The notes below the pieces were generated by a model, which did no database searches, was not told the origin of the DNA, and worked only from the letters and a program-made list of their open reading frames with translations. Positions 1-40,154 of a DNA stretch of 40,154 bases are shown here, piece by piece. How positions within the stretch are numbered: position 1 is the stretch's first letter; the number at the start of each line of letters is the position of its first letter. Source of the stretch: a virus; IMG/VR virus record IMGVR_UViG_3300007363_000007, positions 1-40,154 of that record. One strand, written 5' to 3'. The position numbers were made by a program, and so were the translations under genes.

Positions 1-110
1 ACGCTCCTGGTTCTTGTGAACCTGAACCGGAGCTCCATGAACTCGGTCGCCCGCTTCCATAATTCCCCTGGATTTTAGGTACGCCGCTTTCTCCCCCTTC
101 GAAAAAAAAA
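1..110. repeat. 110-bp direct terminal repeat, left copy
   Basis: Bases 1-110 are identical to 40045-40154, including the run of nine A at the end. The repeat lies inside a coding frame that stays open across the join, so it is best read as assembly overlap of a circular or circularly permuted genome rather than as a packaged terminal repeat. The unique circle is 40,044 bp. Confidence 0.95.
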
Positions 111-306
111 CTCGGGGTTTTCCGTCGGGACCATCAGCCAGGTTCTCTTCTGGTTTTCCGTCAAAGTAGACATCTGGAAGATAGGCTTTCGGGGCTCGGC
201 AGTTACGACAAAAACGTTTTATCCCCTCTCCCCATTTCTCGATAAGAAGGAGCGAGAATTCATAAAACCCTTTGTCAGATTCACATCCGTTACAGTAAAA
301 CGTCAC
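1..306 (-). CDS. Zinc-finger protein, N-terminal part (gene continues at 40044)
   Basis: A GTG start at 306-304 overlaps the portal stop codon (GTGA), with a GGAGA ribosome site about 7 nt upstream inside the portal gene. The frame is open to base 1 (102 codons). On the circle it continues for 40 more codons from 40044 to a TAA at 39925, giving 141 aa. Two CxxC pairs (residues 5/8 and 33/36) suggest one structural zinc site; the rest is basic and charged. It is translationally coupled to portal. No family was recognised; a small DNA- or capsid-associated accessory protein is possible. Confidence 0.75.
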   Translation of the reverse strand, partial: MTFYCNGCESDKGFYEFSLLLIEKWGEGIKRFCRNCRAPKAYLPDVYFDGKPEENLADGPDGKPRVFFSKGEKAAYLKSRGIMEAGDRVHGAPVQVHKNQER

Positions 307-2144
307 TTCTTCTCTCCGGGTTTTTTCGGTTGGGTCTTGACGTATTTTTCAACCTGAGCTCGTCCAACGGGACCGAGAGCCGCTTCTTGTTCTTGAATTG
401 CAGTATCTACCGTGATCTGTTTCGCTTGAGCCATTCTCTTGGCGGCTTCGGCTCCAACCTTTTGATCCTCAATGCTTTGCTGTCCAGCTTGTTCTTCTTG
501 CTGTTTCTGGAACTGAGCGACCGAGATTTCGTAGGCTTCCTGAAGACCTTTGATGTCATAGTCAAGCAAAAGCTGTTGAATTAATGCGTTCATGAACGGG
601 TCCATCGGTCCTTGCTGAGTTGCTTGGGCCACGGTCTGGAGGATTGTTTCAAGGACTCGCATCCGGTTCTGTTTGTCCATCGGGAGCGTGCTTCCGGCCT
701 TGATATCAACATCGTACTCGCCTTTGATATCTTCGGGTGAAAAAGTAACCATCCCCGTTACAGGGTCGTAGTTCTGACCCAATGCTTGAATAACTTCCTC
801 GGGCGTGTCTCCGGTGATTTTGACCGAGCTTTCCAAGTCAAAGTTTCCCTGGAGATTAAACATTAAATGACGAGCGATGTTCTCGCAGTGGGTTTCCAGA
901 CGGTCGATCTTGCGATCTTCACGGCCTTTGGCTCCGGCAGCGATGAGGTTCAATTCACCTACCGTACGAGTCTGGGTTTTGGTCGCTCCACCACGGTTGA
1001 ATTCTGGTTGACCGTTAATGCTTCGGGCTTGAGCATCGATCCGGTCCATGAGTAAGTAAAAGTCTGTCGGAAGCTGACCGAAGTCAGCGAACTTAATATC
1101 AGCGGAGTCTCCGTTGTAGGTAATGATCGCACCGTCGTCGCCACGTTCGTATTTATCGAGAGAGTTGTCATCAATCGTACCGTTTTTCACAAAGGCTTGA
1201 CGGTTCCAGCGTTTGGCGTGATTAATGGCACTTCCCATCAAAATCATCTTTTCAAGGATTTGAGGTTCCCAAGGGGCGATAGATGACATCGGATATGGGC
1301 TTTCAGGAACAACGAAGTCCCAATACATAAGGAAAGGGAATTCCTTGAGATAGGGCGGCCACGGTTTTTTTGGTTCGAGAAATCTGTCTTTCAGTCCTTC
1401 GGCGATCAAACAAATCTCTTTTTTCTGGGCGTCCCATATCTCCCAGAGGATGGCGACTTTAATATCGTCTTTCTGGGTAGACTTTTTATAGGTATCGTCT
1501 GTAACGTCGGGGCTCTGAGTCCCTTCCAGGCTTTTTGCGTTCTTGTAACGTTTCTTGACTTCAGACAAAGGAAGGACAATTCGCTGAGCCATCCACTGAC
1601 AATCCACCGGAGGACGCTTGGAACCAACGTTCCAAAGGACGTCTTTCCAGGAAACGTAGCTTGAATAGATGCTTTCGTCTTCGATCTTGAGACTGTCTCC
1701 AACTCCGACGGAAGAAGCGGTGTAACCGACTTTGTGCCAGCCGAACCCAACAAGGTCTTTGTCAATGATCTCGTACTCAAGCTCTTCCTTGTTCTTTAGG
1801 ACACGCCAGTAATAGTTGAGGATGACTTCCCAGAACGCAGCACCACGAACAGAACCGGCTTTGGCGTTTACTGTAATATAAGGATCACGGTTGTAAGTCG
1901 ATGCAATGTCAGATTGAACGTAGGCAAAAACGTCGTTAATTGGTGGGATCGGAACCTTGGAGTTTCGGGTCTGGAAAACGATCCCGTAGTTTCCTTTGTA
2001 TTCTTGTATAAATCTTTTCGCCCCGGACTGTTCAGCCCATCGTTCTTGTTCTTTCTTGGCAACTGAGATCCGGTCTTGCCAAAGGCTTACTTGTTTCGAT
2101 TCTTCTTTCTGGTATTTGACTTCTTTGTCGTAAAGTTTCGCCAT
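303..2144 (-). CDS. Portal protein
   Basis: This 613-aa protein follows the large terminase and one lipoprotein gene, the usual portal position. Length and sequence fit podovirus portals: an N-terminal helical charged region, a central conserved part with the segment DVFAYVQSDIASTYNRDPYI (the clip/wing start in such proteins), and a long C-terminal Gln-rich helical tail like a barrel. The portal forms the dodecameric ring at the capsid vertex through which DNA is packaged and ejected. I chose the ATG at 2144 because it forms a TAATG overlap with the preceding gene. In-frame starts at 2156 (ATG) and 2198 (GTG) would overlap that gene more deeply. Confidence 0.85.
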   Translation of the reverse strand: MAKLYDKEVKYQKEESKQVSLWQDRISVAKKEQERWAEQSGAKRFIQEYKGNYGIVFQTRNSKVPIPPINDVFAYVQSDIASTYNRDPYITVNAKAGSVRGAAFWEVILNYYWRVLKNKEELEYEIIDKDLVGFGWHKVGYTASSVGVGDSLKIEDESIYSSYVSWKDVLWNVGSKRPPVDCQWMAQRIVLPLSEVKKRYKNAKSLEGTQSPDVTDDTYKKSTQKDDIKVAILWEIWDAQKKEICLIAEGLKDRFLEPKKPWPPYLKEFPFLMYWDFVVPESPYPMSSIAPWEPQILEKMILMGSAINHAKRWNRQAFVKNGTIDDNSLDKYERGDDGAIITYNGDSADIKFADFGQLPTDFYLLMDRIDAQARSINGQPEFNRGGATKTQTRTVGELNLIAAGAKGREDRKIDRLETHCENIARHLMFNLQGNFDLESSVKITGDTPEEVIQALGQNYDPVTGMVTFSPEDIKGEYDVDIKAGSTLPMDKQNRMRVLETILQTVAQATQQGPMDPFMNALIQQLLLDYDIKGLQEAYEISVAQFQKQQEEQAGQQSIEDQKVGAEAAKRMAQAKQITVDTAIQEQEAALGPVGRAQVEKYVKTQPKKPGEKK

Positions 2145-2437
2145 TATTTCATCCATTTCTCTTTGCCTGTGATCGGAGGGTCGATGTACCCTTTCCACTT
2201 GTTATCACGTAGGCTTCCGTCGGGATTAATCTGATTAAATTTGTTCAAACGTTCATTCTTTAATTTAATTTCCTGCTCCAAAAGGTTGATTTGCAAGCCG
2301 TATTGATATGACGCTTGGTCACATTCGGATTGGAGCATTTTTTTCTCATTCTCGTGGTTCTGTTTCTCTTTGAGATAAGTCGATTTGGAGACACATCCAA
2401 CAGTGAGAAGAAGAATAAATGCGATTTTACTTGTCAT
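2144..2437 (-). CDS. Coiled-coil lipoprotein between terminase and portal
   Basis: 97 aa. The N-terminus is a lipoprotein signal: MTSKIAFILLLTVGC, with a lipobox ending at Cys15. It is followed by about 50 residues of Lys/Glu/Gln-rich heptad-like sequence and a short Pro/Gly-containing tail. The start ATG overlaps the end of the large terminase gene by 11 nt and its stop overlaps portal (TAATG), so it is part of the packaging operon. An acylated periplasmic protein is odd here. An outer-membrane spanin subunit or a superinfection-exclusion lipoprotein are possibilities, but neither is shown by the sequence. Confidence 0.8.
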   Translation of the reverse strand: MTSKIAFILLLTVGCVSKSTYLKEKQNHENEKKMLQSECDQASYQYGLQINLLEQEIKLKNERLNKFNQINPDGSLRDNKWKGYIDPPITGKEKWMK

Positions 2438-3911
2438 AGTTAAAAAAGCCTCGATTCAAATTATTGTTCTCTCGGGCACGACGAATACATCGGTCCCAGT
2501 CGTCTTCCTGACTTATCGATGTACTCACACCCGGATTTAAAAGTGGTAAACACATACTTAAAGAGTCTATCACATCATCGTGTTTCCCTTTTGGGAAAGT
2601 TTGAAGTTGATCTTCCATGTCTTTGCCTTTCATCCAACTGGCGTGGAAAACGGTACCGTTCCGATAGAATGGTTCAAGCGTTTTAATCCGTTCGACTTTT
2701 GATTTCTCGGGACCGGTCCTTATTTCTTCAATTGAAAAGTATTGCTTCCGTCGTCGCATCTCTTCTTCGACTGAAAGTTTTAAAGTCTTTTGAAAACCGT
2801 TCGTCTCCATCCCGACGGTGTGCGGTTTCCATTTTGACTGCATTTCCAAAATATTATTCACGACATCAGAAGGACGCCATCTTCCTTTTATATAGTCCAA
2901 AACGTAAAGTTTCCAGTCTTTGTCCATCCCACAGACAATAATCGAAGTCTCGTCTGCGGTTCTGGATTCGGAGATTGCCAAGTCAACGGCCATGCCAAGA
3001 TAAAGTCCCTGAGGTCGCTGACTGAAGTACTTGAACATCTCCGGCTTAAACAACTGATTCTCTGAAGAAAAGGGTTTGTTCCGGTACTGAGCGGAGAACT
3101 CGTCCAAAGGCATAGAAGATTTCAAATGATCAATATAATCCATGCAGGTCGGATCATTTGTCTCAATCCAATCTTTTCGAATGGGGTCAAACTTCTTGGC
3201 GAATTTCTTCGGAAAGATCAGTTTCCCGTTCTCAACGACTTCTTTGATCATCACGTCGTAGTAGCGCATCTCTTTTTCGAATATTTCTGAAAACGTGTCG
3301 TCCAAATGCCATCTGGTACCGATCTCAATGAGTAATCCGCCTCTGGGTTCGAGAAGATTGATCATTGATCTCCGAAATCTCTTCGCTTTGTTCCTCTGTT
3401 CCGGGGTCTGGGAGTTCTGAAGACCGACCAAGTCATCAAGAATAATTAAATCGTAGTGACCACCCGTTGTTTCAGCCTCAACACCCGTTGTCATAATGGT
3501 GGGTTCCTTCAAAGCTTTCTTCCTCTGCTTGACAATGATCTCGTCAGCGTTCCATCTCGCGCTCTGAAAGTCACCAAACAGGTACTTTAACTGAGAACCT
3601 TCCAACTGGGCCTTAATCTCGCTCAGAAACGTCCTAGAAACGTCCCATACACCGTTCCCGATCAGAATCCGTATATCCGGGTTCCTTATAATCTGCTGGA
3701 TCGCAAACCCGATCGTCGCAATCGTACTCTTCAAATGGTTCCGGGGAATCAAAAGCGCCTTCTTCTTCGCAGGTTTACAAAGAAATATCTCCATCTCGTC
3801 ATGAACAACGTCCCAATCCTTATACCCTAGAAACTGCGTACAAAGAAAAAACAGACTTTTCTTCGTCGCTTCCCGGACTTCCTCTAGATGAGCTTCGTTC
3901 TGCTTCGTCAT
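2427..3911 (-). CDS. terL: Terminase large subunit (packaging ATPase/nuclease)
   Basis: 494 aa. The N-terminal ATPase has a Walker A-like motif PRNHLKST (residues 56-63) and a Walker B LIILDD (155-160). The C-terminal RNase H-like nuclease has its first acidic residue in GMAVDLAIS (D310), a second in TADETS (about 320), and a last acidic pair in HDDVIDSLSM near 455. The enzyme docks on the portal, translocates DNA into the prohead and cuts concatemers. The start is a TAATG overlap with the small upstream gene. All expected catalytic elements are present and the length is typical. Confidence 0.95.
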   Translation of the reverse strand: MTKQNEAHLEEVREATKKSLFFLCTQFLGYKDWDVVHDEMEIFLCKPAKKKALLIPRNHLKSTIATIGFAIQQIIRNPDIRILIGNGVWDVSRTFLSEIKAQLEGSQLKYLFGDFQSARWNADEIIVKQRKKALKEPTIMTTGVEAETTGGHYDLIILDDLVGLQNSQTPEQRNKAKRFRRSMINLLEPRGGLLIEIGTRWHLDDTFSEIFEKEMRYYDVMIKEVVENGKLIFPKKFAKKFDPIRKDWIETNDPTCMDYIDHLKSSMPLDEFSAQYRNKPFSSENQLFKPEMFKYFSQRPQGLYLGMAVDLAISESRTADETSIIVCGMDKDWKLYVLDYIKGRWRPSDVVNNILEMQSKWKPHTVGMETNGFQKTLKLSVEEEMRRRKQYFSIEEIRTGPEKSKVERIKTLEPFYRNGTVFHASWMKGKDMEDQLQTFPKGKHDDVIDSLSMCLPLLNPGVSTSISQEDDWDRCIRRARENNNLNRGFFNYDK

Positions 3912-4045
3912 TACGACTTTTTCTTCTTTTTCACTACCTTCTCAAACTTCTTTGGTTTTCCTTCTGTAAACAGATCTCTCAGTGCAGCTATCACTCGCTC
4001 TGATTCCAACCACTTGTCTCGCCAGTATTTAGCCTCTTGATCCAT
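3911..4045 (-). CDS. Small basic protein between terminase subunits
   Basis: 44 aa starting MDQEAKYWRDKW and ending in a Lys run (KKKKKS). The ATG at 4045 has a GAGGGG ribosome site a few bases upstream. A longer in-frame version from 4159 exists but would begin in the repeat-rich intergenic region without a ribosome site. The stop overlaps the terL start (TAATG). The amphipathic N-terminus with a basic tail suggests a DNA- or terminase-binding role, but no family was recognised. Confidence 0.65.
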   Translation of the reverse strand: MDQEAKYWRDKWLESERVIAALRDLFTEGKPKKFEKVVKKKKKS

Positions 4046-4182
4046 AAACCCCTCTTTTCTGATTTGCAGTCGGCTCTTTCTGATAGGCAGTTGGAGTGGA
4101 GGGATATAGAATATCATCCCCACCCCTATGGGGATTATTTTCTGCCATACCAAAAGCATCCTTTAATTTATTTACCATGCGA

Positions 4183-4390
4183 GAGTGCTAATTATCCTGA
4201 ACTTGATCTGCGTTACTTCCGATAATAGCTGGTATGTCGTATCTGGTATGTGGTGAATGTGTTGATAATGAATGATTATGGTGAGATTGGATCGAGTGCT
4301 TGTTATTATCAAACATTCTCGTTATTCTTAGCACTCTCGTTTCGTTGATTATCAAGGGTTTTCATCTGTTCATTCTGAGTGCTAATTATC
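4183..4390. repeat. GAGTGCT iterons (pac- or origin-like cluster)
   Basis: The 7-mer GAGTGCT occurs at 4183-4189, 4294-4300 and 4377-4383 and, inverted, at 4330-4336. A fifth copy is at 4824-4830. The copies at 4183 and 4377 extend to an identical 14-mer, GAGTGCTAATTATC; the copy at 4294 also runs into ATTATC. They span the 3' end of the small terminase gene and the 263-nt gap before the next gene. A GGTATGT pair lies nearby at 4230-4252. Repeats in or beside terS are typical of small-terminase binding (pac) sites; replication iterons are the alternative. Confidence 0.5.
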
Positions 4391-4839
4391 TGTGCTTCGA
4401 TCACGTTATTTCTAGATGCTACCTGTCGAAGCAGCTCAGAATCAATGGTTATGTTAACAGTTTGGTTTGAAGGTTTATTTTCTTGCCCGTATTTCTCCGG
4501 GATGAGACACTTCAATTGAAATATCCGTTCAATGACAGATTTGGGGTTTAGTGCATTATCTCTGCTAGTGGCTTCAAGATCCTCTATATAATCTTTTTCT
4601 ACAGCTTCGAACATTTCTTTAAATTTGGGATCTGTGTGTAAATGTCTACTAACTGTGGACTCTGATAATCCCATTGATCTACATGCTCTACGTAATCGGA
4701 TACCGTTTTGCTTGTAGAGTTCAAGAAATGCGAGTTTACGTTCCGAATCGAAGTCATTAGCGAATGCTGGGTTTTCGATAAACCCTGTTTCCGGGTTTAG
4801 GACGTGATTTGGTGCGTATTGTGGAGTGCTTGAACCCAT
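4309..4839 (-). CDS. terS: Terminase small subunit
   Basis: 176 aa. Residues about 35-80 form a helix-turn-helix (LYKQNGIRLRRACRSMGLSE followed by STVSRHL), and the following helical segment resembles small terminases with a phBC6A51-type HTH. A flexible Asn/Gln-rich C-terminus ends the protein. It recognises the packaging site and loads the large subunit, encoded next but one. No Shine-Dalgarno precedes the ATG; the mapped promoter would start transcription on the ATG itself, so translation is probably leaderless. The candidate binding repeats lie at the 3' end of this gene. Confidence 0.85.
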   Translation of the reverse strand: MGSSTPQYAPNHVLNPETGFIENPAFANDFDSERKLAFLELYKQNGIRLRRACRSMGLSESTVSRHLHTDPKFKEMFEAVEKDYIEDLEATSRDNALNPKSVIERIFQLKCLIPEKYGQENKPSNQTVNITIDSELLRQVASRNNVIEAQIISTQNEQMKTLDNQRNESAKNNENV

Positions 4840-4874
4840 GAGAAGAGTTTAGATTGTGTTATCTGTATAGTCAA
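4840..4874 (-). promoter_or_regulatory. Leaderless sigma70-type promoter of the terminase operon
   Basis: On the minus strand TTGACT (4874-4869), a 17-nt spacer and TAAACT (4851-4846) are followed by exactly six bases (CTTCTC) and then the terS ATG. With normal spacing, +1 is the A of the start codon, which fits the missing ribosome-binding site. Confidence 0.6.
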
Positions 4875-4896
4875 CACGTTGTTACATAGAAATCCC

Positions 4897-4998
4897 ATGG
4901 ATACTCTATTTGCGCTTTTTGCACTGGCATTGGCGGTGCCCTTTATGATGCGAGGCTGGGTGCACTGTAGCTGTGGGGCCAGTCTTACTCGCTTTTAA
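4897..4998 (+). CDS. Possible small membrane peptide
   Basis: 33 codons beginning MDTLFALFALALAVPF, one hydrophobic segment, then a short Cys-containing tail (HCSCGAS). It sits alone between divergent promoters and has no visible ribosome-binding site or promoter of its own, so expression is uncertain. The rest of the control region (4999-5120) shows no gene; it contains two GGTGCAC elements (about 4964 and 5021). Confidence 0.25.
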   Translation: MDTLFALFALALAVPFMMRGWVHCSCGASLTRF

Positions 4999-5120
4999 GT
5001 TTGATATCCATTATCACGGTGCACCGGTGTTTCGTGCGTTGGTGATTATCCTGCGTTGATCTACGCCGATTGCAGAACGGGTTTACAAGGTTAGTTTAAC
5101 GTGTGTTATTAATGGTGTCA

Positions 5121-5138
5121 AACTATTTTAAAATAGTT
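5121..5138. promoter_or_regulatory. 18-bp perfect palindrome, candidate operator
   Basis: AACTATTTTAAAATAGTT is a perfect palindrome ending one base before the -35 box at 5140. TGTCAA and TTGACA flank it almost symmetrically. Size and position fit an operator for a dimeric HTH regulator or an UP-like element; no repressor gene was found in the window. Confidence 0.5.
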
Positions 5139-5139
5139 C

Positions 5140-5168
5140 TTGACATTTAAAATAATACTGTGTATCTT
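5140..5168 (+). promoter_or_regulatory. Rightward early promoter
   Basis: TTGACA (5140-5145), 17-nt spacer, TATCTT (5163-5168). Transcription would begin near 5175 and reach the first early gene after about 30 nt, which contain a strong ribosome site, CCTGGGGAGG. Confidence 0.8.
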
Positions 5169-5205
5169 GCTTGTGTAGTTAAAAAATACCTGGGGAGGTA
5201 ACACA

Positions 5206-5391
5206 ATGGGAAAAATTGAATACACAAACAAAGAACTCGGAATGATGTCGGCAGTCACAATCACGCCAGAAGGTCGCAACATCGTCACTTTGATTGATAC
5301 CGATGCAAACGAAACACTTGGTATCGTCAAAATATTTCCTAGCACGCCGGACGCGATGGAATATGCCAAGAAGCTTGTGCAGGTGGCCTAA
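5206..5391 (+). CDS. Early protein 1, unknown
   Basis: 61 aa, first gene of the rightward early operon, with a GGGGAGG ribosome site 8 nt before the ATG. The sequence is mixed beta/alpha (segments like ITPEGRNIVTLIDTD) and soluble-looking, with no Cys, signal or TM segment. Two bases separate its stop from the next ATG. As the promoter-proximal early gene it is a candidate host-takeover protein, but this is inference; no family was recognised. Confidence 0.75.
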   Translation: MGKIEYTNKELGMMSAVTITPEGRNIVTLIDTDANETLGIVKIFPSTPDAMEYAKKLVQVA

Positions 5392-5393
5392 TC

Positions 5394-5477
5394 ATGGAAC
5401 TTCTACAAGCTTTCTTATCCTTTTGGGGCGGTGCGGTTGTGGCTACGTTGTTGGGTTTAGCGGTGGTGAAATCATGA
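5394..5477 (+). CDS. Single-TM micropeptide
   Basis: 27 aa, nearly all one hydrophobic helix (FWGGAVVATLLGLAVV) ending in KS. It follows early gene 1 after two bases, and its stop overlaps the next start in GGTGAAATCATGA, a cassette repeated twice more downstream. It is probably an inner-membrane peptide; its function is unknown. Confidence 0.55.
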   Translation: MELLQAFLSFWGGAVVATLLGLAVVKS

Positions 5478-5605
5478 AACTTGAACTGGTTGAAGGATAC
5501 AAACAAAGCACGAATGAGGTCATTTTAAGCGTTTGCCTAACTCGCCGGGATGAAGTTGTTGAGTGCTTAGCCGTGATGGTTTCGAGTGTTGTGGTGAAAT
5601 CATGA
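5474..5605 (+). CDS. Small early protein
   Basis: 43 aa, start MKLELVEGYKQS, coupled by ATGA overlap at both ends through the repeated GGTGAAATCATGA cassette. The C-terminal stretch CLAVMVSSVVVKS is hydrophobic and its VVKS ending matches that of the preceding peptide. Unknown function; its tight packing in the operon supports its being real. Confidence 0.55.
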   Translation: MKLELVEGYKQSTNEVILSVCLTRRDEVVECLAVMVSSVVVKS

Positions 5606-5745
5606 AAACTTCAACCGATGAAAAAATCCTTGCTTTTATTCAAAGTGTTGCCCGTTCGGCTTGCTTGGATCAAATATGGGGCGACAAATGCCGTTGCTTT
5701 TCATGCGAGGCAAATGCGCTTCTCAATGAAATGGTGAAATCATGA
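5602..5745 (+). CDS. Cys-containing small early protein
   Basis: 47 aa with the cluster CRCFSC (residues 30-35) plus Cys21, which could bind zinc. The start ATG overlaps the previous stop, and the end again carries GGTGAAATCATGA. No family was recognised. Confidence 0.6.
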   Translation: MKTSTDEKILAFIQSVARSACLDQIWGDKCRCFSCEANALLNEMVKS

Positions 5746-5942
5746 GCCAAATATTGATTGGATGCCGCGAAGCTGACAGAAAATCTACGCCATCACTTAT
5801 GGGATATGTTCATGTTTGGGAAGGTGACACTTTCCTTTACGAACTTAAAACCAATATCAAAATACTAAATAAGCGTGACGCTATCACCGATGCTGAGAAC
5901 CTACGAAAAGAGCTTATCGAACAAAATGGGGGCAAGATATGA
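5742..5942 (+). CDS. Small early protein, unknown
   Basis: 66 aa, start MSQILIGCREADRK, ATGA overlap with the gene before and after. The N-terminal half looks beta-rich (MGYVHVWEGDTFLYEL) and the C-terminal half helical and charged. No signal, TM or known motif is seen. Confidence 0.7.
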   Translation: MSQILIGCREADRKSTPSLMGYVHVWEGDTFLYELKTNIKILNKRDAITDAENLRKELIEQNGGKI

Positions 5943-6148
5943 GCCCCCGTTTCAAGATTGGCCAGAAATACATACCCGTTGGCGATAAAAACAAAGCGGT
6001 GCACACGGTTGTTGATATCCACACCACGACAAACGCCGCCGGTGAGGTTGTCAAACTCCGCTACGTTTCAACGCATGAGTTTTGCGGGCAGATTGTCTAT
6101 GACTATGACGTAAACGATACCCGTATTGCAAGGGGGGCGATATCATGA
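5939..6148 (+). CDS. Small early protein, beta-rich
   Basis: 69 aa. The strand-rich sequence (KIGQKYIPVGDKNKAVHTVV and CGQIVYDYDV) resembles a small SH3-like or beta-barrel domain, but no specific family was recognised. It is coupled by ATGA overlaps to both neighbours. Confidence 0.7.
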   Translation: MSPRFKIGQKYIPVGDKNKAVHTVVDIHTTTNAAGEVVKLRYVSTHEFCGQIVYDYDVNDTRIARGAIS

Positions 6149-6261
6149 ACTTACAACCAATCGACGGTGCCTACTTCACCACAGCTTATTTCATGGTTTC
6201 AAGTGTTGTGGCTTTGATTGTTGCCTTTGTCGGGGCGTATGTGAGCGAGTTTAGACCATGA
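6145..6261 (+). CDS. Single-TM micropeptide
   Basis: 38 aa with a central hydrophobic helix (FMVSSVVALIVAFVGAYV), short polar ends, and ATGA overlaps with the genes before and after. It is likely an inner-membrane peptide of unknown role. Confidence 0.55.
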   Translation: MNLQPIDGAYFTTAYFMVSSVVALIVAFVGAYVSEFRP

Positions 6262-6323
6262 ACCCGCACGACTTCGAACACAACCAACAATTACAAGAAT
6301 TCATCGAAAAACTAGAGAAATAA
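6258..6323 (+). CDS. Possible 21-aa peptide
   Basis: Frame MNPHDFEHNQQLQEFIEKLE plus Lys; charged, probably helical. Its ATG overlaps the preceding stop as in the rest of the operon, but it is so short that only the context supports it. Confidence 0.4.
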   Translation: MNPHDFEHNQQLQEFIEKLEK

Positions 6324-6333
6324 AGGGGGATAT

Positions 6334-6417
6334 ATGAGTGATAATTTTTTACAAATAATTTGGATTCTAACCGGTTGGGAAGTTGGACAATTAATCTACA
6401 GAGTTTTCTTTAAATAA
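6334..6417 (+). CDS. Short amphipathic membrane peptide
   Basis: 27 aa, aromatic and hydrophobic (NFLQIIWILTGWEVGQLIYR), preceded by the ribosome site AAAGGGGGATAT. The same AAATAAAGGGGGATAT leader recurs before the next gene. Function unknown. Confidence 0.5.
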   Translation: MSDNFLQIIWILTGWEVGQLIYRVFFK

Positions 6418-6428
6418 AGGGGGATATT

Positions 6429-6659
6429 ATGGCAACTGTCAAAGTCAAAGATCAAATCTGCCACGTTGAAACGCTTTCGGAGTGGATAGAGGGACGGATT
6501 AAACAAATAGAATCAGCCGGCCCGCTTGCTTTTATGCCAATTGATATGGGTGCTCTTCAGGGCCGTTTGGCTGAGCTACACATAATCCACCAGAAAATAA
6601 ATGACGGTCGTATCCAAGAAATTGGAAAGGTTAAGTTTAAAAAGGTGAAAAAGTCATGA
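6429..6659 (+). CDS. Early protein, helical, unknown
   Basis: 76 aa, start MATVKVKDQICHVETLSEWI, with a strong AAAGGGGG ribosome site. Mostly helical with a Lys-rich tail (KFKKVKKS). The end carries a variant of the stop-start cassette (GGTGAAAAAGTCATGA) that couples it to the next gene. No recognised family. Confidence 0.75.
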   Translation: MATVKVKDQICHVETLSEWIEGRIKQIESAGPLAFMPIDMGALQGRLAELHIIHQKINDGRIQEIGKVKFKKVKKS

Positions 6660-6832
6660 AATACACACTAATCACCGTTCTTGTTTTTTTAAACGCTTAT
6701 ACCGCCGTTCGATTGGTTGAAGCGAGGCTGTTGGTTCAAGCTTTAAGCGAAGTCGATACTTCATCCGATACATTTTATGGGGCAGACTTGGATGGCAAGG
6801 ATTGGCAGCCAATCCAAATCCGTTTAGAATAA
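6656..6832 (+). CDS. Small protein with N-terminal hydrophobic anchor
   Basis: 58 aa. Residues 4-18 form a short hydrophobic segment (TLITVLVFLNAYTAV) that could be a signal anchor; the remainder is acidic. Last gene of the rightward operon, ATGA-coupled to the gene before. It converges with the leftward operon 12 nt later. Confidence 0.6.
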   Translation: MKYTLITVLVFLNAYTAVRLVEARLLVQALSEVDTSSDTFYGADLDGKDWQPIQIRLE

Positions 6833-6843
6833 CGTTAAATGGC

Positions 6844-6859
6844 CCTAGCGTTCGCTAGG
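6844..6859. terminator. Hairpin between convergent operons
   Basis: CCTAGC-GTTC-GCTAGG, six perfect pairs with a four-base loop, lies exactly where rightward and leftward early operons meet and includes the stop codon of the leftward gene. No T-run follows on either strand, so intrinsic termination would be weak. Confidence 0.35.
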
Positions 6860-7090
6860 TTGCGAGTTTACGGCTTTCTCTAGCTTCCATACCCGGAACC
6901 CGCCTTTTACCTTCTTGTGGTTGGATTTGTAGCCTAATTGTCGTATTCGGGTGGCGAAGCTATGGCCTTTTCTGAATTCCTTAAAAAATACGCTGTCTCC
7001 GTGTTTCATTTCGTGGATTTTCCCGGCGACTGTGTAGTTGGGTATTTGGATACCTTTTTCAACCTTAATTTCAGATAGCTTTATTTTCAT
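6845..7090 (-). CDS. Hypothetical early protein
   Basis: 81 aa, start MKIKLSEIKVEKG, with the ribosome site AAGGTAAGGA just upstream. Basic, with several aromatic and Lys-rich segments and no Cys; it could be a small nucleic-acid-binding protein. It is the last gene of the long leftward early operon. No family was recognised. Confidence 0.7.
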   Translation of the reverse strand: MKIKLSEIKVEKGIQIPNYTVAGKIHEMKHGDSVFFKEFRKGHSFATRIRQLGYKSNHKKVKGGFRVWKLEKAVNSQPSER

Positions 7091-7214
7091 TTTTCCTTAC
7101 CTTATACGCGCCCCATTTTTCAAGGGCTAGATAGAACGGGAACACAACGATTAAACAGGCTGAGCAGAACAGGAAGAGAACGAATAGGAAAGATGAATAA
7201 AGATGGTCTTTCAT
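7071..7214 (-). CDS. Single-TM small protein
   Basis: 47 aa with one strongly hydrophobic helix (SSFLFVLFLFCSACLIVVF) and a basic C-terminal tail. The ATG overlaps the stop of the preceding 14-codon frame, and its end overlaps the next gene by 20 nt. Probably an inner-membrane peptide. Confidence 0.5.
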   Translation of the reverse strand: MKDHLYSSFLFVLFLFCSACLIVVFPFYLALEKWGAYKVRKNENKAI

Positions 7215-7255
7215 TTCTTATCCCGCGCCGTAGGCTGTGTAGGTTTAGAGGTCAT
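7211..7255 (-). CDS. Possible 14-aa peptide
   Basis: Frame MTSKPTQPTARDKK, with ATGA overlaps to both neighbours exactly like the rest of the operon. It may only serve as a translational coupler; coding status is uncertain. Confidence 0.3.
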   Translation of the reverse strand: MTSKPTQPTARDKK

Positions 7256-7446
7256 GGCTTTCTCGATTGATAGCACCCATCACAATTACATTCAGGTTTC
7301 TTTTTAATATTAAGAAGGCATCGCGCAAACTTCTCAAGTGTCAGGACGTCGGAATATACTGCATATTGATTAATAGATTGCCCGTAGCTTGTTGTGATAA
7401 CAATTCCAGCTTCTAACGCAGCCTGCATAATCTCTTTTCGTTTCAT
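7252..7446 (-). CDS. Small Cys-cluster protein
   Basis: 64 aa, helical N-terminal part (MKRKEIMQAALEAGIVI) and a C-terminal Cys cluster (ECNCDGCYQ) that may bind metal. Overlaps the preceding frame by ATGA. No family was recognised. Confidence 0.7.
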   Translation of the reverse strand: MKRKEIMQAALEAGIVITTSYGQSINQYAVYSDVLTLEKFARCLLNIKKKPECNCDGCYQSRKP

Positions 7447-7616
7447 AGTTTTTCCTTCTTCCCTGCGGTCGCTTTAGTGGAGCGCTGGGATTCAAATTCT
7501 TCTTTTGTGATTCCAATTTCTTCTAGAGTTACTGGGCCGAATGTGGCCATTGGTCGTCTGTGAACCCGCACCAAGAGCCTTTTCCATTTCCATTTTAGGA
7601 TGACAAAATATTTCAA
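7443..7616 (-). CDS. Small protein with TTG start
   Basis: 57 aa. The TTG at 7616 overlaps the preceding TGA stop (TTGA) and has a strong GGGGGAG ribosome site 4-5 nt upstream, so I take it as the start. The N-terminal third is basic and Trp-rich (KYFVILKWKWKRLL); the end contains LEEIGITKEEFESQR, helical. Unknown function. Confidence 0.5.
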   Translation of the reverse strand: MKYFVILKWKWKRLLVRVHRRPMATFGPVTLEEIGITKEEFESQRSTKATAGKKEKL

Positions 7617-8104
7617 AGTTCTCCCCCGTTCTTCGACTTATTAGGCTGATTTCGTTGTTCGATGATTCTTTGTACCTTTATGGACAAACAATCGTCTGGA
7701 TTAACTAAATACTCGCCATCTCTTAATTGCTCTGTCCATTCTTGGATTATAATTTCTGTCAAAGCCCCCGCCTTCTCTTCTGCCTGTTTCAATTCAGCCA
7801 GTAGTTCATTGTTTAACTCTGTGAAGTTTATACCGGCGTTTTCGTGCTGGATCTTTTCTCGCTTTAATTCCTCTAGGGCGGTGTCCAATTGCTCCAAGAG
7901 TTCAGATATCTTTTTCATATTGGCTATGTTTGACTCGGACTCGAACAAATATTGTTTTTCCAACTGGTTACATTTTGTTACCAGTTCGTCTCGCTCTTTT
8001 AGAAGCTGCCGAGCAAAATCTTCAATTGGACCATACCCGCCACAATCGGGGTCGTCGCAATGCGGCTCTATATCATCAAAACTTTTCGGAACCTCGTATC
8101 TCAT
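7613..8104 (-). CDS. Coiled-coil protein
   Basis: 163 aa. After a short N-terminal part with HCDDPDCGG, residues about 28-125 are a near-continuous coiled coil (Leu/Glu/Lys heptads); the C-terminus contains a DDCLSIK segment. ATGA-coupled to the zinc-ribbon/coiled-coil gene upstream, with which it shares style and perhaps an interaction. No enzymatic motif seen. Confidence 0.75.
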   Translation of the reverse strand: MRYEVPKSFDDIEPHCDDPDCGGYGPIEDFARQLLKERDELVTKCNQLEKQYLFESESNIANMKKISELLEQLDTALEELKREKIQHENAGINFTELNNELLAELKQAEEKAGALTEIIIQEWTEQLRDGEYLVNPDDCLSIKVQRIIEQRNQPNKSKNGGEL

Positions 8105-9003
8105 ATTTTCCCCTCCCGCATCTCCGATGTGGATTGAAGAGCTTCTTTTGCGATCTCAACACATTCAAGCCATGCGCCCTCATAAGCCTCTGAGTCGACT
8201 ATTTTTGACGTTGCGTGATTCCAAGCATGAACCTGTGAGATTTTCTTTAACGCCTCCCCCTGCTTGTCCAGCTGGCGGGTGAGGGCGGACACTTGGTACC
8301 CAAGTTGTCTCTTATCATCGGCAGCCTTAAGGCAAACGTCATTTAATTCTCGTCGAAGCAAAGACCTCCCGGCCTTGGAAGATTCCAGTTCTCCCTTCAA
8401 CTCCTCATTCCGCTTGTTCGCCGCGTCGAGTTGAAATTTCAATTTTTCCTTTTGGTTCATCTCGCCATCACAGATCCCGTTCAAGTACTGAATTTCATTT
8501 CTCGCTGCTTCGCGCTCAGTTTCCAGCTCCTTCACACGTTCAGTCAGGGAGGCGATTTGCTTCTCTTGCTGTTCGATTGTTTCTGAGTGCATAAAGCACT
8601 GGTTTTCCAATTCATTTTCCAGATGCGCTATACGTTTATGTGACCAGGCTTTTCCCCACGAATCTTTCCACCAATGATGGTTACATACTCGGCAAAATAC
8701 CAGAAGTGGACTTTTTACTGAATCCTGGACATCTGACATACCACAGAAAGGACACGGGGCCAACTCTTTCCCAGTTTTGCTTGCAACCGGCTTCTGAGGC
8801 TGGTGCCATTCATAATCTTCTTTACAATCAGCACAGACATTTGGATACCGGCCACCACAGCGCTTCAGAAACGGCTTCACCGTCTCGCTTGCGGACGAAT
8901 CTTTATGCTCGTAGCAGATTGAGTTAACGGTAAGATCACACTTACAGTCCTCAAAATCTTTCTTTCCCGAACCGCCACTTGCGGACGAATCCCTATCACT
9001 CAT
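8101..9003 (-). CDS. Lar-like zinc-ribbon protein with long coiled coil
   Basis: 300 aa from the ATG at 9003, which overlaps the previous gene by 8 nt. The N-terminal 110 residues hold several Cys pairs: CKC, CADC, and a ribbon CPFCG ... CRVCNHHWW of the kind found in Lar-type restriction-alleviation proteins. Residues about 130-270 are a long coiled coil. Lar proteins modulate type I restriction; a ribbon alone is not proof of that function. The fusion of ribbon and coiled coil is unusual. An upstream in-frame start at 9093 is less likely. Confidence 0.7.
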   Translation of the reverse strand: MSDRDSSASGGSGKKDFEDCKCDLTVNSICYEHKDSSASETVKPFLKRCGGRYPNVCADCKEDYEWHQPQKPVASKTGKELAPCPFCGMSDVQDSVKSPLLVFCRVCNHHWWKDSWGKAWSHKRIAHLENELENQCFMHSETIEQQEKQIASLTERVKELETEREAARNEIQYLNGICDGEMNQKEKLKFQLDAANKRNEELKGELESSKAGRSLLRRELNDVCLKAADDKRQLGYQVSALTRQLDKQGEALKKISQVHAWNHATSKIVDSEAYEGAWLECVEIAKEALQSTSEMREGKI

Positions 9004-9202
9004 TTGGTTTATTCTCCGATAGTTGATTGCGTATAAATTTAAGAAGTTTGTCTTTTCCACGCATAATTTCATAACCGTTCGGAGTGGCTCCACCGAGCAA
9101 CGGATTTGGCACGTTGAACCATTCTTGTGCTGTCTCTTTATCCCAGCCCATTCCGTCCATTACCAATTGCAAAAGGTCTTCCGAACCGTAGGATGCGCTC
9201 AT
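8996..9202 (-). CDS. Hypothetical early protein
   Basis: 68 aa, start MSASYGSEDLLQLVMDGMGW, ATGA-coupled to the upstream gene. Helical, with a motif WFNVPNPLLGG and a basic C-terminal helix. Its start region shares a 16-bp repeat with that of the upstream gene. Confidence 0.7.
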   Translation of the reverse strand: MSASYGSEDLLQLVMDGMGWDKETAQEWFNVPNPLLGGATPNGYEIMRGKDKLLKFIRNQLSENKPNE

Positions 9203-9342
9203 TTCTTTTTCCTTTTGCAATTTTTGCACGTAACAAATTCACGATCTGTTGTTTGCCAACCAATAGGAGCTTTTCCGCAAATCCCGTTTTCGTGTCCGTC
9301 ACGGTATTTGTGAACCTTCCCGCCGTCTTTAGATGCGCTCAT
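9199..9342 (-). CDS. Zinc mini-protein
   Basis: 47 aa, start MSASKDGGKVHKYRDGHENG, with Cys22 and a CKNC pair close to a basic KRKKK tail: a likely zinc-binding, nucleic-acid-contacting peptide. ATGA overlaps on both sides. No family assigned. Confidence 0.6.
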   Translation of the reverse strand: MSASKDGGKVHKYRDGHENGICGKAPIGWQTTDREFVTCKNCKRKKK

Positions 9343-9428
9343 TTCTTATCCTTTTTACGTTTTGTTTTTTGGCAAATGTCGCACACTTGGCGTTCAAACT
9401 TCCAGCAATCACACTTTCGTTTTTTCAT
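9339..9428 (-). CDS. 29-aa Cys-rich basic peptide
   Basis: Sequence begins MKKRKCDCWKFERQVCDICQ and ends KTKRKKDKK. Two Cys pairs (CDC and CDIC) make a minimal zinc knuckle in a very basic context. The ATG overlaps the stop upstream and the TGA overlaps the next ATG. Confidence 0.55.
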   Translation of the reverse strand: MKKRKCDCWKFERQVCDICQKTKRKKDKK

Positions 9429-9697
9429 TTGCCGTCCTTGAACTGCTGGAATTTTTCGATTGCATCCTCTAATTGCTTAATCCCACTTTCAATGTGTAAT
9501 GTTACCGTATAGGGAATACGATCAATTAACGCTTTTGAGTATTTCACAATCCCCTGCACCGCTTCCGAGTTGAGGGTTCGGGCGCGTTCTTCGGATCGAT
9601 ATTGGATTAGCTCATCGATTTGTCCTTGCGGGTCGTCCATGTTGTTGCGAATTCCATAAAGTAATTCTTCCAATATCTTGAGGTCGTCGCTGGTCAT
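9425..9697 (-). CDS. Hypothetical early protein, helical
   Basis: 90 aa, start MTSDDLKILEELLYGIRNN, predicted mostly alpha-helical with amphipathic repeats and no Cys. ATGA-coupled to the MazG-like gene upstream. Function not recognised. Confidence 0.75.
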   Translation of the reverse strand: MTSDDLKILEELLYGIRNNMDDPQGQIDELIQYRSEERARTLNSEAVQGIVKYSKALIDRIPYTVTLHIESGIKQLEDAIEKFQQFKDGK

Positions 9698-9993
9698 TTA
9701 CACCACTTCCCACGATCCAAACACTCAACCATAGCCACGGCTACGGCTGCGACTTGGATCAATTCTTCACGGTAATTCTGGTAGTGCTTATGGTCTTCAA
9801 ATTCGACTTTCTTTCGCTTGAAATCTACACCGTCGCAAAGAGCACGACCGACTTCCCCAACTTCTTCAATTAGGATTGCGAAGTATTTAAACGGGTTATG
9901 GTTTTGTTCTCCCCATTTCTCATCCTGGCGTTGGCGTTCTTTTATTACGTCTTTTATGACGCGAGGCATTTGTTTTGTTGTCTTCATCACCAT
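9694..9993 (-). CDS. MazG-like nucleotide pyrophosphohydrolase
   Basis: 99 aa. The sequence IEEVGEVGRALCDG followed 30 residues later by YREELIQVAAVAVAMVECLD matches the acidic metal-binding helices of phage-type MazG-like all-alpha NTP pyrophosphohydrolases. These hydrolyse (d)NTPs or alarmone-type nucleotides to monophosphates, and phages may use them to alter nucleotide pools or stringent signalling. The length fits a single-domain form. The start at 9993 has an AAGGA site 5 nt upstream; ATG 9987 is an alternative. Confidence 0.8.
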   Translation of the reverse strand: MVMKTTKQMPRVIKDVIKERQRQDEKWGEQNHNPFKYFAILIEEVGEVGRALCDGVDFKRKKVEFEDHKHYQNYREELIQVAAVAVAMVECLDRGKWCK

Positions 9994-10142
9994 TTCCGTC
10001 CTTCAATAAATCCAAAAAGATAAAGAACATTTCCTGTTATTACAATTGACCAATACGCCACGTTTTCATCTAAAAACCTAACCAAAATAGCCAGAAGGCA
10101 AATTGTCAGCGAAACCATTAATGAACGCAGGAAACTATTCAT
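9987..10142 (-). CDS. Two-TM small membrane protein
   Basis: 51 aa with two hydrophobic helices (LMVSLTICLLAILVRFL and YWSIVITGNVLYLFGFI) separated by DENVA. ATGA overlap with the gene upstream; its end overlaps the MazG-like start by 7 nt. Its place in an early rather than lysis region argues against a holin. Confidence 0.6.
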   Translation of the reverse strand: MNSFLRSLMVSLTICLLAILVRFLDENVAYWSIVITGNVLYLFGFIEGRKW

Positions 10143-10390
10143 GTTCTTCCCTTGACGATATTTTTAAGGTCAATCAGAATTTCTTCTTTTGTTGCGCCAG
10201 CTTCGATGGAACGGATGCAACTGTCGGCCATGTCAATATGTCCCTGTTCGTAAGACTCGATCTTGGCTATCTCGTGGGTCTTGATAGACACGCATCCGGT
10301 GAAGAACCAAGCAACTAAAATAGTGGTCAAAACAAGCAGTCCGAATACTACATACCCTCTTGGCGGTGGTTGTGGAACTGCGGTTGTCAT
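10139..10390 (-). CDS. Membrane-anchored early protein
   Basis: 83 aa. Proline-rich N-terminus, one TM helix (VVFGLLVLTTILVAWFF) followed at once by TGCVS, so it may be lipid-modified or simply a signal anchor. The rest is a soluble helical domain. Coupled by ATGA to the zinc-ribbon gene upstream and to the next gene. Confidence 0.7.
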   Translation of the reverse strand: MTTAVPQPPPRGYVVFGLLVLTTILVAWFFTGCVSIKTHEIAKIESYEQGHIDMADSCIRSIEAGATKEEILIDLKNIVKGRT

Positions 10391-10632
10391 TTCTTTTTCC
10401 TCGCGAAATATCGGTCAAGGGCAGAACCATTGGAAGATGGGAACAATTTCCTTAGGGATTCAGTCTCAATTTTTCCAACGTGACGCTTTCGTTCGATCTT
10501 GTTTATTGATTTCCGTTCTGCTTCCGATTTCGTTTCACTCACAAGCATCTGGTGGGGACTAAGAAACTGCGCCCTACACGGAATACATTTATTGTTCTTT
10601 ATTGGGCGTTCGCACCCGGGGCAATTAGCCAT
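10387..10632 (-). CDS. Zinc-ribbon protein
   Basis: 81 aa. N-terminal MANCPGCERPIKNNKCIPC carries two CxxC pairs (C4/C7 and C16/C19), a zinc ribbon; the rest is basic and helical, ending FARKKK. Likely a nucleic-acid or polymerase-binding adaptor. Start follows directly after the upstream TAA (TAAATG). Confidence 0.75.
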   Translation of the reverse strand: MANCPGCERPIKNNKCIPCRAQFLSPHQMLVSETKSEAERKSINKIERKRHVGKIETESLRKLFPSSNGSALDRYFARKKK

Positions 10633-10707
10633 TTAAATAACTCTCCACAATTTAAGTAGCAGGTAAATCTCTGCTGTAAATAATCCTAAGTAAAACCAAA
10701 TGCTCAC
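10633..10707 (-). CDS. Single-TM micropeptide with GTG start
   Basis: 24 aa, nearly all hydrophobic (SIWFYLGLFTAEIYLLLKL). GTG start with a GGA element 8 nt upstream; its TAA abuts the next ATG, so the spacing fits an operon member. Only context and composition support it. Confidence 0.4.
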   Translation of the reverse strand: MSIWFYLGLFTAEIYLLLKLWRVI

Positions 10708-10725
10708 TGCATTGGTCCAGGTAGA

Positions 10726-10926
10726 CTATCGGGTTTGGGTCTGTTGGGCCAGCGCATCCATTGCCACCAATTCTTTTATTAGCTTTGTTGTTTGCTCTGA
10801 ACTCATAAGAGCACGTCTTAATTCTGTTTCTGTCGGTGAGAACTTGTCCGAGAACCATTCCACGGCATAGGCTGTTACTTTGGTTGACTCTCGGATCATG
10901 TTGATTAGGGTTTCACGCGATTCCAT
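10726..10926 (-). CDS. Small helical protein, unknown
   Basis: 66 aa, start MESRETLINMIRESTKVTAY, alpha-helical and charged. TAATG overlap with the gene upstream shows tight coupling. No known motif. Confidence 0.7.
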   Translation of the reverse strand: MESRETLINMIRESTKVTAYAVEWFSDKFSPTETELRRALMSSEQTTKLIKELVAMDALAQQTQTR

Positions 10927-11090
10927 TAGATTGCATCCTTTACGATAAGAACATGCTTACCGTTTGAGATTTGTTTCTCCACAAAAAATGTTTCTCGTCT
11001 TTTTAGAATGAACTCAAGTTCAAGAAACTTTAACGCAGCGTAATCTCTGCTTTTAACGTACATGAAACCGTACTCCCGCTGGACTTCCAT
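10926..11090 (-). CDS. Small protein, unknown
   Basis: 54 aa, start MEVQREYGFMYVKSRDYAAL, alternating strands and helices with a basic middle. TAATG overlaps at both ends. Function not recognised, but the coupling and absence of frame breaks support it. Confidence 0.65.
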   Translation of the reverse strand: MEVQREYGFMYVKSRDYAALKFLELEFILKRRETFFVEKQISNGKHVLIVKDAI

Positions 11091-11341
11091 TAGATTATCT
11101 CCTCGATTTCACATTGCTCGCAGTACTGTTTTTTAATAAGTGTTTTCGGTTCAAAGTAGCTGTCAGGATGGAACCGGCAGATTTGGCCGTCTTCAACCAT
11201 GAAGTTAAAAATGATGACGCAGGTTTCACAGTAGGTCATGTCTGATTTTGGATCGTGACCAGATACTCTTTCATGCTGCGAAACCATTTCTTCGTATGGG
11301 TTTACGTCTTCGTGATCTTCTTTGTATTGAGTCATAAGCAT
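11090..11341 (-). CDS. Zinc-binding acidic protein
   Basis: 83 aa with two Cys pairs, CETC (about residue 38) and CEQC (about 74), plus a Cys/His pair between them, so a single zinc site is likely. First gene after an internal promoter (11404-11376), with the ribosome site CCTGGGGAGG eight bases before the ATG, suggesting strong expression. Acidic N-terminus. No family recognised. Confidence 0.75.
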   Translation of the reverse strand: MLMTQYKEDHEDVNPYEEMVSQHERVSGHDPKSDMTYCETCVIIFNFMVEDGQICRFHPDSYFEPKTLIKKQYCEQCEIEEII

Positions 11342-11375
11342 TTTATTTCCTCCCCAGGTTTTTTAAGACTCTCTT

Positions 11376-11404
11376 TTTCTAACATTCATTTAATTAGGTG
11401 TCAA
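11376..11404 (-). promoter_or_regulatory. Leftward internal promoter
   Basis: TTGACA (11404-11399), 17-nt spacer, TAGAAA (11381-11376) with a TG one base before it (extended -10). It lies in the gap just after the replication gene and before the 11341 gene. The spacer begins CCTAA, like the other leftward promoters here. Confidence 0.65.
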
Positions 11405-11413
11405 GAGTTTATT

Positions 11414-12064
11414 TTATTCTTCGTCTGAGCCACGGCGTTCCATCTCTTCGACCCATTTGATTCCGTTCTCATCCCTGCAATTCCTTATTTCTACCGGGAT
11501 TGCCGGTGATTTTTTAAATTCCCGGTATTCCCGGTCTTTTATCGACATAGCGATATTCACCTTCGAGGGAGTTATCGGGATATCGATATCCTCGTATTTT
11601 TCTCCGGTGCTTTCCATCATCCTACGGCTTCGGGCGTCGTCTCTTTCTTGGGCTAAACGGGCTAGTTCACGCTTTTGGAATTCTTTTTCTCTGATTGCCT
11701 CTAGTCTGTCCCTGGCTGATTGCTCTTTGGCTTGTCTTAAAGGGTCTAGGATTGGCGTAGGATGCACGATCTTACCGTCTAGTGGAACTTCATCTTCCCA
11801 GCGTCTTTGGTTCAACCAGGTTGAAGCGTGGGGGATATATGCCCCGTTGTCTTTTGTCCAGTCTGTGCTGCGTCTTTGTCGTTGGACGGCTTGAATGATA
11901 GAGTCAACCAAGGCTTTATCACCGCTTATGCCTTTCCATATCTTTCGGGCTAGGTGCTTGCCTGTTTTTCGTGGATACGACAACCAGAATTGATCGAAGT
12001 CTGATTCTGGAAGCGTTGTTTTCTTTGCTCTCTCAGTTACATGACCACAGTTAGGACATTTCAT
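11414..12064 (-). CDS. Phage replication protein (helicase-loader/initiator-like)
   Basis: 216 aa from the ATG at 12064, preceded by AAAGGGGGAG. An N-terminal CPNCGH element is followed by residues about 20-85 with FWLSYPRKTGKHLARKIWKG and GAYIPHASTWLNQRRWEDE, the signature of phage replisome organiser/DnaT-like proteins that recruit the host replicative helicase. The C-terminal half is charged and helical. With no phage polymerase found, this is the best candidate for bringing in the host replisome. A longer GTG-start form (12091) is possible. It is preceded by an inverted-repeat-rich gap. Confidence 0.75.
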   Translation of the reverse strand: MKCPNCGHVTERAKKTTLPESDFDQFWLSYPRKTGKHLARKIWKGISGDKALVDSIIQAVQRQRRSTDWTKDNGAYIPHASTWLNQRRWEDEVPLDGKIVHPTPILDPLRQAKEQSARDRLEAIREKEFQKRELARLAQERDDARSRRMMESTGEKYEDIDIPITPSKVNIAMSIKDREYREFKKSPAIPVEIRNCRDENGIKWVEEMERRGSDEE

Positions 12065-12086
12065 TTTATCTCCCCCTTTTAAATGA

Positions 12087-12226
12087 TCCACCGATTAGAT
12101 TGTGAAGCTAGTTTTTCCCTCCAAGGAATTACCGTGTCTCCTTTTCATCGGTGGAAAGTGTGCCGGTCTTTCCCGGCTGTCAGTGTCATTGCCTGAGCTC
12201 GGGCACGTAATACCCACAATGACACT
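12087..12226. other. Inverted-repeat-rich noncoding gap before the replication gene
   Basis: Contains TCCACCGAT (12087-12095) with ATCGGTGGA (12147-12155); AAAGTGT (12155-12161) with ACACTTT (12222-12228); AGTGTCATTG (12182-12191) with CAATGACACT (12217-12226); and a GCCGG hairpin at 12162-12177. No gene is seen. The place, just upstream of a replication protein gene, fits an origin or a structured leader. Confidence 0.45.
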
Positions 12227-12240
12227 TTACGATCTTTTGT

Positions 12241-12315
12241 TTAGTCGAAATCAGCGAAACTTATCCAAAGAATTAAACCCATGAAAGCGACTGCCGCATA
12301 CCATCCCCAGGGCAT
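12241..12315 (-). CDS. Single-TM micropeptide
   Basis: 24 aa: MPWGWYAAVAFMGLILWISF plus ADFD. AAGGTGAAATAA just upstream supplies the ribosome site, and the ATG follows the preceding TAA immediately. Membrane peptide of unknown role. Confidence 0.5.
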   Translation of the reverse strand: MPWGWYAAVAFMGLILWISFADFD

Positions 12316-12555
12316 TTATTTCACCTTCCTTAGCTCATACTCCGAAGTTTTGGTTTTGATGCGCCAAATCGAGCCCTGCTTTGTTACACGATGAACGGTA
12401 GAGGTTAGGCAAACGTTCTTTATCTCGCCTTTCTTGTCTACTTCCCAGAACTCGAAACAGTTGTTTACTTTGGGGCCTAATTCGTAAAGAATCTCTGTCG
12501 GCCTTTTAAACATAAAAACACCGTCGGATTTGATTGTTTCTATTACCGCTCTCAT
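12316..12555 (-). CDS. Small beta-rich protein, unknown
   Basis: 79 aa from the ATG at 12555, which overlaps the upstream stop (ATGA) and has AAGGA 10 nt away. Strand-rich with alternating charges (FEFWEVDKKGEIKNVCLT). A longer start at 12612 would overlap the upstream gene by 61 nt. No family recognised. Confidence 0.65.
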   Translation of the reverse strand: MRAVIETIKSDGVFMFKRPTEILYELGPKVNNCFEFWEVDKKGEIKNVCLTSTVHRVTKQGSIWRIKTKTSEYELRKVK

Positions 12556-12656
12556 TCGAATAACATCCTTATTTCGGGCCAGGTAAAAAGAGTTTCTTGG
12601 TCTTCGACCCATTGGTCCGCTTCGTATTCAAAGGCTCCTCGCATATCATCAAACAT
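12552..12656 (-). CDS. Short acidic protein
   Basis: 34 aa, start MFDDMRGAFEYEADQWVEDQ, strongly acidic. The start at 12656 lies 5 nt after the upstream stop; the same frame is open to 12755 but that would overlap the zinc-protein gene almost fully. An acidic DNA-mimic-like role is conceivable but unproven. Confidence 0.45.
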   Translation of the reverse strand: MFDDMRGAFEYEADQWVEDQETLFTWPEIRMLFE

Positions 12657-12661
12657 TCGGC

Positions 12662-12841
12662 TTACTTCAAAATCGCAGACTTCTTCTTGACTAAGGACAT
12701 GCTTTGTTTTACCAACCAATACTCCCTCTCCCATGCTTTTTTGCACTCTCGACATCTACGGACCCCGTCCTTTGATATGTACGCTTCTTTGTCGCTAAAG
12801 GGGTGGCCCTTGTAGCAGAATTTCATTTTTTCGTGGCTCAT
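12662..12841 (-). CDS. Zinc mini-protein of HNH-associated style
   Basis: 59 aa. The pattern FCYKGHPFSDKEAYISKDG followed by CRECKKAWEREY (one Cys, then a CxxC) resembles the short zinc-binding N-terminal motif seen in many phage HNH-linked proteins, without the nuclease core. It starts 3 nt after the NinG-like gene's stop. Confidence 0.6.
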   Translation of the reverse strand: MSHEKMKFCYKGHPFSDKEAYISKDGVRRCRECKKAWEREYWLVKQSMSLVKKKSAILK

Positions 12842-12844
12842 TTT

Positions 12845-13318
12845 TTATTCCAAATCTTCCGGGTAATCATCTTTTTCAGTACAAACATAGTCTTTATAAA
12901 CAGGCTTCGATTTATCAGGCCACCCAATCTTGTTTAACTTCTCTTTGTAAACTGAAATCATCTCATCATAATCGACACGGGTATACCTGAAGTTTTCCTG
13001 TCTCATGCTTTGAAGTTCTTCTAAGATTCCCGGCCCATAACGCTTTTGAAGCTCTATTGCATAGACCGTTGGGTTCCCACGCTTGTAAAGATTATCTCCT
13101 GCGCATTGTGCGTGCACATTTTTCTCATGGAAAACTAACGATAACGCTATGGACTGAGGTATGTAATGACCGGCCTGAGACTCTTTCCAGTGCATTATTT
13201 TTGGACACGTAAAGCATTTCACCATCCCGTTTTCATCAGCGTCACGACGGCGGATATACTCCGAGAAAATCTTCCATAGCTTTTTCTTGAGCCGTGGTAG
13301 GGGTGGAAGCTTAGCCAT
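12845..13318 (-). CDS. NinG-like recombination nuclease
   Basis: 157 aa. Cys35/Cys38 (CFTC), SQAGHYIPQ around His51, and KNVHAQCAGDNLYKRGN around residues 68-82 match NinG/Rap proteins of lambdoid phages, which bind and cut branched recombination intermediates through an HNH-like zinc fold. It follows the RecT-like gene by one small gene, forming a recombination module. Length is near that of the core family. The start follows the upstream stop by one base. Confidence 0.85.
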   Translation of the reverse strand: MAKLPPLPRLKKKLWKIFSEYIRRRDADENGMVKCFTCPKIMHWKESQAGHYIPQSIALSLVFHEKNVHAQCAGDNLYKRGNPTVYAIELQKRYGPGILEELQSMRQENFRYTRVDYDEMISVYKEKLNKIGWPDKSKPVYKDYVCTEKDDYPEDLE

Positions 13319-13319
13319 A

Positions 13320-13637
13320 CTAAAACGCTGTTCTCAGTGAAGCCCGTTTCTTGGCACTCAAAAGCTTTTCATAGAGACGGTTGTATTCCGACTCCGCCAA
13401 TATCTCTTTGAGCATCATGTCGTATCGTTCCTGGTTGTTATTAATTGCTGCCTTTAAATCTCCTACACTCATTTTCTCACCTTCTGCCTTCAGGCGTAGG
13501 TGAAGCATGGCTTCCACTTTCTCCCTTTGAAGAGTGGCGATGCGCCAGGCAGACAAGGCGTCGGCTACTTTGTCCGGCAATTCCTGTAAGAATTCTTCCA
13601 GGTTTTCGTAGTAAATGTCGTTTTGTTGGTTGCTCAT
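13320..13637 (-). CDS. Helical recombination-operon protein
   Basis: 105 aa, start MSNQQNDIYYENLEEFLQEL, almost wholly alpha-helical with coiled-coil-like Leu spacing. It lies one nucleotide after the RecT-like gene stop, in the position where phages often keep a small recombination accessory protein. No specific family recognised. Confidence 0.7.
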   Translation of the reverse strand: MSNQQNDIYYENLEEFLQELPDKVADALSAWRIATLQREKVEAMLHLRLKAEGEKMSVGDLKAAINNNQERYDMMLKEILAESEYNRLYEKLLSAKKRASLRTAF

Positions 13638-13638
13638 A

Positions 13639-14547
13639 TTAACCGTTCACCGCATCCGCTTCGTTAAGTATGACCCACTGGTAAACGTCTGAATAGTCCT
13701 TTTTCTTGATCTTTGACCAGCCATTGATCCCGTAATTCTCTTTTAAATGGGCCCTGAGTGCTTCAGGAGCGACGTTTTTGTCTTTTGCGAGCGTAACTAG
13801 GGTAAGCTGTTCTTGCTGATCTATAATCGCATCCTCAAGCGGAGGAAGCCCTTCTACCCCTGCGTTGGCGTCTTTGGCATGTATAAACTCACCCTTGGCC
13901 GTTTTCTTGGTGTAGAAGTTTTCACCGAGTAAAGCTTTGGCGGCTTCGGGGTCGGTTTCCTTAAGCTTCTTGTACCCTGCCGGGGCCCGCACCCCAATGC
14001 CTTGATCTGAGATGTCCGCTATGTTCACCACTTCCATAGACTCGCCATCACCAACTTTAACCTCAGCCCCCATCTCTTCAGGCGTATAGAAACCGATCAT
14101 CGCATCAGGGAAAGTGACTCGAAGGTTTGCTGCCAAGGCTCGCCACTTAAACATTATCCCACGCTGCTTCTTGTAGTTATCCCGTCCCATCAAACCCATG
14201 TCCGTAGCTTCTTTAACCCCAAACGTCTCGGCATGAGGCTCACGGCCTTTTCGTTTAACGGTAACGATACAGCGGTCATCGTTCGAGTCGATGGTAATGT
14301 TTTCAAGCTCTTTTGTCCGATTAGCAAGGGCCAGCATTAACTGTGGCGGGATCGTCGGCTTACCTTGAATCACGTTGATAGACCGGAAAGCCTCCATCAT
14401 CCCAATGCCAAGCTCTTTGCCAGTTAAGGCAATAGCAATGGCCTGTTCCGGCGTCTTTATGCTCATCGGCAAGAATCCAGATTTAACAAGCATCGCTGCC
14501 TGTTCTTTCAGTGCGTCCCAGTTTGTCGGTATTGTCATTTCATTCAT
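13639..14547 (-). CDS. RecT-like single-strand annealing protein
   Basis: 302 aa. The N-terminal third (KSGFLPMSIKTPEQAIAIAL, ELGIGMMEAFRSINVIQGKP) and YKKQRGIMFKWRALAANLRV followed by TFPD fit the RecT/Redbeta-type annealing core. Such proteins pair complementary single strands during phage recombination and concatemer formation. A matching exonuclease was not found nearby, so it may act alone or with host nucleases. The start has a GGGGAG site 7 nt upstream. NinG-like and initiator-like genes follow in the same operon. Confidence 0.75.
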   Translation of the reverse strand: MNEMTIPTNWDALKEQAAMLVKSGFLPMSIKTPEQAIAIALTGKELGIGMMEAFRSINVIQGKPTIPPQLMLALANRTKELENITIDSNDDRCIVTVKRKGREPHAETFGVKEATDMGLMGRDNYKKQRGIMFKWRALAANLRVTFPDAMIGFYTPEEMGAEVKVGDGESMEVVNIADISDQGIGVRAPAGYKKLKETDPEAAKALLGENFYTKKTAKGEFIHAKDANAGVEGLPPLEDAIIDQQEQLTLVTLAKDKNVAPEALRAHLKENYGINGWSKIKKKDYSDVYQWVILNEADAVNG

Positions 14548-14565
14548 ATTGATCTCCCCATTACG

Positions 14566-14814
14566 TTATTTCGATTTCTTACCTTTGACACAATAATCTT
14601 TTCTGTCAAAAAAATTCCAATCAGTTAAATCAGGGTTGTACATAACGATCTTTTTGTAATAACCAAATCCAATCCACTTTCCACCATCCAATCCGACAAT
14701 TTTTTCGTGCATGATATGGGTGCTTTTAATTATGTGAAGTGGAGTGAATATTTGTTTTCCAAAGAAACCTTGACGCCACATCTTTTTCCCTATGCATGAT
14801 TCATCAATGATCAT
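14566..14814 (-). CDS. Hypothetical protein behind a structured leader
   Basis: 82 aa, start MIIDESCIGKKMWRQGFFG, rich in aromatic and basic residues, no TM segment. Ribosome site GGGAGG at about 14822-14827. It is the first gene after the promoter at 14953-14925 and is preceded by a leader that can fold into a pseudoknot. It sits just upstream of the RecT-like gene, which it may co-regulate. No family recognised. Confidence 0.7.
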   Translation of the reverse strand: MIIDESCIGKKMWRQGFFGKQIFTPLHIIKSTHIMHEKIVGLDGGKWIGFGYYKKIVMYNPDLTDWNFFDRKDYCVKGKKSK

Positions 14815-14837
14815 TTCTTACCTCCCTTTAAAAAGAA

Positions 14838-14918
14838 TGGCCCAACTACGCTTAGTGATACCTGGGGAGATATGCAGGAAGGACGTAGAAGGGCCAAAAG
14901 TGGTTTCCCCAGGTTCAT
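14838..14918 (-). promoter_or_regulatory. Potential pseudoknot leader RNA
   Basis: In the transcript, CCTGGGGA (14913-14906) pairs with TCCCCAGG (14868-14861), and TGGCCC-TT-CTACG (14896-14884) pairs with CGTAG-TT-GGGCCA (14850-14838). The pairs interleave, giving an H-type pseudoknot of 8 bp and 6+5 bp around a tandem U-U mismatch. It begins within about 5 nt of +1 and ends about 11 nt before the ribosome site GGGAGG. The loop CCUUCC (14882-14877) could also mask that site. Confidence 0.5.
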
Positions 14919-14924
14919 GTTTTG

Positions 14925-14953
14925 ATTATGGTTCATTCTTTGTTAAGTGTCAA
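14925..14953 (-). promoter_or_regulatory. Leftward early promoter
   Basis: TTGACA (14953-14948), 17-nt spacer, CATAAT (14930-14925). Placed to transcribe the recombination/replication operon; +1 near 14918. Confidence 0.8.
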
Positions 14954-14957
14954 TGGT

Positions 14958-15173
14958 CTATTTTTTTGACATCAACTCTTCAAATACTTTTAATACTTTC
15001 TCGCCAGCCTTGTAGATTTCCTCGTTGCTAGAACCTTTACTCCACCCAGCTACAGCTATGTTTCTCATGCCATAAAACGCCTTGAGAAGAAATTCTTTTT
15101 CTTCAAATGTTTCAGCGCAATGCCTGTAAGAACCGTTATCTTCAATCTCTTTTATTCTTTCTAGGTTCGTCAC
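14958..15173 (-). CDS. Hypothetical early protein
   Basis: 71 aa from the GTG at 15173, preceded by AAGGAG. Sequence TNLERIKEIEDNGSYRHCAE then a helical C-terminus (KAGEKVLKVFEELMSKK). A longer TTG-start form (15215) lacks a good ribosome site. It overlaps the upstream gene by 32 nt. Function unknown. Confidence 0.6.
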   Translation of the reverse strand: MTNLERIKEIEDNGSYRHCAETFEEKEFLLKAFYGMRNIAVAGWSKGSSNEEIYKAGEKVLKVFEELMSKK

Positions 15174-15333
15174 TGGTTCTCCTTGGGTGCTTTTTAATGA
15201 ACTTAACTTCTCCAAATTCTTTCTTTAAGATTTCAGTTAAACAATTAAAGCTTTCTGCAACTTTTCGATGAGACCAATTCAAATTTGGAATAATTACATA
15301 CCCATTTTCAACTTGTTCTATTTCTACTTTCAT
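15142..15333 (-). CDS. Small basic protein
   Basis: 63 aa, start MKVEIEQVENGYVIIPNLNW, AAAGGAG upstream; the end is highly basic (KKHPRRTSDEPRKNKRD). Possibly nucleic-acid binding; no family recognised. Confidence 0.65.
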   Translation of the reverse strand: MKVEIEQVENGYVIIPNLNWSHRKVAESFNCLTEILKKEFGEVKFIKKHPRRTSDEPRKNKRD

Positions 15334-15354
15334 ATTTCTCCTTTGCTGTTGGTT

Positions 15355-15564
15355 TCACTGAACTCTAGCTATAAACTTTTCAATCAATGCATCTTTGATC
15401 TTAAGCTCTTGTTTTATATCTCTTGTTTTTCGATCAACTTCGTATTCAATTTGATTCATTATCATTTGACTTTTGTTTTGAGATAGATGGCTTAGAAGTT
15501 CGAGCAGTTCTTTTCTTGTGCAGTCGTCTTGATCTTTACCTTTCCATTGAAACCTGTATTCCAC
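15355..15564 (-). CDS. Helical small protein, first of the leftward early run
   Basis: 69 aa, GTG start at 15564 with AAAGGAG 8 nt upstream. Charged and helical (MNQIEYEVDRKTRDIKQELK). No promoter was found directly upstream, where the putative large RNA lies. Confidence 0.65.
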   Translation of the reverse strand: MEYRFQWKGKDQDDCTRKELLELLSHLSQNKSQMIMNQIEYEVDRKTRDIKQELKIKDALIEKFIARVQ

Positions 15565-15603
15565 TTACTTCTCCTTTCGTTACCTTGTTTACTGAGATAT
15601 AAC

Positions 15604-16030
15604 TTCTCTCTGGGCAGTCTCTTAGCCCGTTTGCTTCTTTTAAACCTATGACGCCCGATAAGACAACTTTACTCACCCTAGAAAGTGCTGGTCCCGGTAG
15701 CTTTCTACCAGTAGGTTGTGTTTATCTCACTGATTCAAGCTTTGACTTGCTACGGCTATCACCTTGTAATCTTCCTGCCCGTCGAGAATGTCTAGTAGGT
15801 GAACTCATAAGCCTCATCGGTTCTTAAGCGTTGTTTTGTAAGACTTTCTGGCACAAAGAAAGAGCGGTTGAATCAAAGCCAGTGAAATTCCTCTCTGGCC
15901 TGACGCCAATCCACCTAGACATGGTGGCGGCGCAGGCAGTACGGCGTTCTAGAATCCCGTAGCAGAGAGTAAATTGTTCCCCAAGATAGAGGTGCGTCAT
16001 TTCCTGGAATATGACGTGTCTTCTTCTTTT
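15604..16030 (+). ncRNA. Candidate large ornate structured RNA
   Basis: No convincing gene occupies this stretch, but it holds nested and tertiary pairings. (1) Three-way junction closed by CTCTCTG (15891-15897) with CAGAGAG (15963-15969). It encloses a hairpin at 15898-15937 (5+4+5 bp) and a second hairpin, TACGG (15940-15944) with CCGTA (15957-15961). (2) The 7-base loop 15916-15922 (TAGACAT) is fully complementary to 15788-15794. (3) 15657-15667 pairs with 15715-15726 over 11 bp. (4) GGCT and TCACCT (15754-15764) pair with AGGTGA and AGCC (15797-15813). (5) 15845-15852 pairs with 15878-15887. (6) ATGACGC (15648-15654) can close the whole with GCGTCAT (15994-16000). G-U pairs in two helices favour the plus strand. 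No clear promoter was found. It resembles large phage RNAs such as GOLLD or ROOL in style, but class membership cannot be judged by eye. Confidence 0.5.
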
Positions 16031-16064
16031 TAATATCCGACATATCTAAGGGATTTAAATTGAT

Positions 16065-16103
16065 AACAAAAAACCCCCGGCCTAAATTAATAGACCGAGG
16101 GTT
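16065..16103 (-). terminator. Intrinsic terminator of the late/moron transcript
   Basis: Stem 16103-16092 with 16083-16072, twelve pairs on the minus strand (two G-U), loop of 8, then a T-run. On the plus strand the two G-U positions become mismatches, so it is mainly a leftward terminator. Confidence 0.8.
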
Positions 16104-16125
16104 TTCGCTTGAAATGTTCATACGC

Positions 16126-16184
16126 ACACCCGCCAGGACGAAGCGCACGAACGATAAGATGGTTTTTGTCACCCTGGCGAGTGT
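16126..16184 (-). other. Long 3'-UTR hairpin
   Basis: ACACTCGCCAGG (from 16184) pairs with CCTGGCGGGTGT (to 16126), 12 bp with one G-U on the minus strand, and a loop of about 35 nt. It lies between the collagen-like lipoprotein gene and the terminator, without a T-run. Role unknown: mRNA stabiliser or protein-binding site. The rest of 16107-16234 shows no gene. Confidence 0.5.
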
Positions 16185-16234
16185 ATTCATATGATTATTT
16201 TAATTCCTGTTGTTTATTTTTGCAACACTTTTTT

Positions 16235-16600
16235 TTAAATCATCAAAACAACGATGTAGCCTGTTGCCGATGCTTTTGCTGCGTTGTAGAACTGAATCGT
16301 TCCTGCCGTCGGGTTGAGCAAGTAAAACGTATTCGTTGCATAACCCGGAAGATAATACGGTGATTCGATCAAAGTCGTACCATTATTTAAGAAAACACTG
16401 ACGTTTGATGCAAGCTTAATTCGTGCGTCTGTGATTGTGAACAGGTCCGAGGTAACGGGACCAGATAAGACAACTTCTGTCGGACCGTTAAGACCGGGTG
16501 TGCCTTGTGGGCCCTGGGCTCCATTCGAACCATTGCTTCCCGCTGGTCCTTTGCAACCAACTGCTACCAACATTACTGTGACTAGAATTAACTTTTTCAT
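16235..16600 (-). CDS. Collagen-like lipoprotein (moron)
   Basis: 121 aa. Lipoprotein signal MKKLILVTVMLVAVGC (Cys16), then eight Gly-X-Y triplets (GPAGSNGSNGAQGPQGTPGL...) forming a short collagen-like region, and a beta-rich C-terminal domain of about 75 aa. It has its own promoter and is followed by a hairpin and terminator, so it can be expressed apart from the late genes. Surface display on the host is likely; receptor masking or superinfection exclusion is a possible role. Alternatively it is a virion fibril. Confidence 0.8.
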   Translation of the reverse strand: MKKLILVTVMLVAVGCKGPAGSNGSNGAQGPQGTPGLNGPTEVVLSGPVTSDLFTITDARIKLASNVSVFLNNGTTLIESPYYLPGYATNTFYLLNPTAGTIQFYNAAKASATGYIVVLMI

Positions 16601-16635
16601 TTTTTTCTCCCCATTATTTTTTTAACTTCCCGTGG

Positions 16636-16664
16636 ATCTTGACACTTACAGTTTAAGATGTCAA
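16636..16664 (-). promoter_or_regulatory. Moron promoter with overlapping inverted repeat
   Basis: TTGACA (16664-16659), 17-nt spacer, CAAGAT (16641-16636) with an upstream TG. CTTGACA (16638-16644) and TGTCAAG (16659-16665) form an inverted repeat overlapping both boxes, a possible operator. Confidence 0.65.
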
Positions 16665-16670
16665 GTGTTT

Positions 16671-16778
16671 TTAGTGTACGTGAACATCCCAGCCTTTTCG
16701 TTCAACCCAATCCAAGCAATCAGCGCAGTAGTAGGTGTCTGGTAAAGCTTCTTTTTGTTCGCACTTAATGCACTTCAA
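16671..16778 (-). CDS. Zinc-ribbon micropeptide
   Basis: 35 aa with a clean double CxxC: LKCIKCEQKEALPDTYYCAD then CLDWVERKGW. The only plausible start is TTG at 16778, overlapping the upstream TGA (TTGA). It ends the lysis-side operon just before the moron promoter. Confidence 0.5.
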   Translation of the reverse strand: MKCIKCEQKEALPDTYYCADCLDWVERKGWDVHVH

Positions 16779-16960
16779 CGTGAGATTATCCAGGCGTGAT
16801 CGGGGTCTAAAACTCGCCAGGAAGCAACGTCAACAGAACCGTTGTTCCCAGCGCAGATAAGGGTGTAGATGTCTTTTACTATCCACCCTTCGGGAGTTTT
16901 CATTCGGTAGGTGTTCTCGCTGAGATGTTCCCACTTACCAGAGTACTTCTCATCGGCCAT
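16775..16960 (-). CDS. Small late protein, unknown
   Basis: 61 aa, start MADEKYSGKWEHLSENTYRM, Trp/aromatic-rich and beta-like. TAATG overlap with the gene upstream. Function not recognised. Confidence 0.65.
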   Translation of the reverse strand: MADEKYSGKWEHLSENTYRMKTPEGWIVKDIYTLICAGNNGSVDVASWRVLDPDHAWIISR

Positions 16961-17166
16961 TATTTAATGTTGGCGTAAATCCGCAGAGCGTTTTGTACCT
17001 TGTCCATAATCCATTTGGACTGTTCTTTACTCGACATCGAGTTGAATTCTTTTTTCTTTTCTTCGATGAGGTCGGCGAGAGGGGCTTCGAAGTTGTCGAG
17101 GCTGTTTATCGCAGCTCCCACTCCGAAGTTCTTGATCTTTTCCGCTATCTTCTTGAATATGTTCAT
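16960..17166 (-). CDS. Small late helical protein
   Basis: 68 aa; GGAGGAACAG ribosome site directly upstream. Amphipathic N-terminus (MNIFKKIAEKIKNFGVGAAI) and a charged helical remainder. It lies in the lysis region, so a membrane-active accessory is possible, but it lacks a clear TM segment. Confidence 0.65.
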   Translation of the reverse strand: MNIFKKIAEKIKNFGVGAAINSLDNFEAPLADLIEEKKKEFNSMSSKEQSKWIMDKVQNALRIYANIK

Positions 17167-17234
17167 CTGTTCCTCCGAACCGAAACTTGAAACGTAAATA
17201 AAATGTTTTTGTTTTTAGCTTCTCTTTTGCCAGT

Positions 17235-17429
17235 TCAAGCAAGTTTCTGATGGTAGTCATAAATCTCTCTACGGCGTTCCACTTCTACGGGTATTTCTAC
17301 CTCTCGACGATCTAATATTCTCATGGCTACCTGCATCTTTCTCTGGGTCGCTTCGTTCTTTTCTTCTAAGCCGGCCGTTTTCCTGACAATGTTCTGCTTT
17401 CGCTCGAACCATTCCTTTACGTTAAACAT
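17235..17429 (-). CDS. Small late coiled-coil protein
   Basis: 64 aa from the ATG at 17429, with GGAGGGACCG just upstream; an in-frame start at 17510 would overlap the membrane gene deeply. Charged, helical (FERKQNIVRKTAGLEEKNEA). It may belong with the lysis genes around it. Confidence 0.6.
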   Translation of the reverse strand: MFNVKEWFERKQNIVRKTAGLEEKNEATQRKMQVAMRILDRREVEIPVEVERRREIYDYHQKLA

Positions 17430-17697
17430 CGGTCCCTCCACATTTAATCTTGTAGCGAAGTTCTCGTATCTGGTCGGCAAGCTTTTCAACAGCGTTTGCC
17501 ATGGCGTCATCGGCTTTTGCTTCTTGTATACGGGCCTCCCAGGCGCTCTCAGAGGCTTGTTTCTGTGCTCTTTGGGTCCAAGCCCGTTCTATCAATAAAA
17601 CAAGCGTAAAGAAGACCCAGGCCCCTATGGCACCAAGTTTAGCTAGGTTCTCAGTGCTTCCGATTAAATGGGCGACGAGTTGGACCAGGGTATCCAT
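17422..17697 (-). CDS. Holin or inner-membrane spanin candidate
   Basis: 91 aa. One TM helix at about residues 22-38 (GAIGAWVFFTLVLLIERAW) and a C-terminal coiled coil (KADDAMANAVEKLADQIREL). It is TAATG-coupled to the endolysin gene. Small TM protein beside an endolysin suggests holin; single TM plus coiled coil would equally fit an i-spanin. The lipoprotein partner could be the one at 2437 or 16600. Confidence 0.6.
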   Translation of the reverse strand: MDTLVQLVAHLIGSTENLAKLGAIGAWVFFTLVLLIERAWTQRAQKQASESAWEARIQEAKADDAMANAVEKLADQIRELRYKIKCGGTDV

Positions 17698-18044
17698 TAA
17701 TGCGACTCCCCGGACCAGAAGGCTGGGATTGGTTTGCTCTTGTCTACATCTACGTGGGCGTGGAGATTATACGCCCCGACCCGATCAAAACCGGCACGTC
17801 CCAAGGCCCATAAAAGCTTGTCTCTCATTTCACGATCCAATGGGATACGTATATCAACAGCTTCTCCTGTGGTATGAGAGGAATTCTTTACTCCACCAAT
17901 CGACTCGTTTTTGATCGGGTCTCGGTATCCGCTGGTAATGACTATGGCATGGCCATAATATTCACGAGCCCGGTCCAGCTTGTACATAAGGTCGTCGGTT
18001 AAACCTTCCGATTCTGCTGGTGTAAAGTATTTCCATTGTTTCAT
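17697..18044 (-). CDS. Endolysin, M15-type peptidase
   Basis: 115 aa. SSHTTGEAVDI supplies zinc ligands His57 and Asp64, and NLHAHVDVD (His95/His97) supplies the catalytic and third ligand positions of the M15 D-Ala-D-Ala or L-Ala-D-Glu peptidase fold; TSGYRDP is also typical. It cleaves peptide stems of peptidoglycan at lysis. No signal peptide, so holin-dependent release is expected. It overlaps the spike gene upstream (TAATG). Confidence 0.9.
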   Translation of the reverse strand: MKQWKYFTPAESEGLTDDLMYKLDRAREYYGHAIVITSGYRDPIKNESIGGVKNSSHTTGEAVDIRIPLDREMRDKLLWALGRAGFDRVGAYNLHAHVDVDKSKPIPAFWSGESH

Positions 18045-20125
18045 TATTTATTCCCAAGATTAAAACGTTTTCTTATCGGGAAATAGCCTTTCCCGCTTAT
18101 TGTTCCACTTCCAAAATTTCCACCGCCGCCGGATGTATATTCGACAGCGCCGATGGTGTCTCCAGCCGATCCGGTTTGATTATACGCTGGGTTTGTTGGC
18201 CTGAATCCCTCTCGAACATATTCTTTTAATGCCGCTTGGGTGTAGCGAGAGTCGAAATCCTCATCTAAAACTTTCCGCATTTCCGCTAGACCAAAAATGA
18301 TTGTTTCGGCGTCCGTGTACGTTTCGTCCGCTCGTTTTCCAGCTGACCATGCGCCAGTCCCCATATCTCCACGGAGAACACGAACCCATTTAACAAAGCA
18401 TCTCTCGTCGTCAACGAACTGAGGATTGACACTGATAAGGTCGCCTGTTCCGATAGTCCCCGTAGTTTCACCGTAATAGATTGTGTCGTCAGAGCTTGAG
18501 GTTGGTTGGTTGTGCGTTATCATGTTCCATGACGCGTTATGGTGTACGCCAGATGGGGTGAATGGATTCGTCAGCGTTGCGGGAGCTTTTAGTGCTGGGA
18601 CTCCGGCTGTTCGGGTGCTGTATAAGATGTTGTTGTAAAACTCTGGGACAACACCGACCGGAGACGACGCTGCCTCGGCGACGTTAATACCGCCATGCGA
18701 GCCCAGCGTGGCAGACCCATCGTTGTTGTACCAGGTGCAATCCCGCATTTTCATTATTGTGTTGGCGTAACCACGCCCAGTAAATGCTGCGCCAGGGCCG
18801 TATCCACGAGACAGATAACCATCCGCAGCGTTACCGGCGTATGTTTTCAATGCAATAGAATTCCACAGAGAGGAAGTTATGGGAGATGCTGGATTTGAAG
18901 ATGGTGTCTGAATAAGATCGCCGTGGTCGCCCCAGTCTGAGCCAGTCCACCCACCCAAATCAACACTCGACGTGTCGGGGTAATCAAAAATAAGGTTATT
19001 GAATAACGGCGTACTTGAGTCGGGGTCTCCGTATGTTGAGCCGGTTGCTGCAAATCTAGCGTTTGTCGCGTTCCCAATGCCAAGGATGTACACGTTGTCG
19101 TAGCGATTATTGACCTCAGACCCGGAATTGGCAAATGGCAAAATCAGCAACGAATCCGAAATAAGACCAAGCCCTGTTGTTTGAACAACACCAGAAGAAG
19201 CCGGGTACCCACTAACGATGTTGTTTTGAGCCGTAATGTCGGAGGCTGACCAACCAATACCTCTATCAAAGACGCTATTCACTATTTGACGTGTTCCAGT
19301 GGTGTTTAAAACATTCCCCGTCCTGATGATGATGTTGCTCTCTACGGAATTGATGAATTTGCATCGCTGGTAACTGATAACACTGTCCCCGTAAAATGTC
19401 CCAGCGGAGTAGAACGTACCGCAGGTACTTATTACACAATCAGCCAAATCTGGGAATGTTGCTCCATAGCTTGCGTACGAAGTACCGGTACCGCCAAATC
19501 CAGTGATATCACCATATGTTCCAACGATTAAATTTTTCACAACCCCAGCGAATGAGGGTCCGTTTATCTGAGCACCAAGCGACGTGACATCTCCTGCGTT
19601 TGGCATATTTCCAATGATATTTGTTAGACGGGCACGACCGTGTGTGGATGTTCCGGCTAGGATGATGTAATCGGATATGCCGCCCAGTCGAATTTGGTAG
19701 CGAACTTGCGCTGTTGCTTGCGTTGAATCAATTCTTAAATGGCCGCCCGCTTCAATCCTAATATAGCTCGTTGCTCCCGCCGATCCACTTGTGGTTATTT
19801 GACCTCGAACGGAAAGATCGCCAAGCTGCTGTATCGTCAGACTTCCGTTGGTTGATGTTCCGTTGTTGTTGATTGTGATAACCGCAACGCTGGTCGCTGG
19901 ACTCGTTCCCATCACTTCCGTTGATGATACCGTCACCGCATGGCTGAGCGTAACCGTATCGCTGGTACCAGGCAGTCCATCTGTGCCAGAACCTGTCAAT
20001 GCAGTCCATGGAGTCACTCCTGGAGTTATGTTTGACCAATCTCCCGCACGAGTGGTGGTCATGGCGGCTGACCAGGCAGTTGATGCTGACAAAATTAAGC
20101 CGATTGATAAAATTAGTTTTTTCAT
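18044..20125 (-). CDS. Secreted beta-helix spike-like protein
   Basis: 693 aa from the ATG at 20125 (AAGG site). Residues 1-20 are a Sec signal peptide (MKKLILSIGLILSASTAWSA). The mature protein starts with W-x-G-D-type strands (TRAGDWSNITPGVTPWTALT, GTSDTVTLSHAVTVSSTEV) like G8-type domains, then long runs of short strands rich in N, G, S and T typical of parallel beta-helices. It is followed directly by the endolysin gene. By size and context it is a receptor-binding or polysaccharide-binding spike, yet the signal peptide means export. Confidence 0.75.
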   Translation of the reverse strand: MKKLILSIGLILSASTAWSAAMTTTRAGDWSNITPGVTPWTALTGSGTDGLPGTSDTVTLSHAVTVSSTEVMGTSPATSVAVITINNNGTSTNGSLTIQQLGDLSVRGQITTSGSAGATSYIRIEAGGHLRIDSTQATAQVRYQIRLGGISDYIILAGTSTHGRARLTNIIGNMPNAGDVTSLGAQINGPSFAGVVKNLIVGTYGDITGFGGTGTSYASYGATFPDLADCVISTCGTFYSAGTFYGDSVISYQRCKFINSVESNIIIRTGNVLNTTGTRQIVNSVFDRGIGWSASDITAQNNIVSGYPASSGVVQTTGLGLISDSLLILPFANSGSEVNNRYDNVYILGIGNATNARFAATGSTYGDPDSSTPLFNNLIFDYPDTSSVDLGGWTGSDWGDHGDLIQTPSSNPASPITSSLWNSIALKTYAGNAADGYLSRGYGPGAAFTGRGYANTIMKMRDCTWYNNDGSATLGSHGGINVAEAASSPVGVVPEFYNNILYSTRTAGVPALKAPATLTNPFTPSGVHHNASWNMITHNQPTSSSDDTIYYGETTGTIGTGDLISVNPQFVDDERCFVKWVRVLRGDMGTGAWSAGKRADETYTDAETIIFGLAEMRKVLDEDFDSRYTQAALKEYVREGFRPTNPAYNQTGSAGDTIGAVEYTSGGGGNFGSGTISGKGYFPIRKRFNLGNK

Positions 20126-20141
20126 AGTTGCCTTATATTCC

Positions 20142-20747
20142 TTAATCAAAAAACTCACTGATGCTCCACATCTGCTTAATCACTCCGTTGTCTATGTACG
20201 TAACTGTAATCCGAACATGGTCTCCACGCAAAGTAGTAGACCCGAGCCCACCGCTATAGGTCGCCGAAAAGGCAGCACCAAATGTTGAAGAATTAATATC
20301 AGACGCGGTCCAGGACTCGCTCCATAAACCAGGCGTGTATGATTGGTAGGCGTCTGAATTGTTCCAGGTAAATCCACTTGATGCGTCGTAGGACCCGATC
20401 GTTCCGCCTTTGATAATACGTACAGAAGAATCAACAATCGATACCACTGCGCTTGAGTGTGATCTTTCCATCGCGACTGATATATCCGAGATAGTCGCAC
20501 TGCCAGGGATAGAGAAAGAAAAGTTTGTCGCGGTAAGATAGTTGCTCGTTTGGCCAGACGATAAAGAGCACGTTGCATACGAATTGTCAGAGTTCGTAAT
20601 ATTTGAAGTTGTGGACCATGCAACAGTCCCAACCGCAGCGTCATTGCCACCAGTTCCAGCGGAGTTTGGCCCTTGCGATGCCCCGTGGCAGACATTGGTA
20701 AGAAACAGGGCCGCAAGAAATATCCTACTTCGAGACCGTAAGGCCAT
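20142..20747 (-). CDS. Secreted beta-rich tail-region protein
   Basis: 201 aa from the ATG at 20747; 20762 is an alternative and neither has a clear ribosome site. Signal peptide MALRSRSRIFLAALFLTNVC followed by HGA. The mature part is Ser/Thr/Gly-rich beta sequence (WSTTSNITNSDNSYATCSLS), as in lectin- or jelly-roll-like modules. It overlaps the upstream gene by 23 nt. Confidence 0.7.
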   Translation of the reverse strand: MALRSRSRIFLAALFLTNVCHGASQGPNSAGTGGNDAAVGTVAWSTTSNITNSDNSYATCSLSSGQTSNYLTATNFSFSIPGSATISDISVAMERSHSSAVVSIVDSSVRIIKGGTIGSYDASSGFTWNNSDAYQSYTPGLWSESWTASDINSSTFGAAFSATYSGGLGSTTLRGDHVRITVTYIDNGVIKQMWSISEFFD

Positions 20748-21099
20748 TGAGTTGTTGGACATATTTGGTGAAGTCTCCGAGCCCGCCACGATAGCTGGCA
20801 ATGTAGAATTCAGCCCATTCACTAAACTGAGCTTTAATGTTTTCAACACGCTCGTCCTGCGTATAAGGCGCTTTTGTTTCTTGGTTTAACGCATCAAATC
20901 GAATGAACTGGAATGTCGGAGAAGTTGTTTCGACCAAAACTCGACTCCCAGCGTAAATGTCGTACATCTCACAAGTGATTTTTACCGAGGTCTTTGAATT
21001 CATCTCGACACCCGTTATTGTTATCTCGGTTGCGATTGGATCTGCTTTCGCAACCGATACGCTCCCGAATATTAAAAATGCAATGAGTAGTTTCTTCAT
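20725..21099 (-). CDS. Small secreted late protein
   Basis: 124 aa, signal peptide MKKLLIAFLIFGSVSVAKA, AGGAG site upstream. Mature region starts DPIATEITITGVEMNS and looks beta-rich then helical. Third of the run of exported proteins. No family recognised. Confidence 0.75.
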   Translation of the reverse strand: MKKLLIAFLIFGSVSVAKADPIATEITITGVEMNSKTSVKITCEMYDIYAGSRVLVETTSPTFQFIRFDALNQETKAPYTQDERVENIKAQFSEWAEFYIASYRGGLGDFTKYVQQLNGLTVSK

Positions 21100-21115
21100 G
21101 CTAACTCCTGTTTGT

Positions 21116-21484
21116 TCACGGATTTACAGCTATTGCGTCTTCGGTTGCCTTGCTGTCGATTGTCTTCTGCTTGGTTTCTTCTTTAAACGCTGTTACTTCA
21201 ATCTGCTTGGACATTAGAGCCGAGTTGGCTGAGTCAAAATCGGAAACTTTCAATTCACCGTTCTGTATTGCGTTCTTAATCTGAACCATGATCGGGTCGT
21301 CGAAATCTGTGATTGGAGCGAGCAAGTCATCAATCACTAACCCACCCTTCAGAACTGTTCCAGTCTCGTCGGAGACTTCAATGTGGTTGCACTCAGGGCC
21401 AGCTATGTTCGTTCGCATACTTAGCTGAGCCCCAAGAACTAAAGAAGGACACAGTACTAGCGTTAAAAGTAATCTACTGAACAT
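21116..21484 (-). CDS. Small secreted late protein
   Basis: 122 aa. Start ATG 21484 (GGGAG 9 nt upstream) gives the signal peptide MFSRLLLTLVLCPSLVLGA. The mature part contains a short conserved-looking segment (HIEVSDETGTVLKGGLVIDD) and a helical tail. It overlaps the previous gene by 11 nt. Confidence 0.7.
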   Translation of the reverse strand: MFSRLLLTLVLCPSLVLGAQLSMRTNIAGPECNHIEVSDETGTVLKGGLVIDDLLAPITDFDDPIMVQIKNAIQNGELKVSDFDSANSALMSKQIEVTAFKEETKQKTIDSKATEDAIAVNP

Positions 21485-22595
21485 AAGGAAACGCTCCCGC
21501 ACCGCTTGCTGTTGTTGAGATGGTAAAAGAGTCGTAGAGAAGGTTTAGGAATGTGTAAATATTCTCTTCGACCGTCCACGTTCCAGGCGTTGTTGCTGTT
21601 GCCGATCTACTGTAGGATGGAGCGTAAGCGTTTGCTATCGCAGCGGTGTTCATCCCAAGTCCGTTCAGTGTGCAGTTTTGGGTACCACGTGGCTTAAGCA
21701 TTAAATAGTAGGTACTTCCCCCACTCAAACTAACCGGCGTATCAAACAAAGTAACAAGTTTTCCGACTGTTAATGACGAGGCTACATTCAAAGTGGCTGT
21801 CGCCAAACCTACTCCTGCTGTATCGTAAAGGATTACATCGGAATAAAGGAGCGAAGCGGCCCCGAGAACAGCACCAGTCGCATGAATTGACAATCCCGTT
21901 GGCAAGTAAATGCGACTCCCCCTGTAACTAGGAGAAGACCCTGAATTAAAAGCTGTGGCTGGAAACGCTGTAGAAGGGAAAACTCCGACGATTGGGATAT
22001 AGTTTAGATTGTTGTCCAATGCGGCAAATCTTCCAGCAGCACCAGACTTAACCCAACCGCTTGTGCTGTTCGATGTGTGGCTCAATGAGTATTGACTTGT
22101 AGTAAACCCGCCGGAATTACCACGGACGTTTCCATTAAATGATCCAGTCTGATAAAAAACCAATGCCGCTGGGGTGCTTACCGTAATAGTACAGGATGCC
22201 ACCATCGTACTTGTTCTGATCCATTTCAAATCGTCTGCTGACCCAAGGGTTATTGTTCCGCTTGAATTTGCACACAATAAATTCCCGGATGGATTCCCGG
22301 TAGATATTCCAACAACAGAACTATTTTCTGCGACAGACTCAAGGCGCCAGGTGATCGTATCTCCAGTCGTGATGTTACCGGTAAATACTTCAAACTGATT
22401 ATATGTAGCAGGAGGGAAATGCGCTGTAAACCCAAACTTCTCCCCAGCGGCGTCTATGGTTGAACTCAAGTCGTTTGGGGTGGAGTAAGCCCCCACATCC
22501 ATACCCCATAAAATTTGATCTCTACCCAAACTATAAGTTTCTGAATAAGCAATGCCGCTAACCAAAAGCAAAAAAACAGCAACTAAACTTTTCAC
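21474..22595 (-). CDS. Secreted fibre/spike-like protein
   Basis: 373 aa, signal peptide MKSLVAVFLLLVSGIAYS, then beta-rich sequence with many G/S/T/N residues and repeated strand-turn patterns (WRLESVAENSSVVGISTGNP), ending in a module with YYLMLKPRGTQNCTLNG. It is ATGA-coupled to the larger fibre gene upstream. Probably an exported carbohydrate- or surface-binding protein. Confidence 0.7.
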   Translation of the reverse strand: MKSLVAVFLLLVSGIAYSETYSLGRDQILWGMDVGAYSTPNDLSSTIDAAGEKFGFTAHFPPATYNQFEVFTGNITTGDTITWRLESVAENSSVVGISTGNPSGNLLCANSSGTITLGSADDLKWIRTSTMVASCTITVSTPAALVFYQTGSFNGNVRGNSGGFTTSQYSLSHTSNSTSGWVKSGAAGRFAALDNNLNYIPIVGVFPSTAFPATAFNSGSSPSYRGSRIYLPTGLSIHATGAVLGAASLLYSDVILYDTAGVGLATATLNVASSLTVGKLVTLFDTPVSLSGGSTYYLMLKPRGTQNCTLNGLGMNTAAIANAYAPSYSRSATATTPGTWTVEENIYTFLNLLYDSFTISTTASGAGAFPYVQ

Positions 22596-24409
22596 TGCTT
22601 TGTCACCTTAAGGCTCACGTTGATCGGAGTCGTTCCGCTGATCGAGTTAAGGACGAACCCGATTGTGTCATTAGCTGTGATTGATGTCGAAGACCAGCCG
22701 GAAGGGGCCGCAGAATTCCAGGTTGAAGACGTTAAGCTGGGAGCGTTACCGCCACCACTAAAAGCATTGAAAGAAACAGGTCCAGAGGCAGATTTGATAA
22801 CCGACAAAGAAACGCTTCCAGAAACAGCACTGGTGACCGTCCAGCTCGAAACGGTCGCAGCGTAGGGCACGTTTATAACGATTGTGGAACCGACAACAGC
22901 TGAGGTTGGATCGTATGTAACGCCTACAGCACCAATGTTGGAAGCATTGCTCGCCCCTACAATCGTCACTGTTTCTGTGACCACCACAAAATTGTTGTTT
23001 ATGAAGTTGTTGCTGGAATTGGCAACGCTCCACTGAGCCGTAAACTTAATCTCCTGCGCTGTGGTCATGTCTATTGTGACCGGACCAGTGGAAACCATCG
23101 GGGCCGTCGTCCATCCGCTTGCATCAGTGTAGAAACCAAACAATCCACTGGAGTAAAGGGTGCCGCTTGCCCCTCCTGATCGAATCGTTGGAGCTATTCC
23201 AAATGCCCACATTTGATAATTCGATTGGGTTGACGGCATTGTGATGTTTGCCGATGAAGCGATGACTGTATTTCCGATCTTGAACTTAACAGTGAGCGTC
23301 GTTGCCGTGGTAGTCGAGATATAAGTACCAGAGGCACGAACACGGATAGTTTTCCCTGGTTGCATGAAGTTGGCCGGGATTGTGATGGTCCCGGAACCCG
23401 TAGCGATAACGTTTGTCTCCGCTGTAGAGTTGGACACGTTCGAGCTCACCATCATTGCGAATAGGGTTCCGTTACTGGAATCGCTAGAGCCACCAGATCC
23501 AGCTATAATTTTACCAGTGGAATCAGTCGCTAAAGATGAGGCGGAAGGAAGTGTTGTTAAAACAACTGGGATTGTAAAAGATGAATTCCCAACCGGGTCA
23601 AATTGAACTAATGGATCGCTATTTGCTCCATAAAAAACATGTTTCCCCGTATCTCGTGATATGGAATGACGCAAAAGAGGTGTCAGGATGTTTACGGAAG
23701 AAAGATATATACCATATCCACCCGTGATGGCTGGACTCCATGTGAAGCGTCCAAACTGAGTCCCCTGGAATTTAAAACTTCCTCCGTAGTCAGATACAAA
23801 AGAATTTCTTGTGTCCATCTCATATAATGGGTTGGAGTTGTTTCCATTAAAATAAAAACTGGACCCGCTCGAATTTGACGGATTGTTTATGTAAAGAGAA
23901 GTTGGACCAATCTCTCCGGAAAGTGTTACGCTGCTCACTGAATTGTCGTACTGGAACCCCGCATCTCCGCTGACCGATGTCCCATCGGTGCTGTAAAGGA
24001 CGCTCCAAGGAGTGACGTTGACGGTGGCTCCGCCGCCTCCCAATATAGAAGGATCAATTGAAATAAAGTTTGTTGTTCCACTTACGGTTGACTGGAATTG
24101 GCTACCGAGAAAGCTAATTGCACCAGTTGGGCTGGAAACTAGCGTCGTAAAGTTTGATGCTGTTCCTGTTCCTACCGCAAGAGTTGACGATCCTCCTCCG
24201 CCACCTGAGGGTACAGCCGAGGTAATGACACCATTAACGTTCTGAAGGAATTGACCAGAACCTCCAGTCCCAGCGTTCCAAGTGTAGGTGCTTCCGTTTA
24301 CAGTAATAGAAGAACTTGTATTTCTTAGCCAGTCAGTTGTAAAGGCGCTGTAACAATCTGACGTGAAAAGAGCCGTAAAAGAGATTAAGAAAAGAAGAAG
24401 TTTTTTCAT
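22592..24409 (-). CDS. Secreted tail-fibre-like protein
   Basis: 605 aa. Signal peptide MKKLLLFLISFTALFTSDCYS, then sequence typical of tail-fibre collars (GQFLQNVNGVITSAVPSGGGG), a long beta-rich shaft, and a jelly-roll-like domain around residues 330-500 (GTITIPANFMQPGKTIRVRA). ATGA-coupled to the preceding ejection-region gene. Tail fibres are normally cytoplasmic; the signal makes this one exceptional. Confidence 0.75.
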   Translation of the reverse strand: MKKLLLFLISFTALFTSDCYSAFTTDWLRNTSSSITVNGSTYTWNAGTGGSGQFLQNVNGVITSAVPSGGGGGSSTLAVGTGTASNFTTLVSSPTGAISFLGSQFQSTVSGTTNFISIDPSILGGGGATVNVTPWSVLYSTDGTSVSGDAGFQYDNSVSSVTLSGEIGPTSLYINNPSNSSGSSFYFNGNNSNPLYEMDTRNSFVSDYGGSFKFQGTQFGRFTWSPAITGGYGIYLSSVNILTPLLRHSISRDTGKHVFYGANSDPLVQFDPVGNSSFTIPVVLTTLPSASSLATDSTGKIIAGSGGSSDSSNGTLFAMMVSSNVSNSTAETNVIATGSGTITIPANFMQPGKTIRVRASGTYISTTTATTLTVKFKIGNTVIASSANITMPSTQSNYQMWAFGIAPTIRSGGASGTLYSSGLFGFYTDASGWTTAPMVSTGPVTIDMTTAQEIKFTAQWSVANSSNNFINNNFVVVTETVTIVGASNASNIGAVGVTYDPTSAVVGSTIVINVPYAATVSSWTVTSAVSGSVSLSVIKSASGPVSFNAFSGGGNAPSLTSSTWNSAAPSGWSSTSITANDTIGFVLNSISGTTPINVSLKVTKQ

Positions 24410-24975
24410 GGGTTAAATGACGCCTTTGTAGTCCAAACTCCGTTTTCAAGTTTCTGAACCAACAGGTCAACTCCTTCAATAATAAATCGCCATTCCATTA
24501 ACCCAGCTTGGCCAGGGATTGGGAGTCCACCACCAGGAGGCGGGTAGCCTCCAAACTGATATTGAGGGGCTTCGTAGTTGACCTTGTTAATCAACTCGTC
24601 AAACTTGGATCGAAACTTCTCAAGCATCTTTTCAGCGTCTTCGTCGATCCCGGTCATCTGTTCATCAAGGGTCTCGATCTTGAGGTTAATTTCTTCTTTT
24701 GCTCGTTTTACTGTTTCGAGCATCATAACCTTAAGCGACTCTTCGGATTCTTGTTTCTTGATCATCTCTTTCTGGAGTCGTTCTTTGTATTCCTGAACCT
24801 GTTGATCAACGACACGTGAGATCATCTTGTCTAAGGGGAGTTTGTTGATCTGTTCCTGAACCGCAGAGTCAATAGCCTTCTGCATCTCGGGGGAATAGAT
24901 GACCTTTTCTTCAATCGGGAGCTCCACCCGGTCCAGAAGGTCAAGACCAACTCTGTCAAATATATCTTTTGCCAT
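24406..24975 (-). CDS. Virion coiled-coil protein
   Basis: 189 aa. Residues about 30-125 are a long charged coiled coil; a Gly/Pro linker (GGYPPPGGGLPIPG) leads to a short conserved-looking end, MEWRFIIEGVDLLVQKLENG. No signal peptide. TAATG and ATGA overlaps with both neighbours. May link the tail tip to the fibre encoded next. Confidence 0.7.
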   Translation of the reverse strand: MAKDIFDRVGLDLLDRVELPIEEKVIYSPEMQKAIDSAVQEQINKLPLDKMISRVVDQQVQEYKERLQKEMIKKQESEESLKVMMLETVKRAKEEINLKIETLDEQMTGIDEDAEKMLEKFRSKFDELINKVNYEAPQYQFGGYPPPGGGLPIPGQAGLMEWRFIIEGVDLLVQKLENGVWTTKASFNP

Positions 24976-26381
24976 TATTCGGGTATCTCAAAGTTACGTT
25001 CTTTGGCGAGCTTCCGGGCTTTTTCTCTATCACCCTTGGCTTCACGCAGTAGTTCACGAGCCTTGTCTTCAGTTAGGACCCTGGTTGCATTAAGAAGTGG
25101 AAGGCCAAGTTTCTTGGGCGCATTGGCGGCTCCCATCAATTCACTCGCAGCGATACCAGCTCCACGTCTTTTTAATACTTCAGCGGCTCCAACCTTCGCT
25201 ACTGCTCCAGCGCCACCCGCTGCACCAACCACCATAGAAGGAAGGCTAACAGCCATGTTACCCTGTTGTTTTCCAAGCTCCCTGTTGAGTCCTTTTATAG
25301 CCGTCTTGGCTGCGCTGTAGATGGGCTTTAAAGCTTTGTAGGTCTTGATGTCACCGCCAGCAGAAGCCAGAGATTCTTCAATCCCTTTTTCTATCGTATT
25401 GCTCAAATTCTTCGCTTCGGCTTGGCTGACATTGCTTGCGAACCAATTCACAACATCGCCAATTTCCTTCTTTGCCTCGGCTATCCTCTTCAATGATGCA
25501 GGTGGAACATATCCTTCTTTTGCTGGGATAATTTTCTTAATAGGTTGTCCTTGTGCTCCAAGGAGGCCCGTATCTTTAACTACCTCAGGGGTAGCTTCGA
25601 CAATATCTTTCTTAACAATACCGATGATCGTATCTTTAGCTTTTTTTATTTTCCCTTTAGCCTTGTCCCATTTTCCGCCAGTTGCACCCTTAAGTCTATC
25701 GCTGGCGTAGTCATCCAACTTTTTAAGAATAGGCTGAATTGGTTGAGGACCAACAGATTCCCTGATCTCTCCAATCTTTCTACCTGTAGATCCTTTTAAA
25801 GCAGAGGCTTTATCAAACAAAACTTGCGGGCTGCCGGTTGCGCTGGTTACACCTTGCTCAAGCATCTTTCTCGCTGCAACGGCAGACTTCTTTCTTCCAA
25901 AAGAAGTTGATAGTTCGGGGGCTGTTAATCCAAGGGCTCTGCGTTCCGCTACTGCGGCCAATTGAGGGATAACTTTTGAAGAAGCTTTCACAGGGTTATA
26001 AGCGGATTGAGCAATATCGGGAATCATTGAAAGAGCGGTTCCTGCTGCAGCCGCAACATTTGGGTTAATCTTTCTCAATCCACCCTGCTCAGCTACAAAT
26101 TCTCCTGCTTTATCAAAACCTTTGTTGGCCATTTCATTCGCTGTTTCCAACATCCCGACGGGGCTTGCTTTTGAAAGAGGGCTGTCTTTGTAGGATTGAT
26201 AGGCACCAGCTATCTTTTGAATAACCGATGGTTCTTGAGGAGCTTCGGCAGGTTGTTCAACGCCAGACACCTGCCTCAAAGAAGCAAGAACCTGACGACC
26301 TTTTTCAGTGATCTTCCCAGAACTTTCAGCTTGTTCCAGAAGCGCCATTCTCTCTTTCCCCTTCTCGGTTAAAGAAGCCAT
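24975..26381 (-). CDS. Putative ejection (internal virion) protein
   Basis: 468 aa. Ala/Lys-rich, helical, with an N-terminal MASLTEKGKERMALLEQAES pattern and several amphipathic stretches. It lies in the gene group that in podoviruses encodes the ejected internal-core proteins forming a periplasmic conduit. No transglycosylase motif is visible. Confidence 0.65.
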   Translation of the reverse strand: MASLTEKGKERMALLEQAESSGKITEKGRQVLASLRQVSGVEQPAEAPQEPSVIQKIAGAYQSYKDSPLSKASPVGMLETANEMANKGFDKAGEFVAEQGGLRKINPNVAAAAGTALSMIPDIAQSAYNPVKASSKVIPQLAAVAERRALGLTAPELSTSFGRKKSAVAARKMLEQGVTSATGSPQVLFDKASALKGSTGRKIGEIRESVGPQPIQPILKKLDDYASDRLKGATGGKWDKAKGKIKKAKDTIIGIVKKDIVEATPEVVKDTGLLGAQGQPIKKIIPAKEGYVPPASLKRIAEAKKEIGDVVNWFASNVSQAEAKNLSNTIEKGIEESLASAGGDIKTYKALKPIYSAAKTAIKGLNRELGKQQGNMAVSLPSMVVGAAGGAGAVAKVGAAEVLKRRGAGIAASELMGAANAPKKLGLPLLNATRVLTEDKARELLREAKGDREKARKLAKERNFEIPE

Positions 26382-27163
26382 TAGTCTGGATTCACCAATC
26401 CTTCCTTAACAAGATCATTGATCGCAGACTCTCCCGAATACTGCATTCTTCGAGTCTTGATAAGTTCTCGCAGGTTGTCCCATTTCGCCTTCTGAACTAT
26501 GGGCTGGTCATTTTCTGTTGGCATCAAAGGGAGAGCTCTTCCTGCCGCATCAGCATCGCTGAGACGAGTGTCGCCAGTTAATGCACGGTAAACTTTTACC
26601 GCATAGGCTGGCCTTAAAGCGTTGTATTCTGCTGAAGGCTGCTGGATAGAGCCACCGGTAATCATGGAAAGGCCCCTTGCTGCTCTGCCTGCAACAGGAC
26701 CGGCCCACGAATTAATCAGAAGACCTTCAAGTTTGTCTATGGCTCCCAGCTGTTCGTCAATATTCTTAATCTCTGTGTCCGCTTTGTCTGCTCTTTCTTT
26801 GGATTTTAAAGAAGCGGCTCGATACGAATTAAGGTCCGCTTGCTGAAGTTCCTTAAATGCCATTTCTCGATCATAACGGGCTGCGTCTTGTTCACGTTTT
26901 ATTCTGGCAGCTTCAGATTCAGCCCCAGTCTTAATTCCAAGCAATTCTTTTTGTTGATCAAAAGCACGAGCCTGTTGCTCAGTTTGTCTGCGCATCTCAG
27001 CTCGTTTTGCCAAAGCGTCTACGATATCCGTTCCAGCGGATTCAATACCTTGAGCCAACGGGTTATTACCGAGGACTTGCATAATAAGCTCAGATTGATC
27101 CTTGCGACCTTTCGGTTGCTGGATTTCTGAGAGTTGGGCTTGGGGGATTCTTACTGAGCCCAT
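26381..27163 (-). CDS. Putative ejection (internal virion) protein
   Basis: 260 aa. Central coiled coil of Gln/Arg/Glu-rich sequence (residues about 45-135), then a conserved-looking helical C-terminus (KVYRALTGDTRLSDADAAGR, ALPLMP) seen in podovirus injection proteins. It sits next to two similar proteins and overlaps the next (TAATG). Confidence 0.7.
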   Translation of the reverse strand: MGSVRIPQAQLSEIQQPKGRKDQSELIMQVLGNNPLAQGIESAGTDIVDALAKRAEMRRQTEQQARAFDQQKELLGIKTGAESEAARIKREQDAARYDREMAFKELQQADLNSYRAASLKSKERADKADTEIKNIDEQLGAIDKLEGLLINSWAGPVAGRAARGLSMITGGSIQQPSAEYNALRPAYAVKVYRALTGDTRLSDADAAGRALPLMPTENDQPIVQKAKWDNLRELIKTRRMQYSGESAINDLVKEGLVNPD

Positions 27164-27169
27164 ATGTAC

Positions 27170-27268
27170 CTAGTAAAGACTAAGCTTATTGCCTGTTTTT
27201 CTAGGCGTATATCCATAGTTTTTTCCATAATTTAAAGTTGAGTAGTCGACGCCCGGTCCTGCTGAGCT
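27170..27268 (-). other. Possible +1-frameshift extension of the ejection protein
   Basis: The upstream gene ends GCG GGG TAG. A +1 slip from GGG to the overlapping GGT opens 32 more codons (SSAGPGVDYSTLNYGKNYGY and 12 more) to a TAG at 27170. The extension has no start codon or ribosome site of its own. It is either a programmed frameshift or a single-base error in a G-rich run. Confidence 0.4.
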
Positions 27269-27995
27269 ACCCCGCCCTCCCGATAGCCGCGCCACCAATC
27301 TGGCCGCCGAGTCCAAGCAAGGATTGAAGCAGTTGGTCTTTGCTCTGCTTCTTAGCCAAAGACGCTGCGAATGAGTTGTTTGCTTGAATGTCTTGCGTAT
27401 CAAACTGGCGAGTCAAACCAGCTTTTCGAAGAGCCAAGGAAGAGTCCAAGGCAGATTGATCTCCACCCAAGAGAGCGTTCAAGGCTTCTCCTCTCGTATC
27501 ACGATCCACACCGAATTGATCTGTGTCAAAAGCTGTTAGTTGTTGATTTTGTTGGTTAGCTAAATCTGCAAGAAGTCGTCCCTGTTCCTGGTCTCGAGCT
27601 GTCTGAGAAGTGAAAAGACCACGAGAGTTTAGGTCTTCCAAGATTCCAGGGTTCATGCTCTTAAAAGTGTTGGCACTCGTATCAGCAAGACTTTTGGCTA
27701 AGGTCGCTCGATAGGCTTGAGCTCGTTTGGCTTGTTCGTCGGCGTAGCTGTTAATCTGGCCTTGTTGTTTTTGACCAAGGGCTGTACGCTGCGTGAATTC
27801 GGTGTCACCAAGCTGGTTGAACTGTTCACGATCTCCATAAGGATCGTAGTTTGGCATATCAACCCCACGGGGGCTCAAAGCGTCTCCAATCATTTTACCG
27901 CCAATCACAGGAGCAAGTGTGCTAAACGCTGTGACGGGATTTGCTACAGCTAACGCTTTTCCGCCAATTTTCTTTAATGATTTACCAATTCCCAT
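27267..27995 (-). CDS. Putative ejection (internal virion) protein
   Basis: 242 aa. Gly/Ala-rich hydrophobic ends (KKIGGKALAVANPVTAFSTL; LGLGGQIGGAAIGRAG) around a Gln-rich helical centre with repeats like NQQNQQLTAFDTDQFG. This layout is typical of the smaller podovirus ejection proteins. The stop is in a G-rich run and a +1 shift would add 32 residues. Confidence 0.7.
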   Translation of the reverse strand: MGIGKSLKKIGGKALAVANPVTAFSTLAPVIGGKMIGDALSPRGVDMPNYDPYGDREQFNQLGDTEFTQRTALGQKQQGQINSYADEQAKRAQAYRATLAKSLADTSANTFKSMNPGILEDLNSRGLFTSQTARDQEQGRLLADLANQQNQQLTAFDTDQFGVDRDTRGEALNALLGGDQSALDSSLALRKAGLTRQFDTQDIQANNSFAASLAKKQSKDQLLQSLLGLGGQIGGAAIGRAG

Positions 27996-28005
27996 AAACT
28001 ACCCC

Positions 28006-28236
28006 TTAATGTACAACACAGACGGTATCGGGGTCTGCTCCCGTTCGATATAAGTTCCCTGCAACCAGTCCACCAGCTAAAGCCGCTGCGTTGTTGGCAT
28101 ATGCAGGTAACGTGAAAACAGATGTACCTGAAATAATTGTGTCAATGAAGGCTCCGTATTGAACAAAATTAACGTCAATCTCTCTTCCTCTGACGGGAGA
28201 CGTGTGTGAGTGTTTGTAGGTTGCTTCAAGTGCCAC
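28006..28236 (-). CDS. Small virion-type protein
   Basis: 76 aa, GTG start with GGA 5 nt upstream. The C-terminal motif AGGLVAGNLYRTGADPDTVC is of a type common at the ends of short phage tail or head proteins. Beta-rich. Role unknown. Confidence 0.65.
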   Translation of the reverse strand: MALEATYKHSHTSPVRGREIDVNFVQYGAFIDTIISGTSVFTLPAYANNAAALAGGLVAGNLYRTGADPDTVCVVH

Positions 28237-28366
28237 TGGATTCCATCTCTCTTAAAATATATTCGTAAGCAAGGACCATTCCGTCGAGTTGATAGAATTT
28301 CTCTTTTGCCTTCTCTCGTTCATGAGCTGTTTTTTTAATCAAATCTTGAATTTTTTCTTTATCCAT
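28226..28366 (-). CDS. Small helical protein
   Basis: 46 aa, start MDKEKIQDLIKKTAHEREKA, one amphipathic helix followed by FYQLDGMVLAYEYIL. TAATG overlap with the upstream fibre-like gene. Size and motif suit a small tail chaperone-like peptide; unproven. Confidence 0.6.
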   Translation of the reverse strand: MDKEKIQDLIKKTAHEREKAKEKFYQLDGMVLAYEYILREMESSGT

Positions 28367-29328
28367 TATTGTGCTACCTCAACAATGATCATGTTCGCAG
28401 AGCTTGTATATACTCCTCCATCGGTTACTGGGAATATTGCATTTCCTGTACCATTGGTTCTAATTTGAACTGTGTACGTAATAGCAGATGTGGTTGCTGG
28501 TGAATCATAAACAAAAACTGGTGCAGACAGAGTATTTGGTCCAACTGTTAGACAATAACCACCGAGTGTAGCGGCAAGACTTGTACCGTTTCTAGAAACT
28601 GTTAAATATCCAACTCCATTCGGATCTTGTGCAAAATTTCCAGCAACAAAAATAAAAACTTTGCTGGTATTGATTTTGGGAGTAAAAGAACCTGTAAGCG
28701 CTGTGTCAGAAAAACTTGAACTTGTAATAACTGTTGATGTCGCTGTCGTATAGGATTGAATTTGAAGAATTGGGAGACTGGCAAAAGTCTTGTATTGAAG
28801 CGCCGTTCCAATATTTAGCGTCTGGATGGTTAGTCCGTTTTTGACCCGCAACAGGTTGGAATTAAGCTCAATTGTTGAGTTGTCAACTCCAGGGTTGTTT
28901 GCAACGTTCTGCCATCCAGAATTATAAAAATACATCCTGTTATTTGAAGAATCGATAACGATTGGGATTCTTCCAGTGTTCGCAGTAGCAACTCCGGTCG
29001 GGAGACCTGGGCAACTTGGGATATATGGAAATCCATCGGTTGCAGTTGTTAAAAGAGCTGCACTACCGAAAACTGAACTACCTCCGTCTTTAACAGCAAA
29101 AACAGTCGTTCCGTTGTCTTGAGCATTTAAAATATCATTGGTTCCTGCTCCATTATTAAATACACCTGGAACACTACTCGCATTGGTAGCTAGAACTCTC
29201 TCCCACTCCGCTGCTCCTGAATTTCGGTTGTTGACATATGTTTCGATGTCATCGAAATTCGTGTTCATCGGGGTCGCTAATATTGTTGTCCCGTCGATAA
29301 ATGTGTTGCTTACAGATAAAGAAGCCAT
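28366..29328 (-). CDS. Tail fibre/collar-type protein
   Basis: 320 aa. N-terminus (SNTFIDGTTILATPMNTNFD) is typical of proteins that attach fibres to the virion; a collar region with NRMYFYNSGWQNV follows; the C-terminal 150 aa form beta strands of a C1q/TNF-like jelly roll (KVFIFVAGNFAQDPNGVGYL ... MIIVEVAQ). No signal peptide, unlike the later fibres. GAGGTAACC ribosome site. Confidence 0.7.
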   Translation of the reverse strand: MASLSVSNTFIDGTTILATPMNTNFDDIETYVNNRNSGAAEWERVLATNASSVPGVFNNGAGTNDILNAQDNGTTVFAVKDGGSSVFGSAALLTTATDGFPYIPSCPGLPTGVATANTGRIPIVIDSSNNRMYFYNSGWQNVANNPGVDNSTIELNSNLLRVKNGLTIQTLNIGTALQYKTFASLPILQIQSYTTATSTVITSSSFSDTALTGSFTPKINTSKVFIFVAGNFAQDPNGVGYLTVSRNGTSLAATLGGYCLTVGPNTLSAPVFVYDSPATTSAITYTVQIRTNGTGNAIFPVTDGGVYTSSANMIIVEVAQ

Positions 29329-29330
29329 GG

Positions 29331-30839
29331 TTACCTCAAGGCATACGGAGCATCTGTATTAATCGGGAAAGATAACCGATTAAACTGAAATGCTTCGTCG
29401 TCATTGTTATTTCTGATACAAAATTGGAAGAATTTTCCGTTGCCTTTTAAATGCTCAAGCTTTGTTCTGTCTGTAGTTCCACCCCAAGAAGATGATCCCC
29501 ATACTCCTGTTCCCCAAAGAGAACCGCCTTGCTGCATATTGATACTTGCCGTATTCCTATCAGATTGAAAATCGTATCCATATGAGAATCGGAATGTTCC
29601 TGAATCTTGTGTTTTAAAATTTAAATCAACGTACGGGATGTGTTTCATGTTAATCATCTGATCGTTGTCCATCCAGCCAGAACGCCAATAAGCGTCAATA
29701 GCATCCCCGCCTTCGGAAGCGTAGTTGGATGTACTGTCATCGTCTATTTCGTAAACCTTTCCGTCGTAACCACCACCATATATCGTTGTGTCTTGCATCA
29801 TCACAGCAGTATTCATGTTGTGACCAGATGAAAATTTAATCCAAGCTTTTCTATCCAGATCCCAAGCAATACAGAAATCGTTCGTTGAAGATGCACCGTT
29901 TGAGCAGAACCACATCACAAGTCTTCGTTTCTTATCGTACACGCCCTGAATATATGGCAATCGTGATTTATTCAAACCATCCCAAATAGCGTTGAACGTA
30001 TCAGGGAAATCTACGATTGAATTCCCATCTGTTGCTTTCATTCTTGGTTCAGGAGTTATAAAGAAACAAACACCGTCAACGTCTAAGATTGCTCTATTTG
30101 AAATAGCACCGATATCTGAAAACAATGGAAAAAGAGGAAACGGAGCAGTTCGGATAATTAATTCATGGATTGAGTTTTGTTTAAATACAAGCAAATGGTC
30201 GGTGGCAAGCAAACACGCACCAATCAGTTGATCTCCGTCGTTTGTTGCAACGTCTTGGCTTCCAGACCCAGCTCCAGAAAAGTCTTCCGGGTTCCCAAGG
30301 ATTGACCAATTAATTCGGGAAGGAGCAGCAACGGTATTTCCTATAAACAACCGATTGTTTGCAGAAATGCACCATTTCCCAACCGGAGGAGTTCCAGCTA
30401 GAATTGCTGCATTTCCAGTTCCATTCCATTTCAAGGGAACATCCGTTGACCGATTACCACCAACAAAGATTGCTAGATCGTTCATCTGCGTGTACGACCA
30501 AATGTTATCTTGACCTGTTGAGATCGTAACCGCTCCTGTGATGTCGTCCATCGTTCCATCAAATTCGGACTTGAATATTTTTGCCCCACAAATCTGCATC
30601 ATGTATTCGACTTCAGTTATGTTTCTATAGAACCCAGATCCATGAACGGCAGCACCAGAAGACATGGCCGTTGAATTGTATTCGCTATTTCCGTTCGTTT
30701 TCTTAAATCCTCCTTGCGGAAGAAGGATTACATTATCTAGGTCAAGCGCTTGATTTAACTCAAGTGAGGTCGGGGAGCTGTCAACATTCATTCCCCCCGT
30801 GAAATCAGCAAATATTGCTGCTTTCGTTCTGCGTCCCAT
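29331..30839 (-). CDS. Neck/tail nozzle beta-propeller protein
   Basis: 502 aa. The N-terminal FTGGMNVDSSPTSLELNQAL and DLDNVILLPQGGFKKTNG, followed by repeated propeller-like strands, is the pattern of podovirus nozzle or stopper proteins (P22 gp10 / T7 gp12 type). It binds below the adaptor and closes the DNA channel. TAATG-coupled to the adaptor gene. No catalytic motif. Confidence 0.75.
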   Translation of the reverse strand: MGRRTKAAIFADFTGGMNVDSSPTSLELNQALDLDNVILLPQGGFKKTNGNSEYNSTAMSSGAAVHGSGFYRNITEVEYMMQICGAKIFKSEFDGTMDDITGAVTISTGQDNIWSYTQMNDLAIFVGGNRSTDVPLKWNGTGNAAILAGTPPVGKWCISANNRLFIGNTVAAPSRINWSILGNPEDFSGAGSGSQDVATNDGDQLIGACLLATDHLLVFKQNSIHELIIRTAPFPLFPLFSDIGAISNRAILDVDGVCFFITPEPRMKATDGNSIVDFPDTFNAIWDGLNKSRLPYIQGVYDKKRRLVMWFCSNGASSTNDFCIAWDLDRKAWIKFSSGHNMNTAVMMQDTTIYGGGYDGKVYEIDDDSTSNYASEGGDAIDAYWRSGWMDNDQMINMKHIPYVDLNFKTQDSGTFRFSYGYDFQSDRNTASINMQQGGSLWGTGVWGSSSWGGTTDRTKLEHLKGNGKFFQFCIRNNNDDEAFQFNRLSFPINTDAPYALR

Positions 30840-31747
30840 TACCAGGGAACCTCAGGACCAAAGTCAGAAGGGAGAGCCCATTGAAGACCGAAGTTGGAAT
30901 CGTTGGTAATAGACTGCATGACACGATGACGACCAAGATCGTGAGAATAGTTCATCATCATGTCTTTTATTCGAGATTCACCAACTTTAAATTCGGTATC
31001 AGCCCTTGTGTCGTCAAGGCTCTGGAAACCATAGAAAGCTGCAATGTTAAGAATTGCGTCTTGCCACGGAGAAGGGATAACAGGAACATCCGAATCGGCA
31101 GACAAATCTGAAAGGTTTTTAATACCGCGAACCATCATGTTCATAACCGTATCGGGAGAACGGATAAAAGAAAATTGGGGTGTTCCCGCTGAGGTTGGAG
31201 AACTCATGATGTAGTAGTAGGGCGTCCCGGCGTCGTAATACAAAGGGAGAAAAAAGTCTGCTTCACGAGGACTCTGAGAAACGATACGAACAGGAGTGAC
31301 TAACTGCTTAATATCAAGAATTTGCACGAGAGGCGTGGTCGTCGTGTAGAGCAGTTTTCGAATGGTGTAGGTACCAGCGGTTAGGTTGCTAGTACCCACA
31401 AAAGCAGGAGTTATGGTAGCTGTGGTGGAGGCGGCTGTGTGCGCCGTTATTTTATACCAATCCTGCGAAGTTGAAAGCTGGATGTATCTATCCGTAACAG
31501 AAACTGATGGAGCGGAGCTAAACGTCACTGTGGTTGATCCTGCGGTTACGTCAATTGTTCCCGTCGTTATATCCGTAACGGTCTGGATAATCTCTTCAGA
31601 CAACATGAACGGCCACAACCGTTTTCCGCAGATGTACTGCTGGGCCATGTTGATCCAGCGTTTTAGTTTAACTAGGTCAGTGGATACCGCTGGATCGTAT
31701 GCCCCAAGACGGTCACCTAGCTCTGTGTAGAGCGAGGAAAATTGCAC
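30839..31747 (-). CDS. Head-tail adaptor protein
   Basis: 302 aa, GTG start with TAGTG overlap. The N-terminal helix set (FSSLYTELGDRLGAYDPAVS; LVKLKRWINMAQQYICGKRL) is typical of podovirus adaptors binding under the portal; a beta domain follows (GTIDVTAGSTTVTFSSAPSV). Its position directly before the nozzle gene supports this. Confidence 0.75.
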   Translation of the reverse strand: MQFSSLYTELGDRLGAYDPAVSTDLVKLKRWINMAQQYICGKRLWPFMLSEEIIQTVTDITTGTIDVTAGSTTVTFSSAPSVSVTDRYIQLSTSQDWYKITAHTAASTTATITPAFVGTSNLTAGTYTIRKLLYTTTTPLVQILDIKQLVTPVRIVSQSPREADFFLPLYYDAGTPYYYIMSSPTSAGTPQFSFIRSPDTVMNMMVRGIKNLSDLSADSDVPVIPSPWQDAILNIAAFYGFQSLDDTRADTEFKVGESRIKDMMMNYSHDLGRHRVMQSITNDSNFGLQWALPSDFGPEVPW

Positions 31748-32139
31748 TACTGTTTGACCTCTTGGTAGTGAATATCTTCAGAAGATCCGCCAAGTGTTAC
31801 CAACCATAAACAAACGTCTTCTCGCATTGGGAAATATCCGTAAGGGACTTTGTTTGTTCCAGTTGAAATCTCAATTGGACGAATCGTATTGGCTAATGAG
31901 GTACTAGTGCAATTTCCGTAGAATCCGGCGACACCGCTGTTTCCAGAAGGAACATTAACAAGAATCCCAAACCTTCCAGATGTTTGACTCGAAGGAACTT
32001 TTGTTGGAGTAACACCAGAGATAGATATTGTTACCGGAGTTCCGTATCCATTAATCGGGGCTTCTGAAACTAGTGGTGCTGCTGCATGGGAATATAAAAA
32101 TAAGAATAGAAACGGTGCCGACAAAAGATACTTCTTCAT
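31747..32139 (-). CDS. Secreted virion-region protein
   Basis: 130 aa. Signal peptide MKKYLLSAPFLFLFLYSHAA, then a beta-rich domain with a PIEISTGTNKVPYGYFPM stretch and CLWLV...EDIHYQEVKQ end, reminiscent of small phage decoration proteins. GGAGGACTC site. First gene after a terminator, in front of neck genes; export is surprising for this place. Confidence 0.7.
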   Translation of the reverse strand: MKKYLLSAPFLFLFLYSHAAAPLVSEAPINGYGTPVTISISGVTPTKVPSSQTSGRFGILVNVPSGNSGVAGFYGNCTSTSLANTIRPIEISTGTNKVPYGYFPMREDVCLWLVTLGGSSEDIHYQEVKQ

Positions 32140-32154
32140 GAGTCCTCCGATAAT

Positions 32155-32192
32155 AAAAAAGCCGTCAAAGAGGTTTTATCCTCGATGACGGC
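32155..32192 (-). terminator. Intrinsic terminator with nested hairpin
   Basis: GCCGTCA (32192-32186) pairs with TGACGGC (32167-32161), inner GAGG/CCTC stem, followed by six T. Ends the scaffold-capsid-glycosyltransferase unit. Confidence 0.9.
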
Positions 32193-32218
32193 TTTGGTTA
32201 ATCCAATATCCGTTGAAG

Positions 32219-32842
32219 TTAAGCTGTTGCTTTTACTTGATGTTTTTTCATGTGCATCCGAAGTTTGTTCTTTGCGTAAACTCCATCTGCTTCAAAATCA
32301 CAGCCTTCCGTATCACACTTGAGAACTATTCCACGTGGAACATTTTTAGATTCTATGACTTCTTTTAGTTTCTCAACTTCAGGCTTCGAAACAATATTAT
32401 CTTTTTTCTCTTGAAATTCAAGAGGAATCGGAATAACGACTACATCTTCTGGTTCCAACGTCACCCCGTCTGTCTTGTTTGCGGCCAAAGGCAGAGCCAT
32501 GCTGTCAATCTTTTCAGCAAGACGGAAGTCTTTCGGAACAACTCGACGAACGAAATCACAAATTTCATCCCACTTCTGAACTACCGGGCCAAGATTCCAG
32601 TCCACTAGATAAAAGAAGTAGTCCTCGTCAACAATGGGGTCAAATTGACGAACCTGCTTTGTGAAAACGTCCATCTCGGGAGGAACTTTGGTTACGTTCT
32701 TTGATTTACCAAGCCATTCTTTCCAATGGCGAGGGAATCCGTCTGCTTTGCACAGTTCGAAACCTTTAAGAAAACGCTCTGGGAGCTCGTCAAAAGCGAT
32801 AACCTTGTCCGGCATACCCATCAATCGAAATACTTGTCTCAT
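32219..32842 (-). CDS. Late protein with C-terminal C2H2 zinc finger
   Basis: 207 aa. The N-terminal 160 residues are of unknown fold (FDELPERFLKGFELCKADGF); the C-terminus is CDTEGC ... HMKKH, with Cys-x4-Cys and His-x3-His as in classical C2H2 fingers, rare in phage proteins. ATGA-coupled to the glycosyltransferase gene. It may tether a nucleic acid or another protein to the glycosylation module. Confidence 0.7.
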   Translation of the reverse strand: MRQVFRLMGMPDKVIAFDELPERFLKGFELCKADGFPRHWKEWLGKSKNVTKVPPEMDVFTKQVRQFDPIVDEDYFFYLVDWNLGPVVQKWDEICDFVRRVVPKDFRLAEKIDSMALPLAANKTDGVTLEPEDVVVIPIPLEFQEKKDNIVSKPEVEKLKEVIESKNVPRGIVLKCDTEGCDFEADGVYAKNKLRMHMKKHQVKATA

Positions 32843-33753
32843 TTTGTCTCCTTGAATTTACTTAACATTCTGTCTAGTCGATGGTCTATGGTGTGTTTCG
32901 CCATCACTTCTTCAAATCCAGCCTTGGCAATTTTCTCTCGTTCGGAGTCATGTTTTAAATAGTACTTGGCTTTATCAATCGCTTCTTCCATCGAGCGGTA
33001 AAGGACCAGATGCTTACCGTCTTCGAATAGTTCTTCGATGGTCGGAACCCAGTTTGTGAGAAGAAATCCGCCGGCTCCCATTACCTCAAATACCCTCATT
33101 ATAACGTCATCTTCCATAGACATATTGATGGATATCTTGGACTTGCAATAGATTCTTGCAGCGTCTTGAAACTTTCGTTGACCAAAGAAGAAGTTCGGAA
33201 ATTCTTTGAACATATCGTGGAGGAAGTCGATTCTGTTCTGAGAATTGACGTGTCCAACAAAGGCAATATCGTAGTCCTTGCTAGCGTAATTAAAAGGAAC
33301 AGGTGATCCTGATTCAATGTCGTGATAGGCGTGTGGTTCAAAGGCATGAGGAAGCCACTCAGCTTTAACCCCGTCTTGTTTAAACTCTTCCACTGCCCTT
33401 TTTTGAGCACAGAATACGTGATCAAACTTCTTGGCTGTTTCTAAACGGTAAGGATAGCTGTCTCCTGGCTTTCCGTTGTTGATGTGTGTGTCCGAGGCCC
33501 AGTAGATGTTGGGGTGCGGTATTTCAATCATCTTATATGGGATAACAGAAGCAAGAGCATCCTCTCCCCAGTCTATTAGCAAGTTTCCATCAAAAGTCCC
33601 GAACAACTTAACATCATCCTTTGGAGCAAGATGATCAACTTCTAGTATGCCTTGATCCTGTCGTCTCTTTAATGCCGCCCAAACATACAAAGGGTTCCCA
33701 TCGTTACGATATCCTGTTTCTGGTAGAACGTCATAGTAAATTGCTATTCTCAT
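32839..33753 (-). CDS. Glycosyltransferase, CgeB/GT4-like
   Basis: 304 aa with the GT-B C-terminal signature: DIAFVGHVNSQNRIDFLHDM and FEVMGAGGFLLTNWVPTIEE, then EDGKHLVLYRSMEEAIDKA (donor-binding helix region). N-terminal half has HPNIYWASDTH. Probably transfers a sugar to a virion protein or host glycan. AGGA site upstream; the HNH gene separates it from the other glycosylation genes. Confidence 0.8.
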   Translation of the reverse strand: MRIAIYYDVLPETGYRNDGNPLYVWAALKRRQDQGILEVDHLAPKDDVKLFGTFDGNLLIDWGEDALASVIPYKMIEIPHPNIYWASDTHINNGKPGDSYPYRLETAKKFDHVFCAQKRAVEEFKQDGVKAEWLPHAFEPHAYHDIESGSPVPFNYASKDYDIAFVGHVNSQNRIDFLHDMFKEFPNFFFGQRKFQDAARIYCKSKISINMSMEDDVIMRVFEVMGAGGFLLTNWVPTIEELFEDGKHLVLYRSMEEAIDKAKYYLKHDSEREKIAKAGFEEVMAKHTIDHRLDRMLSKFKETK

Positions 33754-33785
33754 ATGTTGTATCCTAAGTAAAATGGAGAACTTAA

Positions 33786-34340
33786 ATGAAAATTAGTGTT
33801 GCAATCGAAAAAGGCGGGAAACTTTTCCCAGATGGTTTTTGGAGAATCCCCATCACCAGGATTAATAAAGTTAAAAATATTGCTGAAAATACTTGGCAAA
33901 AAGTTGGCAATGGAATTTGCCCTAAATGCGGTAAAAATTTCTTGGCTTTTAGTGTTAAGAATGTTTTCTGCTCGAGATCTTGCGGAAAAATTGGGCATCA
34001 ATACACGAAGGGAAAGAAATACAAAAAGACTAAACCAAAGAAAGAAAAGATCCTTAGGGCTGGGTACTTTGAAATTCTTGATGAATCTCACCCCAATGCA
34101 AAACGTGGAAGAGTTCTTGAGCATCGTTGGCTGATGGAAAAGAAACTTGGAAGATACCTTGAAACACATGAACATGTTCATCACATTAACGGAAACAAAC
34201 TGGACAATCGAATTGATAACTTGGTTGTCGTTTCTAGGTCGGAACATATGGCTATCCATTCTAGGATGAGAATTATGGAAAGAAATGAATCTAATGGGCG
34301 TTTTGTAAAAATGATAGGAGAACATCCGCATGAGCATTAA
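33786..34340 (+). CDS. HNH homing endonuclease (inserted on opposite strand)
   Basis: 184 aa. Zinc finger CPKCGK ... CSRSC (Cys45/48/62/66), a Lys-rich linker, and the HNH core EHVHHINGNKLDNRIDNLVV ... SEHMAIH (residues 130-158). It is the only plus-strand gene among late genes and overlaps the end of the glycosyltransferase fusion by 4 nt. TGGAGA site upstream. Free-standing homing nucleases of this kind cut a site near their own gene and spread between phages. Confidence 0.9.
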   Translation: MKISVAIEKGGKLFPDGFWRIPITRINKVKNIAENTWQKVGNGICPKCGKNFLAFSVKNVFCSRSCGKIGHQYTKGKKYKKTKPKKEKILRAGYFEILDESHPNAKRGRVLEHRWLMEKKLGRYLETHEHVHHINGNKLDNRIDNLVVVSRSEHMAIHSRMRIMERNESNGRFVKMIGEHPHEH

Positions 34341-35581
34341 TTTACCCTCTCGTAACATCCAACAAAACTGACACCGTTATTTGAAGATTCCACTCGGACC
34401 TGTTTAAGTCCGCAGACTTCCATTAAGTTTTCCAGTGATCCTGGCGTGAAGGCGTGGCAATGTTCGATATTTAATGGAATGGAGCTTGTGACACGTTCAT
34501 CGGGAACGGCAATTATCATTTTTCCGCCAATCTTGATGTAACTTTTCCAAAGATTAATTGTTGCGATGGAATCTAAAACATGTTCCAAAATATGTCGTGC
34601 AATAACCGTATCAAATAATTCAAAGTGTCCAATTGGGAGATGCCCCGATACATCCCCAACGATATCTGCTACCGACAAAGCTCCATGAAGATGAGGGATC
34701 GGCTGTCCTTTTGGAACCCGGTCCACCCCTACAGCTTGTGGTACGGTCTTCGTAGCACCACAACCCAACTCTAAAACCGATTCTTTTTCTGATATAAAGC
34801 TGCGAACTAGATCACCCTCAAGGTCTTTCGACAATTCAGGATTGTCTGTGTATGTTAATCCACTTCGCATCTTCCACCAGTCTTTAAAGCCGTGCTTACG
34901 AATAAGGTATGCGTTTGTTCGATCTTGCATGTCCTGGGAGTTCCATCCACCCTTGGTATCCGGTCCACCTTTGACCCGTTCTCCGGTCTTGAAGCCGTGA
35001 TGAATGATAAAGGATCCGGGATCGACAACAATCTTGTAACCAGCCTTGCGGAAACGCATTGAAAGGTCAAGATCATCTCCACCAGGAAGTTTCGTGTCTA
35101 TACCGCCTACAGCGTCGTAATGAGCGCGTCTGACCATAACGGTGAAGAAGATGAGGAAAGATGCCTCTGTGGGCACGTTAGGGCAGTTAGGATTGAATAT
35201 AGAGTGGAGTCCGGCTGCGACTGTCGTGGTTGGTCCGACGGCTGCGATGTTGTCGTCTTGGAAGAAGCTGAGCATCCGCTGATAGATGCGGTGCGAGATT
35301 GGCGGAATGTGGGTGTCGTCGTTCTGAAACACCACGAAAGGGCTGTTCGTTTCTTTCATCCCGAGCTCAAGGCCACCTTCCCAGCCGAGGTTCTTGCCTG
35401 GGTTTAAGATCTTGATTCCAGGGACGTTGCCAAAGTGACGTTCAATGTCTTGCTTGCCGTTGTTGATAATTACGAGATCGGCCATTGATTCTAGGATGCC
35501 GGTTTTAAGAATAGAGTAAACGCATGGAACGAGGAATTGTTCGTTGTTCCACGTTGGGATCAAAATGCTTAAAGGTTTCAT
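34337..35581 (-). CDS. Bifunctional glycosyltransferase (GT2)-methyltransferase
   Basis: 414 aa. The N-terminal GT-A part shows LSILIPTWNNEQFLVPCVYS, the DXD-like NDD at 87-89, and GGDDLDLSMRFRKAG (168-180). From about residue 265 a class I SAM methyltransferase begins: VLELGCG (269-275), then VGVDRVP and IARHILEHV. It may build and methylate a glycan on virion or host surface. TAATG-coupled to the next glycosyltransferase. Confidence 0.85.
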   Translation of the reverse strand: MKPLSILIPTWNNEQFLVPCVYSILKTGILESMADLVIINNGKQDIERHFGNVPGIKILNPGKNLGWEGGLELGMKETNSPFVVFQNDDTHIPPISHRIYQRMLSFFQDDNIAAVGPTTTVAAGLHSIFNPNCPNVPTEASFLIFFTVMVRRAHYDAVGGIDTKLPGGDDLDLSMRFRKAGYKIVVDPGSFIIHHGFKTGERVKGGPDTKGGWNSQDMQDRTNAYLIRKHGFKDWWKMRSGLTYTDNPELSKDLEGDLVRSFISEKESVLELGCGATKTVPQAVGVDRVPKGQPIPHLHGALSVADIVGDVSGHLPIGHFELFDTVIARHILEHVLDSIATINLWKSYIKIGGKMIIAVPDERVTSSIPLNIEHCHAFTPGSLENLMEVCGLKQVRVESSNNGVSFVGCYERVN

Positions 35582-36426
35582 TAATCCCCCAGGACCGTCA
35601 AAGCATTGTACTTCGTGAACTTGCCGTATCTCTTATCTGATTCTTTATCCACAGACTTACGAAAGTTATCCACAAACTCCTCTGTTATCACTTGGGGATG
35701 GCTTAGATGGCCGATGTTGAAGGTTGTGTCCATGAATACCCGTCCACCGGCTTTCTTGACTTTGTAGCAAAATAGGATGTCTTCGCCTGTTCCCTCTGAG
35801 CACATGAAGTAGGGAGGGTTAATCTTCTTTAGGATATCGACTTTGACCAAGGCGGCACCAAATCCACAAGCATCTACCTCGACCAACATGTTCTTGGGAT
35901 AGTTCTGGATTGGAGTATTGATGAAATAGTCGCTTTTATTAACTGCGTCGTAGCCTTCGACAGATTGATACAAGACGGGGTTGTAGGGAGCGTTACGGGT
36001 GAAGGCCAAGGGACAAACCACGTCTGCTACCTTGTGGTGACGATAGAGCCTTAAGAACATATCGTTGGGACAAATCATGTCGTCGTCCACAAAGAAAATG
36101 TAGTCCATGTTGTTTTCAAGGGCTCGTTTTGCTGCCTCTTCTCTTGCAGCTGGGGTAAAGATACGACCGATGTTGATAAACCAAAATTCGAAGATCTCGT
36201 CGTCCATCTTTTTGATGAACATGGAGTCTTTAAGGAACTCGTTTAGGATTGATTCTTTTTGTTGGGGGGCTTGTCTTTCGAGGATATCTGCAAATTTGAA
36301 GAAGTCTTCACGTTGGGTTTGGAAACAGCCTATGTTTAAAAAGTTTTCGAGTCGGTTTCCGTAGGCTTCCACTTGGGTGTATCCCATGTTGGGTATGGCG
36401 ATTAAGACTTTGACTGATTTTTTCAT
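35581..36426 (-). CDS. Glycosyltransferase, GT-A type
   Basis: 281 aa. Starts VKVLIAIPNMGYTQ, with the metal motif YIFFVDDDM (DDD at 114-116) and later TGEDILFCYKVKKAGGRVF, a GT2/GT-A acceptor-side pattern. It works with the neighbouring fusion protein; the target is unknown. ATGA overlap with the upstream gene. Confidence 0.8.
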   Translation of the reverse strand: MKKSVKVLIAIPNMGYTQVEAYGNRLENFLNIGCFQTQREDFFKFADILERQAPQQKESILNEFLKDSMFIKKMDDEIFEFWFINIGRIFTPAAREEAAKRALENNMDYIFFVDDDMICPNDMFLRLYRHHKVADVVCPLAFTRNAPYNPVLYQSVEGYDAVNKSDYFINTPIQNYPKNMLVEVDACGFGAALVKVDILKKINPPYFMCSEGTGEDILFCYKVKKAGGRVFMDTTFNIGHLSHPQVITEEFVDNFRKSVDKESDKRYGKFTKYNALTVLGD

Positions 36427-36665
36427 TCAATAATATTGAACCAAATTAAAAACAACTCCCAAAGACTAATTTTTACAGGTTGAGACATTCTGTGGCCCAA
36501 GTGCCGGGACAGAGACGAGTGTGAGTTTGTCACAATCGCTCCGTCCACGGCACATCGGTCCACTTCTAAAAGATCCCTGAAAGGACGCCATATATATCGG
36601 GTCGGGACAAATATCCCTGCGACCTTAATATACGCTTGAAGGCGCTCTTCCAAGGAGTAAGTCAT
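36423..36665 (-). CDS. Small late protein, unknown
   Basis: 80 aa, start MTYSLEERLQAYIKVAGIFV, aromatic-rich, ending in a hydrophobic WELFLIWFNIIE. TAATG overlap with the upstream decoration-like gene. No family recognised. Confidence 0.65.
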   Translation of the reverse strand: MTYSLEERLQAYIKVAGIFVPTRYIWRPFRDLLEVDRCAVDGAIVTNSHSSLSRHLGHRMSQPVKISLWELFLIWFNIIE

Positions 36666-37111
36666 TACATTCCGCTACGAACGAATCCAACGGTCCAGGC
36701 TTGCGCCGAGATACCAGTGGTTGCGCCAGCAACGATATACTTGTTGAGAACCGTGGTCATGGCCGCGTCCGTCAAGGACGAGAACCACGTACCAGCAACA
36801 GCGCCGGGTTTCAACGTATCGCCAGCGGTAATGGTGATGCTCGTTCCAACGTTCGAAAGAACGATAGAAGCGGCATAACCATAGACCGTAGCTTTACCGA
36901 AACCATTGATCGGCACGTCTTTTGCAACGATTCCGTAGAAGTCTTTGATCGCCGCCGCAGTCGATTGAACAGCAGAGATGCCGTCAAACGAGGCCGCAGA
37001 TTGGACCAAACGAATTCCGTATCCGGTGGTGATAGAACCTCCGCCGTCAACGTTTTTAAATGCTACCCGAATCGATTCCGGGTCGTTACGATTAATTGCT
37101 TGAATGTCCAT
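36665..37111 (-). CDS. Putative head decoration protein
   Basis: 148 aa. Ala/Gly/Thr-rich beta sequence (GSITTGYGIRLVQSAASFDG; VYGYAASIVLSNVGTSITIT) like capsid decoration or minor head proteins, shortly after the major capsid gene. AAGGAG site. Function inferred from position and composition. Confidence 0.6.
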   Translation of the reverse strand: MDIQAINRNDPESIRVAFKNVDGGGSITTGYGIRLVQSAASFDGISAVQSTAAAIKDFYGIVAKDVPINGFGKATVYGYAASIVLSNVGTSITITAGDTLKPGAVAGTWFSSLTDAAMTTVLNKYIVAGATTGISAQAWTVGFVRSGM

Positions 37112-37177
37112 CTTAATTCTCCTTGTGGCTGTAGCTTGGCTTCCTTGGAAGCACCGGCCCCTGGCCTATTCCAATTT

Positions 37178-37438
37178 TTATTCGATAACCGCAAACAACG
37201 TGATGGGCGTTCCATCTTCTGCCGGGAAGAACGTAAACGTTCCTGCCGAGAAGGTAGAAGCCACGCCAACACTTGCTTGAGTTGCCGGATTCGAGTTGTC
37301 ATCGATCCACTTGCCCATGATTGCTGTGATACCACTTGCCCAGGTGTCTCCATCTGCACAAGTAGTAAACGTCGCAACTACGAGGTTCGCTGATCCAAGA
37401 TTAACTCGATTAACAGTTGTCGGTACAATAGCTGCCAT
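37178..37438 (-). CDS. Small head-region protein
   Basis: 86 aa, start MAAIVPTTVNRVNLGSANLV, beta-rich, directly after the capsid gene with AAAAGGAG upstream. Likely a virion or decoration protein. No named family. Confidence 0.65.
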   Translation of the reverse strand: MAAIVPTTVNRVNLGSANLVVATFTTCADGDTWASGITAIMGKWIDDNSNPATQASVGVASTFSAGTFTFFPAEDGTPITLFAVIE

Positions 37439-37464
37439 AAGAGTCTCCTTTTAAGGGCTAACCC

Positions 37465-38427
37465 TTAAGCTGCGTTGCTGTTCGAACGACCCAATTTCCG
37501 GCGAGCGCAAGTCGTGAGAGCCGCAGCAAACAGAATTTGCCCAACTTTCGCATCTTGATTCGCAGGTTTCATGAAGCCAGTGAACATGAAGTCAGTGTCA
37601 GAGTTGACATAGAACTTCAACGCATCGCTGTGCAGAGCATAGATCACGCCCGAGGTCGCTTGAACGCTCCACATCCAAGGAATTTCCTTGAACAAGAGTT
37701 TCGTGAGACCGATGTCAGCTTTGTTGGTCGTGTAACGATACTGAGCAACCAACGTACCTTCATACGCTTCAACCGAGGTTTGGTCGGAGATGAGGACTTC
37801 CGCCGGGCCCGTAGGCTGACGTTTCGCAATGGTGTTGCAGAGGTTGGTCAATTGAGCGCGACCCACGCCCGAAGCCCACGATCCGCCAGTCACAACAGCA
37901 GATTGGAACCACGAGTTGGTCGTGCCGTTGACTTGGCCTTCCGTACCAGAGTTAAGAACGATGTTCGGCAAAGAACGAAGATCGCCCGCTCCAGGGTTGG
38001 CTTTGAACACGTCGATTTCGAGCAAGTCTTTAATGCTCATCTCCGCTTCATCACGTTTTTCCTGCAGCGCGTCTTCCAACGCATATTCGCCTTTACCGGC
38101 GATACGTTCCGTGAAACCGTCAATGGAGACAGTGAAGTAGTACTGTTTCCAAGGCCATTGGTCACGGGTCAGGTTGTCCTGAGGGGTAACGTCCATTTGC
38201 TCATAACGAGAATAAGAACCACCCGATGTCGATTTCGCATAGCGAAGCGCATGTGAGAGAGAAGCTCCACCACGTTTGCGTTCTTTCGCAGTCGAATACA
38301 ACCATCCGAGAGCGGTGTTGTCGTTGAACACGTTGTCTTTAATACCAGGGATCATGTTCGTCATAGCCAAGGTCAATGTTTCATCAACGTTGCCTGGGCC
38401 GTAAGTCAATAGTACTGGGGCTGTCAT
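37465..38427 (-). CDS. Major capsid protein
   Basis: 320 aa, start MTAPVLLTYGPGNVDETLTL. Sequence features fit an HK97-fold capsid: N-arm, RGGASLSHALRYAKSTSGG region, long spine helix (ALQEKRDEAEMSIKDLLEID), GPAEVLISDQTSVEAYEGTL A-domain, and C-terminal GFMKPANQDAKVGQILFAAA. It follows the scaffold gene and has a strong GGAGGA ribosome site. Confidence 0.85.
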   Translation of the reverse strand: MTAPVLLTYGPGNVDETLTLAMTNMIPGIKDNVFNDNTALGWLYSTAKERKRGGASLSHALRYAKSTSGGSYSRYEQMDVTPQDNLTRDQWPWKQYYFTVSIDGFTERIAGKGEYALEDALQEKRDEAEMSIKDLLEIDVFKANPGAGDLRSLPNIVLNSGTEGQVNGTTNSWFQSAVVTGGSWASGVGRAQLTNLCNTIAKRQPTGPAEVLISDQTSVEAYEGTLVAQYRYTTNKADIGLTKLLFKEIPWMWSVQATSGVIYALHSDALKFYVNSDTDFMFTGFMKPANQDAKVGQILFAAALTTCARRKLGRSNSNAA

Positions 38428-38456
38428 AATTTAATCCTCCGATTATTTTTTTAACT

Positions 38457-39290
38457 TTAGCGAGAAACCATCAAGCCTTTCTTAGCCATTTCCATCGCTT
38501 CACGAGCGTTTCGTGGCTTCTTATCAGTCACCGAGATAATGTCTCCAGTAGCGTTGCTCGGCGGGTTTGTTCCGTTAAGAACTTTCGCCTGGACCCGACC
38601 CATACCGGCTTTCTTTCCGGCTTCAAAGATCGAGTTGTACGCCAATTTCGCTTGTTTGTATCCGTTCGATAACCGTTCTTGCGGGTTAGATCCCGGAGCC
38701 AACTTTACGCATAAATTTAAAAGGCTGAAGTCTTCCCCGTTCGGGCCCTGAGCGATGGTCAAGCTGTTAAGCTCGTCAAAGTCAGGATGAAGCTTCACTC
38801 CTTTCTCGTTCACTGCGTCTGCGAAAGAATCCATCACCTGGTTCATTTCTGAAAGTTGAAGTTTTTGGTTGATCTCGTTAAACTTCTGTTCCAGTTGGAC
38901 CAGTTTCGGATCGCCTTCTACTGGGTCCTGTCCTTGAGATTGCTGCTTCTGGACGTATTCGTTCCACTGCTTAACGAATTCTTCCTGCTGTGCAATCTGT
39001 TCGTACAGGGCTGCCTTCTCTTGGTACTCTGCTACGGCTTTTGCTGTTTCTGCCTTTACTCTTTCACTAACCGACGTTGTTTTGTTCTTGTAGTCCCGAA
39101 GCATCTCGTCGTAAGACGCTTTGAGTTGCGGAGGTAAAGTTTTGGGATCAAGCTTTGTGAAGCTTTCCTCACTGATAGGTGCGGTCTCCGCAGCTTGGCT
39201 ATCAGTTGGAACTGTTCCTGTCGAGAGTTCGGGTTCCGTTCCCGGGTTGGCCGAAGTTTCTGTTTCAGGGGTCGAGTTCTGTTCAATCAT
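38457..39290 (-). CDS. Scaffolding protein
   Basis: 277 aa from the ATG at 39290 (AAGGAGCCTCAA upstream). Thr/Glu/Pro-rich disordered start (STPETETSANPGTEPELSTG), then long helical Gln/Glu/Lys coiled coil (KAVAEYQEKAALYEQIAQQE), and a basic C-terminus (ARREAMEMAKK-like end) that would bind capsid. Position directly before the capsid gene is classical. Confidence 0.85.
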   Translation of the reverse strand: MIEQNSTPETETSANPGTEPELSTGTVPTDSQAAETAPISEESFTKLDPKTLPPQLKASYDEMLRDYKNKTTSVSERVKAETAKAVAEYQEKAALYEQIAQQEEFVKQWNEYVQKQQSQGQDPVEGDPKLVQLEQKFNEINQKLQLSEMNQVMDSFADAVNEKGVKLHPDFDELNSLTIAQGPNGEDFSLLNLCVKLAPGSNPQERLSNGYKQAKLAYNSIFEAGKKAGMGRVQAKVLNGTNPPSNATGDIISVTDKKPRNAREAMEMAKKGLMVSR

Positions 39291-39336
39291 TTGAGGCTCC
39301 TTATATTCGAGATTGTTTCTCTTGAAATCTGGGCAA

Positions 39337-39376
39337 TAAAAAAGCGCTGCCCAAGGATTTCTCCTCAAACAGCGCT
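39337..39376 (-). terminator. Intrinsic terminator with inner GAAA hairpin
   Basis: AGCGCTG (39376-39370) pairs with CAGCGCT (39349-39343); the inside carries AGGA-GAAA-TCCT. Six T follow at 39342-39337. Separates the packaging/portal unit from scaffold and capsid. Confidence 0.9.
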
Positions 39377-39409
39377 TCTATTGTTTAGATGACGCTTAAA
39401 AACTGCTGA

Positions 39410-39580
39410 TTATGAACGACGTTCTACTGTTACAACCAAAAAGTTAGGCTTAAATGTTTCCTGCTTACGGACCAGTATAAGTTCTCCATCCTGAAATTGC
39501 AACTCCACAACACCATAGAACCTATCTTTTGATAGGTTTATGATGAACTTCTCGATACCTTCGAGGACGGACAGTTCCAT
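39410..39580 (-). CDS. DUF2292/YezD-like small protein
   Basis: 56 aa. VLEGIEKFIINL followed by YGVVELQFQDGELILVRKQE and TF is close to the small YezD/DUF2292 pattern (helix, then two strands, then a basic turn). Role of that family is unknown. TAATG overlap with the upstream gene. Confidence 0.65.
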   Translation of the reverse strand: MELSVLEGIEKFIINLSKDRFYGVVELQFQDGELILVRKQETFKPNFLVVTVERRS

Positions 39581-39735
39581 TAGTAGCCGGTTTTCGCCAT
39601 CAATGTTTTAGCAACATTGGATCGGTCTTTTTTGTTCGGAGTACCACGCAGTTTCATTCCTTCCTGTGGTTTCGGTTTTGGGAAAGGCATAGGAGCTTTC
39701 TTCCCCTTGAGGTATCCACCTTTCTTGAAATCCAT
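39580..39735 (-). CDS. Small basic Pro-rich protein
   Basis: 51 aa: MDFKKGGYLKGKKAPMPFPK and a Lys-rich remainder. Basic, disordered-looking; maybe DNA- or capsid-binding. TAATG overlaps at both ends. Confidence 0.65.
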   Translation of the reverse strand: MDFKKGGYLKGKKAPMPFPKPKPQEGMKLRGTPNKKDRSNVAKTLMAKTGY

Positions 39736-39944
39736 TAGCATTTACCGCCTTCCTTGCCTTTACCTTTCATAACGACCTCCTTGAATCCTAAACTTTCAGT
39801 TATTCGGTGTGCTACCTCAGCTACAGCTTTGGTTGTTCCGAAACTTCTCTCATCAATCAAAATTCGTGAAATTATTTCACTTACATGGGGAATTGTGTGT
39901 GAAACCGTAAACGTCTTGTAAGAATTATCGGGCATAACGACCAT
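39735..39944 (-). CDS. Small head-region protein, unknown
   Basis: 69 aa, start MVVMPDNSYKTFTVSHTIPH, helical middle (ERSFGTTKAVAEVAHRITES), Gly/Lys-rich tail. Overlaps the zinc-finger gene by 20 nt (11 nt if the second ATG at 39935 is used). Confidence 0.65.
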   Translation of the reverse strand: MVVMPDNSYKTFTVSHTIPHVSEIISRILIDERSFGTTKAVAEVAHRITESLGFKEVVMKGKGKEGGKC

Positions 39945-40154
39945 TCTCTCTGCAAATCTTCAGATATTCTTGTCGTCGGTTGTCTCTTCCCATCTCTCGG
40001 ACTTTCTTCAAAGCCATCTGGACTTCGTGTCTCGTATCTACTTTACGCTCCTGGTTCTTGTGAACCTGAACCGGAGCTCCATGAACTCGGTCGCCCGCTT
40101 CCATAATTCCCCTGGATTTTAGGTACGCCGCTTTCTCCCCCTTCGAAAAAAAAA
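39925..40154 (-). CDS. Zinc-finger protein, C-terminal part (start at 306 on the circle)
   Basis: The frame enters at 40154 and runs to TAA at 39925; 40044-39925 completes the gene that starts at 306 and crosses base 1. Bases 40045-40154 repeat codons of the first part. C-terminal residues (MALKKVREMGRDNRRQEYLK) are basic and helical. The in-frame continuation is the best evidence for circular closure. Confidence 0.8.
   Translation of the reverse strand, partial: FFSKGEKAAYLKSRGIMEAGDRVHGAPVQVHKNQERKVDTRHEVQMALKKVREMGRDNRRQEYLKICRENGRYAR
40045..40154. repeat. 110-bp direct terminal repeat, right copy
   Basis: Identical to bases 1-110; see that entry. Remove one copy before circularising. 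Confidence 0.95.

Follow-up and report, generated by a model that had tools for sequence, protein, structure and literature searches.

Known systems and genomic setting

GOLLD and ROOL are large RNAs carried by phages and prophages, and both often occur close to tRNA islands (PMC12286853). Many members of the GOLLD family are longer than 800 nt, with a 3' domain that is conserved, while the numerous conserved stems (P1-P19) and the pseudoknots of ROOL are backed by covariation (PMC12286853). The put RNA of HK022, a cis antitermination RNA of early transcripts, lies in the early transcript itself (PMC9378689). As used in the method of PMC8723152, structured RNAs are enriched in long GC-rich intergenic regions.

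The DNA analysed here, referred to as the window, spans the 40,154 nt of one IMG/VR virus record. Nearly all of its genes read leftward. In this direction, the capsid, structural and lysis genes are followed by a lipoprotein gene, the flagged gap and an early operon, which runs from the GTG at 15564 to RecT, NinG and a replication-initiation protein, with terminase and portal last. The gap, counted from the terminator to this GTG, measures about 430-500 nt and is bordered by the following features:

16235-16600, minus strand: last gene before the junction of the late and early modules, encoding a small lipoprotein-like protein with collagen-like GPxG repeats
16119-16194, minus strand: hairpin of about 22 bp enclosing a large loop, immediately following the last late gene, seen by fold energy
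16063-16105, minus strand: terminator-like hairpin with arms 16070-16084 and 16091-16105, a T-run on the minus strand and a weaker one on the plus strand
15355-15564, minus strand: first gene of the early leftward operon, with a GTG start at 15564 behind AAAGGAG; no family assigned

A direct repeat of about 50 nt at the ends of the window (31-80 and near 40075-40124) suggests that the genome is circular or terminally redundant. In assembly 3300025635, two IMG/VR contigs match the window with 100% identity over the compared stretches; they are the same virus. At 5294-6659, a cluster of small ORFs reads rightward, against the direction of the rest of the genome, and their starts and stops overlap; one of these (ORF 5939-6148) matches PHROG 28041, of unknown function.

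The initial annotation had described 15604-16030 as a large ornate structured RNA, possibly of the GOLLD or ROOL kind. Rfam 15 yielded zero matches in the window at the gathering thresholds. At E<=10 with permissive filters nothing was found inside 15604-15970, and the weak matches centre on the adjoining terminator hairpin 16063-16105, which aligns partially and below threshold to the NsiR1/His_leader terminator hairpins. ARAGORN detected 0 tRNAs and no tmRNA in the window. Based on the lack of Rfam and ARAGORN matches, GOLLD, ROOL, OLE, HEARO, tmRNA and group I and II introns were rejected as candidates, and the proposed GOLLD- or ROOL-like identity was not borne out once the Rfam check was run. 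A divergent GOLLD or ROOL RNA, or one from some other large family already known, would fit the phage location, but that is the one point in its favour: there is no Rfam match at any useful level, tRNAs are absent and the region is too short for GOLLD. This reading is already largely refuted and its probability is next to negligible.

Coding potential of the gap

The gap is non-coding, with no reading frame supported. Codon-usage scores in all six frames are below the values typical of the phage's genes. The longest frames are the plus-strand ORF 15648-15827 (59 aa, MTPDKTTLL...) and the minus-strand ORF 15915-16190 (91 aa), and neither has a Pfam or PHROG family or a tblastn relative in 50,697 phage records. 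The absence of a convincing reading frame in 15604-16030, as originally noted, is thus upheld by codon usage, Pfam, PHROGs and tblastn. Unrecognised small protein genes, such as these two ORFs, are very improbable. The frames are open, but both score under the in-frame mean of known genes, no ribosome-binding site is seen, neither family nor tblastn relative was found, and the minus-strand ORF passes through the terminator hairpin.

Folding of the whole region

The minimum free energy of 15604-16030 is -127.4 kcal/mol on the plus strand and -126.0 kcal/mol on the minus strand (z -2.0). This value is equalled by 11 of 300 dinucleotide shuffles, which corresponds to the 4-5% level and is similar on both strands. 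The plus strand has 14 helices of at least 5 bp and the minus strand 11, where the shuffles average 9.3 and 8.7, respectively; neither the number of pairs with p>0.9 nor the positional entropy is unusual. In a tiled 150-nt scan (533 windows per strand), the best window of the region ranks 10th on the plus and 9th on the minus strand, with the interiors of ordinary genes ranking alongside it. A count of 'six helices in 430 nt' therefore carries no weight on its own. The helices of the initial annotation can be drawn, but most of its description is what random sequence gives (z about -2, shuffles with about 9 helices), and what the flagged region mainly shows is that helix counts in 430 nt are weak evidence. 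As a whole, the region folds marginally better than shuffled DNA. A 'large ornate' RNA is not supported, given the marginal global fold, the missing Rfam match and a length of 427 nt that is short beside GOLLD.

The GC content of 15604-16030 is 0.47, compared to 0.39-0.45 in the other gaps, and its flanks are AT-rich (0.33 and 0.27).

Local elements in and beside the gap

Within the region, a local structured element stands out, consisting of a three-way junction and a neighbouring hairpin:

15885-15975, both strands: compact three-way junction, seen by fold energy against shuffles
15983-16033 (stem 15983-16028), plus strand: bulged hairpin of 20 pairs followed by the T-rich tail TCTTCTTCTTTTT; energy -15.3 (z -3.35) on the plus and -8.2 (z -1.6) on the minus strand

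The junction has a GC content of 0.54 and consists of P1 (CTCTCTG/CAGAGAG, 15891-15897 / 15963-15969), P2 (GCCTG.CGCC..CCACC plus partners, 15898-15937) and P3, the 22-bp dyad TACGGCGTTCTAGAATCCCGTA (15940-15961). The closing stem abuts the first hairpin (CTCTCTG|GCCTG) with zero spare bases, as the initial annotation had stated, and this arrangement can indeed be drawn on the plus strand at 15891-15969. The fold of 15885-15975 reaches -39.9 kcal/mol (z -5.2) on the plus and -38.7 kcal/mol (z -3.7) on the minus strand; as single-stranded DNA the junction folds too (z -4.6). When the most stable 91-nt window was picked from the entire region, the observed value was reached by 0/160 shuffles (+) and 1/160 (-); this count is corrected for the choice of window, as each shuffle covered the whole region and contributed its best window, and is somewhat optimistic, as the 91-nt length and the boundaries were picked after viewing the fold. 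Genome-wide, 15885-15975 is the second most stable of 2004 91-nt windows on the plus strand. The most stable one, 36481-36571, lies inside a protein-coding gene, and therefore stability alone is no proof of a non-coding RNA. The local element of junction and hairpin is probably real.

If read on the plus strand, hairpin 15983-16028 with TCTTCTTCTTTTT is terminator-like. It was missed by the terminator scan, probably because its stem is bulged. Within it lies the imperfect dyad GTCAT.TTCC.GGAA.ATGAC (15996-16015). The remaining features of the gap are:

15612-15656, either strand: weak hairpin GGGC...GCCC; energy -9.6 on the plus and -8.9 on the minus strand
15655-15728 (helix 15657-15726), plus strand: long hairpin arm, 28 pairs on this strand; energy -22.8 (z -3.25, 3/300) on the plus and -17.7 (z -0.96) on the minus strand
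15724-15890, minus strand: long irregular arm formed on this strand only, competing with the plus-strand reading; energy -43.9 (z -2.04) on the minus and -35.6 (z +0.39) on the plus strand
15742-15770, plus strand: promoter-like TTGACT-17-TGTAAT (10/12, with no A as second base of the -10 hexamer), at chance level
15651-15687 and 16147-16183, minus strand: degenerate direct repeat D1 (26/37), matched or exceeded in 2/200 shuffles

The two copies of D1 are also alike in translation (LARVTKTILSFV vs LSRVSKVVLSGV). The window genome holds no third copy and the relatives hold none. As iterons or operators, D1 and the dyads are disfavoured by copy number: D1 occurs twice only and the dyad at 15996-16015 once.

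Much stronger structure than in the flagged region is formed beside it by hairpin 16119-16194 together with the terminator 16063-16105, which stands between the late genes and the flagged region. On the minus strand, 16060-16240 folds with -61.1 kcal/mol (z -6.6) and 16060-16200 reaches z -7.5 (0/300 shuffles). With TTGCAA-17-TAAAAT at 16225, these two hairpins may represent a small RNA gene, about 125 nt long, or act as an attenuator.

Homologues and relatives

No homologue of the element was found by blastn in phages (INPHARED) and plasmids (PLSDB), and DNA searches of phages, plasmids, the relatives' records and 399 genomes gave chance matches only, of about 11-23 nt. A search of IMG/VR with the degenerate repeat AGGGTGA...AA....TCTTATC returned 13 loci, all by chance save the window's own contig, and back-translated peptides of the frames recovered the own contig only in IMG/VR and GTDB, the GTDB genomes searched being a sample. 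The one relative from a genome bin is a contig binned as Gallionella, and the element was not found in 399 genomes of its order or 369 of its class. A single-sequence covariance model of 15880-16030 (R1, 49 pairs) matched only itself over 1.3 Mb of relatives and the 369 genomes.

The phage family itself is real: its terminases are related at 50-77% and its capsid proteins at 49-88%. None of the relatives reached through RecT, NinG, the early small proteins and terminase carries 15604-16030. Two relatives have the same late/early junction, where the element is absent from both. G014 (38,865 nt), with a capsid protein 88% identical to that of the window, has the same pre-junction gene (window 16775-16960 vs L130 14815-15003, E 3e-08), followed by about 220 nt with the promoter-like TTGACA-18-TATACT and then the early genes. 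L147, with a RecT of 54% and endolysin and RecT in synteny, shows leftward small ORFs and the promoter-like TTTACA-17-TATACT. Since the relatives differ at this junction, it is a variable module boundary and the element is dispensable for the family. Another relative, G005 (IMGVR_UViG_3300045391_002924; L023-L025), shares the structural module with the window but not the early one, where some genes, including an integrase-like ORF (35659-36756), read in the opposite direction.

These observations bear on the possibility that the gap is neutral or decayed filler, left over from genes that disappeared or were exchanged at a module boundary prone to recombination, with its cluster of stable hairpins due to luck. 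The boundary differs in every relative examined, there is no conservation, the global fold has a z of -2, and long stretches carry only 1-2 stops (minus frame 0 and the plus frame of the 59-aa ORF). However, the stability of the junction is at the <=1% level even after window choice, the GC content is not lowered as in the other gaps, and phage genomes are compact. Filler is considered rather unlikely.

Strand and promoters

The evidence on the strand is mixed. The four short elements form more pairs on the plus than on the minus strand (28 vs 22, 29 vs 27, 20 vs 16 and 15 vs 12), the T-tail of hairpin 15983-16028 is on the plus strand only, and the adjoining terminator 16063-16105 has T-runs on both sides. 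In favour of the minus strand, the arm 15724-15890 is formed there only, and the plus-strand purine content of the region (0.45) is like that of the leftward genes, against 0.54 in the rightward cluster 5294-6659, which weakens the plus-strand reading. The junction forms almost as well on the minus strand as on the plus strand.

Promoter scans of the segment revealed no good promoter on either strand; the best plus-strand candidate within 15480-16040 is TTGACT-17-TGTAAT. This bears on control at the DNA level, in which the inverted repeats TACGGCGTTCTAGAATCCCGTA and GTCATATTCCAGGAAATGAC would serve as operators or as replication-protein sites that surround an early promoter, with the RNA fold as a by-product. 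Such control would agree with the dyads at 15940-15961 and 15996-16015, with arms that fold as single-stranded DNA too, and with the promoter-like sequences of G014 and L147 at the equivalent place. On the other hand, the segment is without a good promoter and its GC content is high for a promoter region; ten dyads of equal quality occur elsewhere in the window, and GTCATATTCCAGGAAATGAC is without a second copy. DNA-level control is somewhat unlikely.

A recurrent hairpin inside a coding gene

The most stable window of the genome belongs to an 80-aa gene (36423-36665, z -6.7), with a hairpin at 36501-36553 on the minus strand. The capsid genes lie upstream of this gene, and a glycosyltransferase-like gene follows it. 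Differences between the window and L013 are distributed over the codon positions as 24/14/39, and the gene looks coding. The hairpin is its most conserved part (83% vs 59-68% outside). Among 15 homologous intervals, not counting that of the window, a comparable hairpin is predicted in about the same part of the gene in 11 (G003, G005, G014, G018, G019, G022, L012, L013, L054, L059 and L060), most of them with a TTGTGAC motif. The count follows the most stable 66-nt window, which is found elsewhere in G026, L065, L049 and L011, where a weaker hairpin at the homologous place may have gone unseen.

Covariation was scored in eight hand-registered relatives, using the arms only, with AAAA in place of spacer and loop; outside this count are the window, L013, G014 and L012, whose hairpins lie in shifted registers. 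The 16 pairs are 89.8% paired and 5 of the 16 changed on both sides. The covariation score is 0.384 vs 0.251 +/- 0.030 in shuffles (0/500) and collapses in slid registers; the register was picked by eye on predicted folds, a choice biased towards pairing. Rfam (E<=1) shows nothing at this hairpin, and an attenuating or mRNA-processing role is a guess. Judged by comparison among relatives, the hairpin is better supported than the flagged region, since recurrence and covariation are the kind of evidence that the latter lacks.

Interpretation and comparison with known RNAs

The gap is tentatively explained as a hypervariable stretch of control DNA that separates the late-gene terminator from the early operon and contains one small genuine structured element, the junction 15885-15975 and hairpin 15983-16028, which is most likely a transcribed regulatory RNA. 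This is plausible, if short of probable, and the transcription, the strand and the role are all inferred. Such an RNA would serve the phage's early/late switch. It could be a short plus-strand RNA running away from the early operon, ending at the T-tailed hairpin and acting antisense or in trans. Alternatively, it could be the minus-strand 5' leader of the early operon, where the junction would shield or expose the transcript. The plus-strand option is slightly favoured because the four short elements pair more on this strand and the T-tail is found there only.

A regulatory RNA is supported by the non-coding gap, a junction beyond chance, the high GC content and a strong terminator-like hairpin upstream on the minus strand. 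Against it are the marginal global fold, the absence of a homologue, an equally stable fold in a coding gene and the lack of a good promoter; relatives also manage without the element. DNA-level operators and neutral filler are together about as likely as a small regulatory RNA. A more ambitious version, in which 15604-16033 on the plus strand would be a discrete RNA of a new class confined to a poorly sampled phage group, controlling the early/late switch with a three-way-junction core and an intrinsic terminator, is decidedly unlikely. If transcribed, the small regulatory element, located at the early/late boundary and with compact, probeable helices, would add to the structured RNAs that phages encode and whose function is unknown.

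Compared to the systems described above, the flagged region resembles GOLLD in being structured, non-coding and phage-borne, but differs from it with its 427 nt, no tRNA and no covariance-model match. With ROOL, it shares a non-coding region borne by a phage or prophage, while the ROOL covariance model does not match it. Phage intergenic regulatory leaders and antisense RNAs are alike in their place between a terminator and an early operon and in their local hairpins; they differ in that no homologue, ligand or target is identified for the flagged element. The put RNA of HK022 differs as well, as the flagged region is without a recognisable promoter, having only the weak TTGCAA-17-TAAAAT at 16225. 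It is nevertheless a candidate for a system that works alike, with hairpins near the start of early transcription and near a terminator.
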